Part shown: in pieces, positions 1 to 64,000 of the stretch
Numbering within the stretch: the stretch's first letter is position 1
Layout: each line of letters starts with the position of its first letter
DNA from: Synechococcales cyanobacterium S06
Lineage (GTDB): Bacteria > Cyanobacteriota > Cyanobacteriia > Cyanobacteriales > JAABRE01
NCBI GenBank assembly: GCA_011391125.1
Contig: JAABRE010000017.1
Location: 1 to 64,000 of the forward strand
Direction of reading: 5' to 3'
DNA: 64,000 bases
The notes under the pieces: generated by a model
Told to the model about the DNA's origin: nothing
The model's input: the letters and a program-made list of their open reading frames with translations, nothing else
Database searches by the model: none
Position numbers and translations under genes: made by a program

Positions 1-3
1 GTA

Positions 4-210
4 GGGTTTGCTGAATAAATGGCTGGTGAGGGCGAGTTGATAGTTGATAGTTGATAGTTTGACCGGGTCTTTTGACGAGCAAAAATCTTGATTAATCCCC
101 GTAAATGTAAGGTTTTTTACTATTATTTGTTGACATCCTTGCACTTAATTCAAGTCCCACCAACTTAAAAGTCTTGATCTACATAGCTTTCAGCTTTTTT
201 CCGTAAACCC
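4..210 (-). repeat. Miniature element R1, copy a (3 heptamers)
   Basis: First of three copies of a miniature element with imperfect terminal inverted repeats (GGGTTTACGG at one end, GGGTTTGCTG at the other). The core is 207 bp and carries three TATCAAC heptamers read on the minus strand. It is in reverse orientation to the copies near 15.1 and 17.9 kb and is nearly identical to them outside the heptamer array. It has no open reading frame of note. The remaining stretch to the rpsD stop holds TAATTAG-type heptamer repeats and an AT-rich stretch; I see no gene in it. Confidence 0.85.
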
Positions 211-397
211 TAAGTAATTAGTGGGAATATTTTTTGAAGTAATAAGTAATTAGTAATTAGTAAAATAAATGATTTTTTACTAATTTTCCAACTAGCTTAA
301 ACAAATTACCCGAAGAAAGGTGAAGACAGAAGAAAAGTATAAAATTAAAACAAATAAGTTGTTTGCCTTTTTTGCCTTCTGTCTTTGGCCTTTTTGA

Positions 398-1006
398 TTA
401 CACTTTTCTGGAGTAGTATTCAACGACCAGAAGTTCATTGATACTCAGAGCAATCCATTCTCTTTCAATTAACCCGTTAACTTTACCAGTCATGGTGTTT
501 TTATCAAACTCCAAGTGATTGGGTAAATTAGCAAGTCCAGGATATTCCATGTTACGTTGAACTAAAGCTTTGGACCGCTCACTGTTTCTAATGGCAATGA
601 CATCGCCGGGTTTACACTGATAACTAGGAATGTCTAAGACTTTGCCATTAACGGTGACATGGCCATGGTTAACCAACTGACGTGCTCCGGGGATAGTACC
701 GGCTATTCCTAAACGGAAAACGGTGTTATCTAAGCGCATTTCTAACAGTTGTAACAAGACTTGACCAGTAGAACCAGCGGCTCGACGAGCTTTACGCATA
801 TAGGTGATTAGTTGTTTTTCACTGACACCATAGTTAAAGCGGAGTTTTTGCTTTTCTTCTAGACGAATGGCATATTCAGAGCGCTTTCTACGGTTTTGTC
901 CATGTTGTCCGGGTGGATAACTGCGTCGGGCATTTTTACGAGTTAAACCGGGTAACTCTCCTAAACGACGAACAACCCGTAAACGTGGACCGCGATATCG
1001 AGCCAT
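398..1006 (-). CDS. rpsD: 30S ribosomal protein S4
   Basis: Primary rRNA-binding protein of the small ribosomal subunit, needed for early 30S assembly and decoding accuracy. The 202-aa product begins [20 protein letters not shown], the standard bacterial/plastid S4 start, and contains the S4 RNA-binding domain in its middle part (residues about 90-150, with LDNTVFRLG and [13 protein letters not shown]). The start at 1006 is chosen over an upstream in-frame one at 1042 because it gives the family N-terminus and has AGGAGA about 8 bases upstream. It stands alone rather than in a ribosomal operon, as is common for cyanobacterial rpsD. Confidence 0.98.
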
Positions 1007-1049
1007 ATAGTAATCTCCTATAAATAATATTATTTGCCCCAAACATTTT

Positions 1050-1076
1050 ATTATATAACAAGATCAGGGTTGTTAA
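1050..1076 (-). promoter_or_regulatory. Possible rpsD promoter
   Basis: On the minus strand a perfect TATAAT (1055-1050) lies 44 bases upstream of the rpsD ATG. A TTAACA hexamer (1076-1071) sits 15 bases further up, which is a short spacer, so only the -10 element is convincing. Confidence 0.4.
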
Positions 1077-1246
1077 AAATATAAATCTAAATTGTTTTAA
1101 AATCTGGCCATTGAGGGACTCAGGTGGGACATTCAAGTTTTTTTGTTGTTGGTATCTGGTAATAATTGGCCTAAATTCGCTATCCTGAAGGTAAATGCGA
1201 GATTTAATCACTTGACGGGGGTCAAATCTGGACTCTAAATTCTTTT

Positions 1247-4200
1247 ATGGACAGTAATCAGTTTTACCAAACTATTAAAATCTTACAGGATAAGGTTTCT
1301 GATCTCGAAGCCGAAAACGCTGATTTAAAGGAGAGACAAAAACACTGTCAACTAGAAGGGGTTTTACCACTGGTGCAAAAACCCCTTTATTTTAAATATA
1401 CTTTGGAAGTTCTCAAAAATATCCGCCGTTATATTTTAGAAAAACGAGAACGTTATTTGGCAGGTTTAGTGCAAATTCAAAGTTATTTGTTATCTTTTGA
1501 ACATCCCGAAACTGTTTTTACTAAAGTTTTAGAAATTATTGGTCAATGTTCACAAGCGACAAGGGTTTATTTATATCAAAACTATTTTGATTCAGAAAAA
1601 GGACTTTTAGCTACTCAAAAATATGTTTGTCATAATTCGGCACTGAATTCTGACTTGGCTCAAAAAGAAATTTTGGATTATGAGCGGAGTTTTCCTCGTT
1701 GGTTAAAAATTTTAGGTCAGGGGAATTTTTTGGCGGAAGAAGTTAAACAATTACCTCCATCTGAACGTCTATTTTTTCGGGATCAAAATATTGATAAAAT
1801 TCTCTTGTTACCGTTAATTGTTAATGGCAATTTTTGGGGTTTTCTTGGTTTAGAATATGGGGGTAAACAACGATTATGGGAAAATTCGGAAATCACACTT
1901 TTAGAATCAATCGTAGGAGCAATTTCTTTAGTTTTGCAACGTCGAGAAGCTCAAACAAATTTGGAAAATCTCAATCAAGAATTAGAAATTAGGGTTCAAA
2001 AAAGAACCGCTGAATTAGAACTTAAAAATAGCCAATTACAGCAGGAAATTGTTAAACATGAACAAACTATGGCTGCTTTACAAAAGGCCAAGGAACAGTT
2101 AGAAGTGGTTTTAGATGCGGTACCTGCTTCTATTTCTTGGATTAGTTCTGATTTGCGTTATTTAGGAGTTAATAAACACTTGGCTGATCAGGTTAATTTA
2201 ACTCCGGAAGATTTTATTAATAAACTTGTTGGCGGCCCGAAATCTCATTATGAGTTTATGAGTTATTTAATTAATTTTTTTAAGAGTGATTTAGATAAAT
2301 CTACGGCGGAGTTTATGATCAAAAATGGCGACCAGGAAAATACTTTTTTAATGGTTGCTAAAAAATATGATCAAGGTGAAGCTGCTGTTTTAGTGGGCAT
2401 TGATATTAGCGATCGCCGTCGCGCTGAAGAAGCTTTAAGTAAAAGTGCTGCGCTTAATCAAGCTGTTTTAAATGCCATTCCTGATTCCATGTTTTATTTA
2501 ACCGAAAATGGCACTTTTTTACGCTGCAAAATTGCCAATGAAAATGAATTACCTTTTAATTGTACTCGCTTATTAAATCAGAATATTGCCCAAGTTTTGC
2601 CTGCTCAGATTACTGATAAATTTAAACAGGCGATGGCCCAAACTATTGCCACAGAAGAAACCCAATTAATGGAATTTCAGTTACTTAATTCTCAAAATTT
2701 ATTAATTGATTGGGAAGTCAGAATTGCCTTGTCCCATCAAGATAAAGTGGTAGCAATTTGGCGTAATATTACGGAGAAAAAACAAGCGGAATTGTCCCTA
2801 AAATTGTCCGAAGAAAAATTAAGATCAACGTTTGAACAAGCGGCTGTAGGTATTGCTCATACCGACTTAAATGGCCATTGGTTACGAGTAAATAAAAAAC
2901 TTTGTCAAATAGTTGGTTATTCTCGTTCAGAATTACTTGAATCTGATTTTCAAAGTATCACTCATCCCGATGATTTGGAGTTAGATAGAAAGAGTATTCA
3001 AAAAATGTTAAGCGGTGAACTTTCCACTTGTGTGATCGAAAAACGTTATCTTCATAAACAAGGTTTTCCTGTCTGGATTAATTTGACCGTCTCCTTAGTT
3101 CGTGATGGTGAAGGGAAAGCTAAATATTTTATTGCTGTGATTGAAGATATTAGTAATCGTAAACAAACAGCACAGGCATTGAAAGAAAGTTCTTCACGGT
3201 TAAAAATGGCTTTAGAAGCGGCGAATATGGGAACTTGGCAATGGAATTTGGTAAATAAACAACTGTTTTGGTCAGAACAAAGTCGGGTTTTATTCGGTTT
3301 TAATAAACCAAATTTATCCTTTACCTATCAAGAATTTCTTAACTGTATTCATCCCAAAGATCGAGAAAAAATTGAGCAGGCGATCGCCTACAGTTTAGAA
3401 AATAAAAGTGCCTATTTCCAAGAATATAGAATTATTAAACCTGGGGAAAAGATTCATTGGATTGCGAGTCAAGGGGACGTTTTTTCTGACTCTCAGGAAC
3501 AAGAAATTAGCCTAATTGGGATTGATATGGATATAACAGAAAGGAAACAAAGTGAGGAGGAAATGCGAAAATCTTTAGTCAAAGAAAAAGAATTAAATCA
3601 ATTAAAATCTAACTTTATTACCATGACTTCCCATGAATTTAGAACACCTTTAAGTACAATTCTTGGTTGTGCGGAATTATTAGAATATTATGGGGAGCAA
3701 TGGACTAATCAGAAAAAACAAAAATATTTAACCCGTATTTATACGACAGTTCAAAATTTAACTAAGATGTTAGATGAGCTACTTTTGATTGGAAAAAGTG
3801 AATCTGGAGGCTTTGAATTTGAACCGACTCTCCTTAATTTATCTGAATTTTGTATTAATTTAGTCCAAGAATTTAATCTCGGAGAACATCACAGAATTAG
3901 TTTTAACATAGAACCTAACAACAGTGAAATTCTTACCTCTAATTACTTATTCGATCAAAAATTACTGAGACATATTTTGACAAATTTGTTATCTAATGCC
4001 TTAAAATATTCTTCAGATCAAGTTAACTTTAATTTAATTATTGCTCAAAATAAAGCTAGTTTATCCATTCAAGATCAAGGAATTGGTATCCCTCCTGATG
4101 ACTTAAAACAAATATTTGAGTCATTTCATCGGGGTAAAAATGTGGGAAAAATTCCGGGTACTGGTTTGGGTTTAGCAATTGTTAAAAAAGCCGTGGATAT

Positions 4201-4285
4201 TCATGGAGGTAAAATCCAGATTGAAAGTCAAGTAAATCAAGGTACAATTGTTACTGTTACCTTTAATTTTAATCATTCTTATTAA
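1247..4285 (+). CDS. GAF/multi-PAS sensor histidine kinase
   Basis: A 1012-aa soluble sensor kinase. In order: an N-terminal coiled coil (about residues 5-30), a GAF domain (about 65-230), a second coiled coil (about 235-285), four PAS or PAS-like modules (about 285-395, 405-515, 525-645, 655-775; the last two have PAC-type ends such as GIDMDITERK), then HisKA with the phospho-acceptor H796 in the motif MTSHEFRTPL, and a HATPase_c domain with N-box (LLSNALKYS, about 917), DQGIGIP and GTGLGLAI. No transmembrane segment is visible, so it probably senses a cytoplasmic signal. It lies 16 bases upstream of a receiver-kinase gene and is probably co-transcribed with it. The ligand cannot be told from sequence. 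Confidence 0.95.
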   Translation: MDSNQFYQTIKILQDKVSDLEAENADLKERQKHCQLEGVLPLVQKPLYFKYTLEVLKNIRRYILEKRERYLAGLVQIQSYLLSFEHPETVFTKVLEIIGQCSQATRVYLYQNYFDSEKGLLATQKYVCHNSALNSDLAQKEILDYERSFPRWLKILGQGNFLAEEVKQLPPSERLFFRDQNIDKILLLPLIVNGNFWGFLGLEYGGKQRLWENSEITLLESIVGAISLVLQRREAQTNLENLNQELEIRVQKRTAELELKNSQLQQEIVKHEQTMAALQKAKEQLEVVLDAVPASISWISSDLRYLGVNKHLADQVNLTPEDFINKLVGGPKSHYEFMSYLINFFKSDLDKSTAEFMIKNGDQENTFLMVAKKYDQGEAAVLVGIDISDRRRAEEALSKSAALNQAVLNAIPDSMFYLTENGTFLRCKIANENELPFNCTRLLNQNIAQVLPAQITDKFKQAMAQTIATEETQLMEFQLLNSQNLLIDWEVRIALSHQDKVVAIWRNITEKKQAELSLKLSEEKLRSTFEQAAVGIAHTDLNGHWLRVNKKLCQIVGYSRSELLESDFQSITHPDDLELDRKSIQKMLSGELSTCVIEKRYLHKQGFPVWINLTVSLVRDGEGKAKYFIAVIEDISNRKQTAQALKESSSRLKMALEAANMGTWQWNLVNKQLFWSEQSRVLFGFNKPNLSFTYQEFLNCIHPKDREKIEQAIAYSLENKSAYFQEYRIIKPGEKIHWIASQGDVFSDSQEQEISLIGIDMDITERKQSEEEMRKSLVKEKELNQLKSNFITMTSHEFRTPLSTILGCAELLEYYGEQWTNQKKQKYLTRIYTTVQNLTKMLDELLLIGKSESGGFEFEPTLLNLSEFCINLVQEFNLGEHHRISFNIEPNNSEILTSNYLFDQKLLRHILTNLLSNALKYSSDQVNFNLIIAQNKASLSIQDQGIGIPPDDLKQIFESFHRGKNVGKIPGTGLGLAIVKKAVDIHGGKIQIESQVNQGTIVTVTFNFNHSY

Positions 4286-4301
4286 TAATTAAAATAAAAC
4301 A

Positions 4302-5396
4302 ATGGCTCAAATTTTAATCATTGAAGATGAAGATATACTTAGGGAAATTATCAAAGAAATTTTAACGGCTGAAAATTATCAGATTTTCGAGGCGGAAAAT
4401 GGTAAACAAGGGCTAGAAATCGCCTTTGTCAACTTGCCAGATTTGATAATTTGTGATGTTATGATGCCTGAAATTGACGGCTATGGGGTTTTAGCTCAGT
4501 TGCGTCAAAACAAATCGACAACCACAACTCCCTTTATATTTTTAACAGCAAAAGCCTCTAAATCTGACCAACGTCAAGGCATGAATTTAGGAGCTGACGA
4601 CTATTTAACCAAGCCTTTTACGAGAAAGGAATTATTAAGTTCTGTCAGCACTCGTTTAGGTAAAAAGAAGGCCTTTGAAGAAGAATCTCAAATATGTCTA
4701 GAAACCTTAAGAAATAACTTAACTAGATCACTTCCCCATGAATTAAGAACACCTTTAAATGGGATTATGGGTTCAGCAGATTTATTAAGACAATATGCTG
4801 ATTCCATGGATAGAGAAGAAATTAAGGAATTGGGTGAAATGATTAAGAATTCTGGACAACGTTTATATAATTTAATTCAGAAATTTTTAATTTATAGTAA
4901 ACTAGAAATAACTGCTAAAAACCCTCAACAATTAGAGAAATTATTAAAGGGAGAAATTAATAACTTAGAAGTATCAATAACTAAAATTGCGGTAGAAATT
5001 GCCGAAACTTATCATCGTAGTAACGACTTAATTCTTAATATTAATAATTTTAAAATTCAAGTTTCAGAAAATTGGTTAATTATTATTATTAAAGAATTAG
5101 TAGAAAATGCTTTTAAATATTCTTCAGCAGGAACAAAAGTAATTATTAGTAATCAAATTAGCGAAAATAATTGCATCTTATTAATTAGTAATCATGGTCG
5201 AGGAATGACGGTGGAACAAATTAAAAATATCGGAGCTTATATGCAGTTTGGTCGGGAAATATATGAACAACAAGGAGCAGGTTTAGGGTTAAGTATTTGT
5301 AAACGTTTAGCTGAATTATATGGTGGTGAATTAAATATTAATAGCATACCAGATGAAAAAACCATTGTAATGGTCTCGTTACCAATTACCCATTAG
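4302..5396 (+). CDS. Receiver-histidine kinase hybrid (REC-HisKA-HATPase)
   Basis: A 364-aa two-component protein. The N-terminal receiver domain (residues 1-120) has the acidic pocket E8/D9, phospho-acceptor D52 in IICDVMMPE and K104 in YLTKPF. A kinase follows with H146 in SLPHELRTPL and a HATPase domain with ENAFKYSSAG and GAGLGLSI. The receiver lies in front of the kinase, an order common in cyanobacteria, so the preceding multi-PAS kinase may phosphorylate D52 and thereby set the activity of H146. There is no DNA-binding output domain, so the final target must be another protein. Confidence 0.93.
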   Translation: MAQILIIEDEDILREIIKEILTAENYQIFEAENGKQGLEIAFVNLPDLIICDVMMPEIDGYGVLAQLRQNKSTTTTPFIFLTAKASKSDQRQGMNLGADDYLTKPFTRKELLSSVSTRLGKKKAFEEESQICLETLRNNLTRSLPHELRTPLNGIMGSADLLRQYADSMDREEIKELGEMIKNSGQRLYNLIQKFLIYSKLEITAKNPQQLEKLLKGEINNLEVSITKIAVEIAETYHRSNDLILNINNFKIQVSENWLIIIIKELVENAFKYSSAGTKVIISNQISENNCILLISNHGRGMTVEQIKNIGAYMQFGREIYEQQGAGLGLSICKRLAELYGGELNINSIPDEKTIVMVSLPITH

Positions 5397-5427
5397 AAAT
5401 CCGATTTTTTGAAAAAATCGGATTTCT
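5395..5427. terminator. Bidirectional terminator between convergent genes
   Basis: A hairpin with 16-base complementary arms (AGAAATCCGATTTTTT and its complement) around a single G. It has T-runs on both strands and sits between the convergent receiver-kinase and ABC transporter genes. The same AAATCCGATTT stem recurs after ndhD, ubiD and the RTX gene. Confidence 0.85.
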
Positions 5428-5430
5428 GCA

Positions 5431-7134
5431 TTAAACAGAAATTTCTGTTAATTCCCAACTATTATCTTCGGATATTTCTAATAGTATTTGGTGATATTTC
5501 ATTAAACTTTGACGATGACCAACACTAATAAAAGTTGTCTCAGTTTTTTGTAAATGTTGATACAAACTTTCTTCATTTTTCAGATCTAAACCGCTAGTAG
5601 CTTCATCTAAAATGGCATAAAGTGGTTTAGTAATCAGAATACGCGCAAAAGCAATTCTTTGTTGTTCTCCTAAAGAAAGCACATCTCCCCAATCCTTTTC
5701 CACATTAAAACCACCAAATCTTTCGGCTAAATTGGTTAAATTTACCGCCCTTAAAACATCCTCTAAATCTTCATTAGAAATCTCTAAATTAAGGTTAGGA
5801 TAAATTAATTGTTCCCGTAAAGTTCCCAAAATCATGTAGGGTTTTTGCGGTAAAAATAACATTTGGGTTAATTTTGGCCGGATAATTACACCTGTTCCCG
5901 AATTCCACAACCCGGCGATCGCCCGCAATAATGAACTTTTACCACAACCACTAGCGCCCATGATTAATAAACCTTGGCCTGGTTTCAAATCGAGAGAAAT
6001 ATCCTGAAATAAAGTGCGTTGATAATTCGGAGTTTGTAAAGTTAAATGGGAAAATTCTAAGCGTCCATTTTCGATAAAATCAAGCTTAGGTTGTTCGACT
6101 TTTCTAACAGAAAGAGCTAATTTATCCTCCTCTAAATATTCAGAAAAACTACTTAAACGGTTAACACCAGCGGCAAAATTAGTTAAACTTTGGAAACGAC
6201 TAACAATAATATTTAAAGAGTAAAAAACTCGAAAAAATGCCCCTTGAGCTTCGGTAACTTTGCCCACTTCAAAATCGCCAGAAAATACCCCTGGGGCCAC
6301 AATTATAGCAGGAATAATATAGGTAATAAACTCATAACTATTAGTAAACAAACCTAAATATAATTCCTGCCATAAAATCAAAGCATTAAAATTATTAAAA
6401 GCTTGATTAAAGAGATTCTTAACATGGTTTAATTCCTGTGGTTCACCGCGATAAAAAGCGATGGATTCCGCATTTTCCCTAATTCTAATTAAACCGAAAC
6501 GAAAATTAGCTTCTTTTTTAAGTTGTTCAAAATTTAACCTAACTAAAACTTTGCCAAAAAATCCCGTAGTAATAAAAGTACCAGCTAAAGCATAAATGAT
6601 CAGAAAAATCACTAAATTCGGTGAAATTGCCCATAAAACACCACTAAAAGCAATTACCTGTAAAACGGATTGAATGACCACCAATAAAAACAGCAACGAA
6701 TCCTGAGTAAAACTTCTAATATCTTCAGAAATACGCTGATCTGGGTTATCAATTTCACCATTAGAATTACTTAAATGGTAAAAAGATCGATCGCCAAAAT
6801 AACGATTCAAAAAGCGATTAGTTAACCACTTTCTCCAGAACAAACCTAACTTACTTTGACAATAAGAAAACCCAGCAAAAAGAGGCACATAAACAATTAA
6901 AACCGCTAAAAATTGCCAAATTGTTTGCCAAAAACGGGCTTCATCTTTAGCGGAAAGTGAAGAAATAATATTGCCTTGTTGAGCATTTAATTGAACACTA
7001 AGTTGGGTATAACCAATTAATAATAAACCTAAAAGTGCTAACAAAGTTAAAGCGCCTTTTTTCTCTTCACCCCACCAATATAATTTAGCAATGGACCAAA
7101 ACTGGGCAAAAATCTTGAAATTAAATCCCTTCAT
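5431..7134 (-). CDS. ABC transporter, SbmA/BacA-like permease fused to ATPase
   Basis: A 567-aa half-transporter of the ABC_membrane_2 type (SbmA/BacA, YddA and peroxisomal ABCD relatives). The N-terminal half has about six membrane segments (the first at residues about 28-48, then 90-110, 150-200 and 270-290). The C-terminal ATPase has Walker A GASGCGKSSLLRA, a variant signature LSLGEQQRIAFARIL, Walker B YAILDEATSGLD and the H-loop SVGHRQSL. Family members move peptides, vitamin B12 or acyl compounds; the substrate here is unknown. It is a single gene on the minus strand, divergent from ndhD. Confidence 0.92.
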   Translation of the reverse strand: MKGFNFKIFAQFWSIAKLYWWGEEKKGALTLLALLGLLLIGYTQLSVQLNAQQGNIISSLSAKDEARFWQTIWQFLAVLIVYVPLFAGFSYCQSKLGLFWRKWLTNRFLNRYFGDRSFYHLSNSNGEIDNPDQRISEDIRSFTQDSLLFLLVVIQSVLQVIAFSGVLWAISPNLVIFLIIYALAGTFITTGFFGKVLVRLNFEQLKKEANFRFGLIRIRENAESIAFYRGEPQELNHVKNLFNQAFNNFNALILWQELYLGLFTNSYEFITYIIPAIIVAPGVFSGDFEVGKVTEAQGAFFRVFYSLNIIVSRFQSLTNFAAGVNRLSSFSEYLEEDKLALSVRKVEQPKLDFIENGRLEFSHLTLQTPNYQRTLFQDISLDLKPGQGLLIMGASGCGKSSLLRAIAGLWNSGTGVIIRPKLTQMLFLPQKPYMILGTLREQLIYPNLNLEISNEDLEDVLRAVNLTNLAERFGGFNVEKDWGDVLSLGEQQRIAFARILITKPLYAILDEATSGLDLKNEESLYQHLQKTETTFISVGHRQSLMKYHQILLEISEDNSWELTEISV

Positions 7135-7260
7135 AAATTAACTAACAATTAATAATTAATAATTAACAATTATTTAGAATTGTAACAAAAAGTGAGCTTA
7201 ATATTATCACTAATTATAAAATCTTAAGGCAGTATTGGTAAAGTGGACAAAAATTTGTCG

Positions 7261-7320
7261 GGTGGGCAAAAAAGAATTAACTTATGATTTTAGATCAAAA
7301 TCACCTTAATTTTGCCCACC
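7261..7320. repeat. Inverted repeat in the ABC transporter/ndhD divergent gap
   Basis: Arms GGTGGGCAAAA (7261-7271) and TTTTGCCCACC (7310-7320) enclose a smaller hairpin, GATTTT/AAAATC (about 7287-7303). It lies in the 310-base gap between divergent genes, so it could be an attenuator, an operator or a mobile hairpin. A related GGTGGGCAATTA hairpin sits at 35.44 kb. The rest of the gap is AT-rich with AATTAAT repeats, and I see no gene in it. Confidence 0.55.
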
Positions 7321-7444
7321 TCACCGAATATATTAAGATTTCCTTAATTTTGTCCCCTATGTAAAGTAAAAAATGATTAAGATTAACAGGTAATTTATTC
7401 TTAGCTACTCTTTTTGTAATTTTAGGACAATCACGCAATTTATC

Positions 7445-9025
7445 ATGAATATTGACCAATTTCCCTGGTTAACCACAATTATCCTTTTTCCCGTCATCGC
7501 CGCTTTATTCATACCCTTAATCCCTGATAAAGATGGCAAAACTGTACGTTGGTATTCCCTGATTGTGGGCTTAATTGACTTTGCCATCATTGCCTACGCC
7601 TTTTATAGTGGCTACGATGTGAGCAATCCCAATTTACAATTAGTAGAAAGTTACGCTTGGGTTCCCCAACTTGATTTAAAATGGTCATTGGGTGCTGATG
7701 GTTTATCCATGCCCTTGATTATTCTGACTGGTTTTATCACCACTTTGGCGATTATGGCAGCTTGGCCGGTCACTTTCAAGCCCAAATTGTTCTATTTCCT
7801 CATGTTGGTGATGTACGGCGGTCAAATTGCGGTTTTCGCCGTCCAAGATATGTTACTTTTCTTCCTCGTCTGGGAGCTTGAACTTATCCCCGTTTATCTG
7901 ATTCTCTCGATTTGGGGAGGCAAAAAACGCCTTTATGCCGCCACTAAATTTATTCTCTACACGGCAGGAGGTTCATTATTTATCCTTGTCGCCGCCTTAA
8001 CCATGGCTTTTTATGGGGATACGGTTACTTTTGATATGTCGGCGATCGCCCTCAAGGATTTTCCCTTCAAGTTACAATTGTTACTTTACGGAGGTTTATT
8101 GATTGCTTACGGCGTAAAATTGCCGATTTTCCCACTCCATACTTGGCTACCGGATGCCCACGGAGAAGCTACCGCACCTGCCCATATGTTATTAGCGGGA
8201 ATTCTCTTGAAAATGGGAGGATATGCGCTGTTAAGGATGAATGCGGGGATGTTACCCGACGCACACGCCTATTTTGCCCCGATTTTAGTAATTTTAGGGG
8301 TAGTCAACATTATTTACGCCGCTTTAACTTCCTTTGCACAAAGAAACCTGAAACGCAAAATCGCCTACTCCTCCATTTCTCACATGGGTTTCGTCTTAAT
8401 TGGGATAGCTTCCTTTACCGACTTAGGAGTAAGTGGCGCAATGTTGCAAATGATTTCCCACGGTTTAATTGGCGCAAGTCTTTTCTTTATGGTTGGTTCA
8501 ACCTACGATCGCACCCATACCTTGATGTTAGATGAAATGGGCGGCATTGGCAAAAAAATGCCGAAAAATTTTGCCATGTGGACTACTTGCTCCATGGCTT
8601 CCTTAGCCTTACCAGGAATGAGCGGTTTTGTGGCGGAATTAATGATATTCGTGGGTTTTGCCACCAGTGACGCTTATAACCCCGTATTTAAAACCATTAT
8701 CGTCTTTTTAGCCGCAGTCGGTGTGATTCTTACCCCCATTTACCTGCTGTCCATGTTGCGGGAAATGGTCTATGGTCCAGAAAACAAAGAGTTAGCCGAA
8801 CATGAAGTTTTAGTTGACGCTGAACCTAGGGAAGTATTCATCATTGCTTGTTTGTTAATTCCCATTATTGGTATTGGTTTATATCCTAAAATGGTGACGC
8901 AAATCTACGATTCCACTACTCATCAATTAACAACTTTACTACGCAATTCTGTGCCTAGTTTAGTCCAAAAAGCCGAGTTACCAGAACAAAATTTGGTGGC
9001 TCATTTTGCCCCGAAAATTAGGTAA
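7445..9025 (+). CDS. ndhD: NAD(P)H-quinone oxidoreductase subunit 4 (NdhD)
   Basis: Proton-pumping membrane subunit of the NDH-1 complex, which takes electrons from ferredoxin to plastoquinone in cyclic and respiratory flow in thylakoids. The 526-aa protein has about 14 hydrophobic helices and family signatures such as [50 protein letters not shown] and [15 protein letters not shown] and K residues within membrane helices are the expected proton-path residues. Length and N-terminus resemble the respiratory/cyclic paralogue NdhD1 rather than the CO2-uptake paralogues NdhD3/D4, but paralogue assignment is inference. There is no obvious Shine-Dalgarno before the ATG. Confidence 0.93.
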
Positions 9026-9050
9026 TTTATTCGATTAACTATTACTTGAA

Positions 9051-9079
9051 AAATCCGATTTCCCTCAGAAATCGGATTT
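9051..9079 (+). terminator. Terminator of ndhD
   Basis: Perfect 12-base stem AAATCCGATTTC with loop CCTCA, 26 bases after the ndhD stop and followed within about 10 bases by a T-run. It belongs to the recurring AAATCCGATTT stem class. Confidence 0.85.
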
Positions 9080-9182
9080 CTGATCACTTCTTTTTTTAAG
9101 TATAAATACCTGAAATTAATTTAAGGTAAAGTTTTGTAACAAAAGCGATCATTCTGAGATAAGGGTGCTATATTAGTAATTG

Positions 9183-9440
9183 AAGGTTAACAAACCTTAT
9201 TCCAGACAGAGAAAAAATTAAGTCCAACTTACAAATTAAGAGGCTAAACGTCTGATTAACTTACTGTTTCACTTACATTCTGTCTCGTCCGATAATAACA
9301 GCAATCAATGCCGAATCTCAAATTTCTGCGAGTGCATAAAATGAGAGCAATGCTATCAGTTTAAACTGAAAAGTATCTCTATTTAATCTCAAGTAAAAGC
9401 GGAAATCACTGAGTAAGTAAGCTTGGTTGCTGTTATTATT
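9183..9440. other. Structured non-coding interval, candidate small RNA
   Basis: In the 1.08 kb gap between ndhD and the PEP-CTERM gene there is no credible ORF, but there are several nested complementary segments. AAGGTT/AACCTT form a 4-base-loop hairpin at 9183-9198. AGACAGA (9204-9210) pairs with TCTGTCT (9279-9285). A long helix pairs 9292-9308 (ATAATAACAGCAATCAA) with 9423-9439, enclosing about 115 bases that include the palindrome CAGTTTAAACTG (9357-9368). This could be a structured RNA of 150-250 nt or remains of a mobile element. I could not match it to 6S RNA, tmRNA, RNase P or SRP RNA from memory. Confidence 0.3.
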
Positions 9441-9621
9441 TTGAAGTCTTAAATAATATTAATTATATTCCTTAAACACTCTGATTAAGCCAATTTGAAA
9501 AATTAGTAGAGTGGGTTAGCAGCAAGATTAATTTTGATGAGCAGAAATAAGCATTGAATGGCAGCTTCTCGAAGTAAAAGCATTGAACAAGGAATAAATT
9601 TTTGAGTTTCGGGGTAGGTAC

Positions 9622-9675
9622 TGTAGGGGCAATCTCTTGTGGTGACCCAGGATAGGTACAAGACCTATCCCTACA
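9622..9675. repeat. REP-like element with TGTAGGGG ends
   Basis: An interspersed palindromic element bounded by TGTAGGGGC and CCCTACA, carrying AATCTCTTGTGGTGACCC. It is similar to, and in opposite orientation from, the element 60 bases downstream. Such GTAGGGGCAACC repeats are common in cyanobacterial intergenic DNA. Confidence 0.65.
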
Positions 9676-9686
9676 AATACAATTTA

Positions 9687-9841
9687 CCCAAAAATTGGCG
9701 TTGCACCTATGCAAGATGATTTGATATTTATTTTCAATGTAGGGGTAGGGCTTGTCCCTACCCTATCAGCGTTTCGGGGGCAACCACAAGGGATTGCCCC
9801 TACAATTTCATCTCAGAGTCATGCAACGCCCAAAAATTTGG
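9687..9841. repeat. REP-like element inside a larger inverted repeat
   Basis: The core at 9738-9804 runs from TGTAGGGG to CCCCTACA and contains TAGGGCTTGTCCCTA and CAACCACAAGGGATTGCCCC. It is flanked by imperfect inverted arms: CCCAAAAATTGGCGTTGCA (9687-9705) against TGCAACGCCCAAAAATTTGG (9822-9841). Small ORFs reading through it on both strands look like products of the repeat rather than genes. Confidence 0.6.
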
Positions 9842-9861
9842 TCGTCACTTCGATTATGTTA

Positions 9862-9889
9862 GCAACAATAATTATTGTTGCTTTTTTTT
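9862..9889 (+). terminator. Strong Rho-independent-type terminator
   Basis: A perfect 20-base palindrome (arm GCAACAATAA) is followed at once by eight T. It reads on the plus strand and is about 840 bases after the ndhD stop, with its own terminator in between. It therefore implies a separate transcript ending here although no protein gene precedes it. Confidence 0.8.
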
Positions 9890-10104
9890 GTGCTTAAAAT
9901 AGCTTGCTGAGAACTAGCAAATTATTAGGCTAAGTAAAATCATTGATACTATTCAATTCAAATATAAAGATTACGTAAAATTACTGACATTTTGTGAAAA
10001 ACCATTTATCATGGCTGTTAACTACTTAAGTATAAAGCCTAAGTATATTTAAGTGAATGTTTGATTTATTTTAAAAACAACAAAACAAATAGAGGTTAAC
10101 AACA

Positions 10105-10956
10105 ATGAAAGTTAATTACAAACAAATAATGGGTTCGAGTTTACTGGGTTTAGGATTTAGCCTTGTTTCGGGCGCTTTTTCGGTCGCTGATGCTTTTTCG
10201 ATCTCAGAAACCGGAGCATCATCCGGTGGAAATCCTGGAGGTCAACCTCTTTATAAAGTAGATATTAAAAAAACGGATATCGGAGAAACTTTTAAATTAG
10301 ACTGGTCTCACAGTGTCAATAGAGGTCAGAGTTCCTTAAGTATGGGTGCTGAAGCTTTTTTCTTGGTTAAGGATTTTACCAATGAATCTTTGGAATTAGA
10401 TATATTTCTCCTTAATACCACTGATTTATCGGGCTATTCAGACAAAAAAAACAATATTGTCAGTTTTGGGTTTGCCATGAACCCCAATGGTAGTGTTAAT
10501 AATTTTAATAATTTCACTTTGGGAACTCCTAACCAAGATTATGGTTACAGCAATCTTGAGGAAGACAATGTTTTTGATAAAGTAATCACCGGTAGTAAGG
10601 CCAAATTACCCGGTTTTCAATCTCTTGAAATGTGTTTTGTTTCTGATGGTTCTAAAAACCAATGTAATGGCGGCCCTGTCAAACTAGGACTAAAAGCCCA
10701 AAAATTTGATGCTTTTAATCTAAAAATTTCAGGTAATTTTGGTAATAATCCCAATCAAGCAGTTTCTTTACTGGATTTTGGTCTTAAATTTCAAGGAGAT
10801 TGGGGCAGTTATGAGTTATCTGGTCAACCAGATGATAATGTACCTAACGACGACAATCTCTTGTTAGAAATTCCCGAACCTAGTACAACAGTAGGTCTTG
10901 GTTTATTTGCTTTAGGTGGTTTGCGTTTAAGGCACAAAAAAAAGCGAATTAAATAA
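10105..10956 (+). CDS. PEP-CTERM sorting domain protein
   Basis: A 283-aa exported protein. The N-terminal signal peptide spans about residues 1-30 (hydrophobic GSSLLGLGFSLVSGAFSVADA). The middle is beta-rich, with no catalytic motif and one possible disulfide pair in the region MCFVSDGSKNQC. The C-terminus has the full sorting signal: PEPST, a hydrophobic helix (VGLGLFALGGL) and a basic tail RLRHKKKRIK. In the known family, exosortase cleaves this signal, linking such proteins to the cell surface or extracellular matrix. The ligand is unknown. AGAGG lies 11 bases before the ATG. Confidence 0.9.
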   Translation: MKVNYKQIMGSSLLGLGFSLVSGAFSVADAFSISETGASSGGNPGGQPLYKVDIKKTDIGETFKLDWSHSVNRGQSSLSMGAEAFFLVKDFTNESLELDIFLLNTTDLSGYSDKKNNIVSFGFAMNPNGSVNNFNNFTLGTPNQDYGYSNLEEDNVFDKVITGSKAKLPGFQSLEMCFVSDGSKNQCNGGPVKLGLKAQKFDAFNLKISGNFGNNPNQAVSLLDFGLKFQGDWGSYELSGQPDDNVPNDDNLLLEIPEPSTTVGLGLFALGGLRLRHKKKRIK

Positions 10957-11039
10957 AATATCGTCAATAAATAACAAAAATAGTGTAATGTTTGTACTTT
11001 AAGGAACAAAGTTCTGACTACAAACTAATTTAATTTGTT

Positions 11040-11693
11040 ATGTTATTATTGCAATTCAGCACATCTCATTATTGTCGCAAAGCTAGGTTAGCTTTAGGTT
11101 ATAAAAACCTCGACTATCAGGTAGAAAATTTAACTCCGGGGTTACATATTTTCAGGGTGAAACCATTAACTGGTTTAACAACTGTACCGGTTTTAATAAC
11201 AGAAAATGAGGTAATTGGTGACTCGACTAATATTTATCAATATTTGGAAAAAATCCAACCAGAACCTCCTTTATTTTTAACTGATTCTCAGCTACAAAAA
11301 CAAGCTTGGTTATTAGAAGATTGGTTAGATGAAAGTATTGGTACAGCTACCCGTTTTATCTATTACCATTTTCGGGCCAATGAGGGAAAATATATTGATC
11401 CCAGTTTAGCTAGTCAAGTAGTAATTAATATTGTCAGAAAGCAATATAACATTAATTTTGCCGCGGTGGAATTAGCAAAAAATAGGTTAGAAAAAGCTTT
11501 GGAAATCTTGTCAGTTTGGGCCAGTCAAAAATACTTAATTGGCAATAATATCAGTGTCGCAGATTTAACAGCATCTGCTTTATTATCTCCTTTAGCATTA
11601 ATACCTGAATATAAAAAAAATTATCCCTGGTTATGGGATAAAATCACAGAAATTCATCATATTTGTGGTGAAAAATTGCCTCCGGGATTATAA
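11040..11693 (+). CDS. Glutathione S-transferase family protein
   Basis: 217 aa with a thioredoxin-fold N-domain (about residues 1-75: FSTSHYCRKARLAL, cis-Pro region TTVPVLI, then GDSTNIYQYLE, the usual E-S/D-S/T glutathione contact) and an all-helical C-domain (WLLEDWLDE, LIGNNISVADLTASALL). The SHYCRKAR start suggests a Cys- or Ser-type active site as in omega/beta-like classes. Substrate unknown. It follows the PEP-CTERM gene by 83 bases with no strong terminator between. Confidence 0.88.
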   Translation: MLLLQFSTSHYCRKARLALGYKNLDYQVENLTPGLHIFRVKPLTGLTTVPVLITENEVIGDSTNIYQYLEKIQPEPPLFLTDSQLQKQAWLLEDWLDESIGTATRFIYYHFRANEGKYIDPSLASQVVINIVRKQYNINFAAVELAKNRLEKALEILSVWASQKYLIGNNISVADLTASALLSPLALIPEYKKNYPWLWDKITEIHHICGEKLPPGL

Positions 11694-11735
11694 ATAATTA
11701 ATTTAAGTAGTATTAATTATTTATCATCTTTTTAA

Positions 11736-14558
11736 TTAGATAAAAGTGAAGCTATTACTATTATTGAAAGCTAGTTCATGGCTGCCTTTGATAATAGCAA
11801 TTAAATCATTATTAGATTCTGAAAAGATAGCCGAGTCTTTGCTGTTATAAGGAGAGACTCCCATGACATAATCTTCAGAATTGCCATTAAGCTGAATGCT
11901 GTCTTTTTTGTCATTAAATCTTTTGATTACAGCATAATCATCGTTACCGAATTGATTATAGTAAGATTGGTTTTTATCTCCAAGAATGAAAGTATCAGCT
12001 TTTTTAGTACCAGTAAGAATGTCAATTTGACTTTCTTGAATTTGGCTTTTACTAGGGGGTTTTGTACTGCTAGAATCGTCATTGATGATTGTAGCCAGAC
12101 CTTGAGAATCACTAAGAGCAGCATTACTAGCATTACTCAAATTAACAAAAAAGGTTTCGTTTGCTTCGCTAACGGTATCTTGTGCTACTTTAACCGTGAT
12201 TGTTTTGCTAGTTTGACCTGCCGCAAATGTTAATTTTCCACTAATAGCAGTATAATCTTTATTAAAAGTAGTTGCTGTGCCGTCTGCTGTCGCATAATTT
12301 ACCGTAATTGACTGATTACTTGCTTGATTTAAGTTAACGGTAAAGGTGAAATTAGTAGTTTTTCCGGCTACTTTATTACTTCCTTCTTTGAGGGAAATAT
12401 CATTGATGGCAATGCTAGGAAGGGAAATATCATCATTTTTAATGGTAGCTATTCCCTGATTATTAATTAAACTTGCATTGCTGGGATTCGTTAAATTCAC
12501 CACAAAGGTTTCGTCACTTTCAGTAATCGTATCACCCATAACAGGAATACTAATTGTAGTGGTGGTTTCTCCAGGATTAAATGTTACTTTACCGCTACTA
12601 TTTTGATAGTCACTTCCAGCTGTTGCTGTAGCATTTGCGGTACTATAATCCACGGTGACAGTTTCACTAATTGCTTGACTTAAATTAAGGGTGAAAATGG
12701 CGTTAGTTGTTCCGGAATGACCTTCAGAAAGGGTAACATTATTGAGAGAAATTCCCGCATCATTATCTTGAATGGTTGCGATTCCTTGATTGTCAGCAAT
12801 GATGGCATTTCCAGTTACATTGCTTAAGTTCAAGTAAAAGTTTTCTGTGGCTTCTTTGTTGGTATCATTTAATAATTGAACAGTAATAGTTTTACTGGTT
12901 TCACCTGTAGCAAATGTTAATGTACCACTATTAGAATTGTAGTCACTTCCGGCGATGGCGGTATTCTCTACGGTTTGATAATTTACCGCAATAGAATTAC
13001 TACTAGCTTGGCTTAAATTGACGGTAAAAATAGCGTTGTTATCTTCAGTAATCGTAACATCATTGATAGATAAACTGGCGATATTTCCCCAAAGCAAATT
13101 AATTTGTTCCCCTAAATAATAGTCTTTAATCGTAATAGAACCATTATTAGATAAACTAAGAACTAAATCGTTAACATTTTGGGTTTGGGTAATAGTAGAT
13201 GAACTATAATTGGAAAGGTCTAAAATATCTTGACTATTACTGCTGTAAATTACGTCATTGCCCGTAAAGGTATTAGAGAAATAACCGCTAAATTTGTTAG
13301 GTAAACTATTAGCAATAATGTTGTCATTACTGGTAGAATTAATGAGGTTTTCAATATTAACATTATACGCAAGAGATGTCCCCGAATTATAATAGTCACC
13401 ATTGTCTGCACTGTTGTTAATTAACCAGCCTCCGGGGTTTAAATCAAAGTGATAACCAGCGCTATTAACAGCTAATTTAGAAAAATCTAATGTGTCAATT
13501 CCGTTAGTATCCCAGATAGTTTGTTTCGTTAAATTTGGAGTGTTTAAATATAATTCTCCATTAACAGTAAACTGATCAATTCGGTTATTAAATTGATAAA
13601 TACTGTCCTCAATATTATGCTCTTTTACCCCATAAAGTGATTGCAAAGCTTTAATATCATAAGGCATATATGTGCCTGATGAATTACCAGTAAAATTGTA
13701 ACTCATCACCGTATTTGTGATGTTATCTTCTGTTGTTGGTAAAGTGGTAGTACCATCATGGGGGTGTTTTAATCCTAATGTATGACCGATTTCATGGACT
13801 AGGGTCATAAAACCATGTTTACCCGCAGCATTTTGAAATCCATTCGTAGTGCTAGTGTTATCATAACTCGGGTTTAAATGTACGTCTCCTGACACACTAA
13901 ATAGGGACGTACTGGTAGGATAATAAGCATAAGCATAACCAGGACCATTGGATAACATGAAGCGAATTTGACCGATATTATTGGCGGTTTCTGTTACCTC
14001 GACAAAGTCAATGTTAGTAACTTCTTCTATCCAATTAAAAATAGTTTTAACGTTATTTTTAACCCCTTCACTTACTTCTGAAACGGTCTCACTTCCGTAA
14101 TATGTACCATTAAAAACGTCGTTTTCATAGAAACTATAACTAATTTGATTATTTGTCCATTTATAACCAGATAAAAGTGCATCAATGGAAGGATTATAAA
14201 CAGTATTTGATTCTTGAGGTGTGGTACTATTTGTAATTGCATTTTGAGGACTATTTTCATTAAATGTAACGACATTATTACACATTGGACAATCACATTT
14301 AATCCCTAATGACTCAATTTCTGGAGTAAATATTTGATGGTTTTCTGTGTCGATGAAACCCATTTTAGTATCTAATATACTAGCTTGATTATTATTAGTT
14401 GTATCACTAATAATTGTGACTAATTCTGTTTTTTCAAATACTTCGCTATTCTCGAATTCTTGCTTATTCTGCTCGGTTTTAGTATTTTTTTTGTGGCCAA
14501 CTAACAGATCGTTATCATTTAATAAAAGTTGATCTAAAGTTGAAGTAATGTTGATCAT
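11736..14558 (-). CDS. Secreted metzincin (M10-type) protease with Calx-beta repeats
   Basis: A 940-aa protein with a zinc-protease domain at about residues 130-320. The zinc motif H255-E-I-G-H259-T-L-G-L-K-H265 matches HExxHxxGxxH, and the Met-turn NTVMSYNF lies about 20 residues later. A serralysin-like linker follows (SLYGVKEHN, DTLDFSKLAVNSAGYHFDLN), then three Calx-beta domains (about 495-605, 610-715 and 720-835; each with ATAGSDY-, TFA.GETSKTITV- and GIATI.NDD-like signatures). The C-terminal 90 residues (GTKKADTFILGDKNQSYY...) resemble the end domain of many cyanobacterial type I-secreted proteins. There is no N-terminal signal peptide, consistent with type I export. AAAGGAAA precedes the ATG. 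Confidence 0.9.
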   Translation of the reverse strand: MINITSTLDQLLLNDNDLLVGHKKNTKTEQNKQEFENSEVFEKTELVTIISDTTNNNQASILDTKMGFIDTENHQIFTPEIESLGIKCDCPMCNNVVTFNENSPQNAITNSTTPQESNTVYNPSIDALLSGYKWTNNQISYSFYENDVFNGTYYGSETVSEVSEGVKNNVKTIFNWIEEVTNIDFVEVTETANNIGQIRFMLSNGPGYAYAYYPTSTSLFSVSGDVHLNPSYDNTSTTNGFQNAAGKHGFMTLVHEIGHTLGLKHPHDGTTTLPTTEDNITNTVMSYNFTGNSSGTYMPYDIKALQSLYGVKEHNIEDSIYQFNNRIDQFTVNGELYLNTPNLTKQTIWDTNGIDTLDFSKLAVNSAGYHFDLNPGGWLINNSADNGDYYNSGTSLAYNVNIENLINSTSNDNIIANSLPNKFSGYFSNTFTGNDVIYSSNSQDILDLSNYSSSTITQTQNVNDLVLSLSNNGSITIKDYYLGEQINLLWGNIASLSINDVTITEDNNAIFTVNLSQASSNSIAVNYQTVENTAIAGSDYNSNSGTLTFATGETSKTITVQLLNDTNKEATENFYLNLSNVTGNAIIADNQGIATIQDNDAGISLNNVTLSEGHSGTTNAIFTLNLSQAISETVTVDYSTANATATAGSDYQNSSGKVTFNPGETTTTISIPVMGDTITESDETFVVNLTNPSNASLINNQGIATIKNDDISLPSIAINDISLKEGSNKVAGKTTNFTFTVNLNQASNQSITVNYATADGTATTFNKDYTAISGKLTFAAGQTSKTITVKVAQDTVSEANETFFVNLSNASNAALSDSQGLATIINDDSSSTKPPSKSQIQESQIDILTGTKKADTFILGDKNQSYYNQFGNDDYAVIKRFNDKKDSIQLNGNSEDYVMGVSPYNSKDSAIFSESNNDLIAIIKGSHELAFNNSNSFTFI

Positions 14559-14681
14559 GGTTTGTTTTCCTTTGCGTTCTCTGCTATCCTAAATATAACT
14601 CCTTTTTGTAAACCACATAAGGATTTAGATCACCTAAAAAAGTGATATTTTGGCAAATAAAATAGGATATTTGAACACATT

Positions 14682-14963
14682 ATGAAGAAAATATTAATAT
14701 TAAGTATAATTACTTATTTCTCTTGTTTAAAGGCTGTTGCTTTACCACCCCCAGAAGACATACCAGAAGAAGTTTTGCGCACCGAAATCATCACCGAAGG
14801 GCGATCGCCCATTAATGGCGAACCCCTCAATGCGGCGGAATACGCCGAATTACAGGAACAATTAGCCACAGCAACATTGCCCCCAGAAATTAGTCCACAA
14901 CTGCGGGAATTAATCTTTTTACTCAATATTCGCGACTTTTTTAAAACGATTACCCCCTTTTAG
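14682..14963 (+). CDS. Small exported hypothetical protein
   Basis: 93 aa. A signal peptide (MKKILILSIITYFSCLKAVA, cleavage probably before LPPPED) precedes a short, acidic, proline-containing mature part (PPPEDIPEEVLRTEIITEGR, LNAAEYAELQEQLA) and a hydrophobic end. The pattern looks like small conserved cyanobacterial periplasmic/lumenal proteins, but I know no function. Divergent from the metzincin gene with 123 bases between. Confidence 0.75.
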   Translation: MKKILILSIITYFSCLKAVALPPPEDIPEEVLRTEIITEGRSPINGEPLNAAEYAELQEQLATATLPPEISPQLRELIFLLNIRDFFKTITPF

Positions 14964-15022
14964 GGAAGTTAAGAAGTAAGATGATTAACTACTGATTATT
15001 TTTCTTTGGCATTATTACCGAT

Positions 15023-15360
15023 AGACATCTTGCAAAACTAGGAATAAAATCAATTTTCCTACAGAAAGCGTCAATTTCGACCCTTATTACCTATTACCTC
15101 GGGTTTACGGAAAAAAGCTGAAAGCTATGTAGATCAAGACTTTTAAGTTGATTGGACTTGAATTAAGTGCAAGGATTTCAACAAATAATAGTAAAAAACC
15201 TTACATTTACGGGGATTAATCAAGATTTTTGCTCGTCAAAAGACGCGGTCAAACTATCAACTATCAACTATCAACTATCAACTATCAACTCGCCCTCACC
15301 AGCCATTTATTCAGCAAACCCTACCTATTACCTATTACCGCGACTTGGTGCAAGAAGTCT
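15023..15360 (+). repeat. Element R3, copy a, interrupted by R1
   Basis: An element with terminal inverted repeats AGACATCTTGCA (left) and the complement of AGACTTCTTGCA (right, ending 15360). It contains a unique segment (GGAATAAAATCAATTTTCC, AGAAAGCGTCAATTTC) and TTACCTA heptamers. An intact copy lies at 58140-58249. Here the heptamer part is split by an R1 element (15101-15321). Removing R1 leaves 117 bases against 110 in the intact copy. Confidence 0.75.
15101..15321 (+). repeat. Miniature element R1, copy b (5 heptamers)
   Basis: A 221-bp copy running from GGGTTTACGG to CAGCAAACCC, with five TATCAAC heptamers. It is 14 bp longer than copy a, exactly two heptamers. It sits inside the heptamer tract of an R3 element. 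A small plus-strand ORF through it is not a credible gene. Confidence 0.85.
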
Positions 15361-15497
15361 TATATTGTCAATTGTCCCTGATCCATTGTCAATTGTCAAG
15401 TATTTATCGGATAATTGACAAAAAATGTGTAAACTTTAGTTAATCTTAAGGTAATCACCTTTTTATTTAGTTTATTCTTAATATTGGTAGTTAATAA

Positions 15498-17795
15498 ATG
15501 CAAACACGGCTTACCCTTGATCAAGTTAATCAAATAGTTAATAATCTGCATCACGATCCATTTGAAATTTTAGGTTGTCATCCTCTCAAGAAAAAAGGCA
15601 AAGTTCAACAATGGGTGGTGAGGGCCTATTTACCAAAGGCTGACCAAGCTTGGGTAGTTTTACCCCAACAAAGAAAAGAATATCAGATGGAGTCGATTCA
15701 TCATCCGAATTTTTTTGAATGTATTATCAATGCCTCCGAATTAGCTAATTATCAATTTCGAGTTAAGTCAGGGGAACATGAACAGGTAATCTATGATACC
15801 TACGCTTTTTATTCTCCGAAGTTGACGGATTTGGATGTCCATTTATTCTCCGAAGGTAATCACCATCGGATTTACGAAAAATTGGGAGCTCACGTCACCA
15901 ATGTTAACGGGGTGAAAGGGGTTTATTTTGCACTTTGGGCTCCCCACGCGCGCAATGTTTCTGTAATCGGCGATTTTAATAGCTGGGACGGTAGAGAACA
16001 TCAAATGCGGAAACGGTTTAATAGCATTTGGGAGTTATTTATTCCTGGTTTGGATTTTGGGACTGCTTATAAATATGAAGTTAAAAACGGAGAAGGTCAT
16101 ATTTATGAAAAAACCGATCCCTACGGTTTTCAACAAGAACCAAGGCCGAAAACTGCATCTATTGTCGCTGATTTAGACAGTTATCAATGGCAAGATGATC
16201 AATGGCTAGAAAAACGTCGTCAAAGTGAACCTTTAAAGGAAGCAATTTCTGTTTATGAAGTTCATTTGGGTTCTTGGTTACATGGTTCTATGGACGAAAA
16301 ACCCCAGTGTTTTCAGGGAGAAGCAGAAGGAGTCCCTGTTTCTGAATGGAAACCCGAAGCCCGTTTTTTAACTTATTATGAATTAGCTGAAAAATTAATT
16401 CCTTATGTTAAGGAGTTGGGATACACCCACATTGAATTATTGCCCGTTGCTGAACACCCCTTCGATGGTTCTTGGGGATACCAAGTTACTGGTTATTATG
16501 CTCCCACTTCCCGTCATGGAAATCCCCAAGATTTCATGTATTTTGTCGATCAATGTCACCAAAATGGTATTGGGGTTTTAGTGGATTGGGTCCCCGGACA
16601 TTTTCCTAAAGATGGTCACGGTTTGGCTTATTTTGATGGTACTCATCTTTATGAACACGAAGACTCCCGTAAGGGTGAACACAAGGAATGGGGTACTTTA
16701 ATCTTTAATTATGGACGACATGAAGTCCGTAATTTCCTTGTTGCTAATGCGCTCTTTTGGTGCGATAAATATCATATTGACGGGATTCGTGTGGATGCTG
16801 TTGCCTCGATGCTCTACCTAGATTATGCCCGCAAAGATGGTGAATGGCTACCAAATCAATATGGTGGTCGGGAAAATCTGGAAGCTGCTGATTTTATCCG
16901 ACAAGTAAATAGTCTGATGTTTAGCTATTTCCCCGGTACTCTTTCCATTGCTGAAGAATCCACTGCTTGGCCGATGGTTTCTTGGCCTACTTATGTCGGT
17001 GGGTTGGGCTTTAACCTCAAGTGGAATATGGGTTGGATGCATGATATCTTGGATTATTTCAGCATGGATGCGTGGTTTAGGCAATTTCACCAAAATAATG
17101 TCACTTTCAGTATGTGGTATCACCACAGTGAAAATTTTATGTTGGCTCTTTCCCACGATGAAGTTGTCCATGGCAAGAGTAGCATAATTGGTAAAATGCC
17201 CGGGGATGAATGGCAAAAATTTGCCAATGTGCGCGCTTTATTTGCTTATATGTTCGCTCATCCTGGTAAGAAAACCATGTTTATGAGTATGGAATTTGGC
17301 CAGTGGGATGAGTGGAATGTCTGGACAGATTTGCAATGGCCTTTGTTAGAGTTTGAAAAACATCAGCAATTAAAACTGTTTTTTGCGGAGTTGAATTCGG
17401 TTTACAAAAATGAACCGGCTCTTTTTGAACGGGATTTTGAACAGGAAGGTTTCCAGTGGATTGATTGTAGCGATAATCGTCATAGTGTTGTCGCTTTCCT
17501 CCGCAGGGCGATCGATCCCAATGAGTTTCTGCTCGTAATTTGTAATTTTACCCCCCAACCCCATAGTCATTACCGTATTGGTGTACCAGAAGCTGGTTTT
17601 TATACCGAAGTCTTCAACAGTGACGCTCGTAAATATGGTGGTGCTAATATGGGTAATTTAGGTGGTAAATGGACCGATGAATGGTGGTTTCATAATTATC
17701 CTAGTTCTTTGGATTTATGTTTACCACCTTTGGGGGTTTTGATCCTTAAATTGGACAGGGAAAAAACCATTCAGGCCATTGAACAAAGCCTTTAA
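15498..17795 (+). CDS. glgB: 1,4-alpha-glucan branching enzyme
   Basis: GH13 enzyme that makes the alpha-1,6 branches of glycogen, the carbon store of cyanobacteria. 765 aa, with an N-terminal CBM48-type region ([12 protein letters not shown]; about residues 120-210 [20 protein letters not shown]), the catalytic barrel and a C-terminal beta domain. Catalytic residues by GH13 alignment are D433 (GIRVDA), E486 (IAEEST) and transition-state D554 ([10 protein letters not shown]); the 53- and 68-residue spacings match E. coli GlgB (405/458/526). No other glycogen gene lies nearby. Confidence 0.97.
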
Positions 17796-17833
17796 TTAGT
17801 TGATAGTTGACAGTTGATAGTTGACAGTTAATA

Positions 17834-17932
17834 TAGCAATCCTAAAATAGGTGGTAAAAAATTGTTTTAACCAAACCCTTACTGTAGAGACGTTGCATGC
17901 AACGTCTCTACACAACGAATATCTGATTGCTA
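17834..17932. repeat. TA-flanked MITE R4a with 30-bp central palindrome
   Basis: Ends TAGCAATC and GATTGCTA, each flanked by TA (17832-33 and 17933-34), consistent with insertion at TA. In the middle, 17883-17912 is a perfect 30-base palindrome (arm TGTAGAGACGTTGCA). The two parts may be a MITE carrying a second palindromic repeat. No coding capacity. Confidence 0.7.
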
Positions 17933-17948
17933 TATCAATTATTAATTA

Positions 17949-18302
17949 GGGTTTACGGAAAAAAGCTGACAGCTATGTAGATCAAGACTTTCAAGTTGGT
18001 GGGACTTGAATTATAGTAATTCCAAATAAAAATTAAACAAAAGTTTTTAGTTTGTTGTTGGACTTTAGTCCTAAGAAGCGCTAAAGCGCAACAACGAACC
18101 TATTTTTCTACTGTTCTAATCTTAATTTACATTACTATAAGTGCAAGGATTTCAACAAATAATAGTAAAAAACCTTACATTTACTGGGATTAATCAAGAT
18201 TTTTGCTCGTCAAAAGACGCGGTCAAACTATCAACTATCAACTATCAACTATCAACTATCAACTATCAACTCGCCCTCACCAGCCATTTATTCAGCAAAC
18301 CC
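17949..18302 (+). repeat. Miniature element R1, copy c (6 heptamers), split by R2
   Basis: Same ends as the other R1 copies, with six TATCAAC heptamers. It is interrupted at 18014-18137 by an R2 element. Without the insert and its duplicated TA it is 228 bp, one heptamer longer than copy b. Its right end (AAACCCTA) supplies the stop codon TAG of the natD-like gene on the minus strand. Confidence 0.85.
18014..18137 (+). repeat. TA-flanked MITE R2, copy a, nested in R1
   Basis: 124 bp with inverted ends TAGTAATT and AATGTAGTAAT-like (TAGTAATTCC against the complement of ACATTACTA), flanked by TA on both sides (18012-13, 18138-39). The interior has two hairpins, GGACTTTAGTCC and GCGCTAAAGCGC. 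The other R1 copies read GAATTAAGTGC at this point, so removing the element plus one TA restores the empty site exactly. Confidence 0.9.
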
Positions 18303-19156
18303 TAATTACTAAATAATCCTTGGGGTTTTACTAACAGAATTATCACCATAATTAATAATGCTACCCCTAATTTATATTCCGGACCTAATACCAAGGTACT
18401 TAATTCACTGACCACGCCAATGATTAAACCACCAGCGATCGCCCCGTAGGGATTGCCGATACCACCAAGAATCACCGAAGCAAACATGGGTAAGATTAAA
18501 AACCAGCCCATATTCGGTCGAACTTGGGTCATTAAACCGTACATTCCTCCCGCTAAAGCAGTGAGAATACCTGTTATAATCCAAGTCCAGAAAACCACTT
18601 TTTCCACATTAATTCCTGACACTCTAGCTAAATCAATATTATCAGCAACGGCGCGCATTGCTTTACCGATTTTGCTATTTTGTAAGAGAAAATGTAGGGC
18701 AATAATTGCTAGGATAGCCAGAATAATTACAATTACTCGATAATAGGCAATTTTAACACCAAAAACATCGATCGCCTCCAACAAAGGTAAATTGTATGAT
18801 TGATTACCTCCCCCCCAAATTAAAAGAATGGTACTACGAAGAAATAAAGCCAAACCAATAGAAATAATAATTAAAGTAGTAGTATCAGCCCTAACATTTC
18901 TCATGGGTTTCCAAAGTGCTTGTTCGGAAATTAACATAGCAACAATTGTACCAAGACATCCGAAAATCATTGCCAACCAAATATTAACTCCATTAGTATT
19001 AGATAACCAAGTAAAATAAGCTCCCAAAGTCATAAAATCACCATGGGCAAAATTAGATAACCTTAAAATACCGTAAGTTAAAGTTAAACCCACCGCTGCA
19101 AGAGAAATAATACAACCTAAAGCAACACCATTAAAAATTAATTGAGCAATATCCAT
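18302..19156 (-). CDS. natD: Branched-chain/neutral amino acid ABC permease (LivH/NatD type)
   Basis: A 284-aa inner-membrane permease of the HAAT ABC family, with about eight helices and the family signature region GLTLTYGILRLSNFAHGDFM. In cyanobacteria NatD is one of the two permeases of the N-I neutral amino acid uptake system; the urea permease UrtB is a close relative, so the exact substrate is uncertain. The cognate ATPases, second permease and binding protein are not in this window, fitting the scattered nat genes of cyanobacteria. The C-terminus KPQGLFSN is full length, but the stop codon TAG is made by the end of an adjoining R1 element. Confidence 0.88.
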   Translation of the reverse strand: MDIAQLIFNGVALGCIISLAAVGLTLTYGILRLSNFAHGDFMTLGAYFTWLSNTNGVNIWLAMIFGCLGTIVAMLISEQALWKPMRNVRADTTTLIIISIGLALFLRSTILLIWGGGNQSYNLPLLEAIDVFGVKIAYYRVIVIILAILAIIALHFLLQNSKIGKAMRAVADNIDLARVSGINVEKVVFWTWIITGILTALAGGMYGLMTQVRPNMGWFLILPMFASVILGGIGNPYGAIAGGLIIGVVSELSTLVLGPEYKLGVALLIMVIILLVKPQGLFSN

Positions 19157-19180
19157 CTTTAAAAATAATTAAAGTTCATT

Positions 19181-19912
19181 TTATAACTTACCAAAAAATT
19201 CCTCACCAATAATTAGTATGCCACTAAAAGTTACAAAACCAACCACTAAACGTCGAAATTGTTTTTCACTGATATATTGTAAAGCAATTTGACCTAAATA
19301 ATTACCGGGTAAAGCAGCAAATCCTAAAATTAAACCATATTTTAAATAGGAGAAATTTAAAGCACCAAAAATGGCATAAGTAACAATTTTTACCAGATGA
19401 ATAATTACCAAATGAGTGGATTTTGTGCCAATCATTTGCTCTTTTTTCAGACCATAATTCAAATATAAAGGATTTAATAAAGGACCGGTACTTCCCACAA
19501 TTCCAGATAGAAAAGCATAGATAAAACCAGCAGGTAAAAAATACCAAGCTTTGACATCAAAACTTTTTTGATCAGTTTTTCCATAACTAAAAGTCGAAGC
19601 AATTAATAAAATAGCAATGACAATTGTTAACCATTCTAATTTAATTTGGGTAAAAATAAAAGCCCCTAAAATTGCGCCAACAATTGCTCCCGGAGCATAC
19701 CATTTCGTTAAATTCCAGTCAATATTCCGCCAATATAACCAAATTCTTTGGGGATGACCTAATAACATTCCTAAAGTCACCACCGGAGGTACAGCACTTG
19801 GCCCTAAAAATAAACCAATCAGGGGGATTAAAATTAAAGGAGTGCCTCCCCCCGCCAACGTACTTAAAAACCAACTTGAAAGACTCCCCAAACTTAACCA
19901 AAAAATTATCAC
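19181..19912 (-). CDS. TSUP family (TauE/SafE) membrane carrier
   Basis: 243 aa and almost entirely hydrophobic, about eight helices, with duplicated motifs typical of the TSUP family: LSTLAGGGTPLILIPL near the N-terminus and LSGIVGSTGPLLNPLYL in the second half. Members export or import sulfite, sulfonates or other small organic anions; the substrate cannot be told. It lies 24 bases upstream of natD on the same strand and may be co-transcribed with it. Confidence 0.85.
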   Translation of the reverse strand: MIIFWLSLGSLSSWFLSTLAGGGTPLILIPLIGLFLGPSAVPPVVTLGMLLGHPQRIWLYWRNIDWNLTKWYAPGAIVGAILGAFIFTQIKLEWLTIVIAILLIASTFSYGKTDQKSFDVKAWYFLPAGFIYAFLSGIVGSTGPLLNPLYLNYGLKKEQMIGTKSTHLVIIHLVKIVTYAIFGALNFSYLKYGLILGFAALPGNYLGQIALQYISEKQFRRLVVGFVTFSGILIIGEEFFGKL

Positions 19913-20057
19913 TATTTTACCTTTTGTTTTAATTGTCTTAACTTATTCTTATTTATTTTAAGTATTTCTTAACCAAAAAAACAAGCTGATTAAGCTAATC
20001 TAATCAAAATAAGATAAATAAATCAAAAATACTAAGATTAACTTTCAAGCCAACTGC

Positions 20058-20063
20058 TATAAT
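20058..20063 (+). promoter_or_regulatory. gcvT -10 element
   Basis: A consensus TATAAT lies 26 bases before the gcvT ATG, so the leader would be only about 20 bases, with AGGA as ribosome site. No good -35 hexamer is present. I looked for a glycine riboswitch in this 176-base gap and saw none. Confidence 0.5.
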
Positions 20064-20089
20064 AAACAAAACATTATTTTTAGGAAAAC

Positions 20090-21199
20090 ATGGTTACAAA
20101 TTCTCTCTCTCGCACTCCCTTATTTGAATTAATTATTGCTAGTAAAGCGAGAATGACTGAATTTTCAGGTTGGGAAATGCCCGTACAATTTACTAACTTA
20201 AAAGAAGAACATTTTGCCGTGAGAAAAAATGCCGGTATTTTTGATATTTCCCACATGGGTAAGTTTAGTTTACAAGGGAAAAACTTGGTCACAGAATTAC
20301 AAAAGTTAGTCCCAACTGACTTGGCAAAAGTAAACTCAGGAGAGGCCATTTATACTGTTTTATTAAATGAGCAAGGAGGTATAATTGATGATATTATCTT
20401 TTATTATCAAGGAGAAACCGAAAACCAAGAACAGAAAGGCATTATTATCGTAAATGCAGCCACAAAAAACAAAGATAAAGATTGGTTTTTATCCCATTTA
20501 TCCGATAATATTACCTTTAAAGATAACACTGATGAACAAGTTTTAATTGCCATTCAAGGACCTTTAGCTATTAAGTATCTGCAACCTTTTATTACTGATG
20601 ATTTAACTAGCTTGAAAAACTTCGGTCATTTTACTACAACTATTTTTAATACCCCAGCTTTTATTGCTTGTACTGGTTACACCGGAGAAAGTGGTTTTGA
20701 GGTTATGGTGACACCAGAAACAGGACAAAAATTGTGGTCCTCTTTGCTTGATTCTGGGGTGATTCCCTGTGGTTTGGGAGCACGAGATACCCTCCGTTTG
20801 GAAGCTGCCATGTCCCTCTATGGTCAGGATATTGATGAAACAACCTCTCCCCTAGAAGCCAGTTTAAATTGGTTGGTTAATCTTGACACTAAAGGTGATT
20901 TTATCGGCCGAAATGTCTTAGAACAACAGAAAAGTAAGGGTTTGCCCCGCCGTTTAGTTGCTCTTGAAATGCAAGGTCGTCACATTGCACGCCATGATTA
21001 CCCCGTCATTTACCAAGGTGAAAAGGTGGGAATTGTTACCAGTGGGACATTATCTCCTACTTTGGAAAAACCCATTTGTTTGGCTTATGTGCCACAAAAT
21101 TTAAGCAAAATTGCCACGGAATTAGAGATAGAAATTAGGGGAAAAAATTACCCCGCAAAAGTAGTCAAAAAACCATTTTATCGCTCTTCTAATCGTTAA
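20090..21199 (+). CDS. gcvT: Aminomethyltransferase (glycine cleavage T protein)
   Basis: Tetrahydrofolate-dependent T protein, which takes the aminomethyl group from lipoyl-GcvH and releases ammonia and methylene-THF. In cyanobacteria this is part of photorespiratory glycine breakdown. 369 aa, with FSGWEMPVQF, FDISHMGKF, TGYTGESGFEV (folate site) and the folate-contacting ARDTLRLEAAMSLYG. The H protein gene lies separately at 29.7 kb; no P protein is in the window. Confidence 0.97.
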   Translation: MVTNSLSRTPLFELIIASKARMTEFSGWEMPVQFTNLKEEHFAVRKNAGIFDISHMGKFSLQGKNLVTELQKLVPTDLAKVNSGEAIYTVLLNEQGGIIDDIIFYYQGETENQEQKGIIIVNAATKNKDKDWFLSHLSDNITFKDNTDEQVLIAIQGPLAIKYLQPFITDDLTSLKNFGHFTTTIFNTPAFIACTGYTGESGFEVMVTPETGQKLWSSLLDSGVIPCGLGARDTLRLEAAMSLYGQDIDETTSPLEASLNWLVNLDTKGDFIGRNVLEQQKSKGLPRRLVALEMQGRHIARHDYPVIYQGEKVGIVTSGTLSPTLEKPICLAYVPQNLSKIATELEIEIRGKNYPAKVVKKPFYRSSNR

Positions 21200-21205
21200 T
21201 ATTTA

Positions 21206-21242
21206 TTACCTGTAAACTTTACTTGACAATTTTTACAGGTAA
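21206..21242. terminator. Bidirectional hairpin between gcvT and the 59-aa gene
   Basis: 11-base arms TTACCTGTAAA (21206-21216) and TTTACAGGTAA (21232-21242) lie just after the gcvT stop. The hairpin overlaps the last codons and stop of the convergent 59-aa gene, so it probably ends both transcripts. Confidence 0.6.
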
Positions 21243-21398
21243 TTCTTGTCCATATATACTATTACCATTTATTCCCTTAATATTAACATTTAATGTTTGT
21301 TCATTATAAGCATTAACTGGTAAGGGTTTAAACAAATTTAATAATAGTAAAATGGCGATTATTGTTAAGATTATCTTGGTATATAAGTCGGTTTTCAT
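21219..21398 (-). CDS. 59-aa single-pass membrane or exported protein
   Basis: A short frame on the minus strand, ATG 21398 to TAA 21219. It begins MKTDLYTKIILTIIAILLLL, with one hydrophobic helix (residues about 8-27), an Ala-containing boundary (PLPVNA) suggestive of signal cleavage, and ends in QELPVKIVK. The MKxDLYTKxxLTxIA start is, from memory, a recurring start of small cyanobacterial membrane proteins of unknown role. AAGAAGAG lies about 10-17 bases upstream. The reading frame, start context and convergent terminator support a real gene. Confidence 0.7.
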   Translation of the reverse strand: MKTDLYTKIILTIIAILLLLNLFKPLPVNAYNEQTLNVNIKGINGNSIYGQELPVKIVK

Positions 21399-21500
21399 GT
21401 TATTTTTTCTCTTCTTGTTCTCAATGACCAGAAAAACTGTGTAAGGGCTCCCCTTGCTCGGGAATAAAAATATTCCTTATTTCAAGCTACCATCTGTTGT

Positions 21501-21528
21501 GTAGGGGTTAACGGCCGTTAACCCCTAC
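21501..21528. repeat. 28-base perfect palindrome followed by TAACTGA heptamers
   Basis: Arm GTAGGGGTTAACGG, fully self-complementary, followed by CTGTTAACTGTTAACTGATAACTG. The copy at 43921-43940 has paired substitutions that keep it palindromic. The rest of the 440-base gap up to the cyclo-ligase gene is AT-rich with no recognisable gene. A weak 9-base inverted pair CTAATTGTC/ACAATTAG occurs near 21672-21700. Confidence 0.75.
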
Positions 21529-21838
21529 TGTTAACTGTTAACTGATAACTGATAACTGAAATGACAATTTTACTTGATTACCACTTAAGATTTCGCAGTC
21601 AATGATAAGGTTTATTTATCTTAAAACTGTTATTAATAAAATATTTGTATCTAATCTCTCACAAAAACTCCCTAATTGTCAGGAAACCTTAACAATTAGG
21701 CGAAAATCGTGAAATGCCGAGAAAACCTATGAGAATTATTGTCAATAAGGGAATGTGCTTGCGTTATTTCAGGCTTTGTGATATAATTTCTAGCATAATT
21801 ACGGGATCGTTTGGACAATTTTCAAAAAAGCATCAAAA

Positions 21839-22462
21839 ATGAGAAATAAGGAAGGTATTGTTAACACAGATTTTTTACATCAAAATAAAAGTGAATTAAG
21901 ACAGGAACTATTAAGAAAAAGGTGTTCAATTTCCCTGGAAAATTGGCAAGCAAAAAGTGAAGAAATCACTCAGAATTTAGAGTCATTTAACTTATTTAGG
22001 AAAGCTCAGACAATTTGTAGCTATTTTAGTTTTCGTGGTGAACCAGATTTAAGCAGATTAAGTAACCATAATTTAACTAAAAAATGGGCATTTCCTCGGT
22101 GTGAAAATAAAGATTTAATTTGGCATTCTTGGACACCTAAAGATGAGCTTAAAAAAGGAAAATATGGCATAAAAGAACCCGATTTTAACTTACCTCAAAT
22201 AACGGGCCAAGAAATAGATTTAATCCTTGTTCCTGCGTTAGCTTGTGATTATTCTGGTTATCGTTTAGGCTATGGCGCGGGCTATTATGATATAATGTTC
22301 AGCAAAAAAGACTGGCAAAATATACCGACAATTGGGATCATTTTTGAGTCTTTTTATTTAGCTCAATTACCTTCAGATTCTTGGGATCGAAAATTGGATT
22401 ATATTTGTACAGAAAAAGGTATTTATACTATTAATCAAGCTCAAACCAGTATTAATACTTAG
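21839..22462 (+). CDS. 5-formyltetrahydrofolate cyclo-ligase
   Basis: Converts 5-formyl-THF to 5,10-methenyl-THF with ATP, recycling a by-product of serine hydroxymethyltransferase. 207 aa. The N-terminal basic region KSELRQELLRKR is the ATP/phosphate contact. The family signature near the C-terminus is present as DLILVPALACDYSGYRLGYGAGYYD. The start is uncertain: the first ATG has no clear ribosome site, and family proteins often begin about 12 residues later. The folate link with gcvT/gcvH in the same window may be coincidental. Confidence 0.92.
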   Translation: MRNKEGIVNTDFLHQNKSELRQELLRKRCSISLENWQAKSEEITQNLESFNLFRKAQTICSYFSFRGEPDLSRLSNHNLTKKWAFPRCENKDLIWHSWTPKDELKKGKYGIKEPDFNLPQITGQEIDLILVPALACDYSGYRLGYGAGYYDIMFSKKDWQNIPTIGIIFESFYLAQLPSDSWDRKLDYICTEKGIYTINQAQTSINT

Positions 22463-22565
22463 ATAGTTTTCTTAAACTTAAATTTTTGTTAAAAAATAGT
22501 AGATGAATTAATTATTTATGTTATCTTTTGAGAATTAGATAAAATGTAAAAAAAGGACATAAATT

Positions 22566-22886
22566 ATGAAACATTATCACGAAGATTGGATTCAAGAATG
22601 GTGTGAAGATAATGGTTGGACTGACTTATTTGTCGAGAGATATAATAATTATTGGGCTTTTCCTCCTGGTGCAGTTATGCCCGAGCCAATACCGCAAAAA
22701 ATCTTAAGATTAATTAAAGCAGAAAAAGGTTTTACGAAAGAAGAAAGCAACTGGTTATTAATAATAGTAATAGTCGCAATAATATCTGGTATTTTAACTT
22801 ATTTATGGCAATGTCCTTTACCCATAGTATTTTCTTTTGCTTTGAGTGCTGTAACTGTAGCTAGAATGGAAGTCGAAGACAATTAA
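22566..22886 (+). CDS. Conserved-looking membrane protein, unknown function
   Basis: 106 aa. A soluble, aromatic- and acid-rich N-terminal half (HEDWIQEWCEDNGWTDLFVE, YWAFPPGAVMPEPIP) is followed by two hydrophobic segments (about residues 63-80 and 83-98) and an acidic tail. The Trp/Tyr-rich start looks like that of several cyanobacterial small proteins, but I recognise no named family. AAAGGACAT lies 6-10 bases before the ATG. The next gene follows after 61 bases of CCATTAT heptamers. Confidence 0.7.
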   Translation: MKHYHEDWIQEWCEDNGWTDLFVERYNNYWAFPPGAVMPEPIPQKILRLIKAEKGFTKEESNWLLIIVIVAIISGILTYLWQCPLPIVFSFALSAVTVARMEVEDN

Positions 22887-22947
22887 CAATTGACAATTGT
22901 CAAATAACAATTAATAATTATCCATTATCCATTATCCATTAATAATT

Positions 22948-23373
22948 ATGTTTAGTTTCAATAATCAGTTACAAGATAGTCAAGAAAACCCAAGTCGATT
23001 TAAGTTAGATTCTTTTGTTAAAAATAACGAACAAGAATTAGCCGCTTTATTTTGGGGTTTATTATTAGAATGGCAAGATAGAAATGATACTCTCGGTATC
23101 GACTTAAAACCCACTCCCCATTTTGTCGCTTGTCCTCGGGAGGCGATCGAAAAATTAAATGAAAATGTCGATCGCAAATTACAAGAAGTTTTAGGAATTA
23201 TCGACGGTAATAAAAATGAGGTGGAAGTGGTAATTCTTGTTATCGGAGATGGTCAAGTAAAATTAATTAATTTTAAACCACAAAATCCTCCACCAAAATG
23301 TTGGGAAGATTCGGGAGAAAATGTGGATAATTTAATTACTTTATTGGAACAACGTTTAGGTGAAATTTTCTAA
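22948..23373 (+). CDS. Hypothetical cytoplasmic protein
   Basis: 141 aa, acidic and soluble, without membrane segments. Notable parts are NNEQELAALFWGLLLEWQDR (amphipathic helix), the Pro/His-containing TPHFVACPRE, a beta-rich VEVVILVIGDGQVKLINF and an Asp/Glu-rich C-terminal helix. It looks like a conserved cyanobacterial protein of unknown role. It may be co-transcribed with the preceding 106-aa membrane protein gene. Confidence 0.65.
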   Translation: MFSFNNQLQDSQENPSRFKLDSFVKNNEQELAALFWGLLLEWQDRNDTLGIDLKPTPHFVACPREAIEKLNENVDRKLQEVLGIIDGNKNEVEVVILVIGDGQVKLINFKPQNPPPKCWEDSGENVDNLITLLEQRLGEIF

Positions 23374-23409
23374 AATTGCTAGTGATAATTATGTAATTAT
23401 CACTACTTG

Positions 23410-24609
23410 TTAATTACCGAATTTTTCCACACAACGAACAAAGATTTCTACCCCCATACTTAAGACCGATTCATCAAAATTAAAACGGGGATGATGGTGA
23501 GGAAAATCCAATTTTTTCTCCTTATTTGCTGAACCTAAAAAGAAATAACACCCCGGTATTTCCTGTAAGAAAAATGACATATCTTCTCCTCCCATGGTCT
23601 GACATTCCGGTACAATCCCCAAGGGAGTTTCCACCACCTCTAAAGCAACAGATTTAACCAATTCAGCCATGACAAAATCATTAATTACCGGGGGATATAA
23701 ATGGGTATATTCTAATTCAAATTTAGCTCCGTGACTCTGACAAATCCCGCCAATAATTTCCCGCATTCTGGTTGGGAAATAATCCCGCAAATTTGGATTA
23801 AAATAACGTACAGTGCCCCTCATTTTGGCAGTATCAGCAATAATATTTAAGCCACTTCCAGCGTGCAATTCTCCCACCGTCAAAACGGCAGATTCTAAAG
23901 GGTCAATATTGCGACTAATAATAGTTTGTAAAGTGTTCACAATTTGCGCACTAACTAACACTGAATCAATGGTTTGTTGGGGTATCGCACCATGGCCACC
24001 TTTACCAAAAATTGTACAGTTGAAAGTTTCAACCGCTGCCATTAACGGACCACTTCTAACTCCCACAGTTCCCACCGGCAGGTTATTCCACAGATGTAGA
24101 CCAATAATTGCTTCAACCTTGGGGTTTTCTAAAACTCCCGCTGCAATCATCGGTTTTGCACCTCCGGGACCTTCCTCCGCCGGTTGAAAAATGATTTTTA
24201 CAGTACCTTTAAATTCCCCTCGGTGTTGCGATAAATAATAAGCTGTACCAAGGGCAATGGCGGTATGGCCATCGTGCCCACAAGCGTGCATAATACCATG
24301 GTTACAAGAGCGATAGGATACCTCGTTTTCCTCTTGGATAGGTAAAGCGTCCATATCGCATCTAATCCCTAAAACAGGACCAGAAATCGGGCTATTGATG
24401 GTTGCAACTATACCAGTTTGGGCAATATTGGCTTCATAGTCGATACCCCATTGTTGCAATTTTGAAACGATAAATTCCGCCGTTTGCAACTCTTTGAAGG
24501 CTAATTCGGGATGTTTATGTAGTTGTCTTCGCCAAGCAACTAATTCACTTTGTAACTCAAGAATAGATGAACGAATTTTATTTTTTTCTTTGGTTATTGC
24601 TGTTATCAT
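23410..24609 (-). CDS. M20D amidohydrolase (N-acyl amino acid / IAA-amide type)
   Basis: 399-aa metallopeptidase-fold enzyme that hydrolyses N-acyl amino acids or related amides. Metal-site motifs are HACGHDGH, the catalytic/bridging pair in FQPAEEGPGGAKPM, GLHLWN and, near the C-terminus, GGEDMSFF. The dimerisation domain lies in the middle (about residues 190-300). Family members include hippurate hydrolase and plant IAA-amino acid hydrolases; the physiological substrate is not deducible. It converges with the 141-aa gene. Confidence 0.92.
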   Translation of the reverse strand: MITAITKEKNKIRSSILELQSELVAWRRQLHKHPELAFKELQTAEFIVSKLQQWGIDYEANIAQTGIVATINSPISGPVLGIRCDMDALPIQEENEVSYRSCNHGIMHACGHDGHTAIALGTAYYLSQHRGEFKGTVKIIFQPAEEGPGGAKPMIAAGVLENPKVEAIIGLHLWNNLPVGTVGVRSGPLMAAVETFNCTIFGKGGHGAIPQQTIDSVLVSAQIVNTLQTIISRNIDPLESAVLTVGELHAGSGLNIIADTAKMRGTVRYFNPNLRDYFPTRMREIIGGICQSHGAKFELEYTHLYPPVINDFVMAELVKSVALEVVETPLGIVPECQTMGGEDMSFFLQEIPGCYFFLGSANKEKKLDFPHHHPRFNFDESVLSMGVEIFVRCVEKFGN

Positions 24610-24747
24610 TATTTTAAATATTCTTAATTTTTATCTTTTGTAAACTAGCATATTTTCTGCTAAATGTCAAGGTGTTTTTCTCTCACGCAAAGACGCAAAG
24701 GCGCAAAGAAAGACACTTTTTATTATTTTCTTTGGTTAGATGTTTTT

Positions 24748-25983
24748 ATGTTTAAAAATTTGTTCGATTTTCCGCAGTTAAATTCTAAAATTTGGCTTCT
24801 TGCTTTCGGACGTTTATTGTCTCAAGTTGGTACGGGGTTTACTCTTTTTTACGCACCAATTTTTTTCGTTAATGAGGTTGGTTTGTCTGCTACTTCGGTG
24901 GGAATTGCTTTAGGTAGTGCTTCTATTTCCGGTGTTTTAGGAAGATTTTTGGCGGGTAGTTTGGCGGATTCTCCTGTTTGGGGTAGGAAAAAAACTTTGT
25001 TAATTTCGGCGGCCGTTTCAGCTCTTGCTGATGTTTTTTTGGCTTTAACTTTTGATTTTCCTACTCTTGTTTTCGGTAATCTTTTGATGGGGTTTGGTAT
25101 TGGTTTATATTGGCCTGCTACTGAGGCTATGGTGGCGGATTTGACTACGGATTCTCAACGTAATGAAGCTTTTGCGATCTGTCGTCTTTCTGATAGTTTA
25201 GGTTTAGGTATTGGAGTTGTTTTAGGCGGTATTTTAATCGCTACTTCTACTAATTATCGTCTCCTCTTTGCTATTGATGGTATTTCTTTTATCGCTTTTT
25301 TTGCTGTTATTTATTTCTTTATTGTTGAAACTTTTACCTCTGTAATTTCTCCCCATACTTCTGCTCAAGGTTGGTTGATTGCTTTTCAAGATAAACGTTT
25401 GATGGTTTATGTTTTAGCTAATATTCTTTTTACTACTTATATTGCTCAAATTCAAAGCACTCTCCCTCTCTATTTTAAGAATTTTGTCTCTAATAATGGC
25501 TTTTCACCTACTATTATTAGTGCCCTTTTTACCTATCATATTATTTTAGCTACTTTGTTGCAATTACCGATCGCCCGTTGGCTGAATTCTTTTAGTCGAA
25601 TTAATGCTTTAAAGTTCTCTTTATTGTCTTGGGGTATTGGTTTTATTTTTGTTTTTATGACTGGTTTTTTACAATTTTATCCTTTAGTTTGGGCTATAAT
25701 TGCTTTAGGAATTTTGGCGATCGCTACTATTTCTTATACCCCTTCTGCTTCTTCTTTGGTAGTAGAAATAGCTCCGGTTTCTTTAAGGGGAATTTATATT
25801 GCTATTAACTCCCAATGTTGGGCGATCGGTTATTTAATTGGTCCTCCTTTAGGAGGTTGGGCGTTAGACCAATCAGGAGAATTTGCCCATAATTTTTGGC
25901 TATTTTGTACTTTAAGTATTGGGATAGGAATATTTATTTTAAGTTATCTTCAAAGATTATTAAATATTTCAACCAATAATTAA
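24748..25983 (+). CDS. MFS transporter
   Basis: 411 aa and about 12 membrane helices. The loop 2-3 MFS signature is present as GRFLAGSLADSPVWGRKK, and a second-half equivalent is visible near SLRGIYIAINSQ. The start at 24748 (MFKNLFDF) is chosen. An upstream in-frame start at 24664 would add residues encoded by the intergenic repeat CGCAAAGACGCAAAGGCGCAAAG-like, a well-known non-coding cyanobacterial sequence. The family is probably drug/sugar efflux-like; substrate unknown. Confidence 0.88.
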   Translation: MFKNLFDFPQLNSKIWLLAFGRLLSQVGTGFTLFYAPIFFVNEVGLSATSVGIALGSASISGVLGRFLAGSLADSPVWGRKKTLLISAAVSALADVFLALTFDFPTLVFGNLLMGFGIGLYWPATEAMVADLTTDSQRNEAFAICRLSDSLGLGIGVVLGGILIATSTNYRLLFAIDGISFIAFFAVIYFFIVETFTSVISPHTSAQGWLIAFQDKRLMVYVLANILFTTYIAQIQSTLPLYFKNFVSNNGFSPTIISALFTYHIILATLLQLPIARWLNSFSRINALKFSLLSWGIGFIFVFMTGFLQFYPLVWAIIALGILAIATISYTPSASSLVVEIAPVSLRGIYIAINSQCWAIGYLIGPPLGGWALDQSGEFAHNFWLFCTLSIGIGIFILSYLQRLLNISTNN

Positions 25984-26215
25984 TTAGAAAATATAATAAT
26001 TCAATCATACTCGGTAAAGATGAGCAAAAATACTCATTAAATGTCTTTTATTATACCAAATTCTTTACTTAGGTATGTTACCTAGTAAGAATACGGACAA
26101 GTATTTACTGATAACAAGTTCAGCATAATTGCTGTTTTTTTTCTGGAAATTATTGTCTAATATCTAATTATCTAAAGAAAATAATTAAAAATAAACGAGG
26201 AAGGAAGTATATATT

Positions 26216-27337
26216 ATGGTAGCACTATTAGAACCGACAACTTTATTAGAAGATTTTCAATTATTAGCCGAGCAAAAATCCACGGGTGAACTTATTTTAA
26301 GTAACCAAAATTTAGTCTGTAATTTCCATTTTATTAATGGTAGATTGATGTATGTGGCTGATAACTTACATCCGATTAGAAGACTGAAAAGAGCTTTAGG
26401 AGACCATGATTTTGTCGGTTTTTTATCCTTAAAAGAGGAACAGGAAAATAAAGTTTGGCAATCTGAATTACTCTATCAAGCTATTAGCAAAAAGCAATTA
26501 CATCTCACCGATGTTAAACAAATAATTACCAAGGTAGCCACCGAATGTATCATGGAATTAGGCAGTTATGCAAACTTACAGAAAAAATGGCAACCCCAAG
26601 TTAAATCAGAATTAAGTTTTTTCCAACTTTTGGCTTTATCTCCCCCTGAAATAGTAGCTAATCTTAGCCCTGTGATACAATCTCAAGAAAAAGGCGAAAC
26701 TGATAATCTATCTCAGATTAACCCTAGTTTAGTTCCCGTTTTAAAACAAGGAATCAAGGAAAAAAATGTTACCGTTTTCTCAGAATATCTTAATGGCAAA
26801 TATACCATTTGGGACGTCAGCAAAAAACTAAATAAATCGGTAACTCAAATGATCAAGTTACTCAGTCATTTAGCGACTAAAAAAATCATTGAATTGAAAC
26901 AAGTTAATGACTTAAATATTACTGATTTAACAGGAACAATCCTTAACAATATACCTAGTAAAAAAACTGAGAAAAAAACTCTCATCGCTGTTATTGATGC
27001 TAATGAATTAATCGGTCATAAATACCAACAAATCTTAGGAGATCATGGTTATAAAATTCTTAATATTAATGAACCAATGCGCGGTTTTGGCCAACTTGTT
27101 GACAGCAAACCCGATGTAATTTTCATTGATTTATCTTTACAAAATGTGGATGGTTATAGTGTATGCAGATTCCTTCGCCAAAGCGAGGTTTTTGCAACCA
27201 CACCAATAGTTATTCTCACTGAAAATGATAGTCAAATTAATTTAGTACGGGGTAAAATTTTTGGTGCAACGGATTTTCTAGTAAAATCCCAAGCAGAAAA
27301 CAAACTCTTAAATCTAGTTAGCCAATATTCTAAATAA
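26216..27337 (+). CDS. PatA-like response regulator (DUF4388 + receiver)
   Basis: 373 aa with an N-terminal PatA-type DUF4388 domain (LEDFQLLAEQKSTGELILS, FHFINGRLMYVAD; residues 10-115), a helical middle (about 120-240) and a C-terminal receiver domain with phospho-acceptor Asp in VIFIDLSLQNVDGYS, Thr in IVILTEND and Lys in FLVKSQ. Relatives (PatA, PixG, TaxP1/PilG-like) act in heterocyst patterning, phototaxis and type IV pilus control. No pix/pil/che genes adjoin it, so it is an orphan. GGAAGGAAG precedes the ATG. Confidence 0.9.
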   Translation: MVALLEPTTLLEDFQLLAEQKSTGELILSNQNLVCNFHFINGRLMYVADNLHPIRRLKRALGDHDFVGFLSLKEEQENKVWQSELLYQAISKKQLHLTDVKQIITKVATECIMELGSYANLQKKWQPQVKSELSFFQLLALSPPEIVANLSPVIQSQEKGETDNLSQINPSLVPVLKQGIKEKNVTVFSEYLNGKYTIWDVSKKLNKSVTQMIKLLSHLATKKIIELKQVNDLNITDLTGTILNNIPSKKTEKKTLIAVIDANELIGHKYQQILGDHGYKILNINEPMRGFGQLVDSKPDVIFIDLSLQNVDGYSVCRFLRQSEVFATTPIVILTENDSQINLVRGKIFGATDFLVKSQAENKLLNLVSQYSK

Positions 27338-27416
27338 TTGATAATTAATAACTATCAACTATCAACTATCAACTGTCAACTCTCAACTGTCCCCGGTCAA
27401 CTGTCAACTTAAATAA

Positions 27417-27445
27417 TTGTCAATTGTTAATTGCCTTGTTACAAT
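27417..27445 (+). promoter_or_regulatory. ahcY promoter
   Basis: TTGTCA (27417-27422), a 17-base spacer and TACAAT (27440-27445), ending 28 bases before the ahcY ATG. The -35 lies at the edge of a run of TCAACTG-type heptamers, so the repeat tract abuts a working promoter. Confidence 0.6.
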
Positions 27446-27455
27446 AGCGGAGTAA

Positions 27456-28751
<1,296 letters not shown>

Positions 28752-28861
28752 TTTTTTAGGTAATAGGTAATAAGTAATAGGTAATAGGTGATTATTATTT
28801 GTTATCTATTACCGATTATTTTTTTGTTTATTTATTTATTAATTGGGAGCTAATTTATTTA

Positions 28862-29461
28862 ATGGTTGAATGGATTACGACTACGATGGAATCCCTTGGT
28901 TACTTAGGAGTGGGGTTATTAATGTTCTTAGAAAATCTCTTTCCTCCCATACCTTCGGAGTTAATTATGCCCTTAGCTGGATTTACCGTTGTTAAAGGAA
29001 AAATGGCCTTTATTCCTGTGGTTTTAGCTGGAATATTTGGCACAGTATTAGGAGCTTTTCCCTGGTATTATTTGGGTAGAATTTTCAGCGAAGAACGTTT
29101 AGAACACTTAGCCGATCAATATGGTAAATTTATTTCTGTATCTTCTAAAGATATTCAAAAAGTGAATAATTGGTTTAATAAACATGGTACAAAAGCGGTG
29201 TTTTTTGGCCGTTTAGTACCAGGAATTCGGACCTTGATTTCTTTACCTGCGGGCATGAATAAGATGTCGTTACCAGCTTTTGTCATTTATTCGACTTTAG
29301 GGACAACGTTATGGGTTTTATTCTTGACAACGGCCGGTTATATGTTAGGAGATCAATATGAATTAGTGGAAAAATATTTAGCTCCTGTGTCTAAAATTGC
29401 GCTTTTAAGTATTATAATTTGGTTAATAATTTGGTGGACAAGAAAACAGATGAGTCGTTAA
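28862..29461 (+). CDS. DedA family membrane protein
   Basis: 199 aa from the ATG at 28862; GGGAG lies 14 bases upstream. An in-frame start 63 bases earlier would add a poorly matching hydrophobic stretch. Family signatures: FLENLFPPIPSELIMPLAGF, GAFPWYYLGR and FFGRLVPGIRTLISLPAGMN. Three to five hydrophobic segments. DedA proteins are thought to be proton-coupled lipid or undecaprenyl-phosphate flippases. Confidence 0.9.
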   Translation: MVEWITTTMESLGYLGVGLLMFLENLFPPIPSELIMPLAGFTVVKGKMAFIPVVLAGIFGTVLGAFPWYYLGRIFSEERLEHLADQYGKFISVSSKDIQKVNNWFNKHGTKAVFFGRLVPGIRTLISLPAGMNKMSLPAFVIYSTLGTTLWVLFLTTAGYMLGDQYELVEKYLAPVSKIALLSIIIWLIIWWTRKQMSR

Positions 29462-29512
29462 TTTTATTAATAATTTAAAAAAATTTTTAGCTCTCATAAA
29501 TCTAAGTATTTT

Positions 29513-29542
29513 TTGACAAAGAAAAGTAAGTTGAAGTAAAAT
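29513..29542 (+). promoter_or_regulatory. gcvH promoter
   Basis: TTGACA (29513-29518), an 18-base spacer and TAAAAT (29537-29542). The leader would be about 135 bases and contains ATTGATA/GGATAAT heptamers. No glycine riboswitch core is recognisable in it. GAGGAT lies 9-14 bases before the ATG. Confidence 0.55.
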
Positions 29543-29682
29543 AACCTTCGCTTTAAATTCTGGTTACTCAAAGGTAAGGATTTGTTAAAAAGTAAGTAAT
29601 TGATAATTGATAATTGATAACGGATAATGGATAATTAATAAGGAATTGTTAATGGTCAAAATTATTTATTGAGGATGAAATT

Positions 29683-30081
29683 ATGGAATTAGATTATCCC
29701 CACGGTTTAAGATATTTAGACACCCATGAGTATGTCCGTTTAGAGGGTGAAATTGCCACCATTGGCGTTAGTGCCTTCGCGTTAGATCAACTCGGTGATA
29801 TCGTATTTTTAGAATTACCCGAAGTGGGTGACGCAGTGGAAATTGAAGAGAGTTTCGGTAGCATTGAATCCGTCAAAGCTGTTGAAGATTTATATCCACC
29901 CATCTCTGGTACAGTAATTGATCGTAATGAAATGTTAATTAAATCACCAGAATTAATTGCTGATGATCCCTACAATGAAGGTTGGTTAATCAAGGTTAGA
30001 GTAAATAATCCTGATGATGAATTAGAAAATACTTTATCTTCAGATGAATATAAGGCACAAGTAGAAGGTGATGACCATTGA
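29683..30081 (+). CDS. gcvH: Glycine cleavage system H protein
   Basis: Lipoyl carrier that shuttles the aminomethyl group from P to T protein. 132 aa, with N-terminal DLRY-like [30 protein letters not shown] and the lipoylation site K65 in [13 protein letters not shown]. The C-terminal [19 protein letters not shown] is typical. A 100-base tract of GTTGATA-type heptamers follows the stop. Confidence 0.97.
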
Positions 30082-30082
30082 G

Positions 30083-30207
30083 AGTTGAGAGTTGATAGTT
30101 GATAGTTGATAGTTGATAGTTGAGAGTTGAGAGTTGATAGTTGAGAGTTGACTGAATCGTTGTCAAGGATAACTGTTAACTGTTAACTGTTAACTGATAA
30201 CTGTTAA
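30083..30207. repeat. Heptanucleotide repeat tract
   Basis: Runs of GAGAGTT/GATAGTT followed by AACTGTT/AACTGAT heptamers fill most of the gap between gcvH and the MBL-fold gene. The phase changes twice. The same units occur at about 21.53, 27.35, 33.45 and 58.16 kb; this is the STRR class of cyanobacterial short tandem repeats. Confidence 0.8.
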
Positions 30208-30287
30208 CTGAAAATGACGGCTCTAGCGAACTTTTAATCATTGTTAAAATATGTAACAATACATAAAACGTTAACAAATAGAGAAAA

Positions 30288-31055
30288 ATGCAACTTACTT
30301 ATTTAGATAGCAATTCTTGGTTAATCGAAATTGCCAATCAACGAATTTTACTAGATCCTTGGTTAGTCGGTGCTTTAACTTTTGGTAATTTAACTTGGTT
30401 ATTCAAAGGGGAAAAAAACAGCAATAGGCCAATTCCCGACAATATTGATTTAATTTTGTTATCACAAGGATTAGAAGATCATGCCCATCCGCCAACTTTA
30501 GAGGTATTAAACCATAATTTACCAGTTGTTGGTTCACCCAATGCCGCAAAAGTCGTAGAAAAAATGGGTTATACTGACGTAAAATCTTTAAATCATGGTG
30601 AAAGTTTAACGATTGACAAGTTAGAAATTACGGCAGTTATTGGGTCTCCTGTTGGTCCAAATTTAGTGGAAAATGGCTATTTAATTAAGGATTTAGAAAC
30701 GGGTACAACTATTTATTATGAGCCCCACGGCTATCATCATCCAAGTTTAAAGGAATTTGCGCCCATTGATGTCGTTATTGCGCCGATTATTAATCTCAAA
30801 ATTCCCTTTTTAGGTCCGGTTATTAAGGGACAAAAAACGGCTTTAGAGGTCTGTAAATGGCTGAAACCACAGGTTATTTTACCGACTGCTGCTGGTGGGG
30901 ATATTAAGTTTGAAGGTTTATTAATGTCCATTTTAACTGCGGAAGGAACTAGCGCTGATTTTCAAAATTTATTAACGGAAAATAATCTTTCGACTAAGGT
31001 TATTGAACCTCAATCTGGGGAAAGATTTAGTTTAGAATTACAAGCAATATTGTAG
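30288..31055 (+). CDS. MBL-fold protein with degenerate metal motif
   Basis: 255 aa with the metallo-beta-lactamase fold pattern (LDSNSWLIEIANQRILLDPW at the start, IDLILLSQGLEDHAHPPTL, then beta strands and YYEPHGYHH). The usual HxHxDH is changed: the first two His positions are Gln and Leu (SQGLEDH), leaving only D-H intact. Similar QGLxDH variants occur, as far as I recall, in cyanobacterial and plant homologues. Catalysis may use one metal or none. Related to UPF0173/UlaG-like proteins. Function unknown. Confidence 0.8.
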   Translation: MQLTYLDSNSWLIEIANQRILLDPWLVGALTFGNLTWLFKGEKNSNRPIPDNIDLILLSQGLEDHAHPPTLEVLNHNLPVVGSPNAAKVVEKMGYTDVKSLNHGESLTIDKLEITAVIGSPVGPNLVENGYLIKDLETGTTIYYEPHGYHHPSLKEFAPIDVVIAPIINLKIPFLGPVIKGQKTALEVCKWLKPQVILPTAAGGDIKFEGLLMSILTAEGTSADFQNLLTENNLSTKVIEPQSGERFSLELQAIL

Positions 31056-31111
31056 GGTGTGTCAGAACAAAAATCTGATGATCAATAAATAACTATTCAA
31101 TCTGACGCACC
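31056..31111. repeat. GGTGYGTCAGA inverted repeat
   Basis: Arms GGTGTGTCAGA (31056-31066) and TCTGACGCACC (31101-31111), complementary apart from one G.T pair, immediately after the MBL-fold stop codon. This GTGCGTCAGA hairpin is a frequent cyanobacterial intergenic repeat and may act as a terminator. Confidence 0.65.
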
Positions 31112-31143
31112 TAGTACAAACTTTAAAAAAAGGGTTTTTTAAT

Positions 31144-32106
31144 ATGTCTCAAGTTAGTTTAATTTCTGCTAATTCTTATCATCTCGAAGTGTTAAAACCA
31201 GCTTTGGAAAAGTTACTAGCTCCTTTAGGAGGGATGAAAGCTTTTGTTCGGGAGGGCGACAGAGTTCTCATTAAGCCCAATTTATTGACAGGAAGCCGAC
31301 CCACTAAGGAGTGTGTCACTCGGCCCGAAATTGCTTACTGTGTGGCTTTATTAGTACAAGAAGCCGGCGGAAAGCCCTTTTTTGGCGATAGTCCCGCTTT
31401 TGGCAGCGCTTATGGTGTGGCAAAAAGCAATGGCTATTTGCCTTGGTTAGAAAAGCTGAATATCCCCATTGTTGAGTTTAAAGGGCAAAGATACGCCACC
31501 GAAAGCGAAAATTTTAATCACTTGCGCTTGTCGAAAGAGGCCATGGATGCTGATGTGGTGATTAATTTACCCAAGGTTAAATCCCATCTGCAATTAACTT
31601 TGACTCTTGGTGTAAAAAATCTATTTGGTTGTGTCCCCGGGAAAATGAAAGCATGGTGGCACATGGAAGCAGGAAAAGACGAATCACGCTTTGCGGAGAT
31701 GATTGTGGAAACTGCCCGCGCTATTCGCCCAAATTTGACCATTATTGACGGTATTTTGGGACATGAAGGAAATGGTCCCAGTGGCGGTGAACCTAGGGAA
31801 TTGGGCGTTTTAGGCGCATCTAGTGACGTTTTTGCCCTTGACCGTGCCATGGTGGAAATTCTTGGTGTTGACTGGAATTTAGTTCCCACATTGAAAGCTC
31901 AAGCAAAATTGGGTTTATTGCCGGAATTGTCAGAAATAGAGTTTCCTTTGCAACACCCCCGGGAATTGGCGATCGCCGATTGGAAGTTACCCGAAGCACT
32001 TATGCCCATTGATTTTGGCTTACCACGGGTGTTACGATCAACTTTCAAAAATTTGTATATCAGGTTTATTAAAGAACCGATAGCCATTTATAGCGAAAAA
32101 AAGTAA
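31144..32106 (+). CDS. DUF362 domain protein
   Basis: 320 aa. The DUF362 core is visible as VLIKPNLLTGSRPTKECVTRPE, FFGDSPAFGSAYGVAKSNGY, INLPKVKSHLQLTLTLGVKN and DGILGHEGNGPSGGEPRELG. There is no ferredoxin-type cysteine cluster, unlike many DUF362 proteins that carry 4Fe-4S domains. The biochemical role is not known to me. Downstream is a hairpin terminator. Confidence 0.88.
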   Translation: MSQVSLISANSYHLEVLKPALEKLLAPLGGMKAFVREGDRVLIKPNLLTGSRPTKECVTRPEIAYCVALLVQEAGGKPFFGDSPAFGSAYGVAKSNGYLPWLEKLNIPIVEFKGQRYATESENFNHLRLSKEAMDADVVINLPKVKSHLQLTLTLGVKNLFGCVPGKMKAWWHMEAGKDESRFAEMIVETARAIRPNLTIIDGILGHEGNGPSGGEPRELGVLGASSDVFALDRAMVEILGVDWNLVPTLKAQAKLGLLPELSEIEFPLQHPRELAIADWKLPEALMPIDFGLPRVLRSTFKNLYIRFIKEPIAIYSEKK

Positions 32107-32200
32107 TCAATAGTTAAAAATGGGCAAATTCGTAAGCAAAGTTACACAAAACTGAGCCAGACTGTCTTATCCTTTAAATACCATCCGATTGCTTATTCAG

Positions 32201-32224
32201 GCCGTCAAGCGTGACGGTCTTTTA
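32201..32224 (+). terminator. Terminator after the DUF362 gene
   Basis: Stem CCGTCA/TGACGG with loop AGCG followed by TCTTTT, 95 bases after the stop. Between here and 32521 are GTAAGAA heptamers and a fragment GGTTCGTTGTTGC (about 32282) related to the R2 elements. I see no gene in that stretch. Confidence 0.75.
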
Positions 32225-32521
32225 TGAAGTAAGAAGTAAGAAGTAAATACCTAAGCAAAATTATTTGTGAAAAATAAAGATGGTTCGTTGTTGCACCTCT
32301 CGAGGGGAACAACAAAGAGCTTTTTAGATTTAGACAACATAGTAGGTAGTTCAGTTTTTACTTTTTACTTTTTACTTTTTACTTCATCTTCCCTACTCCT
32401 TTGGGTAGATTTTTCTTAAATGTGATCAAGAAAACTTTTTTGGCAGTGAAATTTGCTAAAATAATAATTACAATGAAAAAACATTTTTCAATTAATAAAT
32501 TAAGGAAAATAAAGTAGTTTT

Positions 32522-32713
32522 ATGGAATCTAGTGGCACGTCTGGCAATACTTCTGAACCTCCCAGTAATAAGGGAGCAGCGATTATGGGAACCATAATTG
32601 CCCTCTTAACTTTGGCTTTACCTTTATGGATTATTGCCTATTACTCTAACTTTGATAATAGTATTGCACCTTTACCACAAACTATCTATTCTCTACCTCA
32701 ATCACAAAATTAA
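32522..32713 (+). CDS. Small single-helix membrane protein
   Basis: 63 aa: a polar Ser/Thr-rich N-terminus (MESSGTSGNTSEPPSNK), one hydrophobic helix (GAAIMGTIIALLTLALPLWI, about residues 18-40) and a Pro-rich tail. Size and layout recall low-molecular-mass thylakoid proteins, but it does not match the PSI, PSII, NDH or b6f small subunits I can recall. AAGGAAAATAAAG lies upstream. Unknown function. Confidence 0.65.
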   Translation: MESSGTSGNTSEPPSNKGAAIMGTIIALLTLALPLWIIAYYSNFDNSIAPLPQTIYSLPQSQN

Positions 32714-32770
32714 ATGATAAAAATTTAAAAAAATTTAACTATTTTGTACGAATTGTGTGTAAAATTTTTC

Positions 32771-32809
32771 CCTAGAGCTTATTTTCTGAGCTCTAGTGTG
32801 CTGCACACT
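32771..32809. promoter_or_regulatory. Two palindromes in the ppa leader
   Basis: CTAGAGCT (32773-32780) and AGCTCTAG form an 8-base inverted repeat with a 9-base spacer, followed directly by GTGTGCTGCACAC. Both lie 30-70 bases before the ppa GTG. They could be a terminator for the small protein gene or an operator; there is no T-run. Confidence 0.35.
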
Positions 32810-32839
32810 CATTTTTTTAGATATTTTTGGAGATATTTC

Positions 32840-33349
32840 GTGGACTTATCGCGTATTCCTGCTCAACCTAAACCCGGTGTTCTCAATGTTTTAATTGAAA
32901 TTCCCGCAGGTAGTAAGAATAAATACGAATTTGATAAAGATCTTAATGCTTTTGCTTTAGACAGGGTGCTTTCTTCTTCGGTTCAATATCCTTATGATTA
33001 CGGATTCATCCCTAATACTTTAGCTGATGATGGCGATCCTCTCGATGGTATGGTCATTATAGACCAACCTACTTTCCCCGGTTGTGTTATTGCTTGTCGG
33101 GCGATCGGTATGTTAGAAATGATTGATGGTGGTGACAGAGACGAAAAATTACTCTGTGTACCAGTGAAAGACCCTCGTTATGCTGACGTAAAATCCCTCA
33201 AGGATATGGCACCCCATCGTTTAGACGAAATCGCTGAATTTTTCAAAACTTACAAAAATCTTGAAAAGAAAGTAACTGAAATTCTCGGTTGGAAAGATGC
33301 GGAATTTGTCGCACCTTTAGTCGAAAAGTTCATTAAAGCGGCTCAATAA
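32840..33349 (+). CDS. ppa: Inorganic pyrophosphatase
   Basis: Hydrolyses pyrophosphate, driving biosynthesis. 169 aa from a GTG start ([13 protein letters not shown]), the usual family length. GGAG lies about 8 bases upstream, and an upstream in-frame TTG would add a non-homologous 32 residues. Family I signature [10 protein letters not shown] with the metal-binding Asp residues, [26 protein letters not shown] and KDPRY are present. Confidence 0.97.
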
Positions 33350-33355
33350 TGTTAT

Positions 33356-33381
33356 TTATGGTGGGTTTTTACCTACCATAA
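33356..33381 (+). terminator. Terminator of ppa
   Basis: Stem TTATGGTGGGT/ACCTACCATAA (one G.T pair) with a TTTT loop, 7 bases after the stop codon. GTAATAA and TAACTGG heptamers follow it up to the tRNA gene. Confidence 0.65.
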
Positions 33382-33529
33382 AAGAAGAAGTAATAAGTAA
33401 TAAGTAATAAATAATAGGTAATTAAGAATAACTATTAACTCACCTGCTTAAAATTTGTTAATTGATAACTGGTAACTGATAACTGGTAACTGGTAACTGA
33501 TTACTTTTTACTTCTTACTTCCTTTAAAA

Positions 33530-33601
33530 CTGGGGTGCTAGGATTCGAACCTAGGAATGTCGGTACCAAAAACCGATGCCTTACCGCTTGGCGACACCCC
33601 A
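33530..33601 (-). tRNA. trnQ-UUG: tRNA-Gln (UUG)
   Basis: On the minus strand a 72-nt cloverleaf: acceptor TGGGGTG with CACCCCA (the weak U1-A72 pair typical of tRNA-Gln), D arm CCAAGCGGTAAGG, anticodon stem TCGGT/ACCGA with loop TTTTGGT giving anticodon TTG, T arm CTAGGTTCGAATCCTAG and discriminator G. CCA is not encoded. Confidence 0.97.
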
Positions 33602-33748
33602 TTAATCACGTTTTTTATATTAACTAATTATCTTGTGTTTGTCAAGCATTTAAAAAAAATTTTTTTTGAGGGAATCTTTATGGTAAAATCATTCAACCAA
33701 AATCGTAAAGTTTGAGGGTGTTTCACATCAGGGAAACAGTAGTACAGA

Positions 33749-33770
33749 GAAGCTGAAAATTCTCAGCTTC
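33749..33770 (+). other. Hairpin in the helicase gene leader
   Basis: Perfect 8-base stem GAAGCTGA/TCAGCTTC with a 6-base loop, 54 bases before the helicase ATG. There is no T-run, so it is more likely an mRNA leader structure than a terminator. Confidence 0.4.
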
Positions 33771-33823
33771 GGTTGGCCCATCAAGTATATTAAAGATATG
33801 ATTCAAAATAAAAGAGAAATTTT

Positions 33824-35422
33824 ATGCAGAAAAATAATCGTCAAAAAGAAGTACCCTTGAGTTTTACCATGGTGATGAGTCAACTTTATAGCCATTATAA
33901 AAAAGCTCTTGAGAATCAACAAGAAACAGAGTATCTTGAAGAATTGGTGCTAATGATCACCGAATTAGAGAAGAAATTTAACTTAAATAAGAAAAAAGGA
34001 ATGAGGATTCCGAAAAAAGAAGAATTGGATTTAAGCACTTTTAAGCGCTTAAATATGTCAGAATCTACGGTTAAAACTAAGTTAATTACTGAAGAAAAGG
34101 ATACTAAATCAAGTAAGCAAAAATCAGGAGCAATTAAGACCAATTTAAAATTAACATCTGATCAAGAAAAAGCGTTTCAAGAACTGAAAAGATTTATCAT
34201 TGATGAAGATAGTAAATATTTTAGATTAACGGGTTTTGCTGGTACGGGCAAAAGTTATTTAATCATCGAATTAATGAATTGGTTAGCATCTGAAAAGGTT
34301 GAGTTTGTGGCGGCTTCTCCTACTAATAAAGCTTCAGCAAATTTAGGAAAATTAGCGAGGGAAAATGGCATAAAGATAGATGTAACAACGATTGCCAAGT
34401 TATTAGGACAACAACCAACAATTAATCAAGAGTCAGGTCAACAAGTTTTTCTTGCTAGTGAATCTGTTTCTTTGGATCGCTATGAAGTGATTATTCTTGA
34501 TGAATTTTCGATGATTTCTCAAGGTAATTTTAACGAAATTATTAAGGCGGTAAGTTACAGTAATACTAAAATAATTTTTGTGGGAGATGCAGCGCAATTG
34601 CCTCCTGTGGGTGAGAAACAACCGATAGTTGAGACTACTGAACTCATTGAACATTCTGCTAATTTGTCTCAAATTGTCCGTTTTGAGGGAGAAATTGGAA
34701 GGATAGCAGCGGGGATTAGAACTAATCATGAATCTGTACGTCAATTTTATTCCATTTGCACAACTACTGATCAATCTATTACTTGTTTGAATCGCTCTGA
34801 TTGGTTAAAACAAGCTACTGAGTATTTTCGGTCTGCTAAATTTCGTAGTAATTCTGATCATTGTCGGATTTTGGTTTGGCGCAACAAAACTGCTGATTCC
34901 CTCAATGATTGGCTCAGAAAACAGTTATGGGGGGAAAATGCTCTGCCTTTTGTTGAAGGCGATCGTCTAATTGCGAAAAAACCAGTTTTTAGATTAATCA
35001 ACAATACTGGTAACAAGAAAAAAGATGATTGGCGCATTGTGATGAATAATTCAGATGAATGTGAAGTGGTGGATCAACCAAAATTAAAGCAACAAGCTAG
35101 TTTTAGTTTTTGGCAAGTACCGGTAATAACGGATGATGGTAATGAATTAATGTTGAAAATATTAACTCCTGAAAGCGAAAAGTTACGTCAAGAAAAGCTG
35201 GAACAATTAAGGAAAGAAAAAAGATGGCCTGAGTTATTAAACCTTGATAAATCCTATGATTATTGTCCGTTTGCTTACGCTTTAACTACTCACAAAGCCC
35301 AAGGAAGTAGTATCGAATATGTCTTTTTAGACTTACAAGATATGCGCGGTTGTACAGACTTGCAAAAAATCCTTTATACTGCTTTAACAAGAGCTAAAAT
35401 TAGAGCTTATATTTCTCGTTAA
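33824..35422 (+). CDS. SF1 helicase (RecD/Dda-like) with extra N-terminal domain
   Basis: 532 aa. A charged, Lys-rich N-terminal part of about 110 residues with a predicted helix pair (LYSHYKKALENQQETEYLEE) is unlike the core. The helicase core starts at LTSDQEKAFQELKRFI, with Walker A GFAGTGKSYL, motif Ia AASPTNKAS, Walker B VIILDEFSM, motif III FVGDAAQLPPVG and the C-terminal UvrD-type motif ALTTHKAQGSSIEYVFLD with YTALTRAK. Relatives are RecD2 and phage Dda, which unwind 5' to 3'. No RecB/RecC is present. The tRNA-Gln gene is adjacent, but no integrase or attachment duplicates were seen. Confidence 0.88.
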   Translation: MQKNNRQKEVPLSFTMVMSQLYSHYKKALENQQETEYLEELVLMITELEKKFNLNKKKGMRIPKKEELDLSTFKRLNMSESTVKTKLITEEKDTKSSKQKSGAIKTNLKLTSDQEKAFQELKRFIIDEDSKYFRLTGFAGTGKSYLIIELMNWLASEKVEFVAASPTNKASANLGKLARENGIKIDVTTIAKLLGQQPTINQESGQQVFLASESVSLDRYEVIILDEFSMISQGNFNEIIKAVSYSNTKIIFVGDAAQLPPVGEKQPIVETTELIEHSANLSQIVRFEGEIGRIAAGIRTNHESVRQFYSICTTTDQSITCLNRSDWLKQATEYFRSAKFRSNSDHCRILVWRNKTADSLNDWLRKQLWGENALPFVEGDRLIAKKPVFRLINNTGNKKKDDWRIVMNNSDECEVVDQPKLKQQASFSFWQVPVITDDGNELMLKILTPESEKLRQEKLEQLRKEKRWPELLNLDKSYDYCPFAYALTTHKAQGSSIEYVFLDLQDMRGCTDLQKILYTALTRAKIRAYISR

Positions 35423-35440
35423 AGCCTCTAGTTTCTAGGG

Positions 35441-35498
35441 TGGGCAATTAATTAAGGACTATTTAAGTAATAACCAAATAAGTAAAAATAATTGCCCA
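35441..35498. terminator. Inverted repeat between convergent helicase and flotillin genes
   Basis: TGGGCAATTA (35441-35450) pairs with TAATTGCCCA (35489-35498) across a 38-base AT-rich loop between two convergent stop codons. It resembles the GGTGGGCAAAA repeat at 7.26 kb. Confidence 0.45.
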
Positions 35499-35508
35499 AT
35501 TTACTTTC

Positions 35509-37617
35509 TTAATTCTCAATTTCCTTGATTATATCTGTGTTTTCAGTTAACTCAGAATTGAAAAAATTTGCTTGATTAGTTACTGATTTTTCGCTGTTAA
35601 ATAAGGTCTTAATTTGCTCGACAATTGTTCCCATTTTACCCTCTTCAAGTAAGCCATTTATTAATGATAATCCACTGGTTGATAATAATAGTTTATTGAT
35701 GTCGCCAACGCCACTATTTCCGTTGCCATTTAACCCCGGAAATGAGTAAATTTTGGTGTCTCCTAAAATACCGGGTTGAGGGGCGATCGCCTTCATTATT
35801 TCGGGCAAATAGGGCATCAATTCCGGTGCAATGACTTTTATGAGGTCAGCAAGGCGATTTGCGTCACTGAGAGCGTTTTCAGCGTTAATCAGAGCTTGTT
35901 TACCTTCGGCTTGAGCCATTGCTTCAAAGCGTTTTGCTTCCGCCAGGGTGCGGATGGCTTGTGCTTCTAATTCTGCGGCTTGTTTGGCGATTTCCGCTTG
36001 GCGTTTTCTGCGGAAAACCTCAATTTCGATCACATTTTCTTCGCCAATTTTGCGTTTTGTGGCTTCTTGATCGGCGAGAATTACTGATAGTTTCTGATCT
36101 CTTTCAGCTATTTCTATTTGTTTGGCAGTGACTACTGCTTCCTCAGCTTCAGCCTTTTCTGCCTCAGTTATCAACCTTTCTTTTTCTTTGTTGACTATGG
36201 CGATCGCAGCTTCTTGTTGGGCTATTTTGGATTCCCTTTGTGCTGCTGCGATTTCCACTTCAGCTTTAAAATTAGAAGAATTGACGATTTTTTGACGATT
36301 AATTTCGGCCACTTCGGCTTCTTGTTCCTGTAAAGTTTTAGCAATTTTTAACTGTTTATTTTGTTCTTCTAAAGCAATTTGTTTCTTTATTTTTTCTTCT
36401 TCTAGGGTTTTTTCCCTGGTAATTTCGGCCACTTCGGCTTCTTGTTCCTGTAAAGTTTTAGCAATTTTTAACTGTTTATTGCGTTCTTCCAAACTAATTT
36501 CTGCTTCTATTTTACTCTGTTGAACTGACAATTGTTGTTGTATCCTTTCCTCTTCAACTGCTTTCTCCTGTAAGATTTTATTCCTTTCAATTTTAGTGGC
36601 TTCTTGGTCCTTAGTTTCTTGAATTTCCCGCTCTCTTTGCGCTTTTAAAGATTCAACTTGTTTCTGTTGATTAAGTTTAGCTTCTTCTTTTTGCTGATTA
36701 ATATTTAAGGATTGTTTTTCAGCGTCTAATTCTTGTTGTTCTATTTTAATTTTTGTATTTAATTCAAGTTCTTTTTTCTCCTGTGAAATGGTTAATTCAA
36801 CTTCTAATTTCTGTTTAATTGATTTTTGGATCGTTTCAGTTCTTAATTTAACACCTTGAGCATCAAAAAAGTTATTTTCGTCATAGGTGTCATTTTCTTC
36901 AATTTCTGAAATAGCAATATTATTTAAAGTTAAACCAACCTTCTTTAAATCCTGCTGAATTAAATTCAAAACTTCATCAGCAAAACCCAATTTATCGGAG
37001 TCAATTTCCGCTAATTTTTTCTTTTTAGCAGCTGCTCTAATTGCGTCATCAGCGCGTTTTTCCAACGCTTCTTTGATATCAGATTCTGAAATTTTACCCT
37101 GTTTAGATAATCTTGCAGCAGCGCGTAAAACATCATCTTCTTGAGCGTTTATACAAACATAAAAAGTCACCCTCATATTAGCGCGTAAATAATCCTGTGT
37201 TCTCACTGCTAAAGTACCTTGACGGATTACATCGATGGAAATTTCCCTTAAAGGTACGCGGGTTAATTCATGAAATCCGGGCAAAATAACGCAACCTCCA
37301 TTAAGAATAACTTTCTTATTTTTATTAATAATTCCTCCTGTTCTTACAAAAGCTTCATTAGTGGGAGTAATCACATAAACTCTAGTATAGGCATAAACCG
37401 CCATTACAAGTAATAAAACTAAGCCACCAATTAAAGCAGGAAATAAAAGAACTCCGCTTATACCACTACCAACTTGACCTAATGTTGGCGGTACATTTTG
37501 AGCAATTATCATCTCTTGAGTATTCATATTTTCCCTTAAATTAAGTTCAATTAATTCAGGTTTGTCTAAATTAATTGCGGGCAAAGTTTGCATAAAAGTA
37601 AGCCAAAATAACATCAT
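35509..37617 (-). CDS. Flotillin/YqiK-like SPFH protein
   Basis: About 702 aa. One membrane helix (about residues 54-77) is followed by an SPFH/PHB domain (VYVITPTNEAFVRTGG, PLREISIDVIRQGTLAVRTQDYLRA), a very long Glu/Lys/Ala/Gln coiled coil (about 240-580) and a C-terminal domain with ALINAENALSDANRLADL. Flotillins scaffold membrane microdomains. The start is set at 37617 (tandem ATG ATG), because AAAGGAG lies just upstream and overlaps the stop of the preceding YuaF-like gene, implying translational coupling. An in-frame upstream start (37644) would overlap that gene by 19 bases. The coiled coil holds a 40-residue duplication. Confidence 0.93.
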   Translation of the reverse strand: MMLFWLTFMQTLPAINLDKPELIELNLRENMNTQEMIIAQNVPPTLGQVGSGISGVLLFPALIGGLVLLLVMAVYAYTRVYVITPTNEAFVRTGGIINKNKKVILNGGCVILPGFHELTRVPLREISIDVIRQGTLAVRTQDYLRANMRVTFYVCINAQEDDVLRAAARLSKQGKISESDIKEALEKRADDAIRAAAKKKKLAEIDSDKLGFADEVLNLIQQDLKKVGLTLNNIAISEIEENDTYDENNFFDAQGVKLRTETIQKSIKQKLEVELTISQEKKELELNTKIKIEQQELDAEKQSLNINQQKEEAKLNQQKQVESLKAQREREIQETKDQEATKIERNKILQEKAVEEERIQQQLSVQQSKIEAEISLEERNKQLKIAKTLQEQEAEVAEITREKTLEEEKIKKQIALEEQNKQLKIAKTLQEQEAEVAEINRQKIVNSSNFKAEVEIAAAQRESKIAQQEAAIAIVNKEKERLITEAEKAEAEEAVVTAKQIEIAERDQKLSVILADQEATKRKIGEENVIEIEVFRRKRQAEIAKQAAELEAQAIRTLAEAKRFEAMAQAEGKQALINAENALSDANRLADLIKVIAPELMPYLPEIMKAIAPQPGILGDTKIYSFPGLNGNGNSGVGDINKLLLSTSGLSLINGLLEEGKMGTIVEQIKTLFNSEKSVTNQANFFNSELTENTDIIKEIEN
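36301..36480 (-). repeat. Perfect 60-bp direct repeat, period 120 bp, inside the flotillin gene
   Basis: Bases 36301-36360 and 36421-36480 are identical over 60 positions, encoding NKQLKIAKTLQEQEAEVAEI twice, 40 residues apart. Third-codon positions have not drifted, so the duplication is recent or kept alike by recombination. Confidence 0.95.
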
Positions 37618-37625
37618 TTTCTCCT

Positions 37626-38339
37626 TTATTTTTGATGAAACCATTTATCGTAATCCGAACTATTTTTACAGATTACGAGATAACAATGGTCAGTTTTTTC
37701 GATTACTAAAACCTGATCTCCTCTTAAGGGAATAACCGTAGCCCAATCTGGTAAATTAACATTAAGGGTAACTAAATTTTTAGCTGAATCTATGACATCA
37801 GCTTGGCCAATTTTCCCTTCTATATAATAGGGAATTTGTTTAGATGAAACTATTCCCATACAACCAATTAAACGACTACTACTGGCATCTTCGCCAAAGG
37901 AAGCGAAGATTTTACCGATTGGTTGAGATAATAACCTACCAATATATAAACTAGCAAATAAAGAAGTAATTAAAACCACTCCTCCTAAACCCAAAAATCT
38001 TTGGGGAATAGTATTTATCAAACTACTAATTATCGTATTTAGTAACCAGCCAATTACTCCCCAACTACTAAAATCAATTGCTAACAATAAAATTAAAGGA
38101 GTTTTGCCAATTCCTAACCATCCTAAAATTTCTAAAGGGGTAAAAATTTCCTCCCCTTCCATATCTGGGTCAGCATCTGGATCAAAAGTTCCACTGTCAA
38201 AATCGGCCTCAACCTCAAGTTCGACATCGGTATCAAGATCATCATCTCCTCCTCCGGAAACAATGACTAAAAGGAATAATAAAATCCCGATACCTAAAAA
38301 AATCCAATAGGGAAGATTCGCTAAATCAAATAACATCAT
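37626..38339 (-). CDS. YuaF/YqiJ-like (DUF1449) membrane protein, flotillin partner
   Basis: 237 aa. An N-terminal helix (LPYWIFLGIGILLFLLVIV), a strongly acidic segment (GGGDDDLDTDVELEVEADF), two more helices (about 95-150) and a C-terminal OB-fold-like beta domain (GCMGIVSSKQIPYYIEGKIG, LPDWATVIPLRGDQVLVIEK) match the YqiJ/YuaF/NfeD-type proteins that are encoded next to flotillins. It is upstream of and coupled to the flotillin gene; the start has two adjacent ATG codons. Confidence 0.88.
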   Translation of the reverse strand: MMLFDLANLPYWIFLGIGILLFLLVIVSGGGDDDLDTDVELEVEADFDSGTFDPDADPDMEGEEIFTPLEILGWLGIGKTPLILLLAIDFSSWGVIGWLLNTIISSLINTIPQRFLGLGGVVLITSLFASLYIGRLLSQPIGKIFASFGEDASSSRLIGCMGIVSSKQIPYYIEGKIGQADVIDSAKNLVTLNVNLPDWATVIPLRGDQVLVIEKTDHCYLVICKNSSDYDKWFHQK

Positions 38340-38490
38340 AAATCCAAGTTTAGTCTTTTCTAAACTACCTCTAGGTTAACCTATTTTTCATAAAAAAATA
38401 GTTAATTAAAGTGAATTTAACTATTTTTTAAGGTTTATTTATTTTGTTAAGAAAGGTAACTTAATAATAATTTTCAATTTTCAAGACAGT

Positions 38491-38579
38491 GTTACAAAAG
38501 TTTTTAGTTGTGCTTTAGGGCTAAAGGGCAACTACAAACCTATTGAAAATAGGAGTAGTTTGAATTTATTTTAACTATA
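38491..38579. repeat. Decayed R2-type element
   Basis: ACAAAAGTTTTTAGTT at the left and TTTTAACTATA at the right match R2 ends, and the centre GCTTTAGGGCTAAAGGGCAACTACAAACCTATT is a diverged form of the R2 hairpins. The left inverted repeat is missing. It fills part of the 353-base gap upstream of ubiD; the rest is AT-rich, with no gene seen. Confidence 0.5.
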
Positions 38580-38692
38580 AAATATAATATTTACTATCAA
38601 GAAATACTGAATAATTTAAAAGTTTAATTAATGTTTTTCAAACTGGTTAATAATTAGTTATAATAAATAAATTAACATTTTTTAACGAAATT

Positions 38693-40198
38693 ATGGCTAG
38701 AGATTTACGCGGTTTTATCAAAATATTAGAAGAAAAAGGACAATTAAAACGTATTACCACCGAAGTTGATCCCGATTTGGAGATTGCTGAAATTTCCAAT
38801 CGAATGTTACAAGCAGGAGGACCAGGTTTATTGTTTGAAAATGTCAAAGGTTCTCCTTTCCCCGTTGCGGTAAATCTCATGGGGACGGTGGAGCGGATTT
38901 GTTGGGCCATGAATCTGGAAAAACCCCAAGAATTAGAGGATTTGGGACGCAAACTTGCTATGTTACAGCAACCAAAACCGCCGAAAAATATCTCCCAAGC
39001 TGTGGATTTCGGCAAAGTGTTATTTGATGTTCTCAAAGCCAAACCGGGGCGCAATTTTTTTCCCCCCTGTCAGGAAGTTGTCATTGACGGCGAACTTGAT
39101 TTAAACACAATCCCCATGATTCGCCCTTATCCCAAAGATGCAGGCAAAATCATAACCCTTGGCTTGGTCATCACGAGGGATTGTGAGACGGGAACGCCCA
39201 ATGTTGGTGTATATCGCCTACAATTGCAGTCAAAAACTACCATGACGGTGCATTGGCTTTCTGTTCGAGGAGGAGCGCGACATTTACGGAAAGCAGCCCA
39301 AATGGGGAAAAAACTTGAAGTGGCGATCGCCCTCGGTGTTGATCCTTTAATTATCATGGCCGCTGCGACACCGATTCCCGTTGATTTATCCGAGTGGTTA
39401 TTTGCTGGTTTATACGGTGGCAGTGGAGTTCAATTGGCGAAATGCAAAACCGTGGATTTAGAAGTTCCCGCCGACTCAGAATTTGTCTTAGAAGGAACGA
39501 TCACCCCCGGTGAAGTTTTAGCCGATGGTCCTTTTGGTGATCACATGGGCTATTATGGTGGCGTTGAAGATTCACCTTTAGTAAAATTTCACTGTATTAC
39601 TCACAGAAAAGACCCAATTTATTTAACCACATTTAGCGGAAGACCACCCAAAGAAGAAGCGATGATGGCAATTGCTTTAAACCGGATTTATACGCCGATT
39701 TTAAGACAACAAGTCAGCGAAATAACAGACTTTTTCTTACCCATGGAAGCGCTAAGTTATAAAGCAGCAATTATCTCCATAGATAAAGCTTATCCGGGGC
39801 ACGCGAGACGGGCAGCTTTAGCTTTTTGGAGCGCGTTACCTCAGTTTACTTACACTAAATTTGTGATCGTTGTAGATAAAGACATAAACATAAGAGACCC
39901 CCGTCAGGTTGTGTGGGCAATTAGCTCCAAAGTTGACCCCTCCCGTGATGTTTTTATCCTTGCAGATACTCCCTTTGATACCCTAGATTTTGCCAGTGAA
40001 AAAATCGGTTTAGGTGGTAGGATGGCGATCGATGCTACTACTAAAATACCTCCAGAAACTGACCACGAATGGGGTGAGGTTTTAGAATCTGATCCAACTA
40101 TGGCTAAAAAAGTGGATCAACGTTGGTCGGAATACGGTTTAAGCGATGTCAATTTTACCGAAATTGATCCCAATTTATTTGGTTATGAGATTAGGTAA
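38693..40198 (+). CDS. ubiD: UbiD family decarboxylase
   Basis: Prenylated-FMN-dependent decarboxylase. 501 aa, the usual length, starting MARDLRGFIKILEEKGQLKRI, with GGPGLLFENVKG, the cofactor-binding region PNVGVYRLQLQSKTTMTVHW and GDHMGYYGG, and YLTTFSGRPPKEEAMM, which contains a conserved active-site Glu. In cyanobacteria the likely task is decarboxylation of the 4-hydroxybenzoate-derived plastoquinone precursor, which is inference from the family. No UbiX-like flavin prenyltransferase is in the window. Confidence 0.93.
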   Translation: MARDLRGFIKILEEKGQLKRITTEVDPDLEIAEISNRMLQAGGPGLLFENVKGSPFPVAVNLMGTVERICWAMNLEKPQELEDLGRKLAMLQQPKPPKNISQAVDFGKVLFDVLKAKPGRNFFPPCQEVVIDGELDLNTIPMIRPYPKDAGKIITLGLVITRDCETGTPNVGVYRLQLQSKTTMTVHWLSVRGGARHLRKAAQMGKKLEVAIALGVDPLIIMAAATPIPVDLSEWLFAGLYGGSGVQLAKCKTVDLEVPADSEFVLEGTITPGEVLADGPFGDHMGYYGGVEDSPLVKFHCITHRKDPIYLTTFSGRPPKEEAMMAIALNRIYTPILRQQVSEITDFFLPMEALSYKAAIISIDKAYPGHARRAALAFWSALPQFTYTKFVIVVDKDINIRDPRQVVWAISSKVDPSRDVFILADTPFDTLDFASEKIGLGGRMAIDATTKIPPETDHEWGEVLESDPTMAKKVDQRWSEYGLSDVNFTEIDPNLFGYEIR

Positions 40199-40214
40199 TT
40201 AAGAACATTTTTCA

Positions 40215-40243
40215 AAAATTCGATTTAAAATAAATCGGATTTT
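40215..40243. terminator. Bidirectional terminator ubiD/nuclease-like gene
   Basis: AAAATTCGATTT/AAATCGGATTTTTT hairpin with an AAAATA-type loop and one G.T pair, T-rich on both sides. It overlaps the stop codon and last codons of the convergent 208-aa gene. Another member of the AAATCCGATTT stem class. Confidence 0.75.
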
Positions 40244-40851
40244 TTCTCTAGTAATTGTAAATTTGATTCTGAAAAAACATAATTAATGACTGAAAATAAT
40301 TGCTCTAAATTTTGCAAAGAATAAAAGGTTTTATTCCTAGTAAAAACAGCTCCTTGTAACAGTCCAAATTGCCAAATTATACCATTGGAAACAATACCAA
40401 AAATTCTTTGTTTGAAGTCATTATTTATTTTTTGAACGGCGATTAATTCGGCTAGACATTGACCCCAACCTTCTTCAAATTTGTCCTGTTTTGCTTGGAC
40501 AACTAAGAAAAAAGGTTGATCAAAAATAATTGTTCCGAGGGGATTTCTTTTCGTAATAATATAATCAGGTTGACCAGATAAATTCTCATCATAAATTAAG
40601 GTTTGATGACTCCATAAAGTTAAGTTTTGACGATAGGTTTTCCACACTTCTTTTAAAACAGGGTAAATTAGGTTTTCACAAATGGCTGCTTCTGAATTGT
40701 CGATTACTCCATCATTAAATAATATCTCTAATTCTTCTTGAAAAGTCGGCTTAACCGGAAATTTTAATTCTTGGATAAAGTCAGCTAAAATGTATTTTAT
40801 TTGAAATTCTTTAGCGACTATTGCGATATTTTTATAATTACTAAATGACAT
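40225..40851 (-). CDS. Hypothetical protein with PD-(D/E)XK nuclease-like core
   Basis: 208 aa, no membrane helix. The middle reads GQPDYIITKRNPLGTIIFDQ, then FFLVVQAKQDKFEEGWGQCL. The P-D ... (hydrophobic)-Q-A-K order resembles the D...(D/E)xK core of restriction-like nucleases, with Gln in place of the acidic residue as in some families. A similar core occurs in the N-terminus of the R-M enzyme at 49-53 kb (PDYSLF ... ADAK). It may instead be an inactive relative. Single gene. Last codons lie in the terminator. Confidence 0.65.
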   Translation of the reverse strand: MSFSNYKNIAIVAKEFQIKYILADFIQELKFPVKPTFQEELEILFNDGVIDNSEAAICENLIYPVLKEVWKTYRQNLTLWSHQTLIYDENLSGQPDYIITKRNPLGTIIFDQPFFLVVQAKQDKFEEGWGQCLAELIAVQKINNDFKQRIFGIVSNGIIWQFGLLQGAVFTRNKTFYSLQNLEQLFSVINYVFSESNLQLLEKKSDLF

Positions 40852-40904
40852 ATTTTTAACTCCCTATCTATACTATAATAATTATCAATTCCCCATTCTA
40901 AACT

Positions 40905-41300
40905 ATGTTTAAAGTCTTTGTTTACGGAACTTTGAAACCAAATCAGGCTAACTATTCTTATTATTGTCAGGGTAAGGTGATTGAGGAAATTCAAGCTTTT
41001 GCTTTCGGTCAGTTATATTATTTCCCCACTCTTGGCTATCCCGCCCTAGTGGAAAGTGAGGATTTAGTCGAGGGTTATTTATTAACATTTGTCGATGATA
41101 ATTGGTTGGCAAAATTAGATGATTTGGAAGATTATCAAGAAGAAAGAGATGACAAATTTAATGGATACCATCGCCGTTTAATTACGGTCTATAACGACTC
41201 AGAAATGCCCATCTCACAGGCTTGGGCGTATTTTATGACTTTTGAGAGGGTAAAATCGTTAAATGGGGTTTTAATGCCTAGTGGCTGTGGGTATCCTTAA
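40905..41300 (+). CDS. Gamma-glutamylcyclotransferase-like (AIG2/GGCT) protein
   Basis: 131 aa with the family signature VFVYGTLKPNQANYSYY at the N-terminus, YYFPTLGYPALVES, EGYLLTFVDDNWLAKLDDLE (with the conserved acidic residue after the LDxLE turn) and YHRRLITVYN. Proteins of this fold release pyroglutamate from gamma-glutamyl amines or peptides; the actual substrate is unknown. It precedes the UDP-sugar genes by 70 bases. Confidence 0.85.
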   Translation: MFKVFVYGTLKPNQANYSYYCQGKVIEEIQAFAFGQLYYFPTLGYPALVESEDLVEGYLLTFVDDNWLAKLDDLEDYQEERDDKFNGYHRRLITVYNDSEMPISQAWAYFMTFERVKSLNGVLMPSGCGYP

Positions 41301-41370
41301 CGGAATTCCAGATTTGTCAAGAATCTGAATTTGAGTTAATCTTAATTTAGTTTAATTTACTGTTATTTTT

Positions 41371-42309
41371 ATGCGCATTTTAGTTACTGGTGGAGCGGGT
41401 TTTATCGGTTCACATTTAATAGATCGCCTCATAAAACAAGGCCATGAGGTGCTATGTTTGGATAATTTTTATACTGGTACTAAACGTAATATTCAGCATT
41501 GGCTCGGCAATCCCAAATTTGAATTAATTCGCCATGATGTCACTGACCCCATACGTTTAGAAGTAGATCAAGTATATCATTTAGCCTGTCCTGCTTCTCC
41601 GGTTCATTACCAATCTAATCCGATTAAAACGGTGAAAACCAATGTGGTTGGGACTTTGAATATGTTGGGTTTGGCAAAACGGGTCAAGGCGCGCTTTTTG
41701 CTGGCCTCAACTTCTGAAGTTTACGGCGATCCTGATGTACACCCCCAACCTGAAGAATATCGCGGCAATGTTAATTGTATTGGGATTCGTAGTTGTTATG
41801 ATGAGGGGAAACGAATTGCGGAAACTTTAGCTTTTGATTACCACCGCGAACATAATTTGGCAATTCGTGTGGCTAGAATTTTCAATACTTACGGACCACA
41901 TATGTTAGAAAATGATGGACGAGTTGTTAGTAATTTCATCAGTCAATCGTTGCGGGGAAATTCTTTGACGGTTTATGGAGATGGTTCACAAACTCGTAGT
42001 TTTTGCTATGTTTCTGATTTGGTGGAAGGTTTGATACGTCTTATGAATGGGGATTATATTGGTCCGGTTAATTTAGGTAATCCTGGTGAATATACCATTT
42101 TGGAATTGGCCCAAACTATTCAAACCATGATTAATCCGGCGGCAAAATTGATTTATAAACCCTTACCCGAGGATGACCCAAAACAGAGAAAACCTGATCT
42201 TACCAAAGCGCAAACTTATTTGAACTGGAATCCCACAATTCCCCTAGCAGAAGGTTTACAATTGACTATTGCTGATTTTCGCCAAAGAATTGAAGCGGAA
42301 TCCAGATAA
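41371..42309 (+). CDS. UDP-glucuronate decarboxylase (UDP-xylose synthase)
   Basis: 312-aa extended SDR enzyme: NAD site [26 protein letters not shown], the STSEVYGDP Ser/Thr and the catalytic pair Y and K in [11 protein letters not shown]. The sequence [18 protein letters not shown] and [11 protein letters not shown] are typical of UXS rather than of 4-epimerases. It makes UDP-xylose from UDP-glucuronate. The following gene makes UDP-glucuronate, so the two genes form a two-step path to UDP-xylose for surface polysaccharide. Gap to the next gene is 43 bases. Confidence 0.93.
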
Positions 42310-42352
42310 GAATTTGAGTTATTATTTACCCTAATTTATTTTTAGAAAAACC

Positions 42353-43729
42353 ATGAAAGTTTGTGTAATCGGTACGGGTTATGTTGGTTTAGTCACCGGA
42401 GTTTGTCTCTCTCACATTGGCCACCACGTCATTTGTGTTGACAACAACGAAGAAAAAGTAAAATTGATGAAATCGGGACAGTCCCCCATTTTTGAACCCG
42501 GTTTATCGGGATTAATGAAAAATTGTTCAGCATCAGGGCTGTTAGAATTTAGCAGCGACTTAGCGGCTGGAGTCAAACATGGCGAAATCCTCTTTATTGC
42601 CGTGGGAACCCCTGCTTTACCGACGGGAGAAAGCGACACACGTTATGTGGAAGCAGTCGCCAAAGGAATTGGTAGTCATTTAGATGAAAATTATAAGGTT
42701 ATTGTAAATAAATCAACTGTTCCCATTGGTTCGGGTGACTGGGTGAAAATGATTGTTCTCGATGGAGTGAAAGAACGTCAACAAACCGGGGATTCCTGTG
42801 ATTTGGAAAATAAAATTATTGCTAATTTTGATGTTGTTAGTAACCCCGAATTTTTGCGCGAAGGTGCTGCGGTTTTTGACACCTTTAATCCCGATCGCAT
42901 TGTCTTAGGAAGCAATAGCGAAAAGGCGATCGCCCTAATGCAGCAACTTTATCAACCCTTGGTGGAGCGCACATTTGGCGATAATCCCAGTTTACCTCCT
43001 GTCCCGGTGGTTGTCACTGACCTCAATTCCGCAGAAATGATTAAATATGCGGCCAATGCCTTTTTGGCCACGAAAATCAGCTTTATTAACGAAGTTGCCA
43101 ATATCTGCGATCGGGTTGGCGCAGATGTCATTCAAGTTGCCGAAGGAATCGGTTTAGACTCCCGCATTGGTAGCAAGTTTCTTCAAGCAGGTTTAGGTTG
43201 GGGAGGATCATGTTTTCCCAAGGATGTTTCAGCTTTAATTCATACTGCTGATGATTATAACTATGAAACGGAGTTATTAAAATCGGCGGTTAATGTTAAT
43301 AAACGTCAGCGTTTTATTATTATTGAAAAACTGCAAAATGAGTTAAAAATTCTCAAGGGAAAAGTGGTCGGTTTATTAGGTTTAACATTTAAACCAGATA
43401 CAGATGATATGAGAGATGCTCCGTCTTTAAATATTATTAAAGAGTTGAATCGTTTAGGAGCAAAAGTGAAAGCTTATGACCCAATTATTTCTTCTCAAAC
43501 AGGAATGAGTCAAGCGTTATCTGATGTTATTATTGAGACTAATCCAGAAATGTTAGCCGATGGTTGCGATGCTTTAATCTTGGTAACAGATTGGCAACAA
43601 TTCCTTAAATTAGATTACCCGAAAATGGGCAAATTAATGAATAATTGCTTAATAATTGATGGACGTAATTTTTTGGATAAACAGTCTTTACAAAAGGCCG
43701 GTTTCCGTTATGTAGGAATTGGCCATTAA
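42353..43729 (+). CDS. UDP-glucose 6-dehydrogenase
   Basis: 458 aa. NAD-dependent four-electron oxidation of UDP-glucose to UDP-glucuronate. Motifs: GTGYVGLVTGVCLSHIGH, VNKSTVPIGSGDWV, SNPEFLREGAAVFD and the catalytic Cys in GWGGSCFPKDV, then GLTFKPDTDDMRDAPSL in the C-terminal domain. Together with the preceding decarboxylase it explains a supply of UDP-glucuronate and UDP-xylose. No glycosyltransferase adjoins. Confidence 0.97.
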   Translation: MKVCVIGTGYVGLVTGVCLSHIGHHVICVDNNEEKVKLMKSGQSPIFEPGLSGLMKNCSASGLLEFSSDLAAGVKHGEILFIAVGTPALPTGESDTRYVEAVAKGIGSHLDENYKVIVNKSTVPIGSGDWVKMIVLDGVKERQQTGDSCDLENKIIANFDVVSNPEFLREGAAVFDTFNPDRIVLGSNSEKAIALMQQLYQPLVERTFGDNPSLPPVPVVVTDLNSAEMIKYAANAFLATKISFINEVANICDRVGADVIQVAEGIGLDSRIGSKFLQAGLGWGGSCFPKDVSALIHTADDYNYETELLKSAVNVNKRQRFIIIEKLQNELKILKGKVVGLLGLTFKPDTDDMRDAPSLNIIKELNRLGAKVKAYDPIISSQTGMSQALSDVIIETNPEMLADGCDALILVTDWQQFLKLDYPKMGKLMNNCLIIDGRNFLDKQSLQKAGFRYVGIGH

Positions 43730-43761
43730 ACAATTAACAATTGTTATTAACGAATAAGATA

Positions 43762-43861
43762 TAGCACTTTCCGATTAAATGTTATATACCCCTCACCCCC
43801 CAACCCCCCTCATCCCAAAGGGAGAGGGGGAAAAGAGTCCTCATAAATTTGGGAAGTGCTA
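43762..43861. repeat. TA-flanked MITE R4b (uninterrupted)
   Basis: 100 bp with ends TAGCACTTTCC and GGGAAGTGCTA, flanked by TA on each side. The interior has a C-rich half (CCCCTCACCCCCC) and a G-rich half (GGGAGAGGGGGAAAAGAG). It is the closest relative of the interrupted element at 54717-55012 and serves as its empty-site reference. Confidence 0.8.
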
Positions 43862-43920
43862 TAAGTAGGTAGTTATCAGTAAATCAAATTAATGAATAAA
43901 GGTTCGTAGTTGCGCTGTCT

Positions 43921-43940
43921 GGGTCAACGGCCGTTGACCC
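43921..43940. repeat. 20-base perfect palindrome (relative of 21501-21528)
   Basis: Arm GGGTCAACGG, followed by CCTACTGTTAACTGATAAC as in the 21.5 kb copy. Just upstream, AGGTTCGTAGTTGCGCT (about 43903-43919) is an R2 fragment. The remaining gap to 44129 holds ACTTTTT/ACTTCTT heptamers. Confidence 0.75.
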
Positions 43941-44128
43941 CTACTGTTAACTGATAACGGGTAACTGAAATAACTACCTACCTTACCAAAAAATTGGGTT
44001 AAAATCTTCCGTTTTTAAGGAGAAAAACTAGCAAAAATTTTCCTTATTTAATGTTCTCGATTTAGGGAGAAGTAAAACTTTTTACTTCTTATTTCTTACT
44101 TTTTACTTCGTGAATTGCACTTGTTAAA

Positions 44129-44881
44129 ATGCTTCTGATTAAATATAGTCAAAATGAACTTATTTTTAGAACTAATCCAGTGGTAATTAAAAAAATAAAC
44201 CGACTGGGAATGATAATTTTGTCCTTATGTTTAATCAGTTTTCCTTTGTTGTTATATAATGCTGAAGTAAAAAAACTTGAATGCGATCGCCTCAATCTTG
44301 GTCAAATTAACTGTCATCTTTCCCAGCAAAAATTATTCGGTTTTGTCACCATTCAAGATGTTAAAATTGAAAATATAAAAGAAGCAACTTTCGTTAATAA
44401 TCGAGTCTTTATTAATGATATTTATTGGTCAGAATATAAAATCGATCAACTAAAAATTAATAAGATGATTAATAATGTAATTAGAAACAAATTAGTAATT
44501 ATCTCTGGTAATAGATTCTCTAGTCTCCTAAAAATTATTATTTTATGGCCCGTATTAATTTTAGTTAGTTTAAGAATGAAAAAATGGGCAGGAAATTCTT
44601 TGATTTTCCAACATTCAGAACAAAAAATTTTACAAAGTCAAGTAAATATGAAAGGAGAAATTATTAAAGAAATAGATTTTGCTAAGATCAAAAATGTGGA
44701 AAAAACGGAAAAATTTAAGCAAAATAAACAAAAAATCTATCAAATTAACCTTAATTTAAACACAGTTAATAAATTAGGTTTTCCGGAGCAAATTTGGATA
44801 GATAACCTGGACGATGAACAAAAAGCCCAGGAATTAGTTACCATATTAAATAACTTTATTGAAACCGAAGAAAATATGTAA
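44129..44881 (+). CDS. Hypothetical membrane protein with two helices
   Basis: 250 aa. Helix 1 is about residues 27-45 (GMIILSLCLISFPLLLY) and helix 2 about 130-148 (LLKIIILWPVLILVSL). Between them is a probable extracytoplasmic domain with two Cys (LECDRLNLGQINCHL), which might pair. The C-terminal domain is Lys/Asn-rich and beta-like. No known domain recognised. It ends within 30 bases of the next gene and is probably co-transcribed with it. Confidence 0.7.
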   Translation: MLLIKYSQNELIFRTNPVVIKKINRLGMIILSLCLISFPLLLYNAEVKKLECDRLNLGQINCHLSQQKLFGFVTIQDVKIENIKEATFVNNRVFINDIYWSEYKIDQLKINKMINNVIRNKLVIISGNRFSSLLKIIILWPVLILVSLRMKKWAGNSLIFQHSEQKILQSQVNMKGEIIKEIDFAKIKNVEKTEKFKQNKQKIYQINLNLNTVNKLGFPEQIWIDNLDDEQKAQELVTILNNFIETEENM

Positions 44882-44906
44882 TTGCACTTTTGTGCTAAAC
44901 AAGATC

Positions 44907-45779
44907 ATGTCTATAAAAATAAATCTAATTTTCCTCTCAGTTACCTACTCAATTTTAAACCTATTAATTCCCCAAAAAATAAGAGCAGAAATAAAATTAG
45001 AACCGGTGAGTTACTGTTATAATAGCTTAATGTATCGACCAAGTTTTCCTAACTTACCGGAATTAGGTTCAACTCGTACAGATGTTAAGCTAAAAGTAGT
45101 AGAATCCCTCTGTAAAGATGTTCAAACTAGGGAACAAAGTGAATCCATAGTTAATTGTATGAATAACTTATTATACTCAGGAAAAATACCTTTAATTGGC
45201 ACTTTTAATTATTATCGTACAGACATTACTCCCGAAAATGCCGCTAATTCTTGTCAATTTGCTAACAATAAACCGAATAATCAAGTAACTTTAAATCCCG
45301 AAAAAATACCGACAGAATTAATTAATGAATACCTAAATAATGGGGATATTAAATATCAAAATCAAGATTATCAAGGAGCATTAATAGACTATTCAATTAT
45401 CCTAGAAATTGAACCCCAAAATATGAGAGCATATAATAGTAGAGCAGCAGTAAAATATCAACTACAAGATTATCCAGGCGCATTGGCTGATTATTCTAAA
45501 GCAGTGAAACTTGATCCAAATTCCCTTTATGGTTATTATGGTAGAGGCTATTTGTTACAAGTTTTATCAAATTATCAGGAAGCAATTGAAGATTATACAA
45601 AAGTGATTGCAATTGAGCCTAATTTTGCTTTAGCTTACCGAAATCGGGGTTTATGTTATGCTAGTTTAAATAATAAGAAAAAAGCGGTTTCTGACTTAGA
45701 AAAAGCCGCTCAAATTTTTCAAAAACAAGATAATTTAAAAGCTTATCAAGAAATGCAACAATTAATTAATCAGCTTTAA
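44907..45779 (+). CDS. Exported TPR-repeat protein
   Basis: 290 aa from ATG 44907; an upstream TTG frame would overlap the previous gene and lacks a signal start. A signal peptide (MSIKINLIFLSVTYSILNLL, cleavage near IRA) precedes a Cys-containing region (SYCYNSL, SLCKDVQ, IVNCMNN, NSCQFANN: four Cys, possibly two disulfides) and then at least three TPR units from about residue 155 (NGDIKYQNQDYQGALIDYS, SRAAVKYQLQDYPGALADYS, GRGYLLQVLSNYQEAIEDYT, NRGLCYASLNNKKKAVSDLE). Role unknown, probably a periplasmic or lumenal scaffold. Confidence 0.82.
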   Translation: MSIKINLIFLSVTYSILNLLIPQKIRAEIKLEPVSYCYNSLMYRPSFPNLPELGSTRTDVKLKVVESLCKDVQTREQSESIVNCMNNLLYSGKIPLIGTFNYYRTDITPENAANSCQFANNKPNNQVTLNPEKIPTELINEYLNNGDIKYQNQDYQGALIDYSIILEIEPQNMRAYNSRAAVKYQLQDYPGALADYSKAVKLDPNSLYGYYGRGYLLQVLSNYQEAIEDYTKVIAIEPNFALAYRNRGLCYASLNNKKKAVSDLEKAAQIFQKQDNLKAYQEMQQLINQL

Positions 45780-45800
45780 TTCCAAATTTTCCAGAAGTTA

Positions 45801-45817
45801 GGGGCAATAATTGCCCC
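45801..45817. terminator. GC-rich hairpin between convergent genes
   Basis: GGGGCAAT-A-ATTGCCCC, 8-base arms, placed between the stops of the TPR gene and the NVK-repeat gene. No long T-run, so terminator function is only likely. Confidence 0.55.
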
Positions 45818-45825
45818 CCTGAAAA

Positions 45826-47217
45826 TTATTCAGCTTTAACGTTGTCTTGAACCTGGTCTTTAACGTTGTCTTTAACGTTGTCTTTAACGTTTTCTTTAAC
45901 GTTGTCTTTAACGTTGTCTTTAACGTTTTCTTTAACGTTGTCTTTAACGTTTTCTTTAACGTTTTCTTTACCTTTACCCTTGTCTTTACCTTTGTCTTTA
46001 CCTTTACCAGGACCTTTACCTTTACCTCCACCTTTAGGAGGAACAGGTTTAATTGGTTTTAAATAACGAGGAATTTTCTTAGTTGGTTCAGATAGTAATT
46101 CAAGCAAATTAAGGGAATCAAATCTCGAATTAAATTCACAAACACACTCGACAAAATAACGATCGCCCTGCTCTTTTTTATCAGCTTTCGGATTAAAACG
46201 AAAAGGTTTAACGGGGGAATCTTTCCAAAATACAGGGCAATGATCTGCTTTCAATCTATCTTCATCATAGCGTTTTGTATTACGATAAACTGTAATCACA
46301 GGACGGGGATAAACAGCAATAAATTGCCAAATTCCCTTAATGTAAAATTTATCAGTTATCTTATCTTCGGGAGTATGACCCCAACTAAAAATTTCAAAGA
46401 AAAATTTAGGAGGATTATCGCGACCAGGAAAGTGAGTCCAACGAGGATACACTCCCAAAATCATTTCACCTTTGTTGGCCACGTATTGGTTAAAAGAGCG
46501 TATATGCCCAACTTTGCCACCTTGTTCTTTGATCAAGAAGCGACAATCATATTCTTTACCCCGATAAATGACTTTTTTAGTAAACTTGCCTTCTGCATCC
46601 TTGCTTTGCACCACACTTGCTTTAATCCAAGCGATCGCCTGAAAGACGGTCACGTCAACATCACTGTCATCCATACCCTCCTCAGTATGTTCCGATTCTG
46701 GGGTGGTAGTTTCCAAACTGCTATCCAGGTCTGTCTGTTCAACAGGAAGGGGAGGTGCAGCTTCCGGTCGTGGTTCTTCTTGTGTTTTTAAATCTACGGG
46801 AGCAGAAACAACTTCAGGTGTCGTTTTTAACAAAGTCCACTGGTTCTCTTTAAATTCCCATTCTGCTAAAATCTGATCATAAACATCTTTGTTTTTACCT
46901 CTGGGATTAGTTTTTCCCGTTCTCCAATTGACGAGGGTCGGGGACTTAACCGATAAACCTAATTTTTCGATTAATCCTTCATCGGACAATCCTTGAGGTA
47001 ATTCTCCTTCTTTTTCGGGTGGTGTCGCTGGGGGCTTGGCGATCGCCTCAGCAACAGGCTCACCATTGGCGGTGTCAACTAACTTAGCTAATTGGGATTC
47101 TAGTTGACTTAAAACATCCCGAAAAGTTTTTTCAACAGGAGAACCTTTAGCCATGGTCAACCGTTGTTTAATATCCGCTATTTGTGTGGTTAATTTTTCA
47201 ATTGCGTTTGGTTCCAT
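45826..47217 (-). CDS. Unknown protein with HTH-like segment and (E/D)NVK repeat tail
   Basis: 463 aa from ATG 47217 (an in-frame GTG lies 12 bases upstream). In order: a helical start (LTTQIADIKQRLTMAKGSP), a possible helix-turn-helix (LIEKLGLSVKSPTLVNWRTG, followed by KTNPRGKNKDVYDQI), an acidic Pro/Glu-rich linker (about 125-185), a compact domain rich in Trp, Phe and Tyr (about 190-380: AIAWIKASVVQSKD, FNQYVANKGEMILGVYPRW, GIWQFIAVYPRPVITVYRN), a Gly/Lys-rich basic stretch and eleven tetrapeptides (E/D)NVK at the end. No named domain recognised. The linker and tail look disordered. A role in binding nucleic acid is a guess from the HTH-like and basic parts. Confidence 0.75.
   Translation of the reverse strand: MEPNAIEKLTTQIADIKQRLTMAKGSPVEKTFRDVLSQLESQLAKLVDTANGEPVAEAIAKPPATPPEKEGELPQGLSDEGLIEKLGLSVKSPTLVNWRTGKTNPRGKNKDVYDQILAEWEFKENQWTLLKTTPEVVSAPVDLKTQEEPRPEAAPPLPVEQTDLDSSLETTTPESEHTEEGMDDSDVDVTVFQAIAWIKASVVQSKDAEGKFTKKVIYRGKEYDCRFLIKEQGGKVGHIRSFNQYVANKGEMILGVYPRWTHFPGRDNPPKFFFEIFSWGHTPEDKITDKFYIKGIWQFIAVYPRPVITVYRNTKRYDEDRLKADHCPVFWKDSPVKPFRFNPKADKKEQGDRYFVECVCEFNSRFDSLNLLELLSEPTKKIPRYLKPIKPVPPKGGGKGKGPGKGKDKGKDKGKGKENVKENVKDNVKENVKDNVKDNVKENVKDNVKDNVKDQVQDNVKAE
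45835..45966 (-). repeat. Eleven 12-bp tandem units coding (E/D)NVK
   Basis: 132 bases = 11 x 12, read on the minus strand as GAC/GAA AAC GTT AAA. The order is E E D E D D E D D, then one diverged unit DQVQ, then D. Upstream comes a 9-15-base-unit KGK/KDKGK tract. The low divergence makes slippage and length variation between strains likely. Confidence 0.95.
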
Positions 47218-47258
47218 TTTCCTATCCACTTAGTTTTTTTTTTACAGTGAGAGATTAA

Positions 47259-47296
47259 ATTATACTTGATATTCTTAATACTTAATAGTATCAAGT
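47259..47296 (-). promoter_or_regulatory. Promoter and operator-like inverted repeat of the NVK-repeat gene
   Basis: On the minus strand TATAAT (47264-47259) lies 42 bases before the ATG. An inverted repeat ACTTGATA (47264-47271)/TATCAAGT (47289-47296) spans the -35 to -10 region, so a bound regulator would block the promoter. The -35 hexamer itself is weak. Confidence 0.4.
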
Positions 47297-47451
47297 TTGA
47301 GTGATCATCTTTAATCTTAGCAGATTCATAAATTATGATTAATTATTTAGGGAATAATGTAATTATTTTTAACAAAAAATAATTTAATCTTAGTCAAAAA
47401 ATGAACTTATCTTTTTAGATAAATCAAATTATAATTAATAATTATTAATTG

Positions 47452-49203
47452 TTAAATGCCATGGCTTTTACCTTTAACCCAACTACGGCGGAAAAACCGC
47501 GCTAAAGCTGATTCTTCTAAGGATAAATAAATCGGTCGTCCATGGGGACAAGTACGGGGATTTCGGGTTAATTTCCACTGCTCAATTAAGGTTTGCATTC
47601 GCGATAAACTTAGGGGAGTTCCGTTACGAATTGCACTGCGACAAGCTACCGCAACTTGCGCTTCTTGTAAGTCTCCTCCCCAACTTAATTCTATAATTGA
47701 TTCGCTACAATCGGGACGATCTTTTAACAGAGCAGGTATATTTCTTAAGGCCCACATTTCCTCGCCAAAGTTCTCAATTTTCAAGCCAATTCTTTTTAGT
47801 TGCTCTCTTTGTTTTTCACTTAAATTATTCACAATTATTGGCGTTTCTAAAGGTATTAATTCCCAATAATCTTGCAATTGTTCATATAAAATTCTTTCAT
47901 GGACAATATGTTGTTCAATAATCCATAAACCCCCAGGATGTTCCGCAATAATATAAGTATTTCTAATTTGAGCAACAGCTTGTAAGGGAATTAAACTTAG
48001 ATTATTTTGCTTAATATTTGTGTCTAATTTTGTTTCTAATTCCCGACTAACTGTATATAATCCCTGACTTTCAGCTGCTATTAATAAGTTAGTTACGCGC
48101 TGATTTTCTAATTTTGGTAAACTGGCCGGACTAATTTTTAAAGCTTCTTCGATCGCCTTTTTAATTTCAGCTTGCCAAAATTCAATATTATGTAAATAAA
48201 CCTCAGCTTTCGCTGGGTGTCTATTCCAATCAATTTGGTCAGGTGGAATGGTTAAATGAAGAAAACAGACAGGATAGCGATCGCGGGGTAAAGTACGAGC
48301 AAAACCTGAGATAATTGCACTTTCTAACTGTGGTGTTTTAACGATTCTGCCATTAATTCCTACTTTAATCCAATCGGGTTTATGACGATGACAGCGATCG
48401 GGTAATCCCAGGACTAATTTTAATTCTCTTTGCTCATTTTTTGGCTCATTTTCTGTTAAATAAGTTACGGTTTTATTCGGGATAAAATTATCATTTTGAC
48501 TCGCTATTTTCCCACCTATTTTATACTGTAGAAATTTCAAATCACTAAGATTAACTCCCCGAATAATTTGCGATAAAAGCGAAGTTGCATTTTGACTCGG
48601 ACTAAATTTTAACCACAATTTTTCATCTTGCCAAATTTGCCAAGTTACCCCCGGATGAGTCAGGGCAATGTGTTGTATCGTGGTTTGAATGGCTTTTAAT
48701 TGTTGGGAAACCGAGGGAAGTCCGCGACGACGAACGGGCATATTCGCAAACAGATTTGATACCATTACAATCGTACCAGGGGCGATCGCCTTTGGTTCTT
48801 GTTTAATTACCTCACCTTGTTGATAAACAAAACGCCAACCCAATTCATTTTGTTGCTGTAGCCTGCTAAATATCTCTAAATCGGCAACTTGACTAATACT
48901 GTGGAGTGCTTCACCGCGAAAACCCAAACTTTTAATTTTAAATAAATCCTCAATTACCCTGATTTTACTGGTACTGTGGGGCTTGGTGCATAATTCTAGG
49001 TCTGGTTGATTCATTCCTTTGCCGTTATCTGCAACCTGCACTTTCCACAATTCTGGGAATAGGGAAATATTGACTCGATTTGCACCAGCATCTAAGGCAT
49101 TTTCAACCAACTCTCTGACGACTGCAGCCAATGAGTCGATGACTTCACCAGCAGCAATCAAATTAACAACATCTAAGGGTAAAGATTGAATGGAAGGAAA
49201 CAT
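47452..49203 (-). CDS. mutL: DNA mismatch repair protein MutL
   Basis: 583 aa. GHKL ATPase motifs: NALDAGA, DNGKGM, GFRGEALHSISQ; transducer domain with GINGRIVKTPQLESAI and HLTIPPDQIDWNRHPAKAEV. The C-terminal domain carries IIEQHIVHERILYEQL, a variant of the endonuclease motif DQHAx2Ex4E (Asp to Glu, Ala to Ile), and CPHGRP, the zinc-side motif, so it is related to endonuclease-type MutL. No mutS is nearby. Confidence 0.96.
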   Translation of the reverse strand: MFPSIQSLPLDVVNLIAAGEVIDSLAAVVRELVENALDAGANRVNISLFPELWKVQVADNGKGMNQPDLELCTKPHSTSKIRVIEDLFKIKSLGFRGEALHSISQVADLEIFSRLQQQNELGWRFVYQQGEVIKQEPKAIAPGTIVMVSNLFANMPVRRRGLPSVSQQLKAIQTTIQHIALTHPGVTWQIWQDEKLWLKFSPSQNATSLLSQIIRGVNLSDLKFLQYKIGGKIASQNDNFIPNKTVTYLTENEPKNEQRELKLVLGLPDRCHRHKPDWIKVGINGRIVKTPQLESAIISGFARTLPRDRYPVCFLHLTIPPDQIDWNRHPAKAEVYLHNIEFWQAEIKKAIEEALKISPASLPKLENQRVTNLLIAAESQGLYTVSRELETKLDTNIKQNNLSLIPLQAVAQIRNTYIIAEHPGGLWIIEQHIVHERILYEQLQDYWELIPLETPIIVNNLSEKQREQLKRIGLKIENFGEEMWALRNIPALLKDRPDCSESIIELSWGGDLQEAQVAVACRSAIRNGTPLSLSRMQTLIEQWKLTRNPRTCPHGRPIYLSLEESALARFFRRSWVKGKSHGI

Positions 49204-49297
49204 TAATTTTCAAATTTTAAATATTAATAAATACCGTAAGTTGAAGAAAAAAGTAGGAGCTAAAGTTAGAAAGTTTAACCTTTTTTACCCACCTTAC

Positions 49298-52200
49298 CTA
49301 AGATTCAATAATTGCGATTTCTTCATCAGTTAAACCATATAATTGATAGACAATTTTATCGATTAACTTATCTGTATATTGTAACTCTTTTTTGATCGGT
49401 AGTAAAGTATTTAAACTCTGTTCATATTCCTTGGCCAAAAGGTTCTGAAATTTTCTTTCTGAGGGATCAATTTTCAACTTTTTACGATTCTTTTTCAAGG
49501 TATCTAGTAAATTTTCAAAGGTTAAGTTATCTTCTTGTTTTTGATAATTTCCTAAATAATTTTTGAGGGTGGTTTTATTAGTTAAATTGTCAATTTCTGT
49601 GCCAATTTCTCGACTTAACCAATTTAAAAAGTCGCTAATTTCGGTTTGTTTTTGCTGATTTAAACTGATCATTTCTTGAGCTAAAAATGCGAGAAAATCA
49701 TGGATAACATCGGTGGGATAGACATTGGAAATTTTAAAAACTTCCCCTGTCTGTAATTTATATTTTTCAATTAATTGGCTAACAAGTTGTCGGCGATCGC
49801 CTTCTGGTGTGGTAAAATTTATAATCGGTAAAGGAATTTTATTGGTATAGGATTCATCAAAGTGGATGGTAAAATTAGCCTGATTAAAAATAAAATAATA
49901 AGTAAACCATGACATTAAAAAACTATTTAATACAGCTGCAATAAACTCTAATTGATAGTTATTATTAGTGATTATCAAATTATTTACTGTGTCTAAAGGA
50001 ATAAAATTTTCATCAGCTATACTAGCATTAATCACAATTCTTTTAACAGGATAATTAGTATAACTAAGGATATTTTGTGTGATTATTCTTTTAACTTGAT
50101 ACCTAGTTAATTTATCACTATTTTTCTCAAAAATTGATTCATCTAAAAAACGATTAGGAGTGAGAGTATATCTAGCAATTGCATCTCCTCGAATCGCAAT
50201 TATATTACCCTCAGATTTGCAAAACTTTTGCAACCCTAAACCTCGATAATTTCTAATAATATTAGCCATTAGTATCGAATTAGATTGTATTTTTTTCGCT
50301 ATTTCTAAAGAATTATTATTAGTAATTGTCGGCAAAATAGATAAGTATTTCCATTCCTCTTTATTAATCTGTAATGATTTATTCTCTATCAAATCAATAG
50401 TTTGATAAAAATTAGAATCATTCAATTTATTGGCAATAAAAATAACCATTTCTAATGATACATTTGACCAGGCTTTGCCCATATCAGCGACACAAGTTAA
50501 GGAATTCCATAATAAATCAATACCTGATTTCCAACCTTCACTATAGGTTAAAGACTTAGGAACAATTAAACTAAATAATCCTTTTGATAAATTAAAACCT
50601 AATTCAATAAAATGAAGTGCTAAATTTTTATATCCTTTTCCTGTTAAGGGAAAATTTGCACTTAAATATTGACATTCATCATTATTTATACTAACAGAAT
50701 AAGGCGGATTTCCTAAGACTACATCAAAACCGCCATTTTCTTTCCACTCAGCATTTGCTAAATCAATAAACACCTCTGGAAACTCCAAATCCCAATGGAA
50801 AAAATGCTTTTCTTGATATAAATTTCTCGCAGTTTCTAACAATTTTTCATCGGTTTTATTTGGTTGACCAGATAAATCATTTAACCGAAAACGAAAGAAA
50901 TTTGTCACCTCATTTTTCGTTAACCCAAAATACTGACAAATATAAACATCTAATAATCTTTTATATTGTTTGGCCTCCTGATCAAAACTATTAAAATAAT
51001 GCTGACTTTGTTCCACTTCTTCACAGGTGACATCACTTAAATTGGCAATTTCTTGCATTACATTTGCAGATTGTAATAAACCATGAAAAGGAGTTTTAAA
51101 TAAAGGTAAAAAACCCTGGGTTTCATCAGCAGAAATAAACTCATTCTGCACATCTTTGGCCATACAACCAACCAAACTATTGCCACACCTTAAATGATGG
51201 TCCAAAAATGACAAAGGAGCACCCACCGTAAAAGAATGTAACCACAAACTAACCTTCGCTAATTCCACCGCCATGGGGTTTAAATCCACTCCATAAATAC
51301 AGCGTTTCATCACCAATCTATGTAACAAATTATCGTGAGAAAGACTATTTTCCCTAACATGAAAACCCTGTTTTGTCAAGTTATTAATTATCTCATCTTT
51401 TAGTCGATCTAACTGTTCTAAAATCGGGTTATTTTCGGGGTAATTATTAATTATATTGATTAATTTTCTCGTAATATAATCGACAGTGTTAACTAAAAAA
51501 TGACCACTTCCCATGGCCGGATCACAGACTTTTATGTCAAGCAAACAATTATAAGCTTTCTGTTGCAACTTGGCCAAATCTTGGCCTAACAATTGAATCG
51601 TTTTAGCGGATTTTTTGCTATCCTGTAACTGTTTTAAAAGCGTCGTAATTTGCGCCATCAATTCTGAAAACTGCTTTTCTCGCTCCTTTAAAATTGGGTC
51701 AAGGGTATGTTGGACAATGTAATTAACAATATATTCCGGGGTATAATATGAACCAGTTTCCTTTCTTTCTCCCTTGTCATTTTCCAAATGTACCTTGCCA
51801 CTGACAACCTCATCAATGATTAATTTATATTCCAATAAACCCTCATAAATTGAACCTAAATCCCGCACTCCTAAAAATTTATAGTCAATAAATTCCCCAT
51901 TAATTCGAGCTAATTGATCTAAAACAGGAGCTAAAATATTGTCAGTTAGTTTATATTGTAATAAAAACCCCCCCACTTCCCCCCCTTTAAAGGGGGGGTT
52001 AGGGGGGGTTAAGTCAAAGGTGGGGTTAGGGGGGGTTAACTTAAATAAACCACCGTTATAAGCAGGAACATTTAAACTACGATCGCCCTTATCAATGATT
52101 CTAAATAAACTCAATAAACGGTCATAATATTGCGTGGAAGTCTCACTAAAAGACTGTTTTTTGTCACATTTATCTGCAATATTTTTTACTAACAAAGATA

Positions 52201-53167
52201 AACTATATTCCCGATAACTTGACCGTTCAATTGGTAGTAGATTTTTCGATTCAGCATATAATAAAAAGAGAATTTTATAGAGAAAAGAAAGGGTAGATTG
52301 ATATACTAAATTAGCCCTCACCCCAGCCCTCTCCCGTGGGGGGAGGGAGTCAGAAACTCCCCTCTCCTGTGGGAGAGGGGTTGGGGGTGAGGGCAAAAAG
52401 GAAACAAAACCACCGGCTAAATTAGCAAAAATCTGGTTAAAAACTAAGCGTTTTAATTGGTCCTCAATTTGTCTAGCATAACTGTTACTTTCCTCCCTAA
52501 CCCTTTCCAAAAAATTGCGATTTTGACTATCCTTGATAAAAGCTTCTTGTCTGAAAAATAACCAAAAATACTTGAATTTTTCTAAGTCATTTTCTAACAA
52601 GATTTTAACTAAATCTACTTGATAAAATTGCTGAATTGGTGAAGAAGTTAAACGAGAATATAATCGCCAAAAACGACCATTTGTGAGAATACCCCAACTA
52701 ACCCGAGTACCATCTAAATAATTAACAATTTGAAAGGAAGGATTACTATTTTTAAAAGTATCTTTACCGTCATTTTTAAACCTTTCACTTAAATTTCTCT
52801 CCCAATATTTAGCATCAGCAATTACCACTGCCTTACTGTAAAAAGCAACTTCATCATAGCTTAAATTATAGGCAGTTTGCTTAGTATTTTCGTCTAAAAA
52901 TAAACTATAATCAGGACGTTGTATTTTGCCAGATTTATGTAAAGAAGTCTGGACAATATAACTAAATCCTAACTTTTCTAAAATAGGTTGAATCCACTCG
53001 TTTTCTGTTTGTGATTCATTCAGATTCCCTAAAATATCCTGTTTTTGTTGATAAAACTTTTGCAAATATTGAAACTTATCAGCAATATTTTCCTGCCATT
53101 CCGAAGTTGATGGGATTCTGCGAGTAAGATAATGGTCAGAAAAAAGGGGTTTAACAGAATTATTCAT
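49298..53167 (-). CDS. Single-chain type IIG (Eco57I-like) restriction-modification enzyme
   Basis: 1289 aa that would cut and methylate DNA with one polypeptide. The N-terminal region has a PD-(D/E)XK-like core (RPDYSLF ... VVIADAKYWERN, about residues 84-122). A long helical linker follows. The N6-adenine methyltransferase has SAM motif I DPAMGSGHFLVNT and motif IV LGNPPYSV. A C-terminal target-recognition region has the IPLPIINFT-type turn. No separate specificity or restriction subunit adjoins, so it is not type I. Two interspersed repeats lie in frame inside the gene and add Pro-rich inserts (about residues 258-287 and 376-405). Activity is uncertain because of them. Confidence 0.88.
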   Translation of the reverse strand: MNNSVKPLFSDHYLTRRIPSTSEWQENIADKFQYLQKFYQQKQDILGNLNESQTENEWIQPILEKLGFSYIVQTSLHKSGKIQRPDYSLFLDENTKQTAYNLSYDEVAFYSKAVVIADAKYWERNLSERFKNDGKDTFKNSNPSFQIVNYLDGTRVSWGILTNGRFWRLYSRLTSSPIQQFYQVDLVKILLENDLEKFKYFWLFFRQEAFIKDSQNRNFLERVREESNSYARQIEDQLKRLVFNQIFANLAGGFVSFLPSPPTPLPQERGVSDSLPPRERAGVRANLVYQSTLSFLYKILFLLYAESKNLLPIERSSYREYSLSLLVKNIADKCDKKQSFSETSTQYYDRLLSLFRIIDKGDRSLNVPAYNGGLFKLTPPNPTFDLTPPNPPFKGGEVGGFLLQYKLTDNILAPVLDQLARINGEFIDYKFLGVRDLGSIYEGLLEYKLIIDEVVSGKVHLENDKGERKETGSYYTPEYIVNYIVQHTLDPILKEREKQFSELMAQITTLLKQLQDSKKSAKTIQLLGQDLAKLQQKAYNCLLDIKVCDPAMGSGHFLVNTVDYITRKLINIINNYPENNPILEQLDRLKDEIINNLTKQGFHVRENSLSHDNLLHRLVMKRCIYGVDLNPMAVELAKVSLWLHSFTVGAPLSFLDHHLRCGNSLVGCMAKDVQNEFISADETQGFLPLFKTPFHGLLQSANVMQEIANLSDVTCEEVEQSQHYFNSFDQEAKQYKRLLDVYICQYFGLTKNEVTNFFRFRLNDLSGQPNKTDEKLLETARNLYQEKHFFHWDLEFPEVFIDLANAEWKENGGFDVVLGNPPYSVSINNDECQYLSANFPLTGKGYKNLALHFIELGFNLSKGLFSLIVPKSLTYSEGWKSGIDLLWNSLTCVADMGKAWSNVSLEMVIFIANKLNDSNFYQTIDLIENKSLQINKEEWKYLSILPTITNNNSLEIAKKIQSNSILMANIIRNYRGLGLQKFCKSEGNIIAIRGDAIARYTLTPNRFLDESIFEKNSDKLTRYQVKRIITQNILSYTNYPVKRIVINASIADENFIPLDTVNNLIITNNNYQLEFIAAVLNSFLMSWFTYYFIFNQANFTIHFDESYTNKIPLPIINFTTPEGDRRQLVSQLIEKYKLQTGEVFKISNVYPTDVIHDFLAFLAQEMISLNQQKQTEISDFLNWLSREIGTEIDNLTNKTTLKNYLGNYQKQEDNLTFENLLDTLKKNRKKLKIDPSERKFQNLLAKEYEQSLNTLLPIKKELQYTDKLIDKIVYQLYGLTDEEIAIIES
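51966..52040. repeat. In-frame CCCCCCTTTAAAGGGGGG repeat in the R-M gene
   Basis: A C-rich arm, CCTTTAAAGG centre and G-rich arm, plus a second partial copy (GGTTAGGGGGGGTTAA), are read through as LTPPNPTFDLTPPNPPFKGG. This is a familiar intergenic repeat of cyanobacteria but here it is coding. The frame is kept. Confidence 0.8.
52314..52394. repeat. In-frame CCCTCACCCC/GGGGTGAGGG repeat in the R-M gene
   Basis: 81 bases (27 codons) bounded by GCCCTCACCCCAGCCC and GGGTTGGGGGTGAGGGC with an inner CTCTCCC/GGGAGAG pair. It is translated as PSPPTPLPQERG...LPPRERAGVRA. The same repeat lies in intergenic DNA at 43.79 and 54.75-54.98 kb. Confidence 0.85.
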
Positions 53168-53212
53168 AAATTTAGCTAATAATTAATTGGAGCAAATGAG
53201 AGAGGTTTAAAT

Positions 53213-53241
53213 TGTCATTCTGAGTGAAACGAAGAATCTCG
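53213..53241 (+). repeat. GTCATTCTGAGTGAAACGAAGAATCTCG repeat unit
   Basis: The stretch from GTCATTCTGAG to GAAGAATCTCG matches the widespread bacterial intergenic palindrome of the type TCATTCTGAGCGAAG. It lies between the divergent R-M and hemJ genes. A TACAAT at 53302 may be the hemJ -10. Confidence 0.5.
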
Positions 53242-53344
53242 TTTAAATGAATATGCAAAAATTTTCATAACTATAAATAAACTATTCGTAACTAATAACT
53301 GTACAATAAAAAGGTAATTTACCAACTATCAAAAAATAACAATT

Positions 53345-53932
53345 ATGGAACAATTTTACCCTTGGTTTAGAGCTTTTCATATTATTGGAATTGTCGTCTG
53401 GTTTGCGGGATTATTTTATCTAGTCCGTTTATTTGTTTATCATGCCGAAACTGCTGAAAAAAGCGAACCCGCAAAAACCATTTTAAAGGACCAATATGAA
53501 ATCATGGAAAAACGCCTTTATAATATTATTACAACCCCCGGAATGGTTGTCACTGTTTTAATGGCGATTGGTCTGATTTCCACTCAACCAGAAGTGTTAA
53601 AATCAGGTTGGTTACATATTAAATTAACTTTTGTGGCACTGTTATTGTTCTATCATTTTTATTGTGGTTATTTAATGAAAAAACTCGCTAAAAATGAATG
53701 TAATTGGACAGGTCAACAATTTCGCGCCTTAAATGAAGCTCCTACCTTACTATTAGTTGTAATCGTATTATTAGCCACATTTAAAGGCAATTTACCCCTC
53801 GATTTAACCACTTGGTTAGTAGTAGGTTTAGTAATTTTAATGGCTGCATCGATTCAATTTTACGCTAAAATTCGTCGTCAAAATGAAGAAAAATTGGCTC
53901 AAACTAAACAGCAATTAGAAATTTCTAAATAA
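53345..53932 (+). CDS. hemJ: Protoporphyrinogen IX oxidase HemJ
   Basis: Membrane enzyme of the haem/chlorophyll route, oxidising protoporphyrinogen IX; HemJ is the usual form in cyanobacteria. 195 aa and four to five helices. Motifs RAFHIIGIVVWFAGLFYLVR with the conserved His (haem ligand in studied homologues), KRLYNIITTPGMV, WLHIKLTFVALLLFYHFYCG and LNEAPTLLLV. No further tetrapyrrole gene in the window. Confidence 0.93.
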   Translation: MEQFYPWFRAFHIIGIVVWFAGLFYLVRLFVYHAETAEKSEPAKTILKDQYEIMEKRLYNIITTPGMVVTVLMAIGLISTQPEVLKSGWLHIKLTFVALLLFYHFYCGYLMKKLAKNECNWTGQQFRALNEAPTLLLVVIVLLATFKGNLPLDLTTWLVVGLVILMAASIQFYAKIRRQNEEKLAQTKQQLEISK

Positions 53933-53947
53933 TTTTTTGTTGCACTA

Positions 53948-53966
53948 GACAGGCAAGATGCCTGTC
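53948..53966 (+). terminator. Hairpin after hemJ
   Basis: 8-base stem GACAGGCA/TGCCTGTC with loop AGA, 16 bases after the stop. This is the common cyanobacterial GACAGGC repeat and may terminate hemJ, though no T-run follows. Confidence 0.55.
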
Positions 53967-53975
53967 CCACTATTA

Positions 53976-54094
53976 TAGTAATTCCAAATAAAAATTAAAC
54001 ATTTTAGTTTGTTGTTGGACTTTAGTCCTAAGAAGCGCTAAAGCGCAACAACGAACCTATTTTTCTACTGTTCTAATCTTAATTGAAATTACTA
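53976..54094 (+). repeat. TA-flanked MITE R2, copy b
   Basis: 119 bp with ends TAGTAATTCC and GAAATTACTA, TA on both sides, and the two hairpins GGACTTTAGTCC and GCGCTAAAGCGC. It lacks five bases (ACAAAAG region) compared with copies a and c. It lies between the convergent hemJ and LapA-like genes and may serve as their shared terminator. Confidence 0.9.
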
Positions 54095-54098
54095 TATC

Positions 54099-54701
54099 TT
54101 AAACCCAATCTTCATCTTCATTTTTATCCTCCAAAGATTGCTCCTGATTCGACTGATAAGGTGGCACAATTACCCGATAATTCGCATCATAAACATCATC
54201 TGTTTTATTAACACCTTTATCTTTTTGTTTACGATAACTATAGGAATAAACAGTATCCTTTTTGACAGTATCTTGTTTGGTTTCTAGGGTTTCTGTATCT
54301 GAAATAGGTTTATTAATATTATCTTGTATCTGAGTTTTCGGCGAATCTTTTATATTTTGCTCCTGATAATTCTTGATATTGCGTTCCTCCCTTCGTTCTT
54401 CCCGAGGAGAAGAACGTTCACTTTGACGAGGCGATCGAGAATAATTCGGAGTATTTCTATTAGTTTGCTCTGGAGAAAATTGAGGAGAAACCTGAGTTTT
54501 TCCTTGGTTAAATAGCTGTAAAATAAAGCTAGTTAATAATCCGGAAAAAACAGATCCTAAAATTAAAATTCCCACTGGTAAATTAGCAATTGTCGAACCA
54601 AATAAAATAAGAGGAACAACTTGGGTATTTTGTAAGAAAAAAATCACCAATGAACCAATAAAAACGCTAATTATTAATAATTTAATCTGAATAGAAAACA
54701 T
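54099..54701 (-). CDS. LapA-domain (DUF1049) membrane protein
   Basis: 200 aa. Two N-terminal helices (IQIKLLIISVFIGSLVIFF, then LPVGILILGSVFSGLLTSF) with the LapA-type QNTQVVPLILFGSTIANLPVG between them are followed by a long polar, probably disordered C-terminal part rich in Arg, Ser, Glu and Asn (SRSPRQSERSSPREERREER). Relatives (YciM partner LapA/YciS) act in envelope assembly; the long tail here is unlike those short proteins. Confidence 0.82.
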   Translation of the reverse strand: MFSIQIKLLIISVFIGSLVIFFLQNTQVVPLILFGSTIANLPVGILILGSVFSGLLTSFILQLFNQGKTQVSPQFSPEQTNRNTPNYSRSPRQSERSSPREERREERNIKNYQEQNIKDSPKTQIQDNINKPISDTETLETKQDTVKKDTVYSYSYRKQKDKGVNKTDDVYDANYRVIVPPYQSNQEQSLEDKNEDEDWV

Positions 54702-54716
54702 ATCAGTTATCAGTTA

Positions 54717-55012
54717 TAGCAATTTAATTTGACATTTTAGCTCTCTTTCCCCCTCTCCCCTAGCAGGGCTGTTTCAAAGTAAAAATTGCTATTTTTGAAA
54801 CCCTTGCCTAATATTAGTTTAAATACCTTTTTCCTAATACTTAAAAAACAGGTTTTAAATATTAGGAAATATGCTCCCCTCTCCCTTTGGGATGAGGGGT
54901 TGGGGGTGAGGGTCTTCAAATTTTGATCTCGACTTTGAAACAGCCCCCCTCTCCCCTAGGGATGAGGGGGTAGGGGGTGAGGGAGTGTATAACACTTAAT
55001 CGGAAAACGCTA
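54717..55012. repeat. TA-flanked MITE R4c, interrupted by a 181-bp element
   Basis: Ends TAGCAATTTAA and GGAAAACGCTA, TA on both sides. Read on the minus strand its first 40 bases (GCGTTTTCCGATTAAGTGTT...) match R4b at 43.76 kb. The C/G-rich middle is broken by the element at 54766-54946. A small minus-strand ORF running through it is repeat-derived. Confidence 0.8.
54766..54946. mobile_element. 181-bp element with 15-bp perfect TIRs
   Basis: Perfect terminal inverted repeats GGGCTGTTTCAAAGT (54766-54780) and its complement (54932-54946). The 13-base direct repeat CCCTCTCCCCTAG flanks it (54751-54763 and 54947-54959). The interior includes its own CCCCTCTCCC...GGGGTGAGGG repeat. It has no transposase and is a non-autonomous derivative; the TIR resembles ends of IS4/IS5-like elements, from memory. 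Confidence 0.8.
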
Positions 55013-55056
55013 TAACAGTTATTAGTTAACAGTAATTAATTGTCCATTGTCCATTG

Positions 55057-56547
55057 TTAACTGTCAATTGTCAATTGTCTGACTGCGGTTAAAGCTGAAT
55101 AACTCACTCCTGCTGTACCTTCGCCGGGGTGGGTGGAATCACCAACCAGCCAAAGATGATTAATGGGGGTACGAGTTGCGAAACCGAAAGGTCCGAAAGT
55201 GGAAACTCGTTGGCCAATACCTCCTACTATACCCTGTTCCCGCGCCGTAAAACGGGCAAAGGTCCGCGGAGTGGCCGTTTCTTGATGGATGATTGTTTCG
55301 CTAGTCAGGTTGAAATATTCACTCAGTCTGGCGATCGCCTTGGCTGTATAATCGTTTTTTAACTGTTGATAATCTTTTTCATTACCTGACCACCATTGTT
55401 GAACCTCGGTAAAGGAAGACGCAATAATCGTCGCTTTACCTTCAGGAGCTCTCCCATCACCGGGTTTGCTGACTGAAACAAATAGAGAATTCATCTCACC
55501 AATGGGATCATTATAATTATACAAAAATTGTAAATGAGGGGGACAATTCGGCGGAATTGCGTCTTGAGAAACACCTAAATAAATGACAAAAGCTCCCGAA
55601 GATTCAGGTAATTTGCCCACGCGTGCTTTATAATTAGTCATGTTGGGGTCATCCACTAGCTTGACTAAATTTTGCGCAGTGACATTGGCGACAACGTGTT
55701 CCGCTTTTTCTGTCCAAATTTCCCCGGTTTTGTCGTTTTTTATGGTAATACCTGTGACTTTCCCCGATTCTGTGTCAATTTTCGTGACCGTGTGACGCAT
55801 TTTGAGTTCACCGCCAAATTTGGCTAATCCTGACACGAGGCGATCGCTCAAAACCTGCATACTACCCTGAAGATGGTACAATCCTTGGGGAGATTGGGAA
55901 ACCGACAAGGCTGTCGCTGCATATAACAAGGCGGTTTCATCGGCATTTACCTGAGAATACAGTTTCAATTGTAGATCCAAAAAGGTTTTTAAACGTCGAT
56001 CTTTTAAGCCAAAAAGCCGTAAAGCATCCCCCACAGTCATTAGAGTAAAAGGTACAGTCAAAAAAGTATCTAACCTGAGTGCAGAAATTAGCTGGTAAAA
56101 ATCCCAAAAATTACGGGGAGGTAACACGGGATCTCGGCTTTGAAATTGCCAACTAATGTCAAAAAGGAACTTAAATAATTGCCAAAGTTTCTCACTACCG
56201 GGGAACTGCTGTTCCCTTTCTGCTTGCCATTTTTGGCGATCGCGCCAAACCGCGATGGGCGTAGATTCCCCTGGCAAAAAGACGGCACAAGCGGGATCAC
56301 AAAAAGTCGCCGGCGGAAGTTCGATTTCCAATTCAGCAAAAATACGATGATGAATACCGCCGGGTTCTAAACCGGCAACCTGAGTGGCTCCCACATCAAA
56401 GGTGAAACCACGACGGGAGAAAGTTGAAGCACAACCTCCTGGGACAATGCCCTGATCCAAGATCATAACTTCATATCCATGCTTCGCCAACAAAGCTCCC
56501 GCCGTCAACCCACCAATACCTGCACCAATAACTACGACTTTAGACAT
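55057..56547 (-). CDS. crtD: Carotenoid 3',4'-desaturase-like FAD oxidoreductase (CrtD)
   Basis: 496 aa from the ATG at 56547, which gives the dinucleotide-binding start MSKVVVIGAGIGGLTAGALL; the earlier in-frame ATG at 56577 adds an unlikely 10 residues. FAD site GAGIGGLTAG and DQGIVPGGCASTFSRRGF, substrate-side FDVGATQVAGLEPGGIHH, and the C-terminal GDSTHPGEGTAGVSYSAL. This matches cyanobacterial CrtD, which makes the myxol end group; the carotene isomerase CrtH is a related alternative. A run of HIP1 and Pro/Gly codons is unremarkable. Confidence 0.82.
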   Translation of the reverse strand: MSKVVVIGAGIGGLTAGALLAKHGYEVMILDQGIVPGGCASTFSRRGFTFDVGATQVAGLEPGGIHHRIFAELEIELPPATFCDPACAVFLPGESTPIAVWRDRQKWQAEREQQFPGSEKLWQLFKFLFDISWQFQSRDPVLPPRNFWDFYQLISALRLDTFLTVPFTLMTVGDALRLFGLKDRRLKTFLDLQLKLYSQVNADETALLYAATALSVSQSPQGLYHLQGSMQVLSDRLVSGLAKFGGELKMRHTVTKIDTESGKVTGITIKNDKTGEIWTEKAEHVVANVTAQNLVKLVDDPNMTNYKARVGKLPESSGAFVIYLGVSQDAIPPNCPPHLQFLYNYNDPIGEMNSLFVSVSKPGDGRAPEGKATIIASSFTEVQQWWSGNEKDYQQLKNDYTAKAIARLSEYFNLTSETIIHQETATPRTFARFTAREQGIVGGIGQRVSTFGPFGFATRTPINHLWLVGDSTHPGEGTAGVSYSALTAVRQLTIDS

Positions 56548-56809
56548 CTGATTAATTGTTTTTTTTAATGTTAACATTTGTGCTGACTTTTTGTCATCTT
56601 ATCTAACTTAAAAAGTGGAAAAAATAGCAGCTAAAATTTAGCTTCAAATTAGATAAACATTAATTATTGGCCCTAGATTTGTTAATAATTACCCCATGGG
56701 CTAATTCAATTAAACTATCAAACAAATATCTAAAAAAAACTAAATATTTAGGGATATTTTTACTCAAATATGATAAAGTATGGATTCCGCTATTTAAGGT
56801 AATAAAAAT

Positions 56810-58138
56810 ATGAACAATTATAAGTTTTTCCTGGTCATTAATTTGTCATTTTGTTTTGGTATTCTAAGCTTTGCTCAAATTACCAATGCCCAAACAATAA
56901 CAGAAGAATTTATCCCTAAATTACCAGAAAAAGATTCCACTGAAGCCCAAGATTTAATAATCTTAAATACTGAATTAGTAGGACAAAATGAAGAAACTAC
57001 GGAGGATAATGAGCAAAAAGCTCCTAATTTTACATCTTCTTTAGGGTCTTTTTTAGGTGATGGTTTTGATGATCCAACCGCCTTACAAGGAGCGACGAGA
57101 AGAAAACCAATCTTATTAGGTTCTAATCAATCAGGTGGTTTTGCTTTACCAGATGTGCATTACCAACTTGATTTTAATGAGAGGCAAAATCTCTTATTTT
57201 CCGGTAGATTAGGCACAACTATTTTAGCTTTTGATGCTCAATATAGTAATCTTAGCAAAGATAATCCGCGTCGGGGTTGGGGTGTAGATGTTTTTAATCA
57301 GCGTTCCTATCTTCCTGCTTTTATGGAGGGAGAAACTGAAGTGACTTTAGCTAATGGTGATGATCCTTGGATTCATCGTTTAGGAACTGGTGTTGAATAC
57401 GCTTTTCCTATTACTAAAAAGTTTAATACTGCGGTGGGTATTTCCTATCAAAAAGTCTCAGTTAGGGATGATATGTTTTCCTCTAATGTGCAGTCTAAGG
57501 ATGAGTTTGGTAATAAACTTACGGTTAGTAATGATGGACAAGATTTATTATTAACTGCTAATTTATCGGCATTTTATGAAAATGTAGATGATCCCTTATT
57601 TCCGAAAAAAGGTTCTCGTATTAGAATTGGTTTAGATCAAGCTATTCCGGTGGGAGATGCGGCCATTGGTTTTACTAAAATTAGTGGTAATTACTCTCAA
57701 TTTATTCCTTTATTTAGTAAAAAGGATACTTTAATACTTAACTTTCAAGCGGGTGAAATGTTTGGCGATGTTCCTTCTTATGAGGCATTTGCATTGGGTG
57801 GTCATGGTTCAGTTAGGGGTTATAAAAAAGGGGAAGTTGGGACGGGTAGCAGCTTTGTTTTAGCCTCCGCAGAATATCGTTTTCCCCTGACAGATATTAA
57901 GTTAATTGGTGTTAATATTGGTCTTCATGGTAGCTTATTTGTTGACTATGGTAGTAATCTTGGTACTTCCGATGAAGTTATTGGAAATCCCGATGATCCT
58001 CGCAATAAACCAGGGGATGGTTTAGGCTACGGCGTGGGTTTACTAGGCAAGTCTCCCTTTGGTCCCATTCGTTTAGAATTCGGGTTTAATGATCAGGGAA
58101 ATACGCGATTTGAATTTACGATCAGCAATCGTTATTAA
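56810..58138 (+). CDS. Omp85-family outer-membrane barrel without POTRA domains
   Basis: 442 aa. Signal peptide (MNNYKFFLVINLSFCFGILS, cleavage near NAQ), about 65 residues of acidic, disordered-looking linker, then a 16-strand-type barrel. Loop-6 motif GGHGSVRGY, the FxGDVPSYEAF region, and the C-terminal FGPIRLEFGF and terminal aromatic Y are those of BamA/TamA barrels. The N-terminal POTRA repeats are absent, so it is more likely a barrel-only paralogue than BamA itself. Function unknown. Confidence 0.85.
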   Translation: MNNYKFFLVINLSFCFGILSFAQITNAQTITEEFIPKLPEKDSTEAQDLIILNTELVGQNEETTEDNEQKAPNFTSSLGSFLGDGFDDPTALQGATRRKPILLGSNQSGGFALPDVHYQLDFNERQNLLFSGRLGTTILAFDAQYSNLSKDNPRRGWGVDVFNQRSYLPAFMEGETEVTLANGDDPWIHRLGTGVEYAFPITKKFNTAVGISYQKVSVRDDMFSSNVQSKDEFGNKLTVSNDGQDLLLTANLSAFYENVDDPLFPKKGSRIRIGLDQAIPVGDAAIGFTKISGNYSQFIPLFSKKDTLILNFQAGEMFGDVPSYEAFALGGHGSVRGYKKGEVGTGSSFVLASAEYRFPLTDIKLIGVNIGLHGSLFVDYGSNLGTSDEVIGNPDDPRNKPGDGLGYGVGLLGKSPFGPIRLEFGFNDQGNTRFEFTISNRY

Positions 58139-58139
58139 T

Positions 58140-58249
58140 AGACTTCTTGCACCAAGTCAGGTAATAGGTAATAGGTAATAGGTAATAGGTAAAGAAATTG
58201 ACGCTTTCTGTAGGAAAATTGATTTTATTCTTAGTTTCTCAAGAGGTCT
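58140..58249 (-). repeat. Element R3, copy b, intact
   Basis: 110 bp with ends AGACTTCTTGCACCAAGTC and AAGAGGTCT, a GGTAATA heptamer array (4 units) and the segment GAAATTGACGCTTTCTGTAGG. It is the uninterrupted relative of the element at 15.0-15.4 kb. Confidence 0.8.
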
Positions 58250-58252
58250 AAT

Positions 58253-58345
58253 AGACATCGGGGAAAAATATATATTCCCTTGTCACCAAACCAATTCTCA
58301 GACGTACCGTGGTACGTCTGGCCTACTAATTTTTCCCCGATGTCT
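58253..58345. repeat. 93-bp fold-back element
   Basis: Perfect 17-base outer arms (AGACATCGGGGAAAAAT, 58253-58269 and 58329-58345) and an inner palindrome CAGACGTACC/GGTACGTCTG (58299-58320). No ORF. It lies between the convergent Omp85 and PP2C genes and would make a very stable RNA hairpin, possibly acting as a terminator. Confidence 0.8.
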
Positions 58346-58358
58346 CTTGTTAATTGAG

Positions 58359-59084
58359 TTAAGCTTCTTCAATCCGGGTAAGGATAATGGTGATATTATC
58401 AGAACCGCCGGCTTCCTTAGCTGCATTAACCAAATTTTGGGCGATTTCCTCTAAACTTAAATCTGATTGAAGATAACTTTCAATTAAATTGTCAGCAACT
58501 TCTTCAGTTAAACCATCACTACACAACAATAAGACATCGTCGGGCTTGACTTCTAAAGTTTCGATGTCCTGTTCTTGTTGGTCTTTTCTTCCTAAGCATT
58601 GACATAAAACGTGTCGCCAAGGGTGTACTTTAGCGTATTCTGGCTTAATTTCCCCTGATCTTAAAGCTTGAGCGACCCAAGTATGATCGTGGGTAACTTG
58701 TGTTAGTTTATGTTCACAAAAACGATATAAACGGGAATCTCCCACATGTGCTATCCAAGGTAGCTCCCGGAATAGTAAAATGACCACAGTGGTGCCCATA
58801 TCCTTGCGATTGGGGTTACGGGCCTGATCAGCTAAAATGCCTTCATTAGCTTTACTTAAAGCTTGTTCGAGTAACTCAGGGGAAGACTTGTCCGACTCCC
58901 AATTGGTGTCCAGATAGTTGCGAATTTCTGAGACAGCTATCTGAGAAGCTTCTTGGCCTCCTGCATGACCTCCCATTCCATCAGCTACGATAAAAAATCG
59001 TCCCTGGGAATCTATATAATAACTATCTTGATTGACTGATCTTAACACTCCAGTATCAGTTATACCGGCAAAGCTTGTTTTCAT
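58359..59084 (-). CDS. PP2C-type Ser/Thr phosphatase
   Basis: 241 aa from the ATG at 59084, preceded by AGTAGG; an in-frame ATG 24 bases earlier is less likely. PPM motifs: SVNQDSYYI, FIVADGMGGHAGGQEAS, GTTVVILL, AHVGDSRLYRF, VLLLCSDGLTEEV and GGSDNITIIL. The metal-binding Asp residues are all present. It dephosphorylates Ser/Thr. It is the last gene of an operon with an ABC1 kinase-like protein (27-base gap), which suggests a common target. Confidence 0.94.
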   Translation of the reverse strand: MKTSFAGITDTGVLRSVNQDSYYIDSQGRFFIVADGMGGHAGGQEASQIAVSEIRNYLDTNWESDKSSPELLEQALSKANEGILADQARNPNRKDMGTTVVILLFRELPWIAHVGDSRLYRFCEHKLTQVTHDHTWVAQALRSGEIKPEYAKVHPWRHVLCQCLGRKDQQEQDIETLEVKPDDVLLLCSDGLTEEVADNLIESYLQSDLSLEEIAQNLVNAAKEAGGSDNITIILTRIEEA

Positions 59085-59111
59085 ATACCTACTCAAATAA
59101 ATGTACAATCA

Positions 59112-60905
59112 TTAAAACATACGATCTATACGGTCAAGTCGTTTAATAATTTTCCAAAAACTAAACCCCGGAATTGTCGCTAAACAAATTACCACGATCG
59201 CCATTATTAAATATTCATTAACAAATAACATAGTGGCCGCCAAAATAAAAGCACTGGTTAACAAAGCGTAATTACTTGCTAATTGAATCGCACTGAGACG
59301 ACGAATAGCTCTTTCGGATTCTTGGGAGCGAACTCTAAGGACAATATCACCCCGTTCCAATTTGTCGATACTATCTTCAATGCGGCGAGGTAATCCCAAA
59401 GCAGAACTACCCACCGAAGCAGCCTGACGGCCAATTTCATCTAAAATACTATTACCATTAAAGCCATTACCATTAGTCATAAGCTCCATAGCGAAAGGTT
59501 GCGCTACCTCCATAAAGTTAAATTCGGGATCGAGTCCTTTTCCCACCCCTTCCAAGGTCGAAAAAGCTCGCATTACAAAGGTAAAAGTAGCAGGGAAGCG
59601 AAAAGGTTGATCGTAAGCAAGTTCGTAGAGATCATCCGTTATTTTGGCTACAGATTGTTCCTCAAAAGGTTTATCCATGAAATTATCTAACATGAATTGT
59701 ACCGAACGACGGACCGGTCCCATATCTCCCGTAGGAGCTAAAGCACCTAATTCAACTAAGGAATTGACCACGCGATCGCCATTTTTTTGTGCAATACCAA
59801 AGAGAGTTTCCATTAACTGTTCGCGGACATTACTTTTGATTACACCCATCATACCAAAATCGTAAAAAATCAAAGCACCTTCAGGATCTACCGCAATATT
59901 ACCGGGGTGAGGATCTGCATGGAAAAAGCCATTATTGAGCAATTGTTGCAAATAAGCTTTAGCTCCGAGTCTAGCTAAGAGTTTACGGTCCAAACCGGCT
60001 GCTTCGATGGCCTCATAGTGACTAATTTTAATACCGGGTAAATATTCCAGAGTAACGACTCTCGGGGAAGTATAGCGCCAATAAACCCGGGGCACTTTAA
60101 CCCAATCTTCCTTGCGAAAATTACGGCGAAAAGTATCAGCATTGCGGCCTTCGTTCAAATAATCCGTTTCTTCCCAAAGAATGCGACAACATTCATCATA
60201 AATACCCAGCCAATCTCGGCCTTTTCCCCACTTGGGATGATTTTGGAAATAATAGGCAATAGTTTTCAGAATTGCCAAATCAATGGTAAATAGTAGCTTT
60301 AAACCCGGACGTTGCACTTTTACAACGACTTCTTCGCCAGAATGTAATTTCGCCTTATGAACTTGACCTAAAGATGCAGCCGCTAAAGGAGTGGGTTCAA
60401 AAGTAGAAAAAAGCTCATTAATAGACTTACCAAAATCTTCCTTAATAATAGCGGCGGATTGTTCATAAGTAAAAGCAGGGACTCGATCTTGGAGCTTAGA
60501 CAATTCTTCCACATATTCCGACGGAAATAAATCGGCACGAGTGGAAAATAACTGCCCAACCTTAATAAAAGTTGGTCCCAACTCTAACAAACTTTCCTTA
60601 ATCCAAACTGCTTGGATTTTTTGGCGTACCTTGAGTTTTTCTTCTGTGTAACCACCGGAATAGCTCCATTTTTTACCATTGCGCCAAAACTTGAATAATA
60701 AAGTCAGGACAAAATACCAAATATCGAAACGACGGCGATTTTTAGAATAATTGGGTCGATTCCAGCGATAGGCGTTTTTACCAGCGACAGGTTGGGAATC
60801 CGGTTCGATTTTGACGGGTAAATTTATATTTTGAGATAAAGATGACACTCTGTTAACTTGGTTTTTACTAAAAAATACTAAACGAAAAACAGTTGTCACA
60901 GTCAT
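59112..60905 (-). CDS. ABC1/UbiB-family kinase-like protein
   Basis: 597 aa. ABC1 core: NLxxGPTFIKVGQ-like LELGPTFIKVGQLFSTRADL (the KxGQ motif), AAASLGQVHKAKLHSGEEVVVKVQRPG (Ala-rich loop and ATP Lys), LLNNGFFHADPHPGNI (the catalytic Asp and Asn) and FYDFGMMG. Two C-terminal helices at about 548-590. ABC1 proteins act in isoprenoid-quinone and plastoglobule lipid metabolism; the exact substrate is unknown. First base of the operon partner PP2C lies 27 bases downstream, and a small coiled-coil gene precedes it by 24 bases. Confidence 0.93.
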   Translation of the reverse strand: MTVTTVFRLVFFSKNQVNRVSSLSQNINLPVKIEPDSQPVAGKNAYRWNRPNYSKNRRRFDIWYFVLTLLFKFWRNGKKWSYSGGYTEEKLKVRQKIQAVWIKESLLELGPTFIKVGQLFSTRADLFPSEYVEELSKLQDRVPAFTYEQSAAIIKEDFGKSINELFSTFEPTPLAAASLGQVHKAKLHSGEEVVVKVQRPGLKLLFTIDLAILKTIAYYFQNHPKWGKGRDWLGIYDECCRILWEETDYLNEGRNADTFRRNFRKEDWVKVPRVYWRYTSPRVVTLEYLPGIKISHYEAIEAAGLDRKLLARLGAKAYLQQLLNNGFFHADPHPGNIAVDPEGALIFYDFGMMGVIKSNVREQLMETLFGIAQKNGDRVVNSLVELGALAPTGDMGPVRRSVQFMLDNFMDKPFEEQSVAKITDDLYELAYDQPFRFPATFTFVMRAFSTLEGVGKGLDPEFNFMEVAQPFAMELMTNGNGFNGNSILDEIGRQAASVGSSALGLPRRIEDSIDKLERGDIVLRVRSQESERAIRRLSAIQLASNYALLTSAFILAATMLFVNEYLIMAIVVICLATIPGFSFWKIIKRLDRIDRMF

Positions 60906-60929
60906 GACAACCTAGTTAAAGCGAATCAG

Positions 60930-61238
60930 TTACTGTGGGCGATATTGTTGTAATTCGGCGCGTAAACTGGCAATTTGCGCCCTTAACTCATCAATAGTTT
61001 CTTGTAAATCTTCTGAGGTTTCATTTACGCCATTATTCGTTGTCGTTGTTCCTTGACTCGCTTCCCTTTGCGCCCTTGCTTCAACCTCCACCATCAACTC
61101 TTTTAAATTTGACCTTAACTCCGCTTCACATTTCCCTAAATCGCTTAAAGTATTGGTGAGATTACTTTCTAGCTTCTCTGTTAATACCTCAGCCAAAGCC
61201 CTACCGTAAAAAAACGCTTCAATTACAGGATTACTCAT
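60930..61238 (-). CDS. Small coiled-coil protein upstream of the ABC1 kinase
   Basis: 102 aa. MSNPVIEAFFYGRALAEVLT is followed by two long helices with heptad pattern (NLTNTLSDLGKCEAELRSNL; EDLQETIDELRAQIASLRAE) separated by a Thr/Asn-rich hinge. It resembles the conserved cyanobacterial/plastid family I recall as DUF6825; no function known. It is the first gene of a three-gene operon with the ABC1 kinase and PP2C phosphatase. Confidence 0.82.
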   Translation of the reverse strand: MSNPVIEAFFYGRALAEVLTEKLESNLTNTLSDLGKCEAELRSNLKELMVEVEARAQREASQGTTTTNNGVNETSEDLQETIDELRAQIASLRAELQQYRPQ

Positions 61239-61397
61239 TGCAATAAATCTTAATAAAACTTTACTTAGAAAATTATATCTTTATTTTCGATCCGCTTGCT
61301 AGAGCAATTAACAATTAACAATTGATTCTGGCCTACATTGCTCCAAAAAACCAAATCTAGCGCTAGATTTAGATTTGGTCATTTCAGTTAACAGTTA

Positions 61398-61521
61398 TAG
61401 TAATTCCCAATAAAAATTAAACAAAAGTTTTTAGTTTGTTGTTGGACTTTAGTCCTAAGAAGCGCTAAAGCGCAACTACGAACCTATTTTTTAACTGTTC
61501 TAATCTTAATTGAAATTACTA
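61398..61521 (+). repeat. TA-flanked MITE R2, copy c
   Basis: 124 bp with ends TAGTAATTCCCAATAAAAATT and its near complement TTAATTGAAATTACTA, TA on each side, and the paired hairpins GGACTTTAGTCC and GCGCTAAAGCGC. In the 332-base gap between the RTX gene and the coiled-coil gene; the rest of that gap is AT-rich with an AATCTAGCGCTAGATT palindrome near 61362. Confidence 0.9.
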
Positions 61522-61532
61522 TATGTTATCCA

Positions 61533-61565
61533 AAAAATCCGATCGCAGGGCAAAATCGGATTTTT
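61533..61565 (-). terminator. Terminator of the RTX gene
   Basis: Stem AAAAATCCGAT/ATCGGATTTTT with an 11-base loop, five bases downstream of the stop codon, T-rich on both strands. Fourth example of the AAATCCGATTT stem class. Confidence 0.85.
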
Positions 61566-61570
61566 GGCGA

Positions 61571-64000
61571 TTAACTAACTACAAAAATGTCTTGATTCGT
61601 CAGGGTTAAACCCGTGGGTAAAGTCGCAATTTGAACCTTGGGTAATAAACCATTGCCATCCTCATCAAAGAATAATGCGCCATTACTACTTTGATACATA
61701 AAACGATGACTGCTGGTAGTTGCGGCTGCACCCAACAAAAATTGATTAGCGGGTAAGGTTGCATTAGGTGTCAGATTGCCTTCAAAACCTCCAGCCGATA
61801 CCTGAATTGTGTCATCAACAGGACTAAAATCGGTAATTTTGTCAATGGCTTCATCGGTATAGGAGAAATGGAAGTTGTCTTTTCCACTACCTCCAGTGAG
61901 AGTATCTTTACCACTACCACCGATTAAAAGATCATTGCCCGCATCTCCGAGTAAACTATCGTTACCCAAGCCACCTAACAGGGTATCATTGTCATTACCG
62001 CCACTAATGGTGTCGTTGCCAATACCACCGTTTAAATTGTCGTTACCAGCATCGCCAAAAAGACTATCATTACCACCCTGTCCTTTGAGAATGTCATTAG
62101 CAGCGCCACCAAAAATGGTATCATTGCCATTACCTCCGAGAATGGTGTCATTACTGAGCCCACCCGTCAAATTATCATGGTCAGTCGTGCCAACTAAATA
62201 GATTGGTTGACTACTAATATCATCATTGGTAATTGTGCCTTTACCTTGCTTATCGGCGATCTTAGCATTGGTGGGATTAGTCAGGTTAACAAAAAATGTC
62301 TCATTTGGTTCTACCGTCGTATCCCCAATCATCACCACAGTAATAGTTTTGCTGGTTTCACTGGTAGCAAAGGTTAAAGTACCATTACTGGCAATGTAAT
62401 CATTATTGACTAGCGCTGTACCATCGGCTGTAGCATAGTTAACTGTAATGGAATTAGTGGCTGTACCAGTACGAGTTACGGTAAAGGTCGCATTTTTAAC
62501 ACCGCTATTACCTTCGCTGATACTGACATCATTAATGGCTAGGGTAGGTAAAGGAGCGGTATCATCATTGGTAATTGTGCCTAATCCTTGGTTATCGGCG
62601 ATCGTAGCGTTAGTAGCACCACTTAGGTTAACAAAGAAAGTCTCGTTATTTTCGACAGTAGTATCACCGTTAATGACTACGGAAATGGTTTTACTGGTTT
62701 CGGTGGTGGCAAAACTTAAACTACCACTTTTCGCTACATAATCACTTCCGGCGATCGCTGGGTTAGTTGTACCGTTGGCCGTAGCATAATTAACCGTAAT
62801 AGGTTGCAATGCTGTACCTGTACGAGTGACGGTAAAGGTGGCGTTTTTTGTGCCGCTATTTCCTTCGGTGATGGTTACATTATTGATGGCAAGGGAGGGA
62901 AAATCATCATTTTTAATTATGCCTTTACCTTGCTTATCGGCGATCGTAGCATTAGTAGGATTAGTCAGGTTAACGAAAAATGTCTCGTTAGGTTCTATGG
63001 TAGTATCGCCAACAATCGGTACAGTAAGGGTTTTAGTCGTTTCCGTGGTAGCAAATGTCAAAGTACCTGATTTGGCTGTGTAGTCACTACCAGCTGTGGC
63101 TGTACCATTAGCGGTAGCATAATCAACGGTAATTTGACTTGTTGCTGTACCAGTACGAGTGACGGTAAAGGTGGCGTTTTTTGTACCACTATTTCCCTCG
63201 GTGATGGTGACATCGTTAATTTTTAGGGTTGGTAAAACGACATTCTGTAATTCAAAAGCTCCAATATCTACATTACTACCACTAATACGCGCATATCCTG
63301 ATCCCCGTTGGTCATGGGGGACAGATTCGGCTGTATTGCCATCGCCATCAGAATCACCTAAATCTGCACCAATAAAATCATCTAAACCTGCATTAATGGC
63401 TAAACTACCGGTTAATAAAGCATGAGTTTGAGTTAAACCACTATTATTTTGTAAAGGACCTAAACCAGCGGTTTTATCAGTAGCTAAAACTATATCTGTA
63501 CCTGTACCAATTGTACCCCAAGAATAAACTCCTGTCTTATTACCAATGAGGTTGTAGGCATTTCCCTGTAAAGGACCAGTTAAATCAGGGTTTTTTGTAC
63601 CAATACCCGCATTATTTAATGTATCAAAATTACCTGCAATGATAGTATTTTTAACGGTAAATGTACCACCTGCATAGTTATAAAAATAAATTCCACCACC
63701 ATTACCATAATCATCATTGTCAATATCTGCGGTATTATTAGTGATCGTTGTATTGATAATAGTAGTATTACCATTAGAGCTATAAATACCACCACCATCA
63801 TCACTAGCAGAATTGCTACTAATGGTACTATGGGCAATGGTTAAATTACCTTTCTCGTTATAAATACCTCCCCCCGAGTAATTAGTAAAGTTGTTATTAA
63901 TGGTGCTATGGGCAATGGTTAAATTGCCCTTATAGTTATAAATACCACCACCTAAATTACCTGTAGCAGAATTGTTTTTGATGGTACTATGGAAAATATT
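61571..64000 (-). CDS. Giant surface/secreted protein: beta-helix, Calx-beta, RTX (5' end outside window)
   Basis: Open from the stop at 61571 to the window edge in one frame; a start listed at 63061 is only an internal TTG. From the N-terminal side seen: parallel beta-helix repeats (GGGIYNYKGNLTIAHSTI, GGGIYNEKGNLTIAHST, GGGIYFYNYAGGTFTVKNTI), the closing signature LGPLQNNSGLTQTHALL...INAG and DQRGSGYARISGSNVDIGAFE, then four Calx-beta domains (ITEGNSGTKNATFTVTRTGT; TFATTET.KT), about eight RTX nonapeptides (GGNGNDTIFGG, GGLGNDSLLGDAGND) and a C-terminal block ending DIFVVS. RTX repeats bind calcium and suggest type I export. A role in adhesion or surface layer is inference. Confidence 0.92.
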   Translation of the reverse strand, partial: NIFHSTIKNNSATGNLGGGIYNYKGNLTIAHSTINNNFTNYSGGGIYNEKGNLTIAHSTISSNSASDDGGGIYSSNGNTTIINTTITNNTADIDNDDYGNGGGIYFYNYAGGTFTVKNTIIAGNFDTLNNAGIGTKNPDLTGPLQGNAYNLIGNKTGVYSWGTIGTGTDIVLATDKTAGLGPLQNNSGLTQTHALLTGSLAINAGLDDFIGADLGDSDGDGNTAESVPHDQRGSGYARISGSNVDIGAFELQNVVLPTLKINDVTITEGNSGTKNATFTVTRTGTATSQITVDYATANGTATAGSDYTAKSGTLTFATTETTKTLTVPIVGDTTIEPNETFFVNLTNPTNATIADKQGKGIIKNDDFPSLAINNVTITEGNSGTKNATFTVTRTGTALQPITVNYATANGTTNPAIAGSDYVAKSGSLSFATTETSKTISVVINGDTTVENNETFFVNLSGATNATIADNQGLGTITNDDTAPLPTLAINDVSISEGNSGVKNATFTVTRTGTATNSITVNYATADGTALVNNDYIASNGTLTFATSETSKTITVVMIGDTTVEPNETFFVNLTNPTNAKIADKQGKGTITNDDISSQPIYLVGTTDHDNLTGGLSNDTILGGNGNDTIFGGAANDILKGQGGNDSLFGDAGNDNLNGGIGNDTISGGNDNDTLLGGLGNDSLLGDAGNDLLIGGSGKDTLTGGSGKDNFHFSYTDEAIDKITDFSPVDDTIQVSAGGFEGNLTPNATLPANQFLLGAAATTSSHRFMYQSSNGALFFDEDGNGLLPKVQIATLPTGLTLTNQDIFVVS

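Follow-up and report, generated by a model that had tools for sequence, protein, structure and literature searches.

The closest known case to the element described here is the Repeat Unit of Pneumococcus (RUP), a repeat of ~107 bp present in ~110 copies, whose ends resemble those of IS630-Spn1 of the same genome and for which movement in trans has been proposed (PMC3049150). Pneumococcal RUP, BOX and SPRITE repeats moreover insert into each other (PMC10969869). ISY100 (ISTcSa) of Synechocystis PCC 6803, a 947-bp IS630/Tc1-mariner element, has imperfect ends of 24 bp and duplicates the TA into which it inserts, and mini-elements retaining just 30 bp of each end also transpose (PMC2170065); a slight preference for A/T-rich sequence next to the TA has been described as well (PMC6400869). 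Anabaena sp. 90 carries MITEs that are short, gene-less and multi-copy, with inverted ends and no IS with matching ends (PMC3542288), and Nezha is cited in PMC10969869 as a short, gene-less MITE of other cyanobacteria.

Here we describe R2, found in a 64,000-nucleotide stretch of contig JAABRE010000017.1 of Synechococcales cyanobacterium S06 (the whole stretch analysed, hereafter the window). R2 shares with RUP the short repeat, the ends of a same-genome IS630 element and the nesting, yet its host belongs to another phylum and its end sequences are different. Furthermore, unlike in RUP, a large set of paralogous empty sites served to check the TA duplication of R2, and one TA was used four times. 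R2 also differs from the Anabaena sp. 90 MITEs in having an IS with matching ends; its likeness to Nezha is one of description alone, as given in the citing source. A partial search of the literature found no description of R2 itself.

Anatomy of the nested site

As read from the sequence, R2 is a gene-less, 124-bp mobile element inserted into a second, unrelated short mobile element, R1. The left part of R1 (GGGTTTACGG...GACTTGAATTA) lies at 17949-18013 (+), its last two bases (18012-18013) being the first copy of the target TA. R2, a putative IS630/Tc1-type MITE, follows at 18014-18137 (+), then the second copy of the TA at 18138-18139 (+), recognised as a duplication by comparison with uninterrupted R1 copies, and finally the right part of R1 (AGTGCAAGG...heptamer array...AAACCC) at 18140-18302 (+). 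The R1 copies at 4-210 (-) and 15101-15321 (+) are uninterrupted at this TA and read GAATTAAGTGC, whereas the nested copy reads GAATTA + 124 bp + TAAGTGC; when R2 and one TA are taken out, the R1 sequence equals that of the uninterrupted copies. A genome-wide pattern search recovered 59 R1 copies with the target site, 55 of which run straight into AGTGC or AGGGC, while the remaining 4 run into an R2 end. The sequence-only reading had proposed both the nesting at 17949-18302 with TA duplication and the two empty copies, and both proposals held. Two further R2 copies that it had named are likewise flanked by TA on both sides, one of 119 bp with a small internal deletion (53976-54094, +) and one of 124 bp (61398-61521, +). 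None of the 55 uninterrupted R1 copies bore an excision scar, which leaves excision undocumented.

R1 has a target duplication of its own, TAATTA, at 17943-17948 and 18303-18308. Such an exact 6-bp duplication was found at 48 of the 52 R1 copies with both edges (47 of the form TANNTA), and we therefore take R1 itself to have transposed. Uninterrupted R1 copies range in length from 193 to 235, mostly in steps of 7, owing to an array of AACTATC heptamers whose unit number varies among copies (L111-L182). In this respect R1 is like BrickBuilt of Porphyromonas gingivalis, a MITE containing a minisatellite (PMC4596501), the comparison being by description only and the hosts unrelated. IS5-type elements stand at many contig ends, where TANNTA is followed by GGGCTTGCTGAATAAGTG; this resembles the right end of R1, GGGTTTGCTGAATAAATG, with its TANNTA duplication, a likeness that concerns one IS end only. 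A fragment of an IS5-type element scored 121 bits with the NCBIfam model IS5_1. R1 is a second MITE, probably of IS5 type.

Several features were noted around these repeats. At 18302-18308 the R1 insertion abuts the 3' end of an ORF (18302-19156, -) that we take, from its sequence and without a database match, to be branched-chain amino-acid permease-like; its stop is now TAG, using the last base of R1, and joined flanks would give TAA. A third repeat, GGCGTTGCAT...TGCAACGCC with GGGGCAATCCCTTG inside, lies in or beside R1 at L134, L177 and L142 (G000:C66, C113 and C101), with an apparent flanking 8-bp duplication, AAAAACCT, in L134. Elsewhere in the window, a tandem array of a 12-bp unit (CTTTAACGTTGT) occupies 45798-46035.

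The R2 family and its probable IS630-type partner

The R2-type end pattern matched 368 times genome-wide, as against 2 matches for a reversed control pattern, giving an estimate of ~184 elements on the assumption that both ends of each copy match. Like the 59 R1 sites, 4 of them filled, this is well beyond what chance would yield. R2 is thus short, multi-copy and without a transposase gene. Copy statistics were drawn from sampled stretches of the genome, in which 88 of 94 distinct copies, told apart by their flanks, had TA on both sides (the count of 94 is slightly low, one nested copy having been merged with another of identical flanks). Copies without TA on one side were L003, L019, L304, L308, L142 and L022; the non-TA flank of L019 is also that of L304 (GGCTATTC), which suggests that a rearrangement came later. 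Of 148 detections, counted per strand so that some copies appear on both, 135 measured 124 bp. Among 84 full-length (124 bp) copies, a number that includes one odd sequence with 71 differences from the consensus, 28 were identical and 57 had an identical neighbour. Because so many are identical, the amplification of R2 appears recent. These data bear out the earlier expectations that R2 would occur at other loci, with TA duplication there too, and that it was recently live; R2 may even be currently active.

In most copies the ends read TAGTRATTYC, with imperfect inverted similarity over ~27 bp. The short inverted ends reported for the nested copy are indeed present, but their perfect part is just 7 bp (TAGTAAT), because the right end departs from the usual sequence (TTTACATTACTA). 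A stem-loop (GTTTGTTGTTGGACTTTAGTCCTAAGAAGCGCTAAAGCGCAACAACGAAC; 18050-18099, +, in the nested copy) occupies the middle of R2, and the folding z of the whole element is -3.03. The stem-loop resembles a palindromic repeat that occurs alone, lacking R2 ends, elsewhere in the S06 genome and in other cyanobacteria, and R2 seems to be made up of IS630 ends that enclose a captured copy of this repeat. The solitary copies could also be read to mean that R2 itself belongs with the REP/BIME-like palindromic repeats. A REP-associated (Y1-type) transposase, or else recombination, would then have spread it, and its TA flanks would be accidents of an AT-rich genome. However, the moving unit is not the stem-loop but the 124-bp element with its IS630-type ends, which match IS630 elements over 27 bp, and the TA is duplicated relative to the empty sites. 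On the TA duplication and the ends we rejected a REP-type origin, which we regard as scarcely credible. Full-length R2 was not found in 59 relatives, all of the same order, which yielded no more than short pieces or the core of the stem-loop, and the exact R2 pattern had no match in a scan of a genome-contig collection that may leave out near relatives.

IS630-type transposase genes with TATAGTRATTCC ends are present in the S06 genome, most copies being cut by contig ends. Two elements are complete, of 946 bp (C63) and 945 bp (C159), each with TA on both sides, two ORFs and the ends TAGTAATTCC...GGAATCACTA; the sequence-only reading had proposed a search for an IS630-type transposase with such matching ends. 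ORF A matches PF01710 (HTH_Tnp_IS630, 136.9 bits) and ORF B matches PF13358 (DDE_3, 105.7 bits), with a DD34E spacing counted by eye from the sequence. In their HTH_Tnp_IS630 and DDE_3 domains, DD34E spacing, length (~0.9-1.2 kb for the family) and TA flanks, the two elements agree with the IS630 family; the NCBIfam IS630 model gave 93.5 bits for ORF B alone, just under a cut-off of 100 set for the whole protein. Since the two ORFs are in different frames and overlap at an A9 run, a -1 frameshift there would apparently join them into a fused transposase, predicted at ~297 aa as counted from the sequence. By description, this arrangement of two overlapping ORFs differs from the single 282-aa ORF of ISY100. 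The genes of both elements are apparently intact.

R2 and this autonomous IS630-type element have their terminal inverted repeats in common, and the left/right A/G difference between the element's ends, TAGTAATTCC and TAGTGATTCC, is the same as in the commonest R2 type. IS630 relatives were found in Microcoleus, Microcystis, Synechocystis, Hormoscilla, Trichodesmium and others, and the ends of many are close to TAGTYATTTCAAATAAGAATGAGACA. A matrix derived from 49 ends, all belonging to relatives in other cyanobacteria and none to S06, placed the window's six R2 ends above all others among its 10,959 TA-adjacent sites (11.3 to 24.1 bits, the next site scoring -2.1). The left end of S06's own IS scored only 6.2 bits, and C63 and C159 are accordingly candidates for the exact IS copy that drives R2. 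That R2 outscores this end might indicate that it was moved by another IS630-type element, lost or unassembled, rather than by the C63/C159 type, and there is indeed another subgroup whose right ends read TAGTGATTCCAAATAAGAACCGAACAC, in copies cut off at contig ends. Against this stands the TAGTAATTCC/TAGTGATTCC asymmetry common to R2 and S06's own IS group. We consider another driver possible, if rather unlikely; it is a variant of the explanation preferred here and compatible with it at the family level.

Taken together, the TA duplication and the match to IS630 ends support the IS630/Tc1-mariner-type assignment made earlier. R2 is very probably a non-autonomous MITE of this type, mobilised by a related IS630-type transposase, that landed in R1. 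The IS elements with matching ends and the many identical R2 copies can be read off the genome directly; mobilisation in trans by the transposase of S06 is what we infer. R1 would have inserted first, as a MITE with a 6-bp TANNTA duplication. The transposase of the related 945-946-bp element would then probably recognise the two imperfect ~27-bp ends of R2 (TAGTRATTYCAA(A/T)TAARA...AACA), which flank a stem-loop and no gene, excise R2 and join it into a TA dinucleotide, and gap repair would duplicate the TA, in the cut-and-paste scheme established for ISY100. In the nested copy at 17949-18302, the target TA presumably happened to be inside R1.

Repeated insertion at one TA

The four filled R1 sites, in the window, C35, C88 and C108, carry R2 at exactly the same TA, in one orientation in the window and C35 and in the opposite orientation in C88 and C108. 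The same junction at four loci, together with the near identity of the R1 copies of the window and C88, could suggest that R1 and R2 were copied as a composite unit, the nested state going back to a single insertion that was then carried along as R1 spread. The opposite orientations largely refute this account, the R1 hosts differ in sequence and in subtype, and no two R2 alleles are alike except those of C35 and C108, which are identical but mutually inverted. We deem composite copying very improbable: unless R2 was inverted in place, the differences in orientation, host and allele indicate that R2 inserted separately at least twice and probably four times. The sequence alone shows the anatomy, the copy number, the TA duplication and the repeated insertion at one TA in both orientations.

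In a further two R1 copies, R2 sits instead at TAs within the AACTATC heptamer array (L181 and L145, the latter reaching a contig end). If targets were chosen uniformly among ~15 TAs, 4 of 6 insertions at one TA, whichever it be, would have a probability of roughly 0.004. In a tally that left out recognised nested copies, R2 targets favoured A at -3, T at -1, A at +2 and T at +4 relative to the TA, and ANT-TA-ANT made up 15% of R2 targets compared with 2% of the TA sites of the window. The repeatedly used TA of R1, GAAT-TA-AGTG, fits ANT-TA-ANT exactly and ranks second by target score among the TAs of the R1 copy at 15101; the four filled hosts read CTTTCAAG and lack the better-scoring TA (CTTT-TA-AGTT). 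It is conceivable, though we hold it doubtful, that the MITEs of the S06 genome are preferred landing pads for one another, the TA context of R1 matching the preference of R2 and R2 accumulating where the cost to the host is small. If so, these sites would amount to a replicated experiment of nature on how IS630 elements choose their targets.

The principle is not new, as RUP and ISY100 already establish the mechanism, and the case is ordinary in kind, yet unusually well documented. It offers a clean natural record of insertion by an IS630-type MITE, in which paralogous empty sites are plentiful and one TA was used repeatedly in both orientations. As the genome also holds what appear to be intact partner elements, both the choice of target and cross-mobilisation could be tested directly in cyanobacteria.
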